Part shown: positions 1 through 64,000 of the stretch, piece after piece
Layout: each line of letters opens with the position of its first letter
How positions within the stretch are numbered: the stretch's first letter is position 1
Source of the DNA: Clitopilus passeckerianus
Lineage: Eukaryota; Basidiomycota; Agaricomycetes; Agaricales; Entolomataceae
Length of the DNA stretch: 64,000 nt
Direction: 5' to 3'
Assembly (NCBI GenBank): GCA_944990035.1
Contig: CALYLX010000127.1
Span: forward strand, 1,215,573 to 1,279,572
The notes under the pieces: generated by a model
The model's input: the letters and a program-made list of their open reading frames with translations, nothing else
Databases searched by the model: none
Told to the model about the DNA's origin: nothing
Translations under genes and position numbers: made by a program

Positions 1-344
1 GTTCAGAATTGTCAAGAAAGTCTTGTAGTCAACTAGCAGAAAGGGTTGATTGGGAGATCTACAGTTGGCACAGACGACTCACCATCCTTGGGTGAAGAAG
101 CAATGATATCGGCAACCTCTGCTTGCGTTGGGTTCTGGCCGAGAGCACGAAGAAGATCTCCCAAAACCTCGCGTTGAACCGAACCGGTTCCTCTCTTGTC
201 GAAGAGAGCAAAAGCCTCTTTGTATTCTGAAAATCGAGTTCAGCACATGGCCTTTCCCGTGTTTTCTCTGAGATCTACCTGCGTTGTCACTCTATCAATA
301 GGTTAGAGAATATATTGAACAAGCTTCAACCAAGTACGCACCAT
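1..344 (-). CDS. MLC1: Myosin essential light chain (Mlc1/Cdc4 type), 5' part
   Basis: EF-hand light chain that binds the IQ motif of myosin and acts in cytokinesis. Four minus-strand exons read in one frame: 344-342 (ATG only), 291-279 (13-nt microexon), 226-83 and 32-1, joined by GT..AG introns. The protein starts MSDNAEYKEAFALFDKRGTG and continues through LGDLLRALGQNPT and DVDYKTFLTILN, the characteristic start of fungal Mlc1/Cdc4. The divergent EF-hand loop (DKRGTG) is typical of light chains that do not bind calcium. The start was chosen because the microexon gives the only phase that joins ATG to the conserved GAA-TAC-AAA reading. The gene runs off the left edge, so the C-terminal half is missing. 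It is divergent from the PAC1-like gene. Family call is strong; exon 1 and 2 boundaries are inferred. Confidence 0.85.
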
Positions 345-463
345 GGTATGTTTCCTAGAGAAGAGGTGATGGTTCCAAGCGCAAGCGATCTTGATTGGGT
401 TGAACTTGTTTACGAACGCTGTCACATCCGAAATCCGAGTTTATCTCTTCCGAGTCGACGAAC
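345..463. promoter_or_regulatory. 119-bp divergent promoter between MLC1 and PAC1-like gene
   Basis: The two start codons (344 on minus, 464 on plus) lie 119 bp apart and point away from each other, so this interval must hold both 5' UTRs and promoter elements. It keeps all its CpG sites. No TATA box is obvious. Positions 364-480, which cover most of this interval plus the PAC1-like start codon and the first bases of its first intron, recur inverted at 9335-9451 with every CpG mutated. Confidence 0.7.
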
Positions 464-1503
464 ATGGTGAGTTCGGTTCACGCTCTTTACCTTCATTCAA
501 CCCTTATAGTCATGGTAGGATGTGGATCCTTTGGCAGATACAGGGCCTCCGCGCTATATCATTGAATCTGACGAGGAAGAAGACGAGTATAATCCTTTGC
601 GTCCCACCGCCGAGGAGGACCACGATGTCAACGTCGAAATAATTGGAGATCTTCCTAAAGGGCATGCTCTGGTTGTAGCAACGGGGGACATATCCAAGTA
701 TTGGTCCCGTAACGCTGATCTTGGCGAGCAAAGGGGAGCAATCTACGTGAATAAAGTACAGGTAAGCTTCACTCATTTCTTGTGGAGCGTTGCACGAATC
801 TATCTAGGTCGGCCTAGTCTTTAGACCCAGATGGACTCAGGCTATAATTGTAGCCTCCGAAATAATGACAAGGCTGCCTGTGTGGGCAATGTTCAAATAT
901 GCAGACACGACGCTTCAGCATCTGGAGCCTACGAGGTATCTAGACCGCGTCATCGTTTCTTCATCTGCTGATCTATCCCCCGTGTACAAGGGTTGTATTG
1001 CTCGATACATACTCAGCCGCAACCTACATATCCGGAGAGAAAGCTGCGCTAAGTGACGCGCCAATGCGTTATCTCTCCAATTCACCCGTCGACGATGCCA
1101 TTGTACGTCTTGCAAACATGAATACCCTTCACTTGATTAACGGAAACACGTCTAGAAAAAGAATGCCAAGCCCTTCTCGCCCCCAAATCTCCTGCAATCC
1201 ACATCAGCCGCATTCTTCTCGTGTCTCGAAACGACGTATAATCGGTCTCCAGGCTTTGCTGTCCTTGTTCCATCATCCCATGCAGCCCATCCTGCTCCGA
1301 AAGTCCTCAATTCGTCAAATGTGCTTGCACTGTCAGAAGACCGTGATGAATGGACAGACGAGGTGGTGAACCTGGCACAAAATTTGACATTCCAGCTAGC
1401 AGAGCAGCCTACCCCCGTAAGATGGGTCAACGCGAAGCGAGGTGAAAGGGTATCTGCACAAAGGAGGCAAGATGAAGTAGGAGAAGGTGGAATGTATATA
1501 TGA
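464..1503 (+). CDS. Proteasome assembly chaperone 1 (PAC1/PSMG1)-like protein
   Basis: PAC1 pairs with PAC2 to scaffold assembly of the 20S alpha ring. Exons inferred: 464-466 (ATG only), 519-761, 841-935, 991-1102 and 1156-1503. All junctions keep frame and use GT..AG. The product begins MDVDPLADTGPPRYIIESD, has an acidic N-terminal stretch (ESDEEEDE), then VVLLDTYSAATYISGEKA and a C-terminal part containing PPNLLQSTSAAFFSCLETT and PGFAVLVPSS. The latter resembles the PSMG1 segment in which a proline-asparagine motif precedes an alanine-rich helix and a hydrophobic strand. The similarity is moderate, so the family call is tentative; the exon structure is better supported. The end at 1503 is the first stop in the last exon; a further small 3' intron near 1420 cannot be excluded. 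It converges with the CSC1-like gene. Confidence 0.5.
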
Positions 1504-1676
1504 GTATGCAAAGTTTGAAACTGCCGAATACCAGAAATACTACGATTTGTTGAACGTGTGGAGGCTGAGGTATGCATAGTAATAAGCTGAAAATATCATA
1601 GGGGTATACAACATCAACGAGGTGTATCAACCGAGGACAGAGAGCACTGAGATATCAAGACCTAATGAAATTGATT

Positions 1677-4600
1677 TCATCGTCCAGGAAATGCGCCCGG
1701 AATAGTGGGCCTTCTCCTTTCGGGATGATGGAAATAGGTACCATAACGAGAGGTTCTCGATGGTGAGTTTGAGACGGCAGCTGTAGGCGACAATCCGTTG
1801 TCGTCAACGGCACTGGCCTCGGTAATCGAGCGTTCTAGGTTCTCCCCTTGCTCCGTCCCATAATCTTCATCGCTGTCTGGTTCGTCCAACCAATCCCCAT
1901 CGTCAGGCAGCATAATCACTCCTGAAGCAACATCGAAGCTTAGGCGATGGTGCAGGCTCCCACTGCCAGACCTCTGATGCCGGGTCGTTACATCCTCCCA
2001 TGGATTGGTGGTGTCTGGATGTTCTTCGAGGGGTGTCGCTCCTGCGTTGGGATCCGAAGGGCCAGCGCGATTGACATCTCGGGACCTCGACCTATGGCTT
2101 CTACTAAAGCGTTTACGTAGGGTCAGAACAACCGTGTCGTTGTCCTGTGCGACCTTGGTGTTTCCGTTTCGGTGATCATGATTGACTAACGTTTGGCCCT
2201 TCTTCAGAGGTAGCCAGGGTTGGGGAAGCACTCCATTCAATGCGGGATGTCCATAACGCCTCTTGCCCGTACTGAAGAAAGATGGTCAGATCGGGAGAAA
2301 GGCAAGAGAGGGTGTACTAACTTCAATACGCCGCTATACCAATTTGCCATAGGAGGTTGAGACTATTGGTATCGGATAAATTGGTATGTATGTATGAGGG
2401 AAGATGTGAGAAACTCACATAATCCGTGCGTTCGTCTTCTGGAGCAGCGTATAAGGTGTCATCATTCTGCGCATAACGGCGTTTATTCAGATTACTGGGG
2501 ACTCAAGAATTAGATTCCATAAATTTACAGCTTTAGATGTACTAACCTCTGTGACCATGTAACTGGATGGCCGGCTCTGAGGCGCAATACCTCTGCCGTA
2601 TCTTCCCCGCGTTCCACCTCAAACACGGAGGATAGACTGACAAATTTGCTGAGAGGTTTGAGTTGCTTATCAACTAAGTAACACCAAGCAACCGTCGCAA
2701 CAAGTAACGGGACGAGTAGAGAGGATAGGATGAAAGACTTCCGGAGGGAGAATATGCCAATCATGAACAAGAGGAATATTATGACGCCCCAGATGAGTCG
2801 AATGAAGGTGATCGGCCAGGCTTGTCCTTGAGACTCGTATGGCTTGTAAAAGACTGTCCAGATTTAGAGCGTTTTCCGGTGTATCGGTGTTGATGTATGG
2901 ACTCACCAAAGAGTAGTTTGTACTTATAAACGACGTATCCGACGCCAAAGTAGACTGCGCCAAATATCACGATGAGTGGTTGCACAACGCTGTAGAGTAG
3001 GGTTATGACGAAGATAAGGATGGCTTGTGGGTATACGACGCCGTAGTTGATCATTGGTGGAGCATTCAGTTCCGCGAAATCTGAAGGTTCTTAGCCCAGC
3101 GCATATCAGAACGAGTAGGGAACGTACCTCTGGGGGTTCGGGTGAGGAACATCCTATAGAAGAGCCTTGGTATAATCACACCAAGGTTGAGCAGTTGTAA
3201 TGGCATGATGCCAAGACCTGACAGGAATGTTAGAGGAGAACCAGTACTCACAAGCTGATAAATACCTTGCAGAATGACGTAGGATAAGAAGAAATGTCTA
3301 GTAAACAACGGCAATTCCGTTCAGGCCCGTGGATTCACTCTCAAAATGTTTGATAGACCCACCTCGCTCGACCAGTTTGTAAAGCAATTGCAAGCTTTTC
3401 TGGAACCTTCGCCGGCGAGTTGGCAAGGTCACGAACCAGTTGCCAATATGTAGTGGCCAAAAGGAAGATGAATACGACGTTGATGAGGAGGAATAGGAAG
3501 TATCTGTAAAGTGAAGTTCGAATGAGAAATATAGCGCCGGAGTTAACAGAGAACTGACTTCTTGAGTAGGGAATACTCTACCCAGCTTCGTGCGCGATAA
3601 CCCTGAACATAGGTAAGAGCTTGATGCATAGTTAGCGGGGGGTGTAGACTGTTTGCGGAATATAATCTCACCCTCAAGGACAAACGGCAGCAAGGCATTC
3701 AGAGTTATCATGGCAACGCTAGGTAGTGAGTTCTGCACAATGGCGCGGATATTCTCATTCTGATCTATCAACTCCCCCAGCCATGGCATCGCTTTCTTGA
3801 TTTCCTTGTAGCTGAGCAGACTGGCCAAGGCCGTGATGGGAGGGATCCAGAGGGTGAAAAGAAGTGCCATTACGCCAAGGACGAAGATTTCGCGAGTGCG
3901 GACATTCATGGAGGAAGGTGACATGTTCGCCCAGACTATGTCTCGAGGCTCTGGGGCAGGATATGTTGTAACTTGTGAAGGGTTTGGTGCATGGGCCACT
4001 TGGACGGCGATTTGCTGCGAAGAACTGTCAAAATCCTTCTATCACGATATTACCAACGAACGTACAGCACTTGACATCTTTTCAAAGGTCACAAATGCAG
4101 CCTGCGTTGCTTTGAACCGCCCAGTCTTCCTGCGTTTTTTCACCAAGTCATCCGCCTTCTTGAATTGCTGCTCTAGATACTCGAGAGCATCGACTTTCGG
4201 TTTATACCATGCTGTTCGTAGCGTTGGCCGTTTCTTATGGGGTATAACCAGTTTGCCCTGCCGCGGTTGCCCCTCCTCAATATCTAAATCCACCAGAGGA
4301 ACCGCAGCGTTCTCCGGGTCATAAGCTTCGACTGTGCTCGGGTTGCCGACGTAGTCAACCCATGCCTTCTCCAAGGCCAAGAGAGCTTCGGTGCGACGGT
4401 CTAGAATGGCCTTTAAGCTTGAAACCTCTCGACAAACGGTGACGCTTTCGACAGCAAGACCCATGTTCTCGAAATATTCGGCGAGGGGCCGTTCGCCTTG
4501 AAGATGATTGGGAAGATTGGTAACGAGAACGGTGCGTGCCGGTATGGAGTGAACGAGTTCGAGAGAGAATAGTTGCCGAGAGCGGATAAAGCGTTTATAG

Positions 4601-5419
4601 TTGTGATAAATGAAGTAGAGTGAGAGGACGGTGAAAAGGTAAGTGAACGTGAGATGGACAGAGAGGTATGAATTCGCATCGCTGATGAGGTCGAGCCAAT
4701 CTTGCCCAGGAATAGTGTGGTTGCCCTTCGGTGGATCAATCATCCTCCGGAGCGACGGCCAGTCATCGTCATCATTGCCTGGCCAATCATCGTCTGCACC
4801 AAGGTCTTTGTTATGCTGAAAGTGCAGCAGTTAGTTGCAATCTGACAGTTTTTTTGTTAAACATTCCTAACCTTCCAGTTGAGAGGCATCAATATTGTGA
4901 CCGCGAACAGAGAGCATACAGAAAACAGGTAGAATGACATCTTGAAGAAGTTCAGTAGCTAAAGGGGACGTCAACCAATAAAATAGTCAATCGACGCATG
5001 GGAATCTTACCACAGCTGCATCTAATCCGACAATTTGGAGGACCGTGAATTCCGAAGTTCTAATTGTAGGCAGTATCCAACCGAAGAAGGCTTGGTGTGC
5101 GTGTGCTTCATGAGGAGAGAACCCTGGAGCATAGTGAGCCTATGATCAAGCAAGTGTACAGATGTATCCACCTTTCAATTTCGTTCTTGGTGCAAACAAC
5201 AGTGGCCATCGTGTCCGGCAGTACGAGAACAGAAAGAACGATATTATTCCTATGCCTGCGGAGATCGTAAGTTGTGTCGTAAACCAGGGTCCTTCAAACT
5301 TGCCTATAAAAAAGAGGTTAGCACCAAGCCAAGTCAGATAGATAAACCTTACGTGTAGGAGGAGACCCTGGCGGTAGAGAACGGTCGTCATCCAGCAGAG
5401 CCTCAAGGAAGGATTCCAT
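1677..5419 (-). CDS. CSC1/OSCA/TMEM63-family (DUF221) membrane channel
   Basis: Predicted hyperosmolality- or stretch-gated cation channel, or a phosphate-metabolism-protein-7-like transporter, in a cell membrane. The minus-strand gene has many introns. Exon 1 starts at 5419 (MESFLEALLDDD) and is followed by an N-terminal membrane segment around 5300-5200 (GIGIISFFLFSYC). The cytosolic RRM-like PHM7 domain lies at about 4740-4040 (RTVLVTNLPNHL; AAFVTFEKM). The DUF221 seven-helix core spans about 4000-2530, opening with ANMSPSSMNVRTREIF and including ELIDQNENIRAIVQNSLP. The tail contains the conserved KRRYGHPAL motif near 2260 and ends in a long polar, serine-rich region with stop at 1677. All expected modules are present in order, so the gene looks complete. 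Individual intron boundaries were not all resolved. It is divergent from the release factor gene, with 135 bp between starts. Confidence 0.88.
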
Positions 5420-5554
5420 GATGGCGACTGTGAACGTTGGTTGGTCTGAGCAGGCCTGTCAATGCCAGGATGAGGCACATTGTTTGTCTAGGTCGTCTGG
5501 CCCAAACAGAATGGCGAAAAGTCGCGACTACTTTCCCCGAATGGTCATGCATTC

Positions 5555-7073
5555 ATGTTTTCAATTTCGCGTTGCATCACTCGTCGTTCCTTCAGTCTAC
5601 GCAAATTAGGTTCTAACCAGCCTGTACGGTACAAACATGCGGAAACTTCGTCAAGAAACAGTAGGATACTGCGAGTCCTAGAACAAAAAGTCGCAGAGAG
5701 GAAGCAACTACAGTCGACTGTGAATAGCATGGCATTTCTCTCACTTGAATCCTCCTAACTAACAGGTGATATGCTAGCTCTCTGAAAATATGTCCTCTCA
5801 GCAGGATATAGCTTCTCTTCGTCATCTCAAGGAAACAGAGCCACTACAATCAGCCTGGGACGATTGGGTGCAGAAACAGCAGGTCTGGAACCATTGAACA
5901 TTCATGCTACCTCTACGCTCACCATAATTGTTGTTAGTAGCTTCTTGAAGACACGAAAGCCCTTTTGTCAGACCCTGACGAGGCTATGCGCACACTTGCC
6001 GTTGAAGAACACGACTCACTGGACAAGTCCCTCACGGAACTTGTCGAGACCACTATACCCTCACTACTCGTTCCGCCATCAACGACTGGGCATTTCTCAG
6101 CCATTCTGGAGCTGAAATCCGGCGTCGGCGGCTCTGAATCAAGCTTGTTTCTGGCAGACCTCCTTCGAATGTATCTGCGTTTCGCGAATACACGGAATTG
6201 GAAGACCACAGTCGTCTCCCAGAATGAACTCGAGACTGGCGGATTCAAAGATGCAATTGTCGAGGTCAGAGGGACGGGAGCTTATGATCTGCTTCGTTGG
6301 GAAAGTGGGGTGCATCGCGTACAGCGCGTACCCGCAACGGAAGCTAGTGGGCGAGTACACACCAGTACGGTGGCTACTATAGTGAGCTCATTATACATGG
6401 AACTCCAGTTATAGAACTAATTGTTTCCTACCTTTAGGTGCTCCCTCTCATGGAGGAATCTGATGCAGAGACTGAGCAACTGTTTACAATGGATGAAGTC
6501 AAGGTCGAAGTCATGAGAGCACGGGGAGCAGGCGGCCAGGTGAGCACCAGTCTATTCTCTGTGTTCTTGGGGCTGAGGATTTGTAAAGCACGTCAATAAA
6601 ACTGAATCCGCGGTTAGGCTTACACACGTACCAACCGGTATCACTGTCTCGATGCAAGATGAACGAAGTCAGCATCAGGTAAGTATCAGAGCACCGTGCA
6701 TTTCTACAGTTACTCATCCTGAAGCAGAATAGACGCAAGGCATTTGTAGTTTTGAGTAGCCGGCTGATGGACATTAAGTTAACTCGTGAAATGGAGGAAC
6801 GGCGGGCGACACGCCAGAACCTAGTGCGTACAGCAGACCGCAGTGAGAAAATTAGGACATATAACTATGCTCAGGTGCGTCTATACAATAATAATCTAAT
6901 TTGTCTGGCTGACAACTGTGAAATGGCAACAGGAAAGAGTGACTGATCACCGCATAGGACTGACTTTAAAGAATCTTACTGCTGTGATGGAAGGGGATGG
7001 TCTTACTGATTTTTTGCATGCCTTGCAAAAAAATCATGATGAAACCATTCTTGAAAATATGCTCCTGAGTTAG
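5555..7073 (+). CDS. MRF1: Mitochondrial peptide chain release factor 1 (mtRF1/Mrf1)
   Basis: Class I release factor that reads UAA/UAG on mitochondrial ribosomes and triggers peptidyl-tRNA hydrolysis. The start [19 protein letters not shown] is rich in Arg and Ser and lacks acids, as expected of a mitochondrial presequence. Successive exons, joined by short GT..AG introns in phase 0, give [29 protein letters not shown], then the PCRF domain ([39 protein letters not shown]). The catalytic GGQ motif (RARGAGGQ) is split by an intron and followed by [18 protein letters not shown]. The C-terminus carries [12 protein letters not shown] and ends NMLLS at 7073. All domains are present in the normal order and length, so the gene appears functional. 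It is the last conserved gene before the transposon-rich part. Confidence 0.93.
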
Positions 7074-8182
7074 CCTTGTTCTAACTCTTATCTATGTCCT
7101 ATTTTGGACTGCTTGCATATTATGGCTCACCTAATAATGATTTGTGTATATACATTAGAATGCAATGAATTCTGAATTCTGAATTGGAATTTCTTGGCAT
7201 CAAACATAGGTATACTATGTGTCTATTTAACCTTCAATAGCATGTTGCCACACTTAGAAAAAGCCTGCCAACAATGCAACCTTTTGTATTGCTCTGCCTT
7301 GAAGTTCCTAAGCAGATCATCAATCTTGCTGACTTAAAGAAGCTGCTGAAAACCTCACAAGAGCTGGTGTCATACCCAGCTGTTCACAGCCAAACACAAG
7401 TTGTTTATTCCAAATGGGGTAAGGTGATTTCCAGCTAATTGCTGATTGCTTACCATTGGTAGTCAGCAAAGTATTCACTGGAAATCAACTGAATTTGATT
7501 TTGCCCTGGGTACTAGTTACTATCTTTTATACACGATGTTTTTTTTTGGATTAGGAAGGATGTAGAATGATAGAATGTAAAAGAATTTTGGGAATTGGTC
7601 AAGTATTTCTTGAGTTAGAAGCACTTTAGTGAAAAATATTCGAATTTATTAATATTTTTTCTGAATTTTTTTCTGGATCAGACACATCATTCTGCATAAC
7701 TTGGGTAAAAATTTCAACCGAATTTAGTGCCCTTCCCTCCCTAAATTTCCTTTTTGGGTAACTCACCAACCAATTGCGGGAAAATTTTCGGACCTTTGTT
7801 TTTTGATCTCCCAGCCATTTTTAAGGCCAAAGACAACATCATGTATAAATTCTGGCACTGCGCACCTCTTGATTCAATGCTGACTGTCAATAAGGTTGTC
7901 TTCACCCCGGACTTCCCTCTTTCTCCACTGGCCCCTCGACTTTCGATCTTCCGAAGATTCACTTCACCTCTAACTTTTGACTCTACCCTCTCTGCTTCCA
8001 ACTTCAACTGACAATTATGACCTACAACTCATTTATCCCTTTGACTATCGACCCTCGACAAGACCGTTCCCACCCCAGATTTCCCTCTAACTTATTGGCC
8101 TCTCGACAATATGATACGACTCAACGCACAATGGACCTTCGCTTGTTATTCGCTTCCTCATTGACTCTTGACTCACCGACAC
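7074..8182. other. Gene-free AT-rich spacer with an imperfect duplicated segment
   Basis: No conserved coding sequence was recognised. The left part (to about 7740) is AT-rich. From about 7890 the plus strand is pyrimidine-biased and holds two imperfect copies of a motif of roughly 38 bp, near 7906 and 8072, both reading TTCCCTCT.. TGGCC.CTCGAC. Reading frames of 80-100 codons here occur on both strands and show no protein family signal. The right end carries GACAC at 8178-8182, one side of the target duplication of the LTR that follows. Confidence 0.5.
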
Positions 8183-8250
8183 TGTTACAGTTATCTTGGA
8201 CACGCACCCGGACTCTTTTTCCTTTTACTTATCGCGAGTATTACTATGAG

Positions 8251-8459
8251 CATCAGGAAAATATATGCCAACTTGACTATACTTGGCTAAAACATAAATT
8301 GCCACACTACTTGATAACTTTTACAAGTATGTATAAGTAAGCTATAAGTGCTATAAATGGCTATAAGTTAGGCTGAAAGTTATGTCTTATTGATGCTCCA
8401 CTTAATGTTTCATTAAGTTCTCACAAGTTGATGTCAAGTTGGCCTATATTTTCCTGATG
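8251..8459 (+). mobile_element. MITE, CATCAG family 1, copy 1 (209 bp)
   Basis: Begins CATCAGGAAAATATA and ends with the near-inverted TATATTTTCCTGATG. Two other copies of exactly 209 bp occur at 15800-16008 and 16121-16329. It interrupts the family A LTR, as shown by comparison with the uninterrupted LTR at 15064-15526. It is non-coding, so it must be mobilised in trans. No clear target duplication is visible in this copy. Confidence 0.85.
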
Positions 8460-8755
8460 CCGCCTCATCCCCCACCCCACTTACGTTTACTTGATTACTT
8501 AGTACTGCTGCGCATTACTCATCCCTTTAGTTACGATTACTCAGTATTCTCAGGATTGTGAGATACTTGTACTATATTTACTTATCATGACTCGTTGTGA
8601 CTCTTACTCTGACTCACTCTGAGTCATACTTACTGTTGCTTACTTACTAGCATTGCTGCGCGATGCTTAACCCTTAGCCCTACCTACCATGTATAAATAC
8701 CTTCACGCTATCGGTCTTGCTTCCTTAGCTTGACCTAAAAGCCTATACATCACTA

Positions 8756-9113
8756 CATCAGGAAAACTGGAAACTACTTATCTGTACTTATCTGTACTTT
8801 TTGTACTTTTTTGAGCAATAAGTAGAAAAAGTAAAAAAAAAACTAAGTCTCCTACTTTTTTTTCTACTTTTTTCAGAAACCCAAAAAGTGAATATGGATT
8901 TCGCAGATAAGTAGGTAAAAAAAGTAGAAAAAGTATGCAGAATACAACATTTTAGAGGCCATAAGTGATAAAAAAGTGTGAAAAGTTAAGAAAAAAGTAG
9001 GAGACATTACTTATTATACTTGTGACAAGTAGGCTAAATGCTCACTTTTTCCACTCAAAAAAGTGGGGAAAAGTAGAAAAAGTATAAATAAGTAGTTTCC
9101 AGTTTTGCTGATG
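8756..9113 (+). mobile_element. MITE, CATCAG family 2 (358 bp), TA target duplication
   Basis: Ends are CATCAGGAAAACTGGAAACT and the inverted AGTTTCCAGTTTTGCTGATG. It is flanked by TA on both sides (8754-8755 and 9114-9115). The uninterrupted LTR at 15064-15526 has a single TA at the same place, so this is a directly demonstrated 2-bp target duplication. The interior is made of A-rich and T-rich runs that can pair with each other and has no coding potential. Confidence 0.85.
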
Positions 9114-9334
9114 TATTTGCTTTAACTTCAACTTGCTCGATTACTCTCGCACGTCTCTACAAAGGCTGGCAGAGGACTAAGCAGCTGAATCTTTGATACT
9201 TAGTTAAGCACGTAGTGATACTAGCTTAACAGACGCTCGCCGACATCGACACTCAGGCAGGCATTGATTACTTCGCAAATATTTTCAAGTAAGCACCAAC
9301 GGTTATTAATTCATTCTCCAAGTACTGCACAAGT

Positions 9335-9451
9335 TGAACTGAACTCACCATGTTTGTCAACTCAGAAGAGATAAACTCAGATTTCAGATGTGACAGTGTT
9401 CATAAACAAGTTCAACCCAATCAAGATTGCTTGTGCTTGGAACCATCACCT
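9335..9451 (-). repeat. Displaced copy of the MLC1/PAC1 promoter with every CpG mutated
   Basis: This 117-bp segment is the inverted copy of positions 364-480. The two align without gaps. They differ at exactly ten positions, and each is a CpG in the original that has become TpG or CpA here (five of each). The remaining 107 positions are identical. The original covers the divergent promoter, the PAC1-like start codon and the start of its first intron. The alignment ends abruptly on both sides. The small reading frame starting at 9350 is a by-product of this copy and not a gene. Confidence 0.9.
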
Positions 9452-9488
9452 ATTTCTGATCCAGAAGTTGGCCAGGCTGGGAAACTGG

Positions 9489-10092
9489 TGTTAAAGTCCG
9501 CGACGGGTCCGCGATGCGGAATGATACGGATGATGTGCGGATAACGCAGACGGGTCGCGTGGGGATGGCAGAAGTCAAACGGTAGAGTTCGACGTAGCGG
9601 AAGGCCTTGGCCTCAGCGTATGTGCTGTGCCCTTCTGAATTCCTCAGTGGCCAACTTCGGATTCAAGATATGCGGAGTAGAGCAGAAGGTAGTGGAGAGA
9701 CTCGGACGAGAAGCAGATAGAACTTAAGTTGATTTCGGAATGCTCTACTACAATGTTGTTACAGAGTTTATATACAAGTAATGAGAAATGAAGAGAACAA
9801 TAGTAACAAGGAATACAATAGTGAAACGTGGAATGTTAACTAATAGAATGGTGGAGGTAGAATGTACCGGACAGGAGTAGGGAATGGTGGAGTGACATCG
9901 GAATGGTGGAACGACAGCGGAATAGTGGAGGTGGAATGAAATGGAGACGAGTGAGAAATGATATCGGTAAAGGAAGGGGTGATGATGTCCGAATGGAGGT
10001 GAAGGCACTTAGAAGAATCTTGAGAAGTTCCTTCCGCGTTCTCCATCGCGGAAGGAATGCGGAATCGTCGGATGATGGTGCGGATTGTAACA
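9489..10092 (-). mobile_element. Solo LTR, family B (604 bp), CpG-rich
   Basis: Bounded by TGTTA at 9489 and TAACA ending at 10092. On the minus strand a TATA-like GTATATAAAC (near 9770 in window coordinates) sits in the expected position, so the LTR reads leftward. Unlike its surroundings it has many CpG sites, for example repeated CCGC/GCGG, which suggests a later insertion that has escaped CpG decay. There is no matching 5-bp duplication: the left flank is the promoter copy region and the right flank is a fragment of LTR family A, so one side was probably rearranged after insertion. Confidence 0.6.
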
Positions 10093-10163
10093 CAAAGGCT
10101 GGTAGAAGACTAAGCAGCTGAACTCTTGATACTTGGTTAGCACGTAGCGATACTAGCTTAACA
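10090..10163 (+). mobile_element. LTR family A, 3' end fragment
   Basis: Matches the last 74 bp of family A (ACAAAGGCTGG through CTAGCTTAACA), as in 9160-9231 and the complement of 15064-15138. It is fused on the left to LTR family B and on the right enters a Tc1-like transposase reading frame directly, which marks it as an insertion or recombination scar. Confidence 0.8.
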
Positions 10164-10636
10164 ACGGAGGAGGAAACATCATGGTATGGGGGTGTATGGG
10201 GTGGAATGGAGTGGGGCAACTTGCAGAGGTTGAGGGCATTATGGACCGCTTCCAATATCAGGACATTTTAGACTAGCAGCTGCTGGTCAGCATGGAGAAT
10301 TTGGACATTCCCGAGGACGAAAGAATTTTCCAGCAGGACAACGACCCCAAGCACACCTCTAATGTGGTCCGGGTGTGGGTGGAAGACAATGATATTGACC
10401 TTCTAGACTGGCCAGCACAGTCTCCTGACCTCAACCCTATAGAACACCTCTGGGACCATATCAAAAGGAAGCTTAATGAATATCCGACTCACGCTAAGGG
10501 GGTTTTTGAAGTTTGGGAGAGAGTTGCAGAGGTATGGGAGAATATACCACCAGAGGTGTGTCAGAACTTAATAGAAAGTATGCCCAGAAGGATAGAAGCA
10601 GTCCTTAAGGCAAAGGGAGGCAATACCAAGTACTAA
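10164..10636 (+). pseudogene. Tc1/mariner-type transposase, C-terminal fragment
   Basis: DDE transposase that would cut and join transposon ends at TA sites. Reading from 10170 gives MVWGCMGWNGVGQL, then after an in-frame TAG near 10270 the catalytic core FQQDNDPKHTS and WPAQSPDLNPIEHLWDHIKR, which are the second Asp and the Pro-Asp-Leu-Asn-Pro-Ile-Glu box of Tc1 transposases. It ends KAKGGNTKY at 10636. The N-terminal DNA-binding half and the first catalytic Asp region are missing, cut off by the LTR fragment on the left. Dead copy. Confidence 0.9.
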
Positions 10637-10876
10637 TGGCTGAATTTTATATATCTAATGTACATAGTCAAATAATTGTCCGGATGTATCTCTGACTTGT
10701 TTCTACTATATCTCAACGGGCTTTGATCCGAATTACGTAGCTTTTATATTTCTTGTAGCAGAGATCAAATACTTTGTTTTATGTACCAACACTATAATTC
10801 AAACTTTAGTATAGCAAAAGTTATTAAGCAAATACCCAAAAAGTGCGAAACATCCGGACAATTGTTTGAGTCACTG
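10637..10876 (+). repeat. Tc1-like 3' non-coding end with terminal inverted motif
   Basis: Downstream of the transposase fragment, AATTGTCCGGATG near 10673 recurs inverted as CATCCGGACAATT near 10852, and the segment closes GTTTGAGTCACTG at 10876, equivalent to a CAGTGACTCAAAC terminus. This fits the end of a Tc1-like element. A related, more decayed arrangement (GTCTGCATG and GTTTGAGTCAC) ends near 13700. Confidence 0.6.
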
Positions 10877-11610
10877 CACTTAGAATAACTTAAGCAGAGC
10901 ATTCTAAGGAATACTAAGTCATTTTGCCTTAGAACATATTTGCCTTAGCCTAGCTCTTAAAATGACTACTAGTATTGTAGGCAAAATACAAGTTATATGA
11001 TCTGCTTATGTAAGTATTGTAGTTGATGTAGATCAAAATTCTGAACTCAATGGTACTACTCCCATCATGATCTGATTGATAGTTAGCCTTGAGCTTGGGT
11101 GCTGGGAGCATCATCAGAGATAGCAGGAATGGAGGGTCTCACGAGCCTCCAGATGAGATTATGAGGAGCAGGTAGGCTACAAGTACATAAGAACTACAAT
11201 AAAATGATCAGGAGATATTACGACATTGTCAATATAGATACTGGTTTTGCATATGCAGGTTAAAATTATGTAAATTATGGAAAGAATTCAAAGAAGAATT
11301 GAAGCAATTGAAATAACTTAAAGGCGTGGGTGGGTGGGTGTTCAAAAATCTCGAATGCTAAATAATATCTGTGTATAATGTTAATTCAAGATGACAGTTA
11401 GTAGCGGAGCTACTTACTGTTGCAATAATACCTAGAGCAGTGCTCTATGGACTGGCGGGGCCAAGTAAGGGTATTACTGTTGATGTGGTGAGTGGGGCTC
11501 GACACATTGTATGGCAATGACTTACCAGCTGGTTTGCTTTTTTTACTGGTAGTGAAAAGAAAGCAGCAAACTGGTGAAAGGCTTCTCATTGCCATGTCTG
11601 TCTCACATCA

Positions 11611-11762
11611 GCCAGCAAAGTGTAGATACATTTCTAAAAGCATTCAATCTCAGCTTCCGGAATATATAAGAATATTAAAACTCCAAACAGAATTGATGGA
11701 AATATAGTGTAAACAAGACAGAACAACATGCAGACAATTATTTGGTCTTGACTCTCATTATG
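11611..11762 (+). repeat. Left arm of a ~150-bp inverted repeat (partner 13481-13622)
   Basis: The complement of this segment matches 13481-13622 with scattered substitutions: both contain AGTCAAGACCAAATAATTGTC, ATCAATTCTGTTTGGAG and TATTCCGGAAGCTGAGATTG. The partner is followed at about 13690 by CAGACAATTGTTTGAGTCAC, which resembles the Tc1-like terminus at 10876. The pair probably represents two decayed Tc1-like ends in opposite orientation, about 1.7 kb apart. Confidence 0.75.
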
Positions 11763-12676
11763 GCTAATCAGTGCTATAGCTTGCCATAAACTATTAGAAA
11801 TTATAATATGACTCAGTTCAATCTCTTAAATAGCTAAAAGCAATAAAATAGAAGTAGTTTAAACAACAGAAATTCTCTCAAAAATGTGTCGAGCAAGCAT
11901 GCCTTCCAGCGAGGGAAGTTGCAGAGCAGCCTACCTTGAGCTAAGTGTAGGGTTGTGAGGTAAAGCAAACTAGGTAATAAGACTAGAGAAGTCTCCAATG
12001 TATTGAGATGAAGTACATAGGTTTATATACATAAGGAGAGCGTGCACAGACCATGTATATGTAAGCATATCTAGAATGTTCTGTGCTAAATATAGTATGG
12101 AAGTGACACGAAATGAGTCATAAGTAGTCATGAAGTGTCACGTGAGTTGCCATGAGGCGTATTCGTAAGAAGGCGTAACAATGATGCGATATGGCACAAT
12201 ACTAGATCATGTGATGTCACGTGATCAGTCATGTGAGTGGTATGCCTCAATTCAACAAAATGTAGTACTCATCTTCCAATGTGATATTTACTTTTTATAA
12301 TATAACTTGCTTTTTTTGAACTTTTTACTGTTATTTCTTTAAGGGCATTTGGTCAGAATTCTTTGTGCTAGGTCATATTACCTGAACAAAACCTTTGGCC
12401 AGTACTTTGAACTATAGAGAAACTTTTTCAAGGCATTCTGCTAAGCTATTTATTTTGATTTATTAATATTCTATCAGATATTGGTATCTGCAGAGCTACT
12501 AATGCTATTTCTGTTCAAGAGCACATTATATCCACTATTCTTAGCCTATTTAGTGTACATTGTACACCTAGATTGTATTAAAAATAGTTGTGTGAAGTAG
12601 TTGTAATGGTGATTATATTCATGGTAAATTTGTGTAATTAGTATAAAGTAATAAAATATTCATTAAAGCTACTTAA

Positions 12677-12909
12677 ATTGGATTTATCAGGATTTGAAGT
12701 ATACCATTAAATCAATAGGCTGTCTCTCCTCGCGCTCCGGTGCCCAAAAAATATATTCTCCGGCCGGTGTTTTGGGTTGCCAGGCCTTCGTGTCGGTGAT
12801 CTGAACACTTGGCCTCTCCTAAACGTTCATTTGCGGCCAAGGATTTAGGTTCATTGGATTGGATTTATCAGGATTTGAAGTATACCATTAAATCAATAGG
12901 CTGTCTCTC
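12677..12909. repeat. 52-bp direct duplication flanking a 129-bp CpG-rich insert
   Basis: Positions 12677-12728 and 12858-12909 are identical (ATTGGATTTATCAGG through GGCTGTCTCTC). Between them lie 129 bp containing about nine CpG sites, in contrast to CpG-poor flanks. The insert is non-coding, has no terminal inverted repeat and no poly(A) tail. The layout looks like an insertion with a very long target duplication, or a patch repair event. I do not recognise the insert. Confidence 0.8.
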
Positions 12910-14513
12910 TAGCTATTCTAGAGCATCTACATGATTGGAAAAAGGATCATTGGATGAAAAATGGGTAATTATAAAGGAGATATTAAAACAAATTTATTTC
13001 AATTCAATCAAAAACTGTATTAGAGACATGAAACAGCTACTAAAGTCAAGTAACCTCTATAGAACCTCATTAGAAGCCTAAGTTCAAGTGAAATATAACA
13101 TTTTCCTATAAATATGACTTGATTTGGGTCATAAATCTGGCTATTTTGAAAAAAGAAAATTTATTTCTGGAAATATAAAAGCCTTACATATACTTCTTAC
13201 AAGAGAAAAAAAAAGCCTAGAGCATTAAGACTATATATTTGGACTATTTTTTGCATATTAGAGGTATTTGACCTATAAAAAAGTCTTGATGCCTCTTGCA
13301 ATCAAGCTTGCTAGCTTTATTTTTATTCTTATAAATCCAACCACATGGAAGGGAATTTTGCAGAAAGATACCTCTAGAGCTATTGTGTATATACTAGTAT
13401 AGTATTTTAAAGACTACCTGTATTAGCATACTAGCTTAAAAAAATATCTGAAGTGTTAAAATGTCTGGTTTCTCTATTTCAAGAGTCAAGACCAAATAAT
13501 TGTCTATATGTTGCTCTATCTTGTTTGCACTATATCTCCATCAATTCTGTTTGGAGTTTTAATATTCTTATATATTCCGGAAGCTGAGATTGAATGCTTT
13601 TAGAAATTTACCTACACTTTGGTGTGGTGTGCACTTGGTCTAGAGTTATTGTACAAATAGTCAAAAAGTGCAAAACATGCAGACAATTGTTTGAGTCACC
13701 GTAGTGCAGAGAAATATCTGTTATGTCCAAAAGTGTTGTGAAAGGTTTCTCATTATATTGCTATTTTTGACTTCTAAATATGCTTCCTTAATGCTTCAGA
13801 TTTATCATTTTCATACCATTTGTCGTAAGGTTTGTCATTTTACAAGCATTCTTTGAAATCATACAAATTATGATCAAATTTGGAATTAGATTTGTATTTT
13901 TAAAGCAAACTTTAGGGCAACAAATCTCAGCTTGCTCTCTGTGTTAGTGTTTCTTATCATAGTTCTAATAAGTTATTCTAAGAGTAGAAATCCAGAAATG
14001 CAATCTGCTGATGCCCTATAGTGTGCACTTGGTGGCCAATTTCCCAGTCTAGCTATCAAACTAGCCAGGTGATTTAGTTGGTCTACAGAATTCAATCAAG
14101 TATTTATTTTAACAGACAGAAACTACCATCTCATTCAGAGCATGTGAAAACCTTGAAAGCCACTTAAACTGCCATTTTACACAGCTTCCTTCAACTACAG
14201 GACAAGAAATGCCACAATGTAACCAACTTCAGAGTCATTAATAGTACTTTCTTTGGAAAGGTGCCCTTGTACTATCAAATTGAAACAAATTCTACTGATT
14301 AAAGTCCACCTGACAGACTTATATATTAATACAAATCACCCAAAATGAAGGTTATTAGGGTCACTTTTGACTAGGCTTCACGGAAATGCAGTAACCACTA
14401 GTACAGATGGAAAAAGCTGTTGAGCAGACAGAGAAGTATAACTACTAAGGTACTTACCTTGAGTGTAGAGACTGGAGGGAGTGCTAGCTAACTAGGAACA
14501 AGTGGTAAAACTC

Positions 14514-14704
14514 TTGTAGTACAGTAAGCAACAAAAGTGTTCCAAGATTTGCTACTTTTCTAAAAATACTTTAATAGCTCAGGAAATAAAATTGATAAAG
14601 CCATCAAAATATTATCCAATATAGTTTAAAATCATGGCTTGAGGATAGCATAAGCATGGGGCTGTGCAATGAAGTTTGATGGATGGTATAAGCAAAACAA
14701 AACA
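14514..14704 (+). repeat. Left arm of a ~190-bp inverted repeat (partner 16985-17178)
   Basis: The complement closely matches 16985-17178: both read CTGTTTTGTTTTGCTTATA.CATCCATCAAACTTCAT, then the GCTTGAGG/CCTCAAGC segment and the TTTTAGAAAAGTAGCAAA segment. Divergence is largely at TpG/CpA positions. The pair encloses about 2.3 kb that has itself been filled by a Tc1-like fragment, an LTR and several MITEs, so it could be the ends of an older large element or an inverted duplication. Confidence 0.75.
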
Positions 14705-14759
14705 GTTACTCATTAGAATAGTTTTGTAACAGAGTAATTATATAGTAAGAATACATCTA

Positions 14760-15063
14760 GTTCAGTACTTAGTCCAGGCTTCCTTGGCCTTAGCTACTGC
14801 CTAAATTCTCCTAGGCATAGATTCAATCAAATTCTGATACACTTTCTTACTAGGTATCTTATCAATGTTGGCAGATGTGAGCATGGCTGGCTGGCCACCA
14901 GAAGACTTATCAAGGTCTAGAAAATGTTGATTACAAATTCTAAAGATAGAAGCAAGGCCAATACTAGTGTTTCTGTTGATCTAGTAGACAGAGGCACTGG
15001 ATTGAAGCAGTTCAAAGACGCAGATAATTTGAGCCTTGGTGAGAGACTTCATAGCAGAGTCAG
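14760..15063 (-). pseudogene. Tc1-like transposase, N-terminal fragment
   Basis: On the minus strand from 15063 leftwards the frame reads SAMKSLTKAQIICVFELLQSS, then after a stop INRNTSIGLASIFRICNQH and GGQPAMLTSANIDK. This is the paired helix-turn-helix start of Tc1-like transposases, followed by the linker before the catalytic domain. At least one stop codon is present. The LTR at 15064-15526 is inserted at its 5' end. It is not the missing half of the fragment at 10164-10636, which lies on the other strand. Confidence 0.6.
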
Positions 15064-15526
15064 TGTTAAGCTAGTATCGCTACGTGCTTAACCAAGTATC
15101 AAGAGTTCAGCTGCTTAGTCTTCTACCAGCCTTTGTAGAGACGAGCGAGAGTAATCGAGCAAGTCGAAGTTAAAGCAAATAGCGATGTATAGGCTTTTAG
15201 GTCAAGCTGAGGAAGCAAGACCAAAAGTGTGAAAGTATTTATACATGGTAAGTAGGGCTAAGGGTTAAGCATTGCGCAGCAATGCTAAGTAAGCAAAAGT
15301 AAGTATGACTCAGAGTGAGTCAGAGTAAGAGTCACAACAAGTCACGATAAATAAATATAGTACAAGTATCTCACAATCGTGAGAATACTGAATAATCATA
15401 GCTAAAGGGATGAGTAATGCGCAGCAGTACTGAGTAATTGAATAAACGTAAGCGGGGCGGGGGATAGTAATGGTAGATGAGTAAAAGGAAAAAGAGTCCG
15501 GGTGCGTATCCAAGGTAACTGTAACA
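15064..15526 (-). mobile_element. Solo LTR, family A, 463 bp, perfect 5-bp target duplication
   Basis: Starts TGTTAAGC and ends GTAACA in window orientation, and is flanked by GTCAG at 15059-15063 and 15527-15531. It is the uninterrupted version of the LTR at 8183-9231, on the opposite strand, and was used to define the MITE insertions there. A TATA-like motif on the minus strand lies near 15240. No internal retroelement genes adjoin it. Confidence 0.9.
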
Positions 15527-15590
15527 GTCAGGGGCCTAGAATGGACCAGACAGCTACTTACTAGTATATACTAATATCACACTCTAGTCA

Positions 15591-16045
15591 CATTAGCATT
15601 CTGTTGTATTGCTTAAAAATGCTTTAATGTGCTTGAAATGCTCTTGAAGAGCTTTAGGACTGTTTAAGACTGTTTAAGTAAATTAAGATGATTAAGAGAA
15701 CAGGTTTTTTCTCTGTTCTTTCTATTTTTAATCATCTTAATTTGCTTAAACAGTCTTAAACAGTCCTAAAGCTCTTCAAGAGCATTTCAAGCACATTAAC
15801 CTCAGGAAAATATAGGCCAACTTGACATCAACTTGTGAGAACTTAATGAAACATCAAGTGGAGCATCAATAAGACATAACTTTCAGCCTAACTTATAGCT
15901 ATTTATAGCACTTATAGCTTACTTATACATACTTGTAAAAGTTATCAAGTAGTGTGGCAATTTATGTTTTAGCCAAGTATAGTCAAGTTGGCATATATTT
16001 TCCTGATGTCAAAGCATTCTTAAGCAACACGACAGAATGCTGATG
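15591..16045 (+). mobile_element. Hairpin-type MITE, CATCAG family 6, with nested family 1 copy
   Basis: Left end CATTAGCATTCTGTTG and right end CGACAGAATGCTGATG are inverted, with the left CATCAG degraded to CATTAG. The arms are unusually long: ATTAAGATGATTAA-type sequence pairs almost perfectly across 15613-15798, so the transcript would fold into a hairpin with a short loop around 15700-15725. The family 1 MITE at 15800-16008 sits in the right arm. Without it the element is about 246 bp. Non-coding. Confidence 0.75.
15800..16008 (-). mobile_element. MITE, CATCAG family 1, copy 2 (209 bp), nested
   Basis: Same 209-bp element as 8251-8459, in the opposite orientation; the first bases read CCTCAGG in place of CATCAGG. 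It is inserted in the right arm of the hairpin MITE, so family 1 was still moving after family 6 had inserted here. Confidence 0.85.
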
Positions 16046-16120
16046 ACTACATGACCTTGTTGATTACAATCAACAAAGTGGAGTGTCATATGACTTATTA
16101 GGTAATTCACAGTTTTCCAT

Positions 16121-16329
16121 CATCAGGAAAATATATGCCAACTTGACTATACTTGGCTAAAACATAAATTGCCACACTACTTGATAACTTTTACAAGTAT
16201 GTATAAGTAAGCTATAAGTGCTATAAATAGCTATAAGTTAGGCTGAAAGTTATGTCTTATTGATGCTCCACTTGATGTTTCATTAAGTTCTCACAAGTTG
16301 ATGTCAAGTTGGCCTATATTTTCCTGATG
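16121..16329 (+). mobile_element. MITE, CATCAG family 1, copy 3 (209 bp), AT flanks
   Basis: Third copy of the 209-bp element, CATCAGGAAAATATA to TATATTTTCCTGATG, flanked by AT on the left (16119-16120) and AT on the right (16330-16331). That is consistent with the 2-bp duplication seen for family 2. It differs from copy 1 at only a few positions. Confidence 0.85.
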
Positions 16330-17513
16330 ATCAAGCAGTTACATAACCATTCCAATCTCTGATACAGTTTACCATAGGAGGGTTTTTCCCCCAGCCTCAC
16401 CCAACCAGTTGACATAAGCTGCACATGGCTTCTGGCTTAATAATCATAATCCTGCTTCGTATCTTGGCCTTGAGAAGCAACAGTCACTCAATGTTGCATG
16501 GGTGACCAAAAATCATGCTCAAGAAAAGCTGAGGACGTAAAAAAGCCAAAAGTGTCATCAGAAGAAGAAACAATAGCGACTGTAACTCATGATGACAAGG
16601 TCAAGAAGGACTAGGGCTGCTACTATTGCACAGTGATCTTGGAGGCCATACATCAGCACATAGATTATTGTCCTTGCAAGGCACTGCACAAGCCGGTCAG
16701 CACAGATTCAACCCTAGAGGAGAATTCTGATAAGCAAGTTTTATCTAACTTGAGGTATCTATTTCAGCTGATGTTTGTACCTAGGTGTCCTGGTCTGCAG
16801 GTAGTATAGCCCTTGCTATATTCTTACGGAGTCACGCATGTTGAAGACTGCTCTGACTGTCAGGATTCCTGAATGCCTTTGAATACCCATATGTCACTGT
16901 ATATGTTCTGAATAAAGTTGGGCTTTTGTCCTTGCATATCAGGCTGCCGCAGTGCAAAGGTGCTGCTACATACATTTTAAACCGCTGTTTTGTTTTGCTT
17001 ATATCATCCATCAAACTTCATCACACAGCCTCATGCTTATGTCAGCCTCAAGCCATGATCTTAAACGATATTAGGTAATATTTCAATGATTTTACCAATT
17101 TTATTTCCTGAGCTATTAAAGCATTTTTAGAAAAGTAGCAAACATTGGAACACTTTTATTACTTACTATACTTCTCTAATACAATAGGCAATTAAGCTGG
17201 AGGGTAAACATTGATCATCAATGTAATTTAGCACAAAATCCTTGAAACTGTCATGTAGCTGATATAATTACAAGGTTAGCAAGACATTCTGGTATTAATC
17301 ACACTGCTCACCTTTGAGTTTTTTCTAAGTTTATGTAAAGTAGCCAAAGTTTTGTTTTGCCAAATTACAGCTATTCCTGTAAATAATGACAAAACATGTT
17401 TTTTTCTCGCACAGCTTGAGTGATCTGAAAAAGGACCTTTCGCCAAGAAGCTTCAGACACGTCGCCGTGTCAATGATAATTCATTGTTGATCATTTAATA
17501 CCTCACTACTGTA
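16330..17513. other. Unassigned region, includes right arm of inverted repeat
   Basis: Between 16380 and 16980 short reading frames on both strands are broken by stops. One plus-strand stretch near 16617 reads YYCTVILEAIHQHIDYCPCK, a possible Cys/His cluster of a decayed gene, but I cannot assign it. The right arm of the 190-bp inverted repeat lies at 16985-17178. From 17180 to 17513 nothing was recognised; it may hold the 5' region of the gene remnant starting at 17514. Confidence 0.4.
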
Positions 17514-19270
17514 ATGGTTCGATACAGCTTGCCCTCTAACAAGGATTCAGAGGACTTTTCAGGGGAAAATGATATTAACATGCTTGAAAGTGACGATGCC
17601 AACCTGGAAATCACCAACCCTGACTTGGTGAAGATCCTAGTTAGACATACACCAGCAGCGAACTTGAAGAAAAATAGTAGTGCGTCTATTCATTATTTTA
17701 TACTATCTCAAAATATCTAACATATTATCTACATAGATTGGGTAGTAGAGACCCCAGAAACAATTGAAAAGACTAACAAAGTGCCTGTAAAAAGGAAGAC
17801 ATGGGCTTCAAAGGCAATGGCAGAGGAAGAGGATGATGGAGATGAGGAGGACCCTGCGCCACCACCAAAGAAGCCAAAGAAGACCTCAAGAAAGGCACAG
17901 GAAACATTGACGGAGACGCCTGCACCTGCCAAGGAAACACTATTAGTAGCTTTCCGGACAATTCTCAAGATTAAGAAGCTGCCAAAGCCGGCTGTTGGGA
18001 AGGAGAAGAAGACCTCATTAAAGGAGGAGTATCACATCCGAGAGCCCTTCAAGTTTGGGACCCAAGACTCCTTCGACGACTCCCTAGAGGCCATTGCAGT
18101 GGCTGTGCCATGTCCTCAGGAAAATCTTGTCATTATGGGGATGAAATGGAAGCCAGAGAAACCAAAGAGTGCTAAGCCAAATCCGCTCTCCACGAAGCAG
18201 GGGTTTAGGGCCATTACAGAAAAGGTGGAGAGGTCTAAGGCAACTGACAGGACCATCATCCTGTTCATCAAGTCGCCAAAAAAAACCTGTGGAGGACAAC
18301 CGTGTAAGTATGTTCTCCTCTGATTGGGCCGTTGCTCATTATTCTTCAAGTTCTGGGATACTGGAGAAGCCTCCCAGTCAAAAAAGGGCCCTAGCTTTGA
18401 TTTCTCATGCCTACAGGACAAAGATTCAGGAAATGCTATTGAGCAGCAGAAGGTATGTTTTCCTGTATTCTTTTGTTCACTTATTCACCGTTTCATTTCT
18501 CGCTCAAACAAATGAAGTTTGAATCTGTGCTCAGGGAGGCTACTGCTTCTCTGGAGCTACACTATCCCATTGGGAACAATGATTTGTTCCCTGATAAGCA
18601 CATATACCAAAGCCTTGAAGGGTGGCTCTTTGATTTAAACCATGTACACCTTGTTTCATGGGCATCATGATGGCACATAGTAAGTCTTATTCCTACTTGA
18701 AGTATATGTGCATAGTTATTCATATTCCTTTGAAACTAGCACAACAAATCTGCAACGGTGAATACACTACCAAGCAACACTCAATTTGACGCAAGCAGCC
18801 ATATCAAGACTATCTCTCAGCCTCGTGACTCTGTGGCTGCATCCCTGTCCGCTGCCCCGCTGCCGCCACCAATTCTGCAACAAACCATGTACAACCACCT
18901 TTCTAATACCAGCACATCTGACACCTCATTGATGATCTGGCTGCTCTGCTTGCAGCAAATGCAGCAAATGCAGCAGATGCAGTCATTCAATTTTCTCTTT
19001 AACTAGCAGCAACACTGTGATGGGGCTCAAAGTCGACTTGTTTCAAATGGCCTACCTCGGCCATCAACACCACTATCATTGCAAGTAGCTGCCTGCTTGG
19101 TCCTTGCATCACCAACCCTATGCGTCAATCTTGATGTTGATGTATTTCTTGAAAACTTCTGTGCGCGGTACAGTATTTCCAACAAGAACTATCACAAACT
19201 CAAGAAGCTTGAGTACACCCCTGGAGACTCTAACATCTAGTCTCTCCCTCATGATGAATAGAAAGCAGCC
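17514..19270 (+). pseudogene. Basidiomycete repeat-family protein of unknown function (broken)
   Basis: An intron-containing gene begins MVRYSLPSNKDSEDFSGEN. It continues after an intron as DWVVETPETIEKTNK, an acidic stretch followed by PPPKKPKKTSRK (NLS-like), FRTILKIKKLPKP, HIREPFKFGTQDSFDDS, and, after further introns, LHYPIGNNDLFPDKHIYQ and WLFDLNHVHLVSWAS. A stop follows at about 18669. Later in-phase remnants include HNKSATVNTLPSNTQFD and FCARYSISNKNYHKLKKLEY. I recall this domain order from many-copy hypothetical genes in agaricomycete genomes, but I know no function. Several frameshifts and stops and a MITE at its 3' end (19271) make it a pseudogene. Same strand as the Plavaka fragment that follows. 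Confidence 0.6.
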
Positions 19271-19409
19271 CATCAGAAAAAAATAACATGGCTTTTTCAA
19301 TCTTAGCTAACTTATTTGTGTCTTAGAGTGTTTTAATTAGGTGTAAGATACAAATAAGTTAGTTAAGACCTAGTCAAGACAGAACAAGTTATGTTAGATT
19401 TTTCTGATG
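19271..19409 (+). mobile_element. MITE, CATCAG family 3, copy 1 (139 bp)
   Basis: Starts CATCAGAAAAAAATAACATG and ends ATGTTAGATTTTTCTGATG. Near-identical copies lie at 25541-25680, 29559-29698 and 31709-31847, and a 17-bp end fragment at 27902-27918. It interrupts the coding remnant of the preceding gene. The interior pairs with itself (CTAACTTATTTG with CAAATAAGTTAG). Non-coding. Confidence 0.9.
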
Positions 19410-20450
19410 AAGGTAGTGCAAGGGATGCAAATAATTCATCAACAACACATCAAGGCCTCCGATCTGGCTTTGGCGGATCGTCTCTTGCGATCCTTTGCCC
19501 AGGAATTTGAGCTTTTGTATTATCAACATCAGGAAGACTGGCTACACTTCTGCTGGTAGAGCATACATGCATTACTGCATCTCGCCTCCGAGGTTACTAG
19601 AATTGGGCCTCCAATAAGCTCCTCTCAGTGGACAATGGAACGGACAATTGGCAATCTGGGAGAGGAAATCCGACAGCCCTCCAATCTCTATGCAAATCTG
19701 TCGCAGCTGGGATTATTGTGTTGTCAGGTAAACACACTCACTGCGATGATTCCAGATCTACAGTCTGTAGAAACTACTGTGCCTCAAGGTGCCATTGATT
19801 TTGGCCGGAGGTACGTCTTTTTCTGCGCTCAAGATCAGTACAACTGGCCCATGCAAGCATGCAAAGCTCAGGCGCTTAACCAATTCTTCAACAGGGTTCT
19901 ATGTATCCAATCGACTGCTCAGGCCTCCCAGAAATTGCCTTCGCCTTCTATCACGCAGTGGGCTTGTCTCCGCCTTCCAAATGGACAAGTGGCTCGCTCA
20001 CGATGGAAGGAGCAACTTAAACCGCTCAGGTAACTACGAACTTCTTGGAATGTAAAGGTATTTGGGAATTCCCCTTCAAACCATCACACTGTATTCATTT
20101 CTCACTCTATTGATCAATTCACATGGAACAATACAGTGCACTTTGGAGAGATGTTTTATTACTTCTGCTGTCAATGTGGAGGAATCATCGTTACTTTGGC
20201 AGTGCTTTCCGTTTACTCTGAGCCTCATGTTGACTTTTTCAAGGAGTCGCATGGAACCGTTATTTCATGCAAGTATTTCGGGAACAACTCTTTAGTAGTG
20301 GTGGATGTCTCCTGTATTATCTTGGTGGTAGCTATGGTACCACACACACTTTTTGATAACGATGATACTCGATTCTTTATAGTAGAATGACCCAGCCTAG
20401 ATGTGGCTAATCTGGGCGGTGTGGACAAAAACATCACCTGAACACCATGC
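19410..20450 (+). pseudogene. Plavaka-type (CMC superfamily) transposase, C-terminal part
   Basis: Plavaka elements are large basidiomycete DNA transposons. The frame reads FAQEFELLYYQHQEDWLHF, then SSQWTMERTIGNLGEEIRQ, PSNLYANLSQLGL and CQVNTLTAMIPDL, the strongly conserved C-terminal signature of these proteins, followed by ITQWACLRLPNGQVARSRW. After a shift at about 20040-20130 it resumes with FGEMFYYFCCQCGG, LAVLSVYSEPHVDFF and VDVSCIILVVAMVPHTLF and ends near PSLDVANLGGVD. The catalytic N-terminal two thirds is absent. Two or more frame breaks and a premature stop near 20390 are present. Function lost. Confidence 0.75.
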
Positions 20451-20945
20451 TCCTTACATAAGCAAATAGAGTTTGTTCATTCCCCCCTCGCCGTTGTCGG
20501 CATACCTCCTGTTCCCTCTCAAGAAGTTCTCTGGAATGATAGAACATGATTTTCACTGCCAAAGTTGTCTGCCACGGATCATGCTTCTTCAGCGATCCTT
20601 TATATAGTGACCCAGGTAGTAACAGCAACATCCCTGCATCTTCCTACTCTACTATGAGCTGGTGCTTGATGACAGCTTGCACAAGCCTCAACAAATCTCA
20701 GAAAGCCTTGAAAGCCTATCTCAAGGCCTTCCCACTGCTTCTGAAGCCTCATAACTATTCCACACTCACTTGTTCTACCCAATTTGATCAGTACTCAAAA
20801 GCCATGTTCTCATCGCCTACACCTTCAACTCTAGCCACCTTTACGCCTCAGTTTGTCACTGAAGGCACCTCTCTTCAACCTGAACCTGTTCAATGATCTG
20901 GCAATACCAAGGCCAGCCAGTCTAACGCAGACAGCAAAAGCAAAA
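20451..20945 (+). other. Possible 5' remnant of the FunK1-like gene
   Basis: An open stretch from 20546 reads MIFTAKVVCHGSCFFSDPLYS and continues to a stop at 20896 with no family signal except low-complexity Ser/Thr/Pro. It lies directly upstream, on the same strand, of the FunK1-like remnant, whose N-terminal region in this family is variable. I cannot decide whether it belongs to that gene. Confidence 0.3.
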
Positions 20946-22440
20946 ATGAGGAGACTCTGACTCTCAACTAGATCACAGATACTGTCTTCCCGGACGATAA
21001 GCTCCCTGTTCCCTATGACGTGGGGCTGATCCGCAATAGTGATGTATGGGTTCAGGGGAAGGAGGTCTTTTGTGAGGCTCTAGAAGATATGAAGGAGGAA
21101 GGTGTAGTTCACTGGCTCAACTGAGTTAGCGAAGCCATTGGTGTTGCCCATGGCATCGTCGTCCCCAACTCCTCTCCACGAGAAGTGCACGCTCAACATA
21201 AAAACCGGTCCTTTGATGCATATTCACACACTGTCAGCCCCTCTGATGCAACGAACTACAACAAACCAGATGCCACCCTCATCAACACGGCCTTCAAGGC
21301 CTCCATCTCCATTGAGACCCGCCTCCAGTGGGCTCATGTCCACGCTGTTGTCGAGGTCAGCGAAACTCAAATGAAGTCCACCATCCTCAAAACGCGGATT
21401 AGGAAAGCTGAAGCAATGTTTGAAACACAGCTATTCCAGCGCTTTGTATGCAGCTTAGGCATCATAGGGTCTCTACAGCAGCCCAGATTCTTCTATGCTC
21501 TCATAGACAGAACCGGTACCACCCACTCTTATTCAGCTCAAATGTTGGGCCGCATTCTTTTTGCTTTGTTGTTCGCATCTGAGGAAACTATTGGCTGTGA
21601 CCCGACCATGATTCTTGACCCACTCACCCATGAGGTCATGGAATCCCAGGTCGAGGACAGCACTCGTAGGCCCGACAATATCCAACACAACACCTTCGAG
21701 GTTGTAAGGGACATCCACCGGCCTACCAGTATGGATGGTCATGGAACCTGAGTTTTCATCGTGTGGAGTAAATCCGACAGGAATTACTATGTACTGAAAG
21801 ACTCCTGGATGCTCGCTTCCCATCAGGTATCGGAGATTGACCAACTCAATCACATTTGCACCACACTGGATAACCATCCTGATGATAAGAAGAAGTTCAA
21901 GTATATCAGCCCCCAGTTCTACATGGGTCAGGAGTTCAACAATAGAATTAATTTACGTCAAGGCTACACTCCCAATCAACCCCCTCTACGGCGACACAGA
22001 CAGATCATCAGTGGCTCCATCGGAGATCCTATCACCTCCTTCCGTTCAAGAGCGGAGTTCATCAAGGTCATGCTGAATATTGTCAAGTGTGAGTATTTCC
22101 CGCATCAATGGTTCTACTAGGACTAAGGCTCACCGGTGTTACCAGATGTTGAGTGGCTTGTTGACAAATGTGATATTGTTCATGGAGACATCTCCATAAA
22201 TAATATTGTCATCAATCGTGTCATGCCTCCACCTTCACCTAACGATGTACCAGCACCTCAAGAGGGGATTGTTCAAACCTTCCTGGTTTTCAGTTTGGCT
22301 ATTGACTTTGACTACTCCCGCCGCAGAAATGATATTTTTCCATACACTTCCATAAGTTATGTACATGTGTATATCTTACACTGAGCTGACATCGTCAAAG
22401 AGTACACCTCCATACATGGCTATGCACACATTGTTCTGCA
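20946..22440 (+). pseudogene. FunK1-type fungal protein kinase (broken)
   Basis: FunK1 kinases are an expanded basidiomycete protein kinase family. Recognisable blocks in order are FPDDKLPVPYDVGLI, the segment ETRLQWAHVHAVVEV, FETQLFQRFVCSLGI, FASEETIGCDPTMILD, an FIVWSKSDRNYYVLKDSW strand pair, and the catalytic loop VHGDISINNIVINRV (Asp within HGDISINN, where typical kinases have HRD..N), followed by AIDFDYSRR in the place of the DFG/DFD motif. Stops interrupt the frame at about 20972, 21122, 21750 and 22119, and introns are partly retained. The kinase cannot be made as one chain. Its C-lobe ends close to the NUMT at about 22495. Confidence 0.75.
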
Positions 22441-22494
22441 CTGGTGCTGGCCAAGGATTCAAGCACCCTCCCGGCCTTGATCTCAAATCCACCT

Positions 22495-22835
22495 TCTAAA
22501 CATAAAAAGGAATTTAAACTTAACCGTTCTGGTAAATTAAATCCAATGTATGGTAAAACTTTTTCAACTGAATTTTTAAATATGCAAAGTTGTAATAAAG
22601 CTGGTATTAATAATCCACAGTATGGAGTAAAAAAAAATCAAGTAATACCTTAGCTAAAATAACTAAGTTGGTGTATGTTTATGATTTTTCCACTAAAATT
22701 TAAATAGGTCGATATTCAATAGTACAGTGTCCAAAAAAAATTAAAATGGGTAAAGATACTCTAGCTAAATATTTGAAAAACAGTTTACCATTTAAAAATA
22801 AAAAAAATTCACATTTAAAATTACATTAAATTTTA
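22495..22835 (+). pseudogene. NUMT: mitochondrial GIY-YIG homing endonuclease fragment
   Basis: A stretch of very high A+T content reads KHKKEFKLNRSGKLNPMYGK and later NKAGINNPQYGVKK, two NUMOD3-type motifs. After stops and a +1 shift it continues LAKITKLVYVYDFSTK, IGRYSIVQCPKKIKMGKDT and LAKYLKNSLPFKNK. This succession is the conserved C-terminal DNA-binding region of GIY-YIG endonucleases encoded in group I introns of fungal mitochondrial genomes. The catalytic GIY-YIG domain itself is not present. Base composition and codon use are unlike anything else in the window, so this is a nuclear insertion of mitochondrial DNA. Exact ends are uncertain by about 30 bp. Confidence 0.85.
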
Positions 22836-22889
22836 ATGCCTCTATAGTTACCCTTAAAGTTTGTGCTAGAAAATTGGGTGAATTGCAAG

Positions 22890-23070
22890 AAAGTTTAGTT
22901 CAAGATCACCATCCTAGACGATCTCAAAGAAGCCTGGGAAAATAATTGGAAGGCCTTCGTGCAGATCCTGAAAATTAACTTCAGATCTATCAACCCATTG
23001 GAGATGCGGAGGAAGAACTCGATAACCTCAAGATGAAGGACAGTAATTTGCAGCGAAGTTTATTTCAATA
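22890..23070 (+). pseudogene. Gypsy-type gag fragment
   Basis: Plus-strand frames, with one shift, read DDLKEAWENNWKAFVQILKI, NFRSI and IGDAEEELDNLKMKDSN. This resembles the capsid region of fungal Ty3/Gypsy gag, where a glycine-aspartate-alanine run precedes EEELxxLxMKD. Only about 60 codons survive. It sits between the NUMT and the first LINE fragment. Confidence 0.5.
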
Positions 23071-23142
23071 TAGCTATTAATATATTAGTTTTGGAATAAA
23101 AATGCTCAACAACTAACAAGTGAGTAGTATTAACAACAGGGG

Positions 23143-23178
23143 CGTAGGGCTTTAAAATAAAAAAAAATAAAAAAAAAA
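23143..23178 (+). repeat. LINE family 1, last bases plus poly(A)-like tail
   Basis: The sequence GGGGCGTAGGGCTTT followed by an A-rich tract is the extreme 3' end of the LINE family 1 (compare 42869-42906). Only about 15 bp of element remain, directly abutting a minus-strand ORF1 fragment. It is either an extremely 5'-truncated insertion or a tail left by rearrangement. Confidence 0.6.
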
Positions 23179-23835
23179 GACTCAAAGCGGAGGTTGAGGC
23201 GTTCTACAGCCTGTTCAGGTGAGATAGGAAGAGGGACAGGAACAGCACTATTCCCATCACCTCTGGTGGCGAATACAAAGCGCTGCTTGCACGAGGGACC
23301 ACGCATAGTAGATTTGAGCTTCTGCTTCTTCTTTGAGGGAGATGGAGCGGAAGGAGGGGGAGAGGACACTACTCTATGCTTATTAGCGTTGGAGTTGTCC
23401 TTGAGATGCTCTACCTCATCTCAGGACAGCCCAGCAAGGTGACGCACAAGTTCTGCAAGTTCTGTGCACTGTGCAGCACTCATGCCAGCTGATACCTCTG
23501 TAAAAGAGTGAGAGGTGGTGTTTGCAGTCTTCTTAGAGGCCTGCGATGCAACAGCAGCGTAGGATGCCTGTGGGGCATGCTGACGTGGTGTGAGAGGTGG
23601 CTGCTGCTGCTGTCTAGCAGGGGCAAGGTTTAGCACATGCACAGCATGCGTATTAGGTGTTGTGCACACAGCAGGCGCTTGCACAGGGGGCTGGGCAAAG
23701 CAGCGCTGGTACTGCATCCAGTTTCTGGAGTGTATCCGCTGTGGTTGAACTGGGGCAGGTGTCGAACCTGGGGCAGGTCCAGGGACCGAAGGCCGAGGTT
23801 TCTGCGCAGGTTGGGACATGGACTCCTGACTCACT
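23179..23835 (-). pseudogene. LINE family 1 ORF1 fragment
   Basis: Minus-strand reading: MSQPAQKPRPSVPGPAPGST, then a Gln-rich segment, a region equivalent to FAEVTAGMTAQHCAELAELA, SPSKKKQKLKSTMRGPS and PLPISPEQAVERLNLRFE. These match the middle of the ORF1 protein at 58450-60672. Frameshifts and a stop are present. It is cut at 23835, where an RT segment of the opposite orientation begins. Confidence 0.8.
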
Positions 23836-24205
23836 CAAGGCTGCTAGGTGGATAACTGGTGCCTTCCGCACATTGCCAGAAGGGGGGACTGAGTCTATTG
23901 CTGGTCTTTCTCCTATTCATCTGCACATCAGAAAGCTGGTTGAACGTGGCCAGGCGCGTATTGGCACCCTGAATGGCAACCACCCTATGCTGTCACTTAT
24001 TAGTGACAAGCACCAGCGGTATGAAGGAACAATGTGTCTTCCTTCATCTCTCTCCAACTTGTCACGGCGTGCACGTGGCAACTTGCTCTCTATAGTTTTG
24101 GACTCTGATGCGCACGCTGTGCACATCTCTGAGCCTCTCAATCCAGTCCATGCAGGAGCAGTCCACGAGAGGACACATCCTCCACTAGTGCACGCACTTC
24201 CAACG
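23836..24205 (+). pseudogene. LINE family 1 RT C-terminal fragment, plus strand
   Basis: Reads KAARWITGAFRTLPEGGTES, IAGLSPIHLHIRKLVERGQA and GTMCLPSSLSNLSRRARGNL, corresponding to the thumb/connection between RT and RNase H in ORF2 (compare 56920-57190). It lies head to head with a minus-strand copy of the same region immediately to the right, so the two form a fold-back pair. Confidence 0.85.
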
Positions 24206-25130
24206 ATGGCCTAACCAGCGCTTGCGCTGAGAGCTATCTGTAGAGTGCAAATTGCCACGTGCATGCCACGACAAGTTGGAGAGAGAGGAAGGAAGACACA
24301 TTGTCCCCTCATACCGCTGGTGCTTGTCACTAATAAGTGGCAGCGTAGGGTGGTTGCCAATCAGGGAGCCAATATGTGCCTCGCTACGTTCAACCAGTTT
24401 CCTGATGTGCAAATGAATGGGAGGGAGGCCAGCAATAGACTTGGTCCTCCCTTCCAGCGATGTGCAAAAGGGGCCAGTTATCCACCTGGCAGCCTTGTGC
24501 TGCATAGTGCGCAAGTGCGACATAGCAGTCTTACACCTAGCACCTTTGTAGAACCAGTGGCCCACACCAACGTAGCGACCAGGAGGATGCATGCACGGTA
24601 GAGCAGCCGCTTCTGCATGGGGGTGATACCCCTTGAAGAGTTACCAAGCACGATCATTGCCTTGACAGTGGTCAGAGCCTTGGTGGAGTAGTACTTGACA
24701 TAGTGACTAAAAGATAGTGACCAGTCAAAGTAGAACCCCAAGTAGCGCCAAACACTCTTGGGTTGAAGTGGTGAGTTGCCAGTGTGAGGAGCAAAGCCCA
24801 AGTCAATGGCAGAATTGACATCATTGTGCTTGCGAGAGAAATGTAAAGTCTCTGTCTTATCATGTTCCAAGACAAGGCCAAGTGCAGTAACAAGCTCTGT
24901 GATGACAGCATACACTAGTTGGAGTAGAGTGACATTCTCCCTAAAGGATGGCAACTAGACAATGAGTGAACTATCATCTACATACGACATAAGTGTTGTA
25001 ACAGCAGGAGGAATCCTGCACTCAAAGAGTCTCATCACCAGCACCAAATATAGCACAGAGAGGTGAGGAGATAGAGCAGATCCCCGGCCAATGCCAACAT
25101 CTGCAAAGTACAGTGATCCAGCATTCCTTT
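24206..25130 (-). pseudogene. LINE family 1 RT fragment, minus strand
   Basis: Minus-strand frames run from a GRGSALSP block and the RT catalytic LMSYVDDSSLIV near 24980, through ALGLVLEHDKTETLHFS and SVWRYLGFYFDWSLS, to ITPMQKRLLYRAC, then the region shared with 23836-24205 (AARWITGPFCTSLEGRTKSI). An in-frame TAG follows YVDDSSLIV. The left half is an inverted duplicate of the adjacent plus-strand fragment. Inactive. Confidence 0.85.
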
Positions 25131-25347
25131 ATACACCATTTTGAGATTGGCATCTGGGGTACCCATCCCATCACTTCTGGACCCATTATTGTTACTATTT
25201 ATAGTATATAGCATATTTTACTTAGTATATACAATCATGAACAAAGATACATTGAAACAAATTGAGAAAATTGTGTTTTGTCCAAAGGGGGTAGAAATGA
25301 TGGAAACCACTCGTTTATACAGACCCTGATCAGCTGCATGTTGTCAC

Positions 25348-27661
25348 TTAGTCACTATCCCTGTCTGACTCTCCACTCTCCTCATCGTCACTCTCTTCGT
25401 CTTCATCCTTGCTGACAGCAAAATCGGCCTTTCTAGGCTTCAGATTTGCCTTTGGTAAGGCAAGTCTCTTTGGTTTGAGCCATTCCAGCTTCTTTTTCTC
25501 TGCCTTCACGCGATCTCACTCCGCCTCCCAAGCAGCAAGTCATCAGATAAAAATAACATGGCTTTTTTTAATCTTAGCTAACTTATTTGTGGCTTGGAGT
25601 GTCTTAATTAGGTGTAAGATACAAATAAGTTAGTTAAGACCTAGTCAAGACAGAACAAGTTATGTTAGATTTTTCTGATGGCCAACATCCTTTTGATACA
25701 CCTTATTAATCTCATCACACTTCCGTTTCCTCTCTACCTCTCCTTCATCCCACCGTGTTCTCACTTTCTTGTACTTCTTGTCTATCTTGTTGTTTATTTT
25801 CCTCTGGCACTCTGCCTCCCTCATCTCCTCCTGGTGCTCAGCATAGAGCTCTGTCATTGCATCACTGGTAAACATCCTCCCCTTCCTATTTGCCTTCTTC
25901 ACCTTCAATGCTGCCAGCCGCTTCTTCTTCCTCTTCCTCTTCTCCTCTAAATATGCAAGCTGACCACAAACCTTTCCACAGTAGATATTCTGCATGACAA
26001 TAGCAGCCTGCTGCCCATGCAGCTTTCTTTTATGGCCAACCTCACGCATCTCAGCCGCCCGCAAGGCTTGCTGGAGTTCCCGTTTGTGTTCAGTTATCGG
26101 CTCAAAAGTTAGAAGATCATCATGCCGCTTTACTGGAGAGATAGGGCCAGGTTTAAGGGAGGGAGGTTCCATGAGGGATGTAAGGGGTTGGATGCCAAAG
26201 ATCGAATGGCTGGACTGCTTCAAGAGCTGATCAAGGGTTGAGATCACGTCATTCGGTATGTTTTCCACTTCTCTACCTGTGGTCCTAGCTGATGCTTCCT
26301 GCTCTATTGTCTCCTGCTCTTGCCTTCGCCACTTTTCAACCAAATTCCATGCTACCGTCATCTGACGGACCGGAGTCAACGGGGTGAAGAGGGTTGGGGC
26401 CTGGGTGGATGTTTGGTGGGTAAGTGCCATCATCTCCTCCGTGATAATGCTGCGATCAAGTGGATAAATTCCAGTCTTTCAAAATGTGGCCTTGAAATTC
26501 TTGGGTGTGACGGCCTCTCGGTGAGCTCTTGCATATACTGCGAGAAAGTTGGATTTGGTAACCTTACAGCCACTCTCCCTCTTTTCAGCACCTCGGGCTT
26601 TCTGCCAAGCCTTCTATAGAGGACTGAAGATAACGAGATCCAAACCCTAATAAATGTAGGTAGCATGGGATGGGTAGCAGAGGATATGTATGTTATTGGC
26701 CCTTGCGTAAAGTAGGAACGCTATAGTGTAGTGAGAATTGTGACCATCAACGAAGAGGACTTGACAACAGCCATTGGCTTTGTCACGAGTCTTCTTATCA
26801 AAGTCCTTGATCCATTCCTGGCCAATCTCACCATTAGTCCACCTTTTTTTTGAGTGACCTAGTCTACCATTGTAGGTTAGTAAGCTGAAAAACATGTAAA
26901 TTGAATACATACAAGGCCTTGAGTGGGTTCTTCTGGTTCCAACTAGGAAAAAACCCCTTGCCCTTAAAGATCACAGCCGGGGGTATGTCAGAGCCATCAG
27001 TACAGATTGAGACAATAACGATGATATTCTCTCAATTACTATTGCGTTTCTGATGCTGGATGGGCTTCCCCTGCTTCGCGAAGACACGCTCCTTTGCTGC
27101 TAAGATGGTGTGTACACCCGTCTTGTCAGCTGCCCACAAGCACTCTAGAGGTGTGTCTTTGATCTTCGAATCTTCGAGAAGATCAAGCCATTCTTTGTTC
27201 GTGGTCAGATTAACTGCTTGAGCTCGTGCACCATTGAGAGATGCTGACCACATGGGTTTGAGCCTGGTGGAGTGGCGTTGAGCAAAGTGGTGAGTCCAGT
27301 TTTTTCCAACACCGCTCTCAGGGAATGCAGCTCCAAGACGACCTTGCATGATCAGGTCAACATGTTCTTTTAATCGGCGATGGCTGAGGGGAAACCCTTG
27401 AGCAGAGGCCTCCTCTGCTGCCAACACGACTATTTCCTCCTCCTCTAGTGTGAGCCAGCGCTTCTCAGTGTTGAATTCCTGGATCAATCGACGGCCGTCA
27501 GTGTAATTGATGACGGTGCAGTGGTTAAAGTGAATGTGCTGCCCGGTTTTGTGCTTGTATTTGAGCTTGACCTTCTTGCAGATCCTACGAGCACCTTTCC
27601 TATCCTTGAAGAAGGGTTTTTCAAGCTCTTTGCAATACCGCTCCATGGCAATTTTCATCAA
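25348..27661 (-). pseudogene. Pogo-like (Tc1/mariner, DDE_1) transposase
   Basis: Minus-strand coding from about 27661. The N-terminal part carries a CENP-B/Tc5-type helix-turn-helix (RWLTLEEEEIVVLAAEEAS; GKNWTHHFAQRHSTRLKPMW). The DDE_1 core contains LWAADKTGVHTI (first Asp), VSICTDGSDIPPAVIFKGKG, then VLFVDGHNSHYTIAFL (second Asp), YPSHATYIYQGLDLVIFSPL (third acidic position), and GIYPLDRSIITEEMM. A long basic, coiled tail follows (KRKRKKKRLAALKVKKANRK) and an acidic end at 25348. It has a TGA after AFKATF near 26480, frameshifts near 26880 and 26650, a TGA in the tail, and a family 3 MITE in the tail (25541-25680). Nearly full length but inactive; TIRs were not identified. Confidence 0.85.
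25541..25680 (+). mobile_element. MITE, CATCAG family 3, copy 2 (140 bp)
   Basis: Same element as 19271-19409 (CATCAGATAAAAATAACATG to GATTTTTCTGATG). It is inserted in the tail of the pogo-like transposase, between the segments reading YQKDVG and LAAWEAE. Confidence 0.9.
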
Positions 27662-27901
27662 TGCTGCCTTTTGCTGAGCAACAGCAGCAATCTGGGCAGT
27701 TTGAGACTGAGCTCACCCAACCGTGATTGCACGCAGAAAATTGGGGGAAATTTGCTATTATTCAGCTAATATAACATGCTTGGTAGTCTACAGAACATGT
27801 GGTAAAGACGTGCTATGCCATGTCAATCGAGTAGAGACAGTCCTGCAGCCGGCACGAGGAGGAGTGACATCAGTGATCTGAGACCATACATGCGCAGAAA
27901 G

Positions 27902-27918
27902 CATCAGAAAAAAATAAC
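27902..27918 (+). repeat. MITE family 3 end fragment fused to an LTR-like repeat
   Basis: Only the first 17 bp of the family 3 MITE (CATCAGAAAAAAATAAC) remain. The next base is already inside the LTR-like repeat C, so a deletion joined a MITE terminus to the interior of that repeat. Confidence 0.7.
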
Positions 27919-28488
27919 ACCTCGTCATCATCAAGTTACTCTTTGTCACTGTCACAGGTGACTTCATCATCAATTACCCTTCCGTCGTCACTCAACTCTT
28001 CCTTGACATCACCCATCAATCCTTGATCACTATCCTATCAATTCTTGGCACTGTCCATCAATAGTTGATCATCACCTAACGTACCTTCGACATCATCATA
28101 CTATAGCTCATCACTATCTCAGTACCACTTCACGACACTTTACCTAGTACCCCTGCCCATATCATATATGTATACTATACTACTGTTAGGTTACATGTCA
28201 ACCTACTATAGTACCTTCACTTCTTTATTAGACTTGTATAGTCTATCTTCACACACACCCAATACATTTAAACTCTAAGTTTATATTACAAACACCACCA
28301 CTCATACAAGTAGTCAACTTGTAACCAGGTTTACTCTAAACCTAACCTTTGCCAACAAAACCCTTCGCAACCCTTAGTGACTAGTTCACTTACCTTTCAC
28401 CTATAGTTTGGAAAACGAACCAACCAGAGAATGTCCATTCTACAACACAAGTTCCAACCTATCTGGGCAATTAACAAATTGCGCGACA
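27919..28488 (+). repeat. LTR-like direct repeat C, copy 1 (5' truncated)
   Basis: About 570 bp that repeat at 30946-31512 in the same orientation with roughly 95 percent identity by eye. Both copies end AACAAATTGCGCGACA and then diverge at the same base. Immediately after this copy TGGGGGCTC (28490-28498) resembles the start of a tRNA primer binding site, as expected for a 5' LTR. The copy lacks the first 720 bp present in copy 2, removed at the junction with the MITE remnant. Confidence 0.65.
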
Positions 28489-28498
28489 CTGGGGGCTC

Positions 28499-29480
28499 AC
28501 ATTTGAGCACTCCAAGCTGCGTGTGGAATCTGCTGCCTCTGGCATGGGCAGATTCCTGCTGCAGACAAACCAGGTCCCATCTCCAAGCGATGTGGAAATT
28601 GTTGCCAAATGGGTGGTTAAGGCATACCCAGAGGGTACCCCTGCCTTCCCATGTGAGATACCTCTGTCCAAGTCGTATCTCAAGTTTGTCAATGTGCCGC
28701 TCTTCACCACCAACCCTGATGGTGAAGAGATTTTTTTCTCAAGGATGTCAGCCTTGTGTCGCCTCCTAGGATTGTTCACAACTCTAGGATTGCCGACTCA
28801 TGCACTGTGTTTTTTGAAATCTGGGACACTCGCATGGGTGCCCAGCTTTGCAAAGTGGAGGGCAGGAATGTCCTTATCTTGGGTCGTGCATGCCAGATGC
28901 GTGCTGCAAAGGCAAATTCTGGCATGCCCCAGTGCCCCAAGTGCTGGAGGTGGGGACACATCATCTCCAACTGTCTCATCAAGGGTGATGTGTGCGCGCA
29001 CTGTGGTGGACCCCACAACACAGACAATCACTGAGCTCGAGCAGCTTGCTGCAAGGGCAATCCCAAGGCAAACCCGCCTGTTCCCTCTACACCTGAAGCG
29101 GATGAGTGTCCTCATAAGCCCAGGTGTTTGAATTGCAGCAGAAGCCACAGCTCTAATGACCCTATCTGCGCATTCTGGAAGCACCGGTTTGCTGTAGAGT
29201 GGATCTGCAACAAGTACCGCAGGCAGTCTGCTTCTGCTGACCCTGCTCCATTGTGGTCCCAGTCTGGGTCTGCTCCCTCTTTGCAGAATTAATGGGGACC
29301 ATTAGTGCACTGCGCATCTTCAGTCAGAACGTCAACAAGAACTATGACTGGACTTCTACCCTTCTTGAAACCAAGAAGGATACTGTGGATCTCCTCTTTG
29401 TGCAGGAGCCACCTTGGCGACTGATCCGGTGCACGGTCTCATTACGAAAGCGCAGAAAGGCAAATGCAGAGCAGTGGTGA
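28499..29480 (+). pseudogene. LINE family 2: ORF1 C-terminus and start of ORF2
   Basis: Frames read FEHSKLRVESAASGMGRFLL, VPSPSDVEIVAKWVVKAYPE, then SCTVFFEIWDTRMGAQLC followed by zinc knuckles CPKCWRWGHIISNC, CAHCGGPHNTDNH and CLNCSRSHSSNDPIC. About 30 codons later an endonuclease-type ORF2 starts, reading IFSQNVNKNYDWTSTLLETK and LLFVQEPPWRLIR, and breaks off near 29480. Layout equals that of LINE family 1 but the protein is clearly different, so this is a second family. Several frameshifts and a stop after the second knuckle show it is inactive. Confidence 0.8.
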
Positions 29481-29558
29481 GTCAATTCGTTTCTACTATG
29501 CCTTGTTACAAATGCTCAAATCCACTTCCAGAACCCTTATGCTCCCTTCCCAATGCCA

Positions 29559-29698
29559 CATCAGAAAAAAATAACATGGTTTTTTTTAATCTTAGCTAAC
29601 TTATTTGTGTCTTGGAGTGTCTTAATTAGGTGTAAGATACAAATAAGTTAGTTAAGACCTAGTCAAGACAGAACAAGTTATGTTAGATTTTTCTGATG
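29559..29698 (+). mobile_element. MITE, CATCAG family 3, copy 3 (140 bp), CA target duplication
   Basis: Same element as 19271-19409. Flanked by CA on both sides (29557-29558 and 29699-29700). Confidence 0.9.
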
Positions 29699-30223
29699 CA
29701 ACCACCCTTCTCGTGTCAATTGGAAAGTGCCAAAGCGCTTCTATACCGCCAGTGATACCTCTACTGATGAGGACCAGCCTGCGTCGCTACCACCATCTCA
29801 TGCCGCATCTATGACCTCCATAGCCTCAGCAGCCTCTACCCTGCTTCCACCTCAACTCAACCTCATCCCCTGCTAACTCACAATCCTCCACCAACTGGTG
29901 ATCTCTCAGAACGCAAGAAATTTGAGATCAGATACGAAGTCGCGTGGAAGTCTAATCAAGAAGTGCTAGGTCGGTTTCTTCTCAACATCCTCTTGTGCAA
30001 CACTGACACAGACTCAATACACCAGACATGCAGATGAAGATGTGGGGCTCTGCTGTATACAAGCATTTCCGCATGCCGCCGGACATCCAGGAGAAGGATG
30101 GTGCCGTCAAATATATTTTTGTCTGTCTGCTATGAGTCCACCTACTTGACTCATCATTTTCTTCAACAACTAATACTGCCTTTTCCACTTTCTCAGTCAC
30201 CCTAGCGCGGCAGTCACTCACGC
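29699..30223 (+). other. Unidentified coding remnant
   Basis: Short plus-strand frames such as NHPSRVNWKVPKRFYTASD followed by a Ser/Ala-rich run and KKFEIRYEVAWKSNQEVLG suggest a decayed gene continuing from CYKCSNPLPEP before the MITE. I cannot assign it to a family. If repeats C are LTRs, this would be retroelement interior. Confidence 0.3.
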
Positions 30224-31512
30224 TGTCGTACTGAATCTTGGTTTCAGTACTTCTATGCCTAAAAGTACCTTCCTAATGGCCAAGTCCATACTTCTCATTT
30301 TACGCTACATTACATACGACTAGGTCACTATCAACCAACCTACCTCATACTACTCTTTTCCCCTATATCTCTATGATTCTCACGACTCTTACGATTATGC
30401 ACCTATGCTTACTTTTCTCCTACTTGCTTATCTGTTTACGCTTACCTATATGCCTTCATTTAGTAATACACTCTTACCATACTTAGTAATTAGTTTAGTC
30501 ATTGTTTATTTGTTTAGTTATATTTGCCTATCTTATATAATCGGACTTATTCCAGTCTATATAACTTGAAGGCAATCTTTACCTAGTTTGGTAATAGACT
30601 TCTTTCTTACTTCCCCTTTTGCTCTTACCATCATCATCATGCTTCCTTAATTGGAGTCCACTGCCATATTTGGCTTTATCATCACTTCCGACCACATCTA
30701 TGTTACTTCTTAGAGCCGTGTCATGCTCTACCTTCTTTGTCATTGTCAATCAAGGCTTTGTCATTGCCTAATCACGCTTCGTTACTATCCGAGTGACTCT
30801 TGTCATCGTTGTATTACTCTTCATCGCTACTCCTGTGATATTTGTCACTGTCACACTACTCTTCATCACTACCGAAGTGATCTCCATCGTTACTCAACTA
30901 CTTCATCATTACTGAAGTACCTCTCGTCACTGTCAAATCACCCCTCATCATCATCAAGTTACTCTTTGTCACTGTCACATGTGACTTCATCATCAATTAC
31001 CCTTCCACCATCACTCAACTCTTCCTCAACATCACCCAACAATCCTTGATCACTATCCCATTAATTCTTGGCACTGTCCATCAATAATTGATCATCACCT
31101 AACGTATCTTTGACATCATCGTACTATAGCTCATCGCTATCTCAGTACCACTTCACAACACTTTACCTACCCCTGCCCATATCATATATGTATACTATAC
31201 TACTGTTAGGTTACATGTCAACCTACCTACTATAGTACCTTCACCTCTACCTTAGACTTGTATAGTCTATCTTCACACACACCCAATACATATAAACCCT
31301 AAGTTTATATTACAAACACCACCACTCATACAAGTAGTCAACTTGTAACCAAGTTTACTCTAAACCTAACCTTTGCCAACAAAACCCTTCACAACCCTTA
31401 GTGACTAGTTCACTTACCTTTCACCTATAGTTTGGAAAATGAACCAACCAGAGAACATTTGTTCTACAACACAAGTTCTGACCTATCTGGGCAATTAACA
31501 AATTGCGCGACA
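30224..31512 (+). repeat. LTR-like direct repeat C, copy 2 (1289 bp)
   Basis: Begins TGTCGTACTG and ends GCGCGACA, so TGTCG/CGACA form matched inverted termini as in LTRs. The last 567 bp match copy 1 (27919-28488). The interior has a degenerate run of TCATCAC/TCACTGTCA-type units from about 30740 to 31080. No purine tract precedes it and no 5-bp duplication could be shown: left CACGC, right GCGCT. The assignment as an LTR rests on the termini and the paired copy. Confidence 0.6.
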
Positions 31513-33540
31513 GCGCTCGTCATGAACCCAGCACATCAAATCTCAACCGACATGTTGAGCACTGTGCACCTGTCAACTCTCTGGCAGCACGCCAGATGGC
31601 TGCATTCACCCAAGGATCCACTTATCATCCTGCCAAACATTGCATGAAGATCGCAATATGGGTTGCCCATCGCCACTGACCCTTCACTATTGTTGAAGGT
31701 CCTGAAGTCATCAGAAAAAAATAACATGGCTTTTTTTAATCTTAGCTCACTTATTTGTGGCTTGGAGTGTTTTAATTAGGTGGAGATACAAATAAGTTAG
31801 TTAAGACCTAGTCAAGACAGAACAAGTTATGTTAGATTTTTCTGATGAACTTCTCGACATCTTTCATAACCTCAACAACAAGGTGGAAACCCCTGGTCAC
31901 AAGACAGTCTCGAAGGATGTGAAGGAGATTTTCAAGATCAGTCAATCTCAGGTAGCGAAGACATTGCAGGTATGCCTCAGCTAAGGTCATATACTGTTGT
32001 TACCAGCTAACCACTGCTCCAGGCATACCCCGGTTGTATTCATCTCTGCGTCGACGGGTGGACCTCCCCCAATATATTTTCTTACCTTGAGAGTACTGTC
32101 TATTGGATTGTTAACACTAAACTTGTGGCACTCATTCTGGACTATATTTGGTATGTATCTTATATCTGATTATGCTATGTGTGACGTCTAATCCATACTT
32201 TAGTGCCTCAACATCTCATACAGGCGACTACCTTGCCGCATGTGTTGCTGAGCTTCTCATGATTTATGGCCTAGTACAAGACAACCTCATGGCCATCATC
32301 TCCAACAATGCCTTGAACAATGACACCATGATTATGGAACTCAAGCGCCTAATCCCCTTATTCAATGGACATGGGTTGCGTGTTCACTGCTTTGCTCATG
32401 TTTTAAACTTGGTCGTAAAGGTAAGCCTTCATTACATCTTATCCATGCTACAGAGTCTGATAATTTGTAGGCTGTTTTATCGCAGTTTGCCAAAATCATG
32501 CACGCATCTGACCTCTCTGAGGTGGATGATGCTGCAGACGAGAAGACTTTTGCTGATCTCCAGGACGTGGATGAGGAAGAAGCCGCCATGAACAAGATTG
32601 AGGCAGAGGTTGAGGATTTGGATGACGAGGGTCAGGTCGAGGTGATCTAACATCAGTCCGCCGGCAAGAATAGTGCTAAGTGGGAGGAACTTGCACCCAA
32701 TGATGAGGTTGATGACGCAGACAAGAATCTCCTTGACCCGTAGGTTCAAGAAAGTGATCAGGCTGCCGTTGATGAAGTTGCAGAGTCTCCTTTGTATAAT
32801 AAATGTACCCCTCTTCTTTTGCGAGAAGAGGTCAACGTTGGTTGGTTTGCTGTGTTCAAAGTGAGTTCATTGGTAGTACAACTCTATTTCCCCACTTATC
32901 ATTGTTGTCCAGCTACGCACATTGGCTACCAAGATATCCAATAGCCCAACGATACACACTAATCTTCAAGACATGTGTTGGGTGTGCAAAACTCCTATCA
33001 AACAAATTAGCAAGGATGTCTCGACATGGTAGAATAGTACTGCAATGATGATCAAAAGTACTATTCCACTGCAACAAGCCCTCACCATGCTCGTCGTTAA
33101 GAAGGAGCACAACAAGATGAAAGGTGTTCGGCTGCAGTGCTACCAACTTGAACTCTCAACGAAGGAGTGGGAACTTTTCAAGCACCTCTATTCCCTACTT
33201 GATGTACGTACCCGGTGACTATTATACTGCATCTCACTGATAGATTTCTAGGTATACTGTATTTCTCATTGCTACGAAGAAGGTCTGCCAGACGAAAACA
33301 CCTCTCATCCGCAATATCATTCCCATCATCGACATCATCAGTGGTGCCCTCGACGAATTCATCAACAATGCAGCACTACCCCCAGCTATCCGCTCTGCTG
33401 CCGATTGTGGCTCCATCATACTCAACAAATATTATTCAAGGACTGATGACTCTGTTGTCTTCCGCATCGCCATAAGTAAGCTGCTCTTCTTATATTTCTA
33501 TTATTACTTCTAACATCTGTTCTATTTACTAGTCATGCAT
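31513..33540 (+). pseudogene. hAT (Ac-like) transposase
   Basis: A BED-type zinc finger remnant (TSNLNRHVEHC) opens the frame, followed by FTQGSTYHPAKH, then after the nested MITE (31709-31847) ELLDIFHNLNNKVETPGHKT and VSKDVKEIFKISQSQVAKTL. The catalytic region contains HLCVDGWTSPN (first Asp), YTGDYLAACVAELLMIYGLV and VHCFAHVLNLVVKA. Then come an acidic insert (DDAADEKTFADLQDVDEEEA) and STWWNSTAMMIKSTIPLQQA. It ends after SADCGSIILNKYYSRTDD and RIAI. The C-terminal hAT dimerisation region is missing: the frame stops just where VMHP would be expected (33535). Stops at about 32648 and 32741 and short introns remain. Non-functional. Confidence 0.85.
31709..31847 (+). mobile_element. MITE, CATCAG family 3, copy 4 (139 bp)
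   Basis: Same element as 19271-19409, inserted in the hAT transposase reading frame between VEGPEV and LLDIFHNL. It is thus younger than the hAT copy. Confidence 0.9.
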
Positions 33541-33606
33541 TCTCCCATAGGTACCTGCAGTGTGAGGCTCTGTATGGACTAAGTACCCATGAGTACCCAT
33601 GAACCA

Positions 33607-33858
33607 CATCAGCAAAACATGATTGCGCTTTTCTGGACTTAGCGTGTCTTAACCCAGAAAGTTAAGATATGTTAAGTCAAGATTGTCTTAACATCACTTA
33701 GCGCATGTTTTTGGCCGGTGATTCCATTTTGGACCCTTAAATTTCCGAGTTAAGAAAAGTTTAGATGATTATTGGCAAAGTCGGCCGAAAAGGGATACTA
33801 AGTCATATTAAGGTACAGTATGCTAAGTATGGAAAAGCAGACTGATGTTTTGCTGATG
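33607..33858 (+). mobile_element. MITE, CATCAG family 4 (252 bp)
   Basis: Perfect 14-bp inverted ends CATCAGCAAAACAT and ATGTTTTGCTGATG. The interior contains TTAAC/GTTAA repeats and no coding sequence, and does not match families 1-3. It lies in the 3' non-coding part of the hAT element, whose flanks show TACCCATG / CATGGGTA-type motifs. Confidence 0.8.
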
Positions 33859-34190
33859 GCCAATGGGTATGGGATCCGTGGGTCTGGGTAACCCATATGA
33901 TGAATCCTTTGAGGATCTAGGTTTGCCTTCTGTGCTAGCAGATACCCGCGGGTATAGATCCAGGTCACCCACAGGTGGCCTCGTGTCCAGCCTTAGTGTA
34001 CACTGTACGATAGGCCAATATATCATCTATTATTAGGCGGCAGACATGGTGCCAAAGCTGTTGCAGCCTTGTATTGTAATACAAGTAGCAATAGAATGCC
34101 CTAATGAGTGTAAAGCAGAAATAAAAAGAGGAAGATAAATGGAGAGAATAATAGAACTCGGACAGGTTGTGCAACACAGCAATGCTTCTT
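33859..34190. other. hAT 3' flank and unassigned DNA
   Basis: GGGTATGGGATCC, AACCCATATG and TACCCGCGGGTA motifs between 33865 and 33985 could belong to the subterminal region of the hAT element. From 33995 to 34190 nothing is recognised. Confidence 0.35.
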
Positions 34191-36513
34191 TGACTAAGTA
34201 TTAGCCTCCAGGGAGGCTCTTGTAGCAGAAGAACGTCGAAGTCATTCTTACATTCTTCCAAGAGTGATGACACAAGATCATAATTTCTATTCACCTTCTG
34301 TAAGTAAAAGCAAAGCATAGATACATGTTTGTGACGCATAAAGTAATTTAAACGTGAGCAGTACAATTGGATCACCCAGACCCATCTGAATCGGTCTCCT
34401 CCTGGGTGGTTGAACGTTAGCATAACTTTGCAGTGCTCTAGCAGAGAAGCGTACCACATCGTTGACATCATACTGACACTGGATCCAGCCAGCGTCAAGC
34501 CGGTGATGAGAGAAGGTGCACTTAGATGAATCCGCTGTGTGCGCCTTGCTGCAGTTGATGCACCTGGGTGCGTGGGGACATGGCTCACCATTAGGAGTGG
34601 CAGGCACCAGGGGATTTGCGTCAGGCTTCTTCCAACAGCAGTGGAAGAGCTTGCAATGGTTCTGCGTGTCATGGCCATAACCACAATACGCGCAAGAGTT
34701 GTACTGCTGTATGCAGGACACAGTTGGGTGTTCCCAAGCCCAACAGTACTGACACTGAGAGACACCAGTATGCACACTGGCAGGGGAGATGTTGCAGAGG
34801 CGACCACCAATGGACATCCTCTTGTTGGTGATGGACTTGAGGGCGGTGCCAGACCTAGTGTCCCAGAAGTCAAAGAAAACAACGCACATGTCATGCGAGC
34901 TGCTTGCACGATGAATACGCGGCTTACCAGCAAGCTAGAGCGACGACATAGTAGCATTCTAACACAAGAGCGCCTCCATTGTGTCAGGAGTGACTAGAGC
35001 GCTCCCCACTGCACCAAAGGTAAAGTAGGGCATGCCAGTGATACGAGTGTAGGAACCCAATACAGGAACCTCTATTCACATTGATGATGGGCTGACCACC
35101 CTCAGTGAGAGGGTACCAGACGCATTGCACAGCGAGTCGGATGATGCCCAGATCGCTATGGGTAGGTGTGTCACTGAAATGGACAATGATAGTGTCACCC
35201 CTGCCGACTTCAGCATGGATGGCGTTGTTGCAAGAGCCTCCATTCGATAAGCGGAGGTTCATCAGCAAAATCTCACTGGACTTGCAGAAGGCTGTCTTGC
35301 AGCTGCCTTGTAAATTACTTGCAGATTTTTTACTTTTAGCACAAAATAAAGCACAAAAACTTTAAGTAAGTTGACTGCAAGTCCTACTATAAGACACCAA
35401 TCTAGCTTATAGGGCTTATAGGGCTTACATATCTTGAGTGGCTTGCAGAGTGCTACAAGACAACTGCAAGTTTTGGTAAGCCAAGGCAAGGCAGCTATAA
35501 GCTAGGTATTCTTTTGCTGATAACTTGAGGGTAGAGACAGCCTGTTCAGGCGAGATGGGAAGAGGAGCAAGAATGGCATCACTGCCAGTGCCTCTGCGCA
35601 CATAAATGAAGCACTGTCTGCGCGATGGGCCACGCGTAGTGGATTTGAGCTTCTGCTTCTTCTTTGAAGGAGAGGAAGCAGAGAGAAAGGGAGAGGACGC
35701 TGCCTTGCACTTGTTGGCGTTAGAATTGTCCTTGAGTTGCACTACCTCATCCCAGAACAGTCCAGGGAGATGATGCGCAAGTTCAGCAAGTTCTGTACGA
35801 TGCTGCATAGTCATGCCAACAGTAACCTCTACAAAACTGCGAGAGGCGGCGTTTGCAGGCCTCCTAGGCGGCTGCGATGCGACAGCAGCGTAGGACGCCT
35901 TGGGAGCGTGCTGACGCTGTTGTAGTGGCTGCTGCTGCCGCTGGGACGCATTAGCAGGCTTTGGCGCACGCACAGCATGTGGGTTAGGTGCTCTATGCAG
36001 TGTAGCAGGCGCCTGAGGAGGGGGGCGGGCAAACTGGCACTGGAATTGCATCCAGTTACCCGAATGGATCTGCTCTGGTTGCGGTTGGGAAGGGGTAGCA
36101 CCTGTGGCAACACCTGGGGCAGGTCCCTGGACCTAGTGCTACATTGTTGAGATGCTGCAGTGGACTCCTGTCCCTCTATGGGAGCCAGAGATTTGTGACC
36201 AGTGGCAGTGTGTTCCATGGGTCGGGGAGAGGTAACCTGAGTCCTGGCGCCTTGGGAGGTGCTGGAGGAGGAGGGGGCGCCTGCTGGGGCAGAGGAGGCC
36301 GGTGCTACACCATGCCCACCTGCAGCAACAGTGAAGGAAGCAGATGCTGTGTTTGCAGCACCTTTGGGAGCAGCGGTGCGTACAAGGTGCTGCTGGGAGA
36401 GAGAGGGCGGCAGAACAGCGTTCAAAGTGTCCCTAACGTGTCGCACTTGGGCTAGAGACCCCTCATCTGTGCTGAGGTACTAGTAGTCTGTGATATGAAC
36501 AGCTACTGCACGC
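34191..36513 (-). pseudogene. LINE family 1 copy: ORF1 and first part of ORF2
   Basis: Read leftward from 36513: ORF1 (SLAQVRHVRDTLNAVLPP; SPSKKKQKLKSTTRGPS; ISPEQAVSTL), a MITE at 35260-35524, then NAIHAEVGRGDTIIVHF, MCVVFFDFWDTRSGTALKS and the zinc knuckles, with one altered to CQYCWAWEHPTVSC. ORF1 ends near 34340. ORF2 opens MRHKHVSMLCFYLQ and stops at LLLQEPPWRLI (34200). Compared with the young copy at 58450-61134, many changes are CpG to TpG/CpA type. The copy is truncated in the endonuclease domain. Confidence 0.85.
35260..35524 (+). mobile_element. MITE, CATCAG family 5 (~263 bp), TT target duplication
   Basis: Left end CATCAGCAAAATCTC, right end ATTCTTTTGCTGATAAC. It splits the ORF1 sequence AACCTCCGC..; on the plus strand GGAGG-TT flanks the left and TT-GAGGG the right, where uninterrupted LINE copies have a single TT, so the duplication is 2 bp. 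The interior has GCTTATAGGG and CTTGCAG/CTGCAAG repeats. The right terminus carries two extra bases relative to other families. Confidence 0.75.
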
Positions 36514-36927
36514 TCCTTGCTTGCCAGAGTCTAAGCCCTAGCTGGCTGACATTGCACGCCGCAATCACTTGGTGGGTTGCAGATCTCCGTGCACCATCAC
36601 ATGCCACTATTGCCTTGTCAGGCTGTTGCAGCAGGTGAGCATGCTCTGTGCTGACACATATCAGAACATCTTGGAATTTGTCACCCTTGGGCCACGCAGA
36701 AAGATCATGCAGACGAAAGCCAGGGACCGTCTCGTCATTGAAAGGAAAGAAGGTCTCAGAGACCTTGTGATAGTCAGCATTGATGTCTCTGATGCACAGG
36801 ACACCAGGCCTTGCTGCCACTCAGTGAGTTTGGTGAGAGATACTGGATGGGAATGAGCACCTGCACCAGAGAGTAGTGCAAGTGTGGGATGGGAAGCCAC
36901 CAGTGTGTTGGCCCTGGCGCAGTTGCG
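36514..36927 (-). pseudogene. LINE family 2 RNase H region fragment
   Basis: Minus-strand frame reads DINADYHKVSETFFPFNDET, VLICVSTEHAHLLQQPDKAI, then VACDGARRSATHQVIAACN, an RNase H start with its first Asp in VACDGA. It does not match LINE family 1 and I assign it to family 2 by context (family 2 RNase H pieces also occur at 38240-39180). It is cut on the right by the poly(T) of an inserted family 1 LINE (36928). Confidence 0.6.
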
Positions 36928-38237
36928 TTCTTTTTTTTTTTTTGTATCAACGCCCTACGGCCCCAGAGGGGGCGTCTGACAATTTATATTCCAGTGCTCG
37001 TATGCAGTCCGGTTGCAGGTATCTAAGTACATGCAGTATATGCTAACGTAAGTAAACCGTATTCGTCGAGTGAACTACACTAAATATGAGGTGCAATAAA
37101 GAGAATACCAGGTCATCCTCCGGGGATAAATCTATCAATGAGTATGGTGGCATACCACACCCCACAGAAGCAGCAAGAACGCTGGAGACCAGGCTTACTG
37201 CTATATGCGGTACTGACGTCTAGCCAAGGAACACCATGCCAGACGCTATGGCTTGTTCATGACGAACAAATTGGTGCGTGCCTGGTACCCAGACGAGATC
37301 GTTAGGGTGAGGGGGTGCAGTGGAGCTGGTGGGCTGCTGTCGACGGCGATGGGCTCCAGCAGTGGGAGCAGCAGCGCGGCGTTGGGGTCAGGCCTTGTTG
37401 GGTGGACCACGTTGCCATGGTTTCCTTGCTTTGGGAAATGGCGGGGGTGGCTCTTGCGACAGAAATGCAAAAGCGGTAGGGTTCCTTTCCAGGAAGAAGA
37501 GAAAGGTAGACAGCTCATCCCTGAGAGAACGACGCTGTCGGCGATGATAATGCGCGCACTGGTGCAGGATGTGATCCCGAGTCTCTAGTATGGGCCAATT
37601 GCATGCGCATGCAGTTTCCCCTCCCAGGGCAAACCGAGCGCGAAATTCACCAATGGGTGCATGGCCTAGGATAGCACGTGTGAGGCCTGCTGTGTGCGTG
37701 TTGGATGATCCAACGCGACTGAGCCAAGGCCCGCCCTTGATATGGGTGGGGTGGAGGGAAATGCCTTTGTGTTTAAGGCGCAGAAAATTGTTGCCAGAGT
37801 AGATGGGCTGGCGGAATAGACTAGTCCACTCATGTAGCATCCTATCCACAGCGCGAGTCCGGGCATACTGCAGAAATGTCCGGGGGTGCTGACCACTCCC
37901 AATGCGCAAGCCAGTGGCTGCCAGGTGGGCACGGTGGTGAATATCGCACTGCAAACGAGATGTGACATGAACAAAGTGAACGCGCCGTGCAGCGTCGTTC
38001 ACAAACCAAGCATGACGTTTAGAGCAGATAGACAGTGAATGTTTTTGCCCTGAATGAAGAGAAGGATCAAGCGCCAACCGGATGGCCTTGGTCAAGTCTG
38101 ACAGCACAACTATTTTGAGGCAATTGTTGCGTAAGACAGCTTTGCTGATTGCCAGATCAATAGCTGCAAGTTCGGCATTGTCAGAGAGAATTCTTCCAGA
38201 TGCCCTAGTTGATTCCTCTAGCCCAAAGGTGCCATGG
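36928..38237 (-). mobile_element. LINE family 1 copy, 3' part (RNase H to poly(A))
   Basis: A poly(T) run at 36930-36943 marks the poly(A) tail on the minus strand, preceded in element orientation by the 3' stem-loop (GGGGGC..GCCCC near 36955-36972). Coding sequence runs from 38237 to about 37240: LSDLTKAIRLALDPSLHSG, VHFVHVTSRLQCDIHHRAHL (RNase H), VDRMLHEWTSLFRQP and the terminal zinc motif ETACACNWPILETRDHILHQC. It is inserted into the family 2 RNase H fragment on its left. On its right it is cut by the tail of a family 2 LINE. Confidence 0.85.
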
Positions 38238-39185
38238 AATTTTTTATTTTTTTTAAATCCATTTATTTGTATCCCGGCACCCGTTAGCAGTCCGGCGGTA
38301 CTTTACAAACAAAGTATACTAGTGTGTCCAAAGCGAACTAAGGCAGCGACTAGGCTCGCCACACCAAAGCAATTCCCCTCAAAAGGTGAATAGTATTGGC
38401 ACCTAGGCAGGTGCAGATTGTGCGCGAACACCATGGCCCCCAACCCTAGGGTCGGCAGGAACCGAACGGTCCCTGATGCTTAGCCTCCCACCTTGCGGTG
38501 GATGGTACCTAGCATGGTGCTGCGCACGGTCAGGCGCGTTCTCCGCAAAAGAGAACGCTGAAGGATTCCTCTTCAAGAATCTGATAAATTCGCGAGCATC
38601 CAGCCTTTTGGTTGGATCCCGGAGGCGATCATAGTTCGGACAACTATGGATGATGTGGGATCTGTCCTCAAGAGGACACCTGCACTCGCAGTCCACCTAG
38701 ATAGCCAAGTTGAACCGGAGGCAATAGGCATCTATTGGCGTGTGATTGAGCACTGCGCACACTATGTGCCTAACAAGTGTGTTATCAGCTCCTTCCTTTT
38801 TGCAGGCAGCCAGCCATGGACCTTCCTTCAAGTGAGATGGCGTAAAAGCCTTCTCACCGGTAGTGAGGTGTAGTAGTGACCTACCCCGATAGCGGGGTTG
38901 GCCAAAGAGACGATCCCACTCAGAGAGCATTCGCTCTATAGTGCGGTTGAGTGCCTCCACAAGAGTGGCAGGGTTGTTTGGCCCAATGGGCACTCACAGC
39001 AACAAAGCCTGTTCATGTGCCAAGTGGTGGGGTCCCCACTCTGCTCGAGAAGGAACATATTGAAACTTGATTGTATGCCGAAGGTCAGCAGCCAACCAGG
39101 TGCAAAGTTTAGCACAAGTTGCAATAGAGTGCGATTGTGCAGAGTGGATGAACACATCCAAGATTAGCTTTGCAGCCTCTGTCGC
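38238..39185 (-). mobile_element. LINE family 2, 3' end with A-rich tail
   Basis: An A-rich tail (T-rich in window orientation at 38239-38256) is followed by a 3' UTR of about 150 bp different from that of family 1, then minus-strand coding: ETDCECRCPLEDRSHIIHSC-type terminal zinc motif (CECRC..H..C), the upstream block LNRTIERMLSEWDRLFGQPR, and RNase H ending AAKLILDVFIHSAQSHS / YVPSRAEWGPHHLAHEQAL. One TAG separates the last two blocks near 38695. Upstream it passes without a stop into LINE family 1 sequence at 39185. Confidence 0.75.
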
Positions 39186-40034
39186 GTAGAGAACAAATTG
39201 GTGTGCACCCGGCACCCAGACAAGGTCGTCCGGGTGCGGCGGTGCAGTGGAGCCTGTGATAGGCATTCGTCGGCAGTGGCCTCCCGCAGCGGGGAGGGCA
39301 TCACAGAGGCGTGCGGAGGCCTTATCAGGTGGCCCACGTCGCCGCGTCTTCCTGGCTTTGGGAAACGGCGGTGGAGGCTGTTGCGAAGGAAACGCAAAAG
39401 TGGCAGGGTTGTTCTCGAGGAAGAACAAGAAGGACGACAGCTCCCGGCGCAAGCGCTGGTTGGGCCGTCGTTGGAAGTGCGCGCACTGGTGAAGGATGTG
39501 ACCCCTCGTTTCCAGTATGCGCCAGTTGCATGCACACGCTGTCTCCCCACCCAGGTTGAAGCGTGCGCGGAATTCCCCTATGGGTGCATGACCAAGAACT
39601 GCGCGTGTAAGGCGCGCGGTATGCGCATTGGAGGAACCAACGCGACGTAACCAAGGTCCACCTTTGAGGTGTGTGGGCCTTAGGGAAGCACCTTTGTGCG
39701 TAAGGCGTAGGAAGTTGTTGCCAGAGTAAGAAGGCTGCTGCAGTAGACAAGTCCACTCATGCAGCATTCTATCCACAGTGCATTTCCGGGCATACCCAAG
39801 AGATGTCCGGGGTTTGTTACCAGCACCCACCCGCAAGCCAGTGGCCGCCAAGTGAGCACGGTGGTGAATGTCCCAATTGAGTCTTGAAGGAACGTGAACA
39901 AAGTGGACGTGCCTGCCAGTGTTGCCCGAGAACCAAGCACGTAGTTTGGAGCAAATGGACAGCGAGTGTCCTTGCCCAGAATGGAGAGCCGGGTCCAAAG
40001 CCAAGCGTATGGCTTTAGTCGAGTCTGAGAGCAC
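38994..40034 (-). CDS. Chimeric ORF: LINE family 1 RNase H/zinc end fused to family 2 RNase H
   Basis: One open frame of 346 codons. The first 290 residues or so are LINE family 1: MLSDSTKAIRLALDPALHSG, VHFVHVPSRLNWDIHHRAHL, the ETACACNWRILETRGHILHQC zinc motif and a Pro-rich tail up to VWVPGAHQFV-type sequence. At about 39185 it switches to family 2 (LYATEAAKLILDVFIHSAQS, FQYVPSRAEWGPHHLAHEQ). The join lies right after TTTGTTC of family 1 and keeps the frame. Continuity suggests the join is young or was made during reverse transcription. There is no reason to think the protein is used. Confidence 0.7.
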   Translation of the reverse strand: MLSDSTKAIRLALDPALHSGQGHSLSICSKLRAWFSGNTGRHVHFVHVPSRLNWDIHHRAHLAATGLRVGAGNKPRTSLGYARKCTVDRMLHEWTCLLQQPSYSGNNFLRLTHKGASLRPTHLKGGPWLRRVGSSNAHTARLTRAVLGHAPIGEFRARFNLGGETACACNWRILETRGHILHQCAHFQRRPNQRLRRELSSFLFFLENNPATFAFPSQQPPPPFPKARKTRRRGPPDKASARLCDALPAAGGHCRRMPITGSTAPPHPDDLVWVPGAHQFVLYATEAAKLILDVFIHSAQSHSIATCAKLCTWLAADLRHTIKFQYVPSRAEWGPHHLAHEQALLL

Positions 40035-40786
40035 AACTATCTTGACACAGTTGGCTCAAAACAGCCTTGCTTATAGACAAGTCAATGGCTGCGAGTTCGG
40101 CATCATCAGAGAGGACCCTGCCTGATGCCATAGTGTATTCTTCTGGCCCAAAGGCACCATGAAGGAGGGAGCAGGCAGCAACCGCCTGGTGCTTCCTGCT
40201 TTTGGGAACAGACGCATCAGCTGCCACCAACACTGTAGTGTCAGACAGATCTGCGTCGGCGCGAATTACATCCAAGTGGATGCAACGAGAATCAAGGGCA
40301 TCCTTAGATGCTGCAATGATGGTGTCAAGTGTAACCCTACAGGATTGAGAAGCTCAGAGACGCGCACAGCATGCGCATCAGAATCCACGACGGTGGAGAG
40401 CAAGTTGCCGTGCGCCCGTCGCAACAAGTTGGAGAGAGATGAAGGGAGACACATTGTCCCTTCATACAGCTGGTGCTTGTCACTAATGAGCGACAGCGTA
40501 GGATGGTTGCCAATCAGGGAGCCAATACGTGCCTCGCTACGTTCAACCAGTTTCCTGATGTGCAAATGAATAGGAGGGAGACCAGCAATCGACTCAGTCC
40601 CCCCTCCTGGTGATGTGCAAAAGGCACCAGTTATCCACCTGGCAGCCTTGTGCTGCATAGTGCGCAAGTGCGACATAGCAGTCTTACACCTAGCACCTTT
40701 GTAGAACCAGAGGCCCACACCATACATAGCGACCGGGAGAACACACGCATGGTAAAGCAACTGCTTCTGCATAGGGGTGATACCCC
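40035..40786 (-). pseudogene. LINE family 1 RT/RNase H linker region
   Basis: Continues the preceding copy upstream: MQKQLLYHACVLPVAMYGVG, AARWITGAFCTSPGGGTES and GTMCLPSSLSNLLRRAHGN, then RNase H start VLVAADASVPKSRKHQAVAA (first Asp) and SDDAELAAIDLSISKAV (Glu). Relative to intact copies about 50 bp are missing near 40343, which shifts the frame. At 40786 it meets, head to head, a plus-strand copy that starts in the endonuclease domain. Confidence 0.8.
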
Positions 40787-42906
40787 GGGTTTCGAGGCTA
40801 GTGTTCTACCAGAACGCACTCCTACTCACTTCCCACATGCTGGCAGCCTTAGGCCGTCGGTCATTGATCTATTCTTCCTCCTTGTAGGTCGCACTGCGGG
40901 GACTTCAGATAGTGTGGTCACAGAGTGGAAAGGACCCTCTGACCACGCTCCCTTGACTGTCACGCTCCGTATCCAGCCTGTGCAGCTGGCTGCTGAGCGC
41001 ATCACTCTGCCCAAGGGCAGTGAGCAAGAGGAAGAGTTCCTGAAGGAACTGTCCTCTTCTTTGCGAGCATTGGACACATCCACTCTCACAACAGCAGACG
41101 CAATCGAATGCTGCACTGGCGCCATTGCAACTGCTATTAAGCAGTCTTGGGATAACAACTCAAAGACTGCTCGCATCTCCACCAAGTCAAAGTCCTGGTG
41201 GAATCCTGAGTGCTTTGAGGCTGTCAGAGTGTATCGCGCTTCCAGGGCGGTCGCTGATTACAAGGCGTTTCGCAGGACCACTAAGGTGGCCAAGCGCAAG
41301 TTCTTTGATAGTAGGATCCAGACAATTGCTACTACCAACAAGCGTCCATGGGATCTTATGCGCTGGGCCAAACAGCGCGAGCTCCCTACACATGAAGCAA
41401 TTACTCTGGTAGGGTTACACTTGACACCATCATTGCAGCATCTAAGGATGCCCTTGATTCTCGTTGCATCCACTTGGATGTAATTCGCGCCGACGCAGAT
41501 CTGTCTGACACTACAGTGTTGGTGGCAGCTGATGCGTCTGTTCCCAAAAGCAGGAAGCACCAGGCGGTTGCTGCCTGCTCCCTCCTTCACGGTGCCTTTG
41601 GGCCAGAAGAATACACTATGGCATCAGGCAGAGTCCTCTCTGATGATGCCGAACTCGCAGCCATTGACTTGTCTATAAGCAAGGCTGTTTGGCGCAACAA
41701 CTGTGTCAAAATAGTTGTGCTCTCAGACTCGACTCAAGCCATACGCTTGGCTTTGGACCCGTCTCTCCATTCTGGGCAAGGACACTCACTGTCCATTTGC
41801 TCCAAACTACGTGCTTGGTTCTCGGGCGACGCTGACAGGCGCGTCCACTTTGTTCATGTCCCTTCAAAACTCAACTGGGACATCCACCACCGTGCTCACT
41901 TGGCGGCCACTGGCTTGCGGGTGGGTGCTGGCAACCCACCCGGGACATCCCTTGGGTATGCCCGGAAACGCGCCGTGGATAGAATGCTGCATGAGTGGAC
42001 TTGTCTACTGCAGCAGCCTTCTTTCTCTGGCAACAACTTCTTGCGCCTCACACACAAAGGTGCCTCCCTAAGGCCCACACACATCAAAGGTGGACCTTGG
42101 TTACGTCGCGTTGGTTCCTCCAATGCGCATAACGCGCGCCTTACACGCGCAGTTCTTGGTCATGCACCCATAGGGGAATTCCGCGCACGCTTCAACCTGG
42201 GTGGGGAGACAGCGTGTGCATGCAACTGGCGCATACTGGAAACGATGGGTCACATCCTTCACCAGTGTGTGCACTTCCAACGACGGCCCAACCAGCGCTT
42301 GCGCCGGGAGCTGTCATCCTTCTTGTTCTTCCTCGAGAACAACCCTGCCACTTTTGCGTTTCCTTCGCAACAGCCTCCACCGCCGTTTCCCAAAGCCAGG
42401 AAGACGCGGCGACGTGGGCCACCTGATAAGGCCCCCACACGCCTCCGCGATGCCCTCCCCGCTGTGGGGGGCCACCGCCAACAAATGCCTGTAACAGGCT
42501 CCACTGCACCTCCGCGCCCAGACGACCTTGTCTGGGTTCCGGGTGCACACCAATTTGTTCGCAGAGAACAGGCCGAAGCATCTGGCATGGTTTTCCATGC
42601 ATAGGCGTCAGTGCTCCATCCTTCATATAGCGGCGAGCCTGGCCTTCAGGGTTCCCGCTGCTTCTGCGGGGTGTTGCGCGCTACCATACTCGTTGAGAGA
42701 TTTATCCTCGGGGGCCACCCTAGCTTGCTCTTTGGTGCACCTCGTATTCAGTGTAGTTCACTCGATGAACACGGTTCTTTACTTACGTTAGTATATAATG
42801 CATGTATTTAGGTACTTGCGACCGGACTGCGATTGGGCGCCGGAATATAAATTGTCAGACGCCCCCTCTGGGGGCGTAGGGCTTTGATCAAAAAAAAAAA
42901 AAAAAA
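40787..42906 (+). mobile_element. LINE family 1 copy with the whole RT deleted
   Basis: Plus-strand order: endonuclease C-terminal half (GFEASVLPERTPTHFPHAGS; SDHAPLTV with catalytic His; SKSWWNPECFEAVRVYRASR) to THEAIT at 41402. It then jumps at ACTCTGGTAGGG directly to RNase H (frame from 41474: VIRADADLSDTTVLVAADAS; LSDSTQAIRLALDPSLHSG), the zinc motif ETACACNWRILETMGHILHQC, stop at 42604, 3' UTR with stem-loop (42861-42880) and poly(A) at 42890-42906. The RT core (about 2.4 kb) is missing. The tail abuts a minus-strand endonuclease sequence, its target. Near identical to 53612-56372 in the shared part, so recent. Confidence 0.85.
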
Positions 42907-43254
42907 GAACAGTTCGTTCAGGAACTCTTCCTCTTGCTCACCGCCTTTTGGCAGAGTAATGCGCTCAGCAGCCAGCTGCACAGGCTGGATACGGAGCGTG
43001 ACAGTCAAGGGAGCGTGGTCAGAGGGTCCTCTCCACTCTGTCACCACGCTGTGTGCAGTCCCTGCAGTGTGACCCACAGGGAGAAAGAATAGATCAATGA
43101 CTGACGGCCTAAGGCTGCCAGCATGTGGGAAGTGAGTAGGAGTGCGTTCTGGTAGAACACTAACCTCCAAACCCAGGTCGAGCGCAACATCACACAGTTC
43201 AGTTGCAACATGATTTGTAGAGTCATAGTCCGGATCCCAGACTGACGACTTGCA
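42907..43254 (-). pseudogene. LINE family 1 endonuclease domain, part 1 of a copy split by the Helitron
   Basis: Minus-strand reading: SSVWDPDYDSTNHVATELCD, LDLGLEVSVLPERTPTHFPH, SVIDLFFLPVG, SDHAPLTV. It begins exactly where the copy at 50576-51250 stops: the two join to restore the GDFN-CKSS segment of the endonuclease once the Helitron-like element is removed. On the left it is interrupted by the poly(A) of the plus-strand copy. Confidence 0.9.
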
Positions 43255-44103
43255 ATTCACTATGGACGTAAAGAGTCATGAAATCCCTACCCCTACGGGT
43301 ACGAATCAATGTTTTCATCCAAAAAAGGCAAGATTCAAAGGGTGGCTGAAATGGGGCATGGTTTTCAGCCGTTTAAGTATCAGCCCCAAAAGGCCTAAAA
43401 TTCGATGGGTATTTTTTCATCTCATTGATTTCCACATTAGGAGTGCTGAAAACTTGGAGTGGGTATTTCAGGCCCAAATAAGGGGTGAATTTATGTACGG
43501 ATCACCGGGGATGTAATTTCATCCCTAATCTTTCGTCCAAAGAACGGCTGATTTTGGTACGAATTAACAAGCCTAATAAACTACAGCCTATCTAAGTAGC
43601 CTTCGTGTGGATGCCCCTCCTCGGCACTTTTACTACGTACAGGCAAGAGGAGAGCATGTAGATGAACAAGTTTGCGTTCAAGGAAATCGCGAGTCCTACT
43701 TTAACTTAGCCGAAAATTATTATATCAGCAGCTGCTGCAAGTGTTGTAGGAAATCTAGATGCTGTTCATTATCTCTATCTCCGGGACCTGTAGACCTTGC
43801 AAGAAGTCTCGTCACAACCGCCGACAGCGCTCCTGATACAACAACTTCCGGGAAAGGGGAGGGCTACAGAAAGGCGAACAGCAATGTCACCAAGGGTTAC
43901 AGGTAAGATCTACTCTAAGGTTCTCGAGCCCCTGCTACAGCTTTTATGTAGAACCAAGTCAGTGAATCTGTTCCTACACTCCATCCCAATGTGCCGCCGG
44001 TGTCCATGCCTGACTCTGTGTGTATATATGTAGTACAAGACATGCGGCTACGCCGTCACCTCTGTAATACATTCACAATTTTCTCAGGTATTCGATTTTC
44101 GAG

Positions 44104-47100
44104 TTACAATAGTAGGTCCCTGTATACTACATTAGATACTTCGGACGTATCTTCGTTATCATATGATATGCCTGGGCGGTCAGGGAGCAATGTACGGGAG
44201 TTTTCTCGATGACGTACTCTGGACAATGCTGTATATAATTGACCATGGGAGAAAACTGCAGTGCGAAGATCAATAACGGTGCGGTCTAATGTCAAACCAA
44301 CGCAACCGTGATAAGTTGTTGCATAGGCAAGTCGGAGTGGAAACTGAATACGTATTACCGTCCAACTGGTCCACTGTGGAGTGAATTCAAATCTGATGCG
44401 GGGAATGGCGACAGACTCTCCCAGTTGGCTCGTGTTATTGTTGATAATCCGAATGCAAACAACCCGGCGGCTGAGGCTTTCAATAATGACACGGGCATTC
44501 TTGACCAAACCCTTTCGGACATTCATGTTGCGCATAATGACGCAGATAGCCCCTACTTTGAGTGTTAACCGATGAGGAGGAACTCCATTGGAAGTGAGTT
44601 GGGAGAGCATTTCGGCTGAAACTTCGTCAGCACCGGTGGGCTCAAGAAGCGTAGACTCTTTTTCCTTGATGGAATTTGTTGATAGGTACGTCACTAAATA
44701 GATGTTAGCCACCATTCTCTCGTAGCATCAGCAATAATTGTGGTTCATCTTACTTTTATTCCCTGGCAATTTCTTCAGGATCTTTTCATTGAATTCGTCG
44801 ACATAGCGGTTCTTCGGGGTGAGTAAGGCTCGAGAGAGGCAGAGCGGAGGATCATTGAGGATTTCAGAGGGAAACAGAAAGGCGATTGCATCATTAATAG
44901 ATGTCAAGCGACCAAGGATACTCAAGTCTGCTTGTGTATGATGGTAGTCTTCCCCGATGGCGTCAACTGAATTTGTATATTCAGGATCGGCCGCAGAACG
45001 ATGGGGGTGGTGAAGTGATGAGGTAGCGAATGACGGCCAGAGATGGGATGATTTAATTGATGCAAGTAATGCTGGTGTTGGTCCTTGGCCTCGGACAACA
45101 GGTGCTACCTGTCGGAAATCACCCAAACCGATGAACGGAATCCCTCCGAATGGTTTTGACGACCCAGTGATAGCCTGGCAGATCTCGTCTGTACACTCAA
45201 CAGCAGATTTATTAGCACTGGCCAATTCTTCCCACAGAATCATGCTGGCGGCATTGATAAGGTCTGCTCGATAGGTGTGGGGCTTGATTAGCGATACAAT
45301 GTTTGCATTCTCCTGTTCTATTGGGTTAAAGGCTTGACATTACTCAATCAGAAAATCTTCCCAACCTCGTTAACTGGTATCCTGAATAGGTTGTGCGCAG
45401 TTCTGCCGCGTTCGTGTAATGATGCTGCCAGGGCACTTGTTCCAACGGCTAACACAATCTTGCTTTCGCTTCGTAATTTGCAGCAGAGAGCATCCGCAAG
45501 AAAAGTTTTGCCACGGCCAGGTCTACCTTCAATGAAAAAGGCATTGGAGGTGGTTCGAGAGGCTGTTTTTGCTTGGTTATAGAGCGCGTAGTAGAGTTCT
45601 TGTTGCTCTGTGTTCATGGATGAAATCATATTTTCAGCACGTTCCAGAAGTTCGGGTCGTCGGCCGTCAAAGGCTTCTTTCTCGGTGAGCACTTCAGGTG
45701 ACCGTTCACTTGGTTCTGGAAGTCCAAAATCAGTTAGCACGCGACCGCTGTCCTCGATAGCGTGTTCAATATCAATGAGTGCTCGATCATCAGCACACTC
45801 TTGAGAGGATGATCGAGCAAGGTAATCAAGGGACAAATGTTCATGAAATTGTTCCCAGAGCGGATGGGCAGCATAGCCTTCGAGGATGATGCGTGAAAAG
45901 AGGAAACGGAGTTGCGAAGGAGGCATGCACATGGTAACAGCCTCCTCGAGAGCAAAACGCCCTTCATCCATCGTAGAGAACAAACCAAGTTGGACTGCAG
46001 CATCCTGGAAGGATGGATAGACTTGACCGTCAATGGTTCGTATTTCTTTGAAGGATCTGGTTGGTCGATCCATGAGAAGACATCGAAGATAGAAGAGTTC
46101 TCCGGCTGAGGGGTTGACGTAGTCTATTCGACCAACAACTGGCCTGTTGCTACGGCGAAGTCTGATTTTCTGTCGTGAGGCACCTGATATTGGTTCTTCA
46201 AGGTATTCGTCATTGGCGAGGTGATCGCGGCCATGGTAGGGGTATACGCAGACTTTCTGGTAATACTCCAAAAATAACATGTCATTGAAGATGGGGTCGT
46301 GTGGACGGTGGAAATAACGAATGAGTTTGGAAGCAGATGAGCCATCTTTCCCAAACTGAGCAAGATTAGCTCCAGGTAGGTGAACATAGGCGCTTAACAG
46401 CAGGGGATTTCGTTGTTGTGTTGTAGCCAAAGATTCTGAAAACACCTTCGGGAGCTGATGCATATCGGCCTTCTGAACGATCTCGTGCTTCATCCACATT
46501 TGGTCGCTGGTCTTCACTGGATTCGATCGAGAACTGAGCATGATCAGGACCTTTGAATAGGTACTTGTAGAGATACATGAACACAGTAACTGTGAAGGAG
46601 ACGTCGACGAAGATATGGCAGTCGAGTTCTTGGATGAGTTCGGGGATATGCGACGCAATCCAGCACTCTTCTTCTGTCAGGCACTTGAAATGCACCCTTC
46701 CTTCATCGTCAACCCAAGTAGATGGTGTAATTGGATGAGGAAAGCCATATATACAGCGGTTTCCACGGTTGCAGCGACTATTCTCCCTCGTCAAATGATC
46801 CATCCCATGAGTCATATACTTCTTAACTTTGTTTCGCAGGGTTGGGTTGTCTTTCGGAAGCTCTTGAGTGATTATCGTGTCAATTTTTGCAATAGGTACG
46901 TCGTTCTCCATCTGGGTTGCTGTTCAGTACTTTAAATCTGGTTAAGTTGGAAACGGCGTACATACCTTCATAACAATGTGAGCGTGAGGAAGACCGCGTT
47001 TCTGGAACTCGATCACTTTGATGATGTAGAGGATGTTCCCAAACTTCGTTTCAAGCAACTTCATGAGGCGGGCACAGCGAAATTTGAATGCGCGAACCAC

Positions 47101-48426
47101 CACGGAGGGAATATCGTATGCTGACTGCCCTGGGGAAAGCCGGTTTGCAATTTCAGGCCAATCTGTGTTGCAAGTCATCGTGATGAAGAGCGAAGGCTGA
47201 CCGTATTCACGGGCAAGGGCGAGACAGTCTGCAGTTTCATTCGATGCCCACTTCTGGGAACCCACAAAACCGACAGGGAGGTGAATGTCAATGCCGTCCG
47301 ATGCGTCGTTGTCGTTGCCGTCATCATTTTCTGCTTGTTCGCGTCTACCTTGTCGAATATATTGCAGACGCTCTTCTTCCATCCGCGAGAACATGTCGAC
47401 AATGTATTCCGATCCTAGCCGACCAAACTTGAGGAAACGATCGTCTGTGAGCAACCGACTCTTGTACCACTCTCGCTGGGTGAGATCTGTGGCTCGGTGG
47501 AGGGATGAGCTGTTGTCATCCGCTACCATTCCCCATCCCAGTTGTCCATCAGGAAAGAAGATCGGGTACTGCATGGGTTCATAGTGTCTGCTATGAACTG
47601 GGATAAAGGTAGGGTCGGCATCCGATTGAAACCATATGAGGATTGATCAAGGGCGCATTAAGGTGCTGTTTTGAGCATGCATAATAGCTGTGAAGTCTCC
47701 TCCAGAGGAACCATCTGAGAGTTCGAGTACGGACTGATTTTCCTGTCCAGGAGCCCACATGCTGGGGAAGTTGTAGAGCTCGTGAACATATGGGTTTACT
47801 TCATCGAGGTCAGCTTTAACCATACGGATCCATTCAACGGGCACATTGTGAGAGATGCCTTCTTTTTCACGTTCCATTTCATCGTAGAGGAACCAATGAA
47901 GTGAGTGGTCAGGTGCGCTGATGTCGAAGATTCGGTGGTAGGTACGGCCAGTGATTGCTACACTGGACCTGCCTGTGTTGAAATGTTCAAATCCTTTCGA
48001 GACGCCAATGGCCGTAAAGCAGAATAGATTGTTGAGTTTTCGTGAAAGATTGGATGCATTGGGCTGGGCTGCAAGGCCAGTGATTCCTGGAGGGAGTGGT
48101 TGAAGTGGAGGTGCAATGCGAGTGCCGCCATTACAGCAGAAATTATTATCTTCAGCACTGAGAAGTAGGGCTCTGCAATGTGGACAGTTGCGGTTCCAGA
48201 GGGGCGGCTGCCACCTTGAGCGGGCCATCGCGGTGTGGAATGTTTCCCACCAAGGACGTTGACGATTCAGCTGGTCGTGATGATGTTGTCTGCGTCGTTC
48301 TTGAATAGTACGCTGCTCCTGTGTTTGCCTGTCTTGAGGGGATGGTAGAGGAATGGCAGTGGTAGTTGCAGCTTCAAGGCGGCGGCGACGACCACGTTCT
48401 CTTTCACGAGTACAGGATAAAGGCAT
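44104..48426 (-). pseudogene. Helitron Rep-helicase (HUH nuclease + PIF1 helicase)
   Basis: Rolling-circle transposase. Minus-strand order: N-terminal region with a CPHCRALL..CC zinc-like motif (48150), Helitron-like N domain (EPMQYPIFFPDGQLGWGM; LFITMTCNTDWPEI), HUH motif EFQKRGLPHAHIV (47000), YLYKYLFKGPDHAQF, HLPGANLAQFGKDG, then the PIF1-type helicase: Walker A FIEGRPGRGKTFL (45510), ILWEELASANKS (motif II region), GLGDFRQVAPVVRG (motif III) and C-terminal HGQLYTALSRVRHRENS. It reads through most of 4.3 kb, with one TGA at 47647-47649 where CGA would restore the frame, one shift near 46400-46550 and short introns (for example near 46960). Almost complete; probably recently inactivated or intron-corrected. 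Confidence 0.88.
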
Positions 48427-48492
48427 ATGGATTTCAGGTAGGGGAATGGTACATTATACTGACTGGGTTATTACTCGAGCACAAAATTGGTT

Positions 48493-49613
48493 CTACTTCT
48501 TTCCCGCTGCCGCCCTCCGCTTCTTCGCAGGTGGTTCCGTCTTTTCCTCCACTTCGTTGCCAGGGTTAGTAGCTGGTTGCTCCAAAGATTCATTCTCCTA
48601 AGTTGGACCAAGAAGCGAATTAGTGGTGTTATTGACCCTGGTGATAACATGGTGCTTACAGAATCAATGGTTTCAGGTTCAGCGGGCCTCTTGCCTTTAC
48701 CCTTGGGCGTGCTCTTCAGTTTGGGTGCAGACTTGGATGAAGAAGCCGAAGCCGAGGCAGGAGGTTTAGATGGTGATGCGGGAGGGGATGAGTTACCCCA
48801 AGCCTTTGAACGTTTACCTACGCAAGATGAGAAGAGTGTTATACTATCATTGAAGAAGAACATACCTTTGCGAGGTGAAGTGCTGGATGTACCTTCACCG
48901 GAGATAAAGCCAATGTCGAAAAACTCAACTGGGATCCGCTTGCCGATGCTGTCGTCACCACCAGTGGCTTCACCTGTGATAGTGCCAGTGACCGCGCAGT
49001 GGGAGTTGGCGTGAACGTTAAGTTTGTCGAAGCGAGTGTTTCCGGTTTGGCCCTGAACATCAAATGACGCCAAGCGGATGTCCCCAAGGGTGTATTGCAT
49101 GACATCGAAATTGAAGTGGATTTTGTCGAATTTCTCTCCAGCCTAAAGAGAGATTATTAGAGCAAGATTAAGGGAAGTGGGTGACGACTTACTGCGCCGG
49201 CGATGACGATAGTGGGAGGGATGGGAATCTTCGATTCAACAGGGTACATCTGTATAAAAGAATATATGAGTTATTGTTTTTATTAGGGAAGGCGAATAGT
49301 ACCGTACCGTTTGGGCTTCGATCAGCATATCATAATGTTCAGTCGAGTAGCCAGCGCCGACATCGAAGTCGAGTGGGATGGAAGCTATCTTCCCGCTAAT
49401 GAAGTAAGCGCAGTCGTCGGGGAAAGGATCTGTGCGATTCATCGGAAGGAAGTGATGCATAAGGGCGACTGCAGCCTGAGCATCACCTTTTTCGTCCATT
49501 CCAAGGAATAGCTCGGCGTCATACGCATAAGTCCGAGATTTCTTGTTTTGAGTTGCTGAACGACGATCGGTGCAGAAGACAATGCCGACAATAGTAGCGG
49601 ACCCGTTAGTCAT
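48493..49613 (-). CDS. Helitron accessory protein of unknown function, possible OB-fold
   Basis: Intron-containing minus-strand gene upstream of the Rep-helicase, same strand, inside the element. Exon 1 starts MTNGSATIVGIVFCTDRR and includes DDCAYFISGKIASIPLDFDV. Exon 2 is a short MYPVESKIPIPPTIVIAGA. Exon 3 has YTLGDIRLASFDVQGQTGN, ANSHCAVTGTITGEA and RIPVEFFDIGFISGEG. Then come a Ser/Pro/Lys linker (SPSKPPASASASSSKSAPKL) and a last exon ENESLEQPATNPGNEVEEKT ending in a basic PAKKRRAAAGKK tail. The frame is intact with GT..AG introns. Two beta-rich segments of the form xVxGxIxG resemble OB-folds, so single-strand DNA binding analogous to the RPA-like genes of plant Helitrons is a guess. The basic tail looks like a nuclear localisation signal. 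I do not recognise the family. Confidence 0.7.
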
Positions 49614-50575
49614 GATGGTTTGTCAATGGTGTAGGAGTGTGGAATGCTGGTGGTGTAATCACAGTAAGAATCTACGGCTTTAAATACGTGAAATTTGATA
49701 TTACAGAATTTTACGTACCGAAATGTTGGAGATTTTGGCTATGTGGTCCGAATAGCTTTCATTTGTTGGGGAAATATGACGCATGATGACGACGTGGAAG
49801 AAATTTTACATCCCAACGTCCTTCAGGATTCACTATAAGGGTCGACGGATGAGTTCAAAGAATCGTTGACGCCGTCGGCTTGGAGCACTTACGAAAGGTC
49901 ACCACCGAGTGTGTCTTCTAGTGCGGTTTCCGCCATCATTTAGGCTGCGCTTGTGAGGCTAACGGGCCAGCCTAGCGTCGGTGTTTGTGGTAGGGTGGTC
50001 CAGAGCCGGAGTGGGGTGAGGGTTTAGGTCGAAGCTGGAGAGAGCTGTGGAGGCGTTGAAAGATTGATTTGGTGAAACTTTCCACGGTCACGTGGGTGGA
50101 CGGACTTGATCGAAGTAATGAGGTCGGGTGTATGCTTATATTATTCAGATATCAAGTGGATATGATATTTAGTATCAATAAAATTAGTGATTCCTGCTAA
50201 TACAAATAATATATGGAAAGAGCAACAACCTGCTGAATTGAATGCTCCTATGTAGCGGAAAAAACCAGACAGTTAATGCCATGTAAAACCATACTATTGG
50301 GGTGTGAAATTCCGCTGATAGCAAAAATAAGAGGGGTACGAATTTTAAAATTTTTGCAGGTTTAGTCACAGAAGAATAAAGCCAAAATGTGGCTGGATTT
50401 CACCCTTTTTTGACCAGAACAGACAATTTAATGATGTATTTTCGGATCCTTATGGTACGAAAAAACCGAACCCCGAATAATCACACCGTTTAAGGTTGCA
50501 AAATTAGTCATTATAATGCTACATTACAGCTGAATTAGGGGATGAATTTCCTAACCCGCAAGCGCTACAGTGATT

Positions 50576-51250
50576 GAAGTCCCCTGCCATGCAAAGCATG
50601 CTTGGGAGACGAGGAGCATTGCCACACAGCCAACAAATGGCAGTACCATCCCCTGGGCTGGAGTAGACATTAGCGAAGTGTACCTGGGTGGCTGCGCTCC
50701 CATACAGTGTTGTGACCACCACATCATTGTGGTTGGCGAGGTCAGTGCGAAATGCAAGACGCCTGTGCACAAACGTCATAATGTGTGGGCGGTCAGTATC
50801 AGAGACTGGATGTCTAAACATGACAAGCCAGTCAGGATGAGTAGGTGCACCAATCACTGCCTCTCCCTCAGGATTGGTAGTGGATACAGTGCGTCGAATG
50901 AGCCGCCATGGTGGCTCTTGAAGCAGAATCACATCAAAGTCATTCTTACGTTCCTCTAGTAGCGCAGCAACCAGATCATAGTTTCTATTCACATTCTGTG
51001 GAAAGAAGCAGAGAGTATTTATGTAATGGCCTTGAGGGAGGTGCCAGACCTGGTGTCCCAAAAGTCGAAGAACACGACGCACATATCATGCGTGCGTGAG
51101 TTACGGTGCACACGAGGCATTCCAGCAAGCTGGAGCGCACTAGTAGCAGGGTCTTGACGCAGCAGTGCTAGAACCACATCAGCAGTGATAGGAGTGCTGC
51201 CCACCGCACCAAAGGTGAAGTAGGGCACTCCTGTGATGCGCGCATAAGCA
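50576..51250 (-). pseudogene. LINE family 1 ORF1 end and endonuclease start, part 2 of the split copy
   Basis: Minus-strand reading from 51250: MPYFTFGAVGSTPITADVVL, MCVVFFDFWDTRSGTSLKAI, then an internal deletion that removes the zinc knuckles and joins to NVNRNYDLVAALLEERKNDF, LLQEPPWRLIRRTVSTTNPE and CMAGDFN at 50576, where the Helitron begins. The endonuclease continues at 43254. Confidence 0.85.
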
Positions 51251-53611
51251 CCATCCTCTTTGATCTGTTACCACCACCATCACAGCCACAACAGCGACGC
51301 AAATTCGCCCTCACGCACTTGCACACCGCTCAACCCTCCAGTTTTCGCGCCTGTCTGCACTATGAGTAGTGCAGGAGGCACCAAGAAGAATACCCGGCCG
51401 CCAGACCCGCCTCCGACGCCCTCCACGCCTCAGAAGGGCCATGGCAGCAGCTATGGCGCGTTTGATGGCAAAGAAACTCCCCAGGGCCCTTCTGGCGCTC
51501 GAAACAAGCGTCCCACTCCAGCAATGGATGAGGACGATGGTTTTGAAGCAAACAAGAGCCCTGCTCCCTCCGCACCTTCCTCCCCTGAACACAAGCGCAG
51601 GAAGGACACCTCTGGTCCTGCTGTTGCGCAGCCCAAGTCCAGAACCGCCTCTAGGGCGACTTCACCAACACAGGGGTTTTCTCCTGCGGTCCTAGGACAT
51701 TCAGAGTATGACTCCGTGGGTTTGCAGGTGCAGGCCACGGATGACGTGGTCGAGGACGACATAGACGCGATCACCGACTCTCTTGGCACCTTCAAGGAGT
51801 GGCTTAACTGCGCCCCTTCTGCTGCCAGCGACGAGGAACACTCTCGCACTCTTGCAGACACGCTTGTGCATGTCTGCTCTCAAGCGGCCTCCCTAGGCCT
51901 CCTCAAGTATCTCCCTTCAAATGAGAACTTCCTGCCTCAAATCCAACGCGGTAGGGACGCCTTGGACGCCTATATTCCCACTCCCACTCCCCAGCGGCGC
52001 CCTGTGCGCCCTGCTGCTCCCAACGGTGCTGCAAGCGCAGCATCTGCTTCCTCTACTGCTGCTGCAGATGGGCATGGTGTAGCACCGGCCTCCTCTGCTC
52101 CAGCAGTTCCCCCCACCTCCTCCAACGTCTCACAAGGCGCCAGGACCCAGGTTACCTCTCCCTAACCCGCGGAATACACTGCCACTGGTCACAAATCTCC
52201 GGTTCCCATGGAGGGACAGGAGTCCACTGCGATATCTCAGCAACCTGACAACCCGGTCCCTGGACTGGACTCAGGTGCTACACCTTCCACATCGCAACCA
52301 GGGCGGGTAAACCCCGGAAACTGGATGCAATGGCAGCGCCAGTTCGCTAGGCCTGCCCCACAGGCTCCTGCAACGCGCAGGGCACCCAATCCGCATGCTG
52401 TGCGTGCACCCAACCCTGCTAATGCGTCTCAGCAGCAGCAGCAGCCCTCACAACAGTGGCAGCGCGCTCCCAAGGTGTCCTACGCTTCTGTCGCATTGCA
52501 GCCGCCTAGGAGGCCTGCAAACGCCGCCCCTCGCTCATTTGCAGAGGTAACTGTTGGCATGACTGCGCAGCAATGTGCAGGAACTTGCTGAACTCGCGCG
52601 TCATCTCCCTGGACTGTCCTGGGATGAAGTAGCGCAACTCAAGGACAACTCCAACGCCAATAAGCGCAAGGCAGCGTCCTCCCCACCTCCTACTGCTCCC
52701 TCCCCTTTGAAGAAGAAGCAGAAGCTTAAATCCACAACGTGTGGCCCCTCACGCAAGCAGTGCTTCGTCTACGCCACCAGGGGCAATGGAGACAATGCTG
52801 TCTCTGTTCCTCTCCCCATCTCGCCTGAACAGGCTGTTTCCACTCTCAACCTTCGCTTTGGCGCTGGTGGGTCTAAGAACCACGCTATCCATGCTGAAAT
52901 TGGCAGGGGCAACGCTATCATTGTCTACCTCGACGAGACACCCACCCAAAGCGACCTAGGCATTATCAGGGTCACTGTTGAGCGCGTCTGGTACCCTGTC
53001 ACTGAAGGTGCCAACCCATCCCCCACCGTCCACGCTGCTGTGGAGGTTCCCACATCGTGTTCCTATGCGCGCATCACAGAAGTGCCCTACTTCACCTTTG
53101 GGGCGGTGGGCAGCACTCCTATCACTGCCGATGCGGTGATCTATTCTTCCTCCCTGTGGGTTGCACTGCAGGGACTTCACATAGTGTGGTCACAGAGTGG
53201 AAAGGACCCTCTGACCACGCCCCTCTGACCGTCACGCACCCTATCCAGCCTGTGCAGCTGGCTGCTGAGCGCATCACTCTGCCAAAGGCCAGTGAGCAAG
53301 AGGAAGAGTTCCTTAAAGAACGGTCCTCTTCGTTGCGAGCATTGGATACAAATGCCCTCACAACAGCAGAAGCAATTGAACGCTGCACTGGCGCCATTGC
53401 AACTGCTATTAAGCAGTCTTGGGATAACAACTCAAAGACTGCTTGCATCTCCACCAAGTCAAAGTCCTGGTGGAATCCTGAGTGCTCTGAGGCTGTCAGA
53501 GTGTATCGCGCTTCCAGGGCGGTCGCTGATTACAAGGTGTTCCGCAGGACCACCAAAGTGGCCAAGCACAAGTCCTTTGATAGTAGAATTCAGACAATTG
53601 CTACTACCAAC
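51251..53611 (+). mobile_element. LINE family 1, 5' end with ORF1 fused to endonuclease by deletion
   Basis: A LINE 5' end (TTTGATCTGTTACCACC, shared with 58339) is followed by ORF1 from 51362: MSSAGGTKKNTRPPDPPPTP, EHKRRKDTSGPAVAQPKSRT, then a segment (GFSPAVLGHSEYDSVGLQVQ; FKEWLNCAPSAASDEEHSRT) quite unlike the copy at 58450, then again shared sequence. Breaks: a TAA at 52164 and an extra base near 52578. At about 53137 ORF1 (AVGSTPITADA) is joined to the endonuclease (VIDLFFLPVG; SDHAPLTV) by a deletion that removes the knuckles and the endonuclease N-terminus. The copy is then interrupted by a poly(T) at 53612. Confidence 0.8.
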
Positions 53612-56372
53612 TTTTTTTTTTTTTTGATCAAAGCCCTACGCCCCCAGAGGGGGCGTCTGACAATTTATATTCCGGCGCCCAATCGCAGTCCGGTCGCAAG
53701 TACCTAAATACATGCATTATATACTAACGTAAGTAAAGAACCGTGTTCGTCGAGTGAACTACACTGAATACGAGGTGCACCAAAGAGCAAGCTAGGGTGG
53801 CCCCCGAGGATAAATCTCTCAACGAGTATGGTAGCGCGCAACACCCCGCAGAAGCAGCGGGAACCCTGAAGGCCAGGCTCGCCGCTATATGAAGGATGGA
53901 GCACTGACGCCTATGCATGGAAAACCATGCCAGATGCTTCGGCCTGTTCTCTGCGAACAAATTGGTGTGCACCCGGAACCCAGACAAGGTCGTCTGGGCG
54001 CGGAGGTGCAGTGGAGCCTGTTACAGGCATTTGTTGACGGTGGCCCCCCACAGCGGGGAGGGCATCGCGGAGGCGTGTGGGGGCCTTATCAGGTGGCCCA
54101 CGTCGCCGCGTCTTCCTGGCTTTGGGAAACGGCGGTGGAGGCTGTTGCGAAGGAAACGCAAAAGTGGCAGGGTTGTTCTCGAGGAAGAACAAGAAGGATG
54201 ACAGCTCCCGGCGCAAGCGCTGGTTGGGCCGTCGTTGGAAGTGCGCACACTGGTGAAGGATGTGACCCATCGTTTCCAGTATGCGCCAGTTGCATGCACA
54301 CGCTGTCTCCTCACCCAGGTTGAAGCGTGCGCGGAAATCCCCTATGGGTGCATGACCAAGAACTGCGTGTGTAAGGCGCGCGGTATGCGCATTGGAGGAA
54401 CCAACGCGACGTAACCAAGGTCCACCTTTGATGTGTGTGGGCCTTAGGGAGGCACCTTTGTGTGTGAGGCGCAAGAAGTTGTTGCCAGAGAAAGAAGGCT
54501 GCTGCAGTAGACAAGTCCACTCATGCAGCATTCTATCCACGGCGCGTTTCCGGGCATACCCAAGGGATGTCCCGGGTGGGTTGCCAGCACCCACCCGCAA
54601 GCCAGTGGCCGCCAAGTGAGCACGGTGGTGGATGTCCCAGTTGAGTTTTGAAGGGACATGAACAAAGTGGACGCGCCTGTCAGCGTCGCCCGAGAACCAA
54701 GCACGTAGTTTGGAGCAAATGGACAGTGAGTGTCCTTGCCCAGAATGGAGAGACGGGTCCAAAGCCAAGCGTATGGCTTGAGTCGAGTCTGAGAGCACAA
54801 CTATTTTGACACAGTTGTTGCGCAAAACAGCCTTGCTTATAGACAAGTCAATGGCTGCGAGTTCGGCATCATCAGAAAGGACTCTGCCTGATGCCATAGT
54901 GTATTCTTCTGGCCCAAAGGCACCGTGAAGGAGGGAGCAGGCAGCAACCGCCTGGTGCTTCCTGCTTTTGGGAACAGACGCATCAGCTGCCACCAACACT
55001 GTAGTGTCAGACAGATCTGCGTCGGCGCGAATTACATCCAAGTGGATGCAACGAGAATCAAGGGCATCCTTAGATGCTGCAATGATGGTGTCAAGTGTAA
55101 CCCTACCAGAGTGCGTATCCAACAGGCGAAGGCCTGGGACCGCTTCTCCATGGACAGGGTTGAGAGGCTCAGAGACACGCACAGCATGTGTGTCAGAGTC
55201 CACAAGTGTAGAGAGCAAGTTGCCGCGCACGCGTCGCGACAAGTTGGAGAGAGATGAAGGGAGACGCATTGTCCCTTCATACAGCTGGTGCTTGTCGCTG
55301 ATAAGCGACAGCGTAGGGTGGTTGCCAATCAGGGTGCCAATATGTGCCTGGCCACGTTCAACTAGTTTCCTGATGTGCAAGTGAATGGGAGGAAGACCAG
55401 CAATAGACTCAGTCCCTCCCCCCAGCAATGTGCGAAAGGCGCCAGTTATCCACCTGGCAGCCTTGTGTTGCATAGTGCGCAAGTGCGACATAGCAGTCTT
55501 GCACCTTGCACCTTTGTAGAACCAGAGGCCCACACCATATGTGGCGACCGGAAGGACGCATGCACGGTAGAGCAGCCGCTTCTGCATAGGGGTGATACCC
55601 CTTGATGAATTACCAAGCATGATCATTGCCTTGACAGTGGTCAGGGCCTTGGTGGAGTAATCCTTGACATGGTGGCTAAAGGATAGCGACCGGTCAAAGT
55701 AGAAGCCCAAGTAGCGCCAAACGCAAAGAAGTTGCAGACTTCTGGCGCAAAGCCCAGTCTGCGCAGTATGCGTAGCAGCATGTTGTGGTTGAGAGAGGGG
55801 AAGAACTGAGCAAGGTCAAAAGCAACCACACTTGTCTTCAACCTTTTAGCCCAACCGGCTTTGACGATGTGAGTGAGATAAACACCCACATCCTCAGTAG
55901 AGTGTTGGCGCACACCTCCAAACTGATTGGGGTGGAACACGCCGAATTTCTGCGCCTCAAACTGCATCCGGTTTGCAAGCATCTTTTCAAAGAGTTTCCC
56001 CAGCGTGTTGAGTAACACAATAGGGCGTAACATCTTGGGAGTTGAGTAGTGCGGTTTGCCAGGCTTGGGAACAATGGCAGAGCGCGACTCCTTGAAGTGA
56101 GAGGGCCAGTGACCAACCCGAAGGCAGGCATTAGCGATCTCGACAAATTTGGCAGCAATGACAGTGTCAGCAACCAAGGACTTGAGCTGATACCATGTAA
56201 GATGATCAGGACCTGGAGCAGAAGTGTTTGAACACTTTGCTAGTTCTTCTCTGAGCTCGTTGACACCAAAGTCCCACCACTCGCGCGGAGGAGACTGAGG
56301 CACATCGTCGAACACAGAGGGATCAACCGGGCCGTCAGACGCCGAGTTGTATGTTGAGTCAAGAGCAGCCAC
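53612..56372 (-). mobile_element. LINE family 1 copy with RT core deleted, minus strand
   Basis: Poly(T) at 53612-53626 and the 3' stem-loop (53635-53655) mark its 3' end, inserted in the endonuclease of the preceding plus-strand copy. Coding reads leftward from 56372: WAALDSTYNSASDGP-type start, TSAPGPDHLTWYQLKSL, RSAIVPKPGKPHYSTPKM, RPIVLLNTLGKLFEKMLANR, VVAFDLAQFFPSLNHNMLLR (first RT Asp), VCNFFA. It then skips the YVDD region and resumes at FGATWASTLTGRY-type sequence and a 599-codon frame (55710-53911) containing RNase H and the zinc motif. The missing RT segment is about 0.6 kb. The left half of that frame is nearly identical to 56680-57700 on the other strand. Confidence 0.85.
53911..55710 (-). 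CDS. Open ORF2 C-terminal frame (RT thumb, RNase H, zinc motif) of LINE family 1
   Basis: 599 codons without a stop. Order: GFYFDRSLSFSHHVKDYST, ITPMQKRLLYRACVLPVATY, AARWITGAFRTLLGGGTES, RNase H with VLVAADASVPKSRKHQ (Asp), DDAELAAIDLSISKAVL (Glu), VVLSDSTQAIRLALDPSLHS (Asp) and VPSKLNWDIHHRAHLAATGL (His/Asp), then VDRMLHEWTCLLQQPSF, the ETACACNWRILETMGHILHQC cysteine/histidine motif, and a Pro/Arg-rich tail ending SGMVFHA. The four RNase H acidic/His positions are intact. It lacks the RT catalytic core, deleted just upstream. Confidence 0.85.
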   Translation of the reverse strand: MGFYFDRSLSFSHHVKDYSTKALTTVKAMIMLGNSSRGITPMQKRLLYRACVLPVATYGVGLWFYKGARCKTAMSHLRTMQHKAARWITGAFRTLLGGGTESIAGLPPIHLHIRKLVERGQAHIGTLIGNHPTLSLISDKHQLYEGTMRLPSSLSNLSRRVRGNLLSTLVDSDTHAVRVSEPLNPVHGEAVPGLRLLDTHSGRVTLDTIIAASKDALDSRCIHLDVIRADADLSDTTVLVAADASVPKSRKHQAVAACSLLHGAFGPEEYTMASGRVLSDDAELAAIDLSISKAVLRNNCVKIVVLSDSTQAIRLALDPSLHSGQGHSLSICSKLRAWFSGDADRRVHFVHVPSKLNWDIHHRAHLAATGLRVGAGNPPGTSLGYARKRAVDRMLHEWTCLLQQPSFSGNNFLRLTHKGASLRPTHIKGGPWLRRVGSSNAHTARLTHAVLGHAPIGDFRARFNLGEETACACNWRILETMGHILHQCAHFQRRPNQRLRRELSSFLFFLENNPATFAFPSQQPPPPFPKARKTRRRGPPDKAPTRLRDALPAVGGHRQQMPVTGSTAPPRPDDLVWVPGAHQFVRREQAEASGMVFHA

Positions 56373-58168
56373 TTGGTGCCAGTGATGAGGCTATTTGAAC
56401 GCAGGATTGCTCCTGGGGTCACAACACTCATGTCGTATGTGGATGATGGTTCGCTCATCGTTCAGTCGCCATCCTTTGGGGAAAACATCACCCTACTCCA
56501 ACAAGCATATGCCGTCATCACAGAGCTTGTTACAGCACTTGGCCTTGTCTTAGAACATGACAAGACAGAGATCTTCCACTTCTCTCATAAGCACAACGAT
56601 GTCAACCCTGCCATCGACTTGGGCTTTGCTCCTCACACTGGCAACTCGCCACTTCAACCTAAGAGCGTCTGGCGCTACTTGGGCTTCTACTTTGACCGGT
56701 CACTGTCTTTCAGTCACCATGTCAAGTATTACTCTACCAAGGCTCTGACCACTGTCAAGGCTATGATCATGCTTGGTAACTCATCAAGGGGTATCACCCC
56801 TATGCAGAAGCGGCTGCTCTACCGTGCATGCGTCCTTCCGGTCGCCACGTATGGTGTGGGCCTCTGGTTCTACAAAGGTGCAAGGTGCAAGACTGCTATG
56901 TCGCACTTGCGCACTATGCAACACAAGGCTGCCAGGTGGATAACTGGCGCCTTTCGCACATTGCTGGGGGGAGGGACTGAGTCTATTGCTGGTCTTCCTC
57001 CCATTCACTTGCACATCAGGAAACTAGTTGAACGTGGCCAGGCACATATTGGCACCCTGATTGGCAACCACCCTACGCTGTCGCTTATCAGCGACAAGCA
57101 CCAGCTGTATGAAGGGACAATGCGTCTCCCTTCATCTCTCTCCAACTTGTCGCGACGCGTGCGCGGCAACTTGCTCTCTACACTTGTGGACTCTGACACA
57201 CATGCTGTGCGTGTCTCTGAGCCTCTCAACCCTGTCCATGGAGAAGCGGTCCCAGGCCTTCGCCTGTTGGATACGCACTCTGGTAGGGTTACACTTGACA
57301 CCATCATTGCAGCATCTAAGGATGCCCTTGATTCTCGTTGCATCCACTTGGATGTAATTCGCGCCGACGCAGATCTGTCTGACACTACAGTGTTGGTGGC
57401 AGCTGATGCGTCTGTTCCCAAAAGCAGGAAGCACCAGGCGGTTGCTGCCTGCTCCCTCCTTCACGGTGCCTTTGGGCCAGAAGAATACACTATGGCATCA
57501 GGCAGAGTCCTTTCTGATGATGCCGAACTCGCAGCCATTGACTTGTCTATAAGCAAGGCTGTTTTGCGCAACAACTGTGTCAAAATAGTTGTGCTCTCAG
57601 ACTCGACTCAAGCCATACGCTTGGCTTTGGACCCGTCTCTCCATTCTGGGCAAGGACACTCACTGTCCATTTGCTCCAAACTACGTGCTTGGTTCTCGGG
57701 CGACGCTGGCAGGCGCGTCCACTTTGTTTATGTTCTCTCAAGACTCAATTGGGACACTCACTACCGTGCTCACCTGGCGGCCACTGGCTTGCGCGTGGGC
57801 GCTGGTAACCAACCCCGGACATCCCTTGGGTATGCCCGGAAACGCGCTGTGGATAAGATGCTGCATGAGTGGACTTCTCTACTGCAGCACCCTTCTTACT
57901 CTGGCAACAACTTCTTGCGCCTTACACACAAAGGTGCTTCCCTAAGGCCCACACACCTCAAAGGTGGGCCTTGGCTACGTCGTGTTGGTTCATCCAATAC
58001 GCACACCGCGCGCCTTGCACGCGCAGTCTTGGGTCATGCACCCATTGGTGAATTCCGCGCACGCTTCAACCTGGATGGGAAGACAGTGTGTGCATGCGAC
58101 TGGCGCATACTGGAAACGAGGGGACACATCCCTCACCAGTGTGCGCACTTCCAACAACGGCCTAACCT
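56373..58168 (+). mobile_element. LINE family 1 RT-RNase H segment, plus strand
   Basis: Open frame from 56373 (MVPVMRLFERRIAPGVTTLM) with the catalytic SYVDDGSLIV, ALGLVLEHDKTEIFHFS, SVWRYLGFYFDRSLS, then RNase H (VLVAADASVPKSRKHQ; AELAAIDLSISKAVL; LSDSTQAIRLALD; LSRLNWDTHYRAHLAA) and the zinc motif KTVCACDWRILETRGHIPHQC. The frame ends at 58211 after running into ORF1-derived sequence at 58169. It is probably the continuation of the plus-strand copy interrupted at 53611, with about 1 kb lost at the right junction. Head to head with 53612-56372, giving a large palindrome. Confidence 0.8.
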
Positions 58169-58337
58169 GTTCCACCCACAGCGACCTGGGCATCATCCGG
58201 GTCGCTGTTGAACGTGTTTGGTACCCTGTCACTGAAGGTGCCAACCCATCTCCCACTGTCCACGCTGCTGTGGAGGTTCCTACGTCGCGTTCTTATGCGC
58301 GCATCACGGGAGTGCCCTACTTCACCTTTGGTGCGGT
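58169..58337 (+). pseudogene. LINE family 1 ORF1 fragment
   Basis: Reads THSDLGIIRVAVERVWYPVT, EGANPSPTVHAAVEVPTSR and GVPYFTFGAV, matching the middle of ORF1 (compare 60018-60180 and 52940-53110, closer to the latter). It lies between the truncated RT-RNase H copy and the 5' end of the next LINE, and is the target into which that LINE inserted. Confidence 0.8.
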
Positions 58338-58449
58338 GCATCCCTTTTGATCTGTTACCACCAACATCACAGCCACAACAGCGACGCAAATTCGCCCTCC
58401 AGCAGCTTGCACACCGCTTTATTCTCCAGTATATCCGCCTGTCTGCGCT

Positions 58450-61134
58450 ATGAGTAGTGCAGGAGGCAGCAAGAAGACTCCCCGGCCACCGGATCCAACT
58501 CCAACGCCATCCACACCTCAGAAAGGCCATGGTACCAACTATGGCGCATTTGATGGTGAAGAAACACCCCAGGGCCCCTCTGGCGCTAGAAATAAGCGTC
58601 CTACTCCAGCAATGGATGAGGACGATGATTTCGATGCAGATGAGAGCCCTGCTCCTTCCGCCCCTTCCTCCCCTGAGCACAAGCGCAGGAAGAACACGTC
58701 TGGTGCTGCTGTAGCGCAGCCCAAGTCCAGGACTGCCTCCAGGGCAGCCTCCCCCACCCAAACAGAGTTCAAGTCTCTGTTTCCTGGTCATGATGAGAAG
58801 GACTCTTACACCCTGTCTTTACAGGCTACAGAGGCGGCCGTCAGAGATGATGTAGAGGCCCTTACCGATGCTCTAGTGACGATGCAAGGATGGATGGACC
58901 ACTGTCCTCCTAGCGCTGTTGATGAACTTCAAGCGAGGTACATTGCAGACGCCCTTATCTCCACAGTTGCGCAGGCAGCAGCTGTGCACATTACAGACTA
59001 CCTCAGCGCAGATGAGGGGTCTCTAGCTCAAGTGCGACGCGTTAGGGACGCATTGAACGCTGTCCTGCCGTCCCCTCCCTCCCAGCAGCGCCCTGTGCGC
59101 ACTGCTGCTCCCAAAGGTGCTGCAAAGGCGGCATCTGCTTCCACTGCTGCTGCAGGTGGGCATGGTGTAGCACCGGCCTCCTCTGCCCCAGCGCCTCCTC
59201 CTCCAGCGCCTCCCAAGCGCCAGGACCCAGGTTACCTCTCCCGACCCGCGGAACACACTGCCACTGGTCACAAATCTCCGGCTCCCATGGAGGGACAGGA
59301 GTCCACTGCGACATCTCAGCAACCTGACAACCCGGTCCCTGGACCGGACTCAGGTGTTGCCACAGGTGCTGCCCCTTCCCAACCGCAACCAGAGCGGATC
59401 CATTCGGGTAACTGGATGCAATTCCAGCGCCGGTTTGCCCGCCCCCCTCCCCAGGCGCCTGCTACACCGCGTAGAGCGCCTAACCCGCATGCTGTGCGTG
59501 CACCAAAGCCTGCTAATGCGTCTCAGCAGCAGCAGCAGCAACCACAACAGCGTCAGCGCGCTCACGCTTCTCGCTCGCAGCCGCCCAGGAGGCCTGCAAA
59601 CTCCGCCCCTCGCTCTTTTGCAGAGGTTACTGCTGGCATGACTGCGCAGCATTGCGCAGAACTTGCTGAACTCGCGCGCCATCTCCCTGGACTGTCCTGG
59701 GATGAAGTAGCGCAACTCAAGGACAATTCTAACGCCAACAAGCGCAAGGCAGCGTCCTCTCCCCTCCCCTCTGCTCCCTCTCCTTCAAAGAAGAAGCAGA
59801 AGCTCAAATCCACTACGCGCGGCCCGTCGCGCAGACAGTGCTTCATTTATGTGCGCAGAGGCACTGGCAGCGATGCTATCCCTGCTCCTCTTCCCATCTC
59901 GCCTGAACAGGCCGTCTCCACCCTCAACCTCCGTTTATCGAATGGTGGTTCTCGCAACAACGCCATCCATGCAGAAGTCGGCAGGGGTGACGCTATCATT
60001 GTCCACTTCAGTGACACACCCACCCACAGCGATCTGGGCATCATCCGACCCGCTGTGCAACGTGTCTGGTACCCTCTCACTGAGGGTGGTCAGCCTATCG
60101 TCAACGTGAATGTAGAGGTCCCTGCATCGCGTTCCTACGCTCGCATCACTGGCGTGCCCTACTTCACCTTTGGTGCGGTTGGAAGCACTCCAGTCACTCC
60201 TGACACCATGGAGGCACTCCTGCGTCAAAATGCCACTACGTCGTCGCTCCAGCTTGCTGGTAAGCCGCGTATTCATCGTGCAAGCAGCTCGCATCACATG
60301 TGCGTTGTTTTCTTCGACTTCTGGGACACTAGGTCTGGTACCGCCCTCAAGTCTATTACTAACAAGAGGATGTCCATTGGTGGTCGCCTCTGCAACATCT
60401 CCCCTGCCAGTGTGCACGCTGGCGTCCCTCAGTGTCAACGCTGTTGGGCCTGGGGACACCCAACTGCGTCCTGCAGACAGCAGTACAACTCCTGTGCGCA
60501 TTGTGGCTATGGCCATGACACGCAGAATCATCGCAAGCTCTCCCACTGCTGTTGGGAGAAGCCTGATGCGAACCCCCCGGTGCCTGCCACTCCTGATGGC
60601 GAACCGTGCCCCCACGCACCCAGGTGCATCAAGTGCGGCAAGGCGCACACAGCGGACTCGTCCAAGTGCGCCTTTTTTTTTTTTTTTTTTGATCAAAGCC
60701 CTACGCCCCCGGAGGGGGCGTCTGACAATTTATATTCCGGCGCCCGATAGCAGTCCGGTCGCAAGTACCTAAATACATGCATTGTATACTAACGTAAGTA
60801 AATAACCGTGTTCGTCGAGTGAACTACACTGAATACGAGGTGCACCAAAGAGCAAGCTAGGGTGGCCCCCCAGGATAAATCTCTCAGCGAGTATGGTAGC
60901 GCGCAACACCCCGCAGAAGCAGCGAGAACCCTGAAGGCCAGGCTCGCCGCTATATGAAGGTCCAAGTGCGCCTTCTCTCGTCACCGGTTTGACGCTGGCT
61001 GGATCCAGCGCCGGTATGATGTCAACGATGCGGTACGCTTTTCTGCTAGAGCACCGCAAAGTTTTGCTAACGTTCAACCACCCAGGAGGAGACCGATTCA
61101 GACGGCTCTGGGTGATCGTACTGCTCACGTTTAA
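58450..61134 (+). CDS. LINE family 1 ORF1 (gag-like, zinc knuckles), interrupted by a 286-bp insertion
   Basis: RNA-binding partner of the LINE ribonucleoprotein. MSSAGGSKKTPRPPDPTPTP begins a disordered Pro/Ser/Lys-rich N-terminus (EHKRRKNTSGAAVAQPKSRT), then a helical segment (FKSLFPGHDEKDSYTLSLQA; LAQVRRVRDALNAVLPS), a Gln-rich run (ASQQQQQQPQQ), FAEVTAGMTAQHCAELAELA, a conserved domain ISPEQAVSTLNLRLSNGGSR to YARITGVPYFTFGAVGSTPV, MCVVFFDFWDTRSGTALKSI and three knuckles: CQRCWAWGHPTASC, CAHCGYGHDTQNH and CIKCGKAHTADSSKC. At 60675 it is broken by a minus-strand LINE 3' UTR. After the insertion the frame resumes CAFSRHRFDAGWIQRRYD and ends RTAHV at 61132-61134. Without the insertion it would be about 800 residues. 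Confidence 0.88.
60675..60960 (-). mobile_element. 5'-truncated LINE family 1 insertion (286 bp, 3' UTR only), 14-bp target duplication
   Basis: Consists of poly(T), the 3' stem-loop (60701-60722) and about 240 bp of 3' UTR in reverse orientation. Flanked by TCCAAGTGCGCCTT at 60661-60674 and 60961-60974, a perfect 14-bp target duplication. This is a textbook product of target-primed reverse transcription and shows that the family was active after the host copy had inserted. Confidence 0.95.
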
Positions 61135-61142
61135 ATTACTTT

Positions 61143-62369
61143 ATGCGTCACAAATATGTATCTATGCTTCGCTTCTACTCACAGAATGTGAATAGAAATT
61201 ATGATCTTGTGTCATCACTCTTGGAGGAGCGTAAGAATGATTTTGACGTTCTCCTGCTACAAGAGCCTCCCTGGAGGCTAATACGTCGCACTGTGTCCAC
61301 TACCAACCCAGAAGGGGAGGCAGTGATTGGTGCTCCCACTCATCCGGACTGGCTGGTCATGTTTAGACGTCCAGCATCCAATACTGACCGCCCACGCGTT
61401 ATGACGTTTGTGCATAGGCGTCTTGCAGGCATGAGGCCTGCATTTCGCACTGACCTCGCCAACCACAATGATGTGTTGGTCACAACATTGTATGGGAGCG
61501 CAGGTGCTCAAATACACTTTGCCAATGTCTACTCTAGCCCAGGGGATGGTACTGCCATTCGCTGGTTGTGTGACAATGCTCCACGTCTCCCAAGCATGCT
61601 TTGCATGGCAGGGGACTTCAACTGCAAGTCGTCAGTCTGGGATCCGGACTATGACTCTACAAATCATGTTGCAACTGAACTGTGTGATGTTGCGCTCGAC
61701 CTGGGTTTGGAGGCTAGTGTTCTACCAGAACGCACTCCTACTCACTTCCCACATGCTGGCAGTCTTAGGCCGTCGGTCATTGATCTATTCTTCCTCCCTG
61801 TGGGTCGCACTGCAGGGACTTCACATAGCGTGGTCACAGAGTGGAAAGGACCCTCTGACCAAGCTCCCTTGACCGTCACGCTCCGTATCCAGCCTGTGCA
61901 GCTGGCTGCTGAGCGCATCACTCTGCCCAAGGGCAGTGAGCAAGAGGAAGAGTTCCTGAAGGAACTGTCCTCTTCTGTGCGAGCATTGGACACATCCACT
62001 CTCACAACAGCAGAAGCAATTGAACGCTGCACTGGCGCCATTGCAACTGCTATTAAGCAGTCTTGGGATAACAACTCAAAGACTGCTCGCATCTCCACCA
62101 AGTCAAAGTCCTGGTGGAATCCTGAGTGCTCTGAAGCTGTCAGAGTGTATCGCGCTTCCAGGGCGGTCGCTGATTACAAGGCGTTCTGCAGGACCACCAA
62201 GGTGGCCAAGCGCAAGTTCTTTGATAGTAGGATCCAGACGATTGCTACTACCAACAAGCGTCCATGGGATCTTATGCGCTGGGCCAAACAGCGTGAGCTC
62301 CCTACACACGAAGCCATTCGCCACAATGGTGAACCTTGCAATTCCCTGGTCGCTTTGGGCTGCTCTTGA
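61143..62369 (+). CDS. LINE family 1 ORF2 N-terminal part: EEP endonuclease (catalytic His changed)
   Basis: Nicks target DNA to prime reverse transcription. Starts MRHKYVSMLRFYSQNVNRNY 8 bp after the ORF1 stop. Endonuclease motifs: NVNRNYDL (Asn), LLLQEPPWRLI (Glu), ANVYSSPGD, MAGDFNCKSSVWD (Asp/Asn), LRPSVIDLFFL (Asp) and at the end SDQAPLTV, where the three other copies that retain this motif (40.9, 43.0, 53.2 kb) have SDHAPLTV with the catalytic His. The His-to-Gln change should kill the nuclease. The region after it (SKSWWNPECSEAVRVYRASR; KRPWDLMRWAKQRELPTHEA) leads to the RT. The frame ends at 62369 because of an indel, not a natural stop. Confidence 0.88.
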   Translation: MRHKYVSMLRFYSQNVNRNYDLVSSLLEERKNDFDVLLLQEPPWRLIRRTVSTTNPEGEAVIGAPTHPDWLVMFRRPASNTDRPRVMTFVHRRLAGMRPAFRTDLANHNDVLVTTLYGSAGAQIHFANVYSSPGDGTAIRWLCDNAPRLPSMLCMAGDFNCKSSVWDPDYDSTNHVATELCDVALDLGLEASVLPERTPTHFPHAGSLRPSVIDLFFLPVGRTAGTSHSVVTEWKGPSDQAPLTVTLRIQPVQLAAERITLPKGSEQEEEFLKELSSSVRALDTSTLTTAEAIERCTGAIATAIKQSWDNNSKTARISTKSKSWWNPECSEAVRVYRASRAVADYKAFCRTTKVAKRKFFDSRIQTIATTNKRPWDLMRWAKQRELPTHEAIRHNGEPCNSLVALGCS

Positions 62370-64000
62370 TTCAACATACAACTCGGCGTCTGATCGCCCT
62401 GTTGACCCCTCTGTGCTCGACGACGTCCTCGTCCCCCGCGAGTGGTGGGACTTTGGTGTTGAAGAGCTGAGAGAAGAACTTGCAAAGTGCTCAAACACTT
62501 CTGCTCCTGGTCCTGATCACCTCACATGGTATCAGCTCAAATCCTTGGTCGCTGACACTGTCATCGCTACCAAATTCGTCGAGATTGCCAATGCCTGCCT
62601 TCGGGTGGGCCACTGGCCCTCTCACTTCAAAGAGTCGCGTTCTGCCATTGTTCCAAAGCCTGGCAAACCGCACTATTCAACTCCCAAGATGTTCCGCCCT
62701 ATTGTGTTGCTTAACACGCTGGGGAAACTCTTTGAGAAGATGCTTGCAAACAGAATGCAGTTTGAAGCGCAGATTCGGCGTGTTCCACCCCAACCAGTTT
62801 GGAGGCGTGCGCCAACACTCTACTGAGGATGCGGGTGTTTATCTCACTCACATTGTCAAGGCCGGTTGGGCTAGAGGGCTGAAGACAAGCGTGGTCGCTT
62901 GACCTGCTCAGTTCTTCCCTCTCTCAACCACGACATGCTTCTACGCATACTGCGCAGACTAGGCTTCGCGCCAGAAGTCTGCAACTTCTTTGCGTCTTAC
63001 CTGTTGGGAGACACACATCCTACAGCTGGAACAGCGAAGAATCCAGCAAGTATTCTGCAGATGTTGGTGTTGGCCAAGGATCTGCTTTATCCCCTCTTCT
63101 CTCTGCGCTCTATTTGGTGCCAGGAGGCTGTTTGAGCGCAGGATTGCTCCTGGCGCAACACTCATGTCGTATGTGGATGATGGTTCACTCATCGTTCAGT
63201 CGCCATCCTTTGGGAGAACATCACCCTACTCCAACAAGCGTATGCTGTCATCACAGAGCTTGTTACCGCACTTGGCCTTGTCTTGGAACATGATAAGACA
63301 GAGGTCTTCCACTTCTCTCGCAAGCACAACGATGTCAATCCTGCCATTGACTTGGGCTTTGCTCCACATACTGGCATTCGCCTTCAACCCAAGAGCGTTT
63401 GGCGCTACTTGGGCTCTTGACCGGTCGCTATCCTTAGCCACCATGTCAGGTATTACTCTACCAAGGCTCTGACCACTGTCAAGGCAATGATCATGCTTGG
63501 TAACTCATCAAGGTAACCCTATGCAGTAAGGGCTGCTCTACCGTGTGTGCGTCCTTCCAGTCGCTACGTATGGTGTGGGCCTCTGGTTCTACAAAGGTGC
63601 AAGGCAAGACTGCTATGTCGCACTTGTGCACTATGCAACACATGGCTGCTAGGTGGATAACGCCTTCGCACATCGCCGTGGGGGGACCGAGTCGTGCTGG
63701 TCTCCCTCCCATTCATCTGCACATCAGGAAACTGGTCGAACGCGCCAGGCGCGTATTGGCACCCTGATTGGCAACCACCCACGCTGTCGCCATTAGTGAC
63801 AAGCACCAGCTGTACAAAGGAACAATGCGCTTCTTCGTTTCTCCAACTTGTCGCGACGCGCGCGGCAACTTGCTCTCTACGGTTGTGGATTCTGACGCAC
63901 ATGCTGTGCGCGTCTCTGAGCCTCTCAACCCTGTCCACGGGGCGGTCCCAGGCCTTCGCCTGTTGGATACCCACTCTGGTAGGGTCACACTTGACACCGT
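62340..64000 (+). pseudogene. LINE family 1 RT and connection, many small indels
   Basis: Continues ORF2: WAALDSTYNSASDRPVDPSV, TSAPGPDHLTWYQLKSL, RPIVLLNTLGKLFEKMLANR, then in other frames KFGVFHPNQF-equivalent sequence, LNHDMLLRILRRLGFAPEVC, MSYVDDGSLIVQSPSF (63168), AARWI and HTGRVTLDT at the edge. Compared with 55741-56372 and 56373-57300 it has more than ten losses of 1-5 bases, several in homopolymers (62423, 62774, 62899, 62903, 63213, 63130, 63380, 63411, 63515, 63605, 63661). This pattern differs from the CpG decay seen in old copies and may be consensus error. Confidence 0.8.

Follow-up and report, generated by a model that had tools for sequence, protein, structure and literature searches.

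A 117-bp segment lying between two predicted, divergent genes of Clitopilus passeckerianus has a second copy in the neighboring repeats, and this copy has lost every one of its ten CpGs while matching its source at every other base. We propose, at a probability of a little under one half (about 0.48), that the copy was methylated at its CpGs and underwent rapid 5-methylcytosine-to-thymine mutation, in a process that was RIP- or MIP-like in effect and confined to the duplicate. Both segments are located in the stretch of 64,000 nucleotides that was analysed here (the window), where the features of first concern are as follows.

9335..9451, minus strand: the copy, identical to its source save for ten CpGs, which are now TpG or CpA
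364..480, plus strand: the source segment, with 10 CpGs, which takes in 100 bp of the 119-bp interval separating two predicted divergent start codons
75..344, minus strand: 5' part of a calmodulin-like EF-hand gene, with a predicted start codon at 344-342 and an exon read at 75-227
464..761, plus strand: 5' part of a gene of unknown family, with a predicted start codon at 464-466 and a predicted exon at 519-761

The reverse complement of 9335-9451 aligned to 364-480 without gaps over 117 columns with 10 differences, one for each CpG of the source, such that 10 of 10 CpGs were changed and the copy has none. Five had become TpG and five CpA, and all of the changes were transitions (5 C>T and 5 G>A) that affected both strands. 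None of the 97 bases outside CpGs differed, and of the 36 non-CpG cytosines on the two strands (15 C without a following G and 21 G without a preceding C) none was changed. These results reproduced exactly the gapless 117-bp alignment, with loss of all ten CpGs and none of the 97 other bases, that had been claimed in the initial annotation, and its description of the change as CpG-specific was borne out, as only CpGs were altered and on both strands. RNA editing or the action of a single-strand deaminase was ruled out by the even split of the changes, 5 and 5, between the strands. BLAST extended the match to 361-480 and 9335-9454 with 11 mismatches; owing to a mismatch at base 363, just beyond the 117 bp, the homology can be delimited only to within a few bases. 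The probability that 10 random differences would all fall on the 20 CpG bases is 2e-9; it is 3.5e-4 at the CpG share found in repeat pairs with <1% other divergence (196 of 434 differences) and 7e-7 at the share found between alleles (333 of 1,367 differences).

The source segment further includes one of the two predicted start codons and reaches 14 bp into a predicted intron. The gene structures around 364-480 represent our reading of start codons and splice signals, i.e., they are predicted, and a Pfam match was not found for the exon at 519-761. Calling the segment a promoter is fair but predicted from these signals, and the earlier claim of a gene promoter as the source agrees with its position in the predicted promoter between the two divergent genes.

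Searching the 64.8-Mb assembly of 160 contigs with this segment identified three matches: the source, the copy and positions 994138-994257 of a contig referred to here as C98. C98 is the other haplotype of the contig that carries the window (C126), as the two are collinear over 36,876 alignment columns with 95.9% identity, ending at window position 7217. The C98 allele of 364-480 has 3 extra bases and retains 9 of the 10 CpGs, the tenth having been lost by a C-to-G difference. Because both haplotypes have the CpG-rich version, the CpG-free state is derived, which bears out the claim that 364-480 is the original; the reverse direction, in which CpGs were gained in the gene, is ruled out by the nine CpGs of the C98 allele. 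At both allele differences, the C-to-G site and the 3 extra bases, the copy sides with the window's haplotype. This agreement alone gives no date for the copy, as it may be C98 that has changed at these places. The search for further copies of the segment, which had been suggested as a check, found none in the assembly beyond the C98 allele. Beyond window position 7217 the haplotypes differ in the arrangement of their repeats, including LTRs, LINEs and a PIF1-helicase element. Because the repeat layouts of C126 and C98 differ, window positions 7218-64000, which run to the contig end, constitute a haplotype-variable repeat block. The best named protein hits from the analysed DNA were to Blastosporella zonata (73%) and Crassisporium (74%), which makes membership of the Agaricales likely.

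Two LTRs, referred to here as LTR1 (on the left) and LTR2 (on the right), flank the 257 bp that contain the copy, in the following arrangement.

8178..8182: left half of the probable LTR1 target-site duplication, GACAC
8183..9231, plus strand: LTR1, a solo LTR from a family of high copy number, with nested inserts at 8234-8466 and 8756-9113
9232..9236: right half of the probable LTR1 target-site duplication, GACGC
9232..9334: adjoining left flank of the copy, 103 bp, with 6 CpGs kept and itself as its sole match in the assembly
9452..9488: stretch between the copy and LTR2, 37 bp, with no CpG and too short to weigh
9489..10092: LTR2, a lower-copy solo LTR with 38 CpGs, young, with 3 private non-CpG changes in 577 sites
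10093..10163, plus strand: end piece of another LTR1 copy, directly right of LTR2

The LTR1 family has at least 81 matches, as counted from 40 of 204 candidates. The two halves of its probable target-site duplication here differ by one CpG transition. An element of ~208 bp occurs within LTR1 and nearby, at 8251-8459, 15802-16008 and 16121-16329, with 99% identity and no shared CpG. LTR2 is flanked by the inside of an LTR1 copy on its right (10093-10163) and by other DNA on its left (9452-9488). No matching target-site duplication was found around LTR2, and the arrangement suggests that its left end was shaped by recombination or deletion. Capture of the gene fragment by a transposon, which had been raised as a possibility, found no support: LTR1's own probable target-site duplication leaves the copy outside that element, no target-site duplication was apparent by eye at the copy's own ends, and no further copy was found in the assembly.

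The CpG o/e of the copy is 0 and its TpG/CpA o/e is 1.81, with corresponding values of 1.27 and 1.01 for the 103 bp on its left. Elsewhere nearby the CpG o/e is 1.05 in the 291 bp left of LTR1, 1.30 in LTR2 and 0.79 in the LTR1 pieces; the nested inserts in LTR1 are poor in CpG, with values of 0.52 to 0.63 in 500-bp windows, and the repeats to the right have values of 0.43 (10164-10880) and 0.25 (10881-15000). The copy is a CpG hole with CpG-normal immediate neighbors, set within a wider region that shows CpG decay. The loss is confined to the duplicated stretch, with the left flank keeping its 6 CpGs and the right side consisting of 37 bp without a CpG followed by LTR2. The transposon setting described in the initial annotation was correct for the wider region, which is CpG-decayed, but not for the left flank or for LTR2, which have kept all or most of their CpGs. 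The wider area was likely methylated too, because CpGs are scarce both in the nested inserts of LTR1 and in the element that follows 10164.

The neighboring LTRs gave an indication of the age of the copy. Against 13 family-majority CpGs, the LTR1 pieces at 8467-8755 and 9114-9231 have 6 private CpG losses, so that about half of the family CpGs are lost, and private changes of other kinds number 13 in 402 sites (3.2%). LTR2 has 2 private CpG losses, and its 3 other private changes correspond to 0.5% of sites. At the age of LTR1, the copy should have acquired ~3 non-CpG changes in its 97 sites (with a probability of ~0.04 of there being none) and have lost about half of its CpGs. The copy is likely younger than LTR1 yet fully stripped. 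This contrast, which draws on a small number of sites and of family copies (6, 7 and 4), is the best evidence for the speed of the process.

Ordinary decay in this genome is CpG-biased, not CpG-only, the rate of change at CpGs in alleles and LTR copies being 5 to 23 times that at other sites. Between alleles, 15.7% of CpGs and 3.2% of other sites differ (a ratio of 5.3), and seven comparisons in the LTR2 family gave CpG:other ratios of 7 to 23, of which the three with at least 77% of CpGs lost had 9 to 16% other changes as well. In repeat pairs with <1% other divergence, 196 of 3,148 CpGs differ (6.2%). By profile likelihood, the copy would need a CpG:other ratio of ~200 or more, or ~74 or more if the edge mismatch is counted, which on its ten sites exceeds the 5 to 23 range of this genome. 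The best likelihood of 10/10 CpG changes with 0/97 others is 2e-5 at a ratio of 16, 6e-4 at 30 and 5e-3 at 50. CpG loss in the copy was faster than the local mutation spectrum predicts, in line with the fast process that had been claimed for it.

To place the copy among other aligned sequences, a sliding window of 117 columns was applied to 420 aligned pairs in 284 kb, with windows of at least 8 CpGs considered; these are not independent trials because windows overlap and pairs share members. No repeat window (of 25,350) and no allele window (of 3,192) had at least 90% of its CpGs changed with at most 2 other differences. Five repeat windows combined at least 8 CpG changes with no more than 2 other differences; in the best of those listed, 8 of 12 CpGs were changed. 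In addition, two of 419 repeat pairs had at least 5 CpG transitions that accounted for 70% or more of all substitutions, and both were the copy versus one of its two source alleles.

No second gene-fragment copy in repeats was identified with 23,573 bp of gene DNA as the query (window positions 1-7000 and stretches of 9573 bp and 7000 bp), which returned, besides self and allele matches, one partial copy, namely 9335-9451. CpG-free, TpG/CpA-rich stretches in CpG-normal DNA numbered six on C98 and one on C126, the latter being the copy itself. Three of the six C98 stretches are copies of one repeat and another, C98:991338, aligns to its C126 allele. C98:901169-901277 and C98:877734-877838 have one other assembly match each, on contig C105, which we read as the probable other haplotype. 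None of the six is a second case. The latter two stretches illustrate that CpG-free holes in CpG-normal DNA exist without a close duplicate.

The chemistry of the changes, which are on both strands, at CpG only and at every CpG once, points to probable CpG methylation followed by C-to-T change. We propose that the fragment may have been copied in during templated repair of a break, its source lying 8.9 kb away on this contig, and that the inserted copy would then have been methylated at its CpGs. The putative trigger is its being a duplicate, and the gene-side source would have either escaped mutation or been kept by selection. Duplication is proposed as the trigger because it is the simplest feature separating the copy from its flank. 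It is no reliable trigger alone, because other duplicates have retained their CpGs: a LINE pair in the window with 99.4% identity over 1,501 bp has 88 shared CpGs and 3 CpG transitions, and few CpGs are missing from LTR2, which shares 97% identity with another copy. With regard to enzymes, the genome has nine PF00145 stretches, of which three were looked at, and two of these are DNMT5-like and DNMT1-like coding stretches. The DNMT5-like stretch matched chain 7r76, named DNA repair protein Rad8 and which we take to be fungal DNMT5, with an E value of 1.5e-119. The available portion of PMC13297926 describes DNMT5 and DNMT1 as the CpG methyltransferases of basidiomycetes. Against rapid mutation of a methylated duplicate are the length of the copy, which at 117 bp falls short of the minimum for RIP in Neurospora, the unmutated state of the source, the existence of CpG-free holes that lack a close duplicate, the absence of a second case in the 23,573 bp of gene DNA used as the query, and the fact that this is a single case of ten sites that was selected as striking. 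A stronger form of the proposal, in which the fungus senses duplicates as short as 117 bp and quickly erases every CpG of the extra copy with all else untouched, as a CpG-only RIP without RID and below the known RIP length limit, we consider unlikely.

The main rival is ordinary slow deamination of methylated CpGs in silenced repeats, with the copy at the extreme of the range and noticed because it is extreme, and we regard this as a serious possibility. It draws on the CpG depletion of repeat DNA (such as 10881-15000), on the generality of CpG-biased decay in both the alleles and the LTR2 family, and on LTR1 beside the copy, whose half-lost CpGs fit slow decay; moreover, a rare tail is expected because the finding was picked by a reader seeking oddities. 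However, the likelihood of the observed pattern under slow decay is low even at a ratio of 50, those LTR2 copies that have lost at least 77% of their CpGs carry many other changes as well, and the 103 bp on the left of the copy show no CpG loss. That sharp contrast with the flank could be accounted for without any trigger if the promoter version that served as template had itself lost its CpGs beforehand and is now gone or outside the assembly, and the present flanks would then be uninformative. We find this improbable, as no such version was found in the assembly and a CpG-only process would still be required, plus an extra step.

An RNA trigger in place of DNA pairing would have small RNAs from the 5' end of the gene guiding CpG methylation to the matching copy, followed by decay. 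This would limit the effect to the copied stretch, which does contain a predicted gene 5' end, but the source gene should then be affected too, and we give the idea little credence. Some base callers misread modified bases, and a sequencing or assembly artefact at methylated CpGs was considered for that reason; because a single strand shows both types of change, 5 C>T and 5 G>A, and thousands of repeat CpGs in the sample were read as CpG, it is very improbable.

RIP as usually described mutates both copies and requires RID. Our preferred reading, rapid mutation of a methylated duplicate, shares with RIP in Neurospora crassa the C-to-T change in a duplicate, bounded by the duplicated stretch; there, according to the accessible part of PMC4858203, RIP is triggered from 155 bp and its C-to-T changes are bounded by shared homology. 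The differences are several. The homology is at present 117 to 120 bp, below that 155-bp minimum; 0 of 36 non-CpG cytosines were changed, unlike the CpA preference of Neurospora RIP given in the available text of PMC12543289; the source is unmutated, with 10 CpGs (9 in the C98 allele); and other repeats, such as the LINE pair, were spared. The RIP-like mechanism put forward in the initial annotation is upheld with respect to CpG C-to-T change in a duplicate but not as strict RIP, since the window's other repeats keep their CpGs. The same portion of PMC12543289, a survey of 1,239 fungal genomes, concludes that a preference for CpA is common to RIP-like defences, which were active in few clades, and the accessible text of PMC5073141 states that basidiomycetes have no RID/Masc1-type methyltransferase.

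The copy is also like the product of 5-methylcytosine deamination, in that CpG became TpG or CpA on either strand, and differs from it in that CpG decay in this genome brings other substitutions, of which the copy has none. Freedman and Pukkila reportedly described de novo methylation of repeats in Coprinus cinereus in 1993. Low-level, MIP-like de novo methylation of repeats in that species, which has no known Masc1 or RID homolog, is described in the available part of PMC5073141; it likewise concerns duplicates in a gilled mushroom and differs in that mutation is not described in that part. In Ganoderma sinense, the accessible sections of PMC4457147 report CpG-preferring, RIP-like C-to-T change in transposons, nearly all of the affected ones being methylated, and those of PMC4014442 report CpG-biased RIP-like change between nuclei of Rhizoctonia solani AG8. 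Common to both and to the copy is CpG-preferring C-to-T change in duplicated DNA, which in the copy extends to 10 of 10 CpGs. In the portions of those papers available, however, the Ganoderma (transposons of at least 400 bp) and Rhizoctonia (SNPs between nuclei) patterns are statistical biases, whereas here a single 117-bp gene-derived duplicate is altered at every CpG and nowhere else. In searches of an open-access library, no title or abstract opening pointed to a basidiomycete in which a short copy of a gene fragment had lost its CpGs and nothing else. CpG-biased RIP-like change is already known; the present case stands apart as short, gene-derived, complete and clean, with a trigger that is inferred.

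In the available portions of the literature on basidiomycete repeats, CpG bias is reported and the choice between active homology-triggered mutation and passive CpG decay is left undecided. The copy described here is a good natural test case, being a short gene-derived duplicate whose source lies unmutated on the same contig, with the second allele sequenced and LTRs of different age on its two sides. Recurrence of the pattern in other short gene duplicates would mean that mushrooms quickly mark and mutate regulatory DNA that has been newly duplicated, which would limit evolution by duplication.
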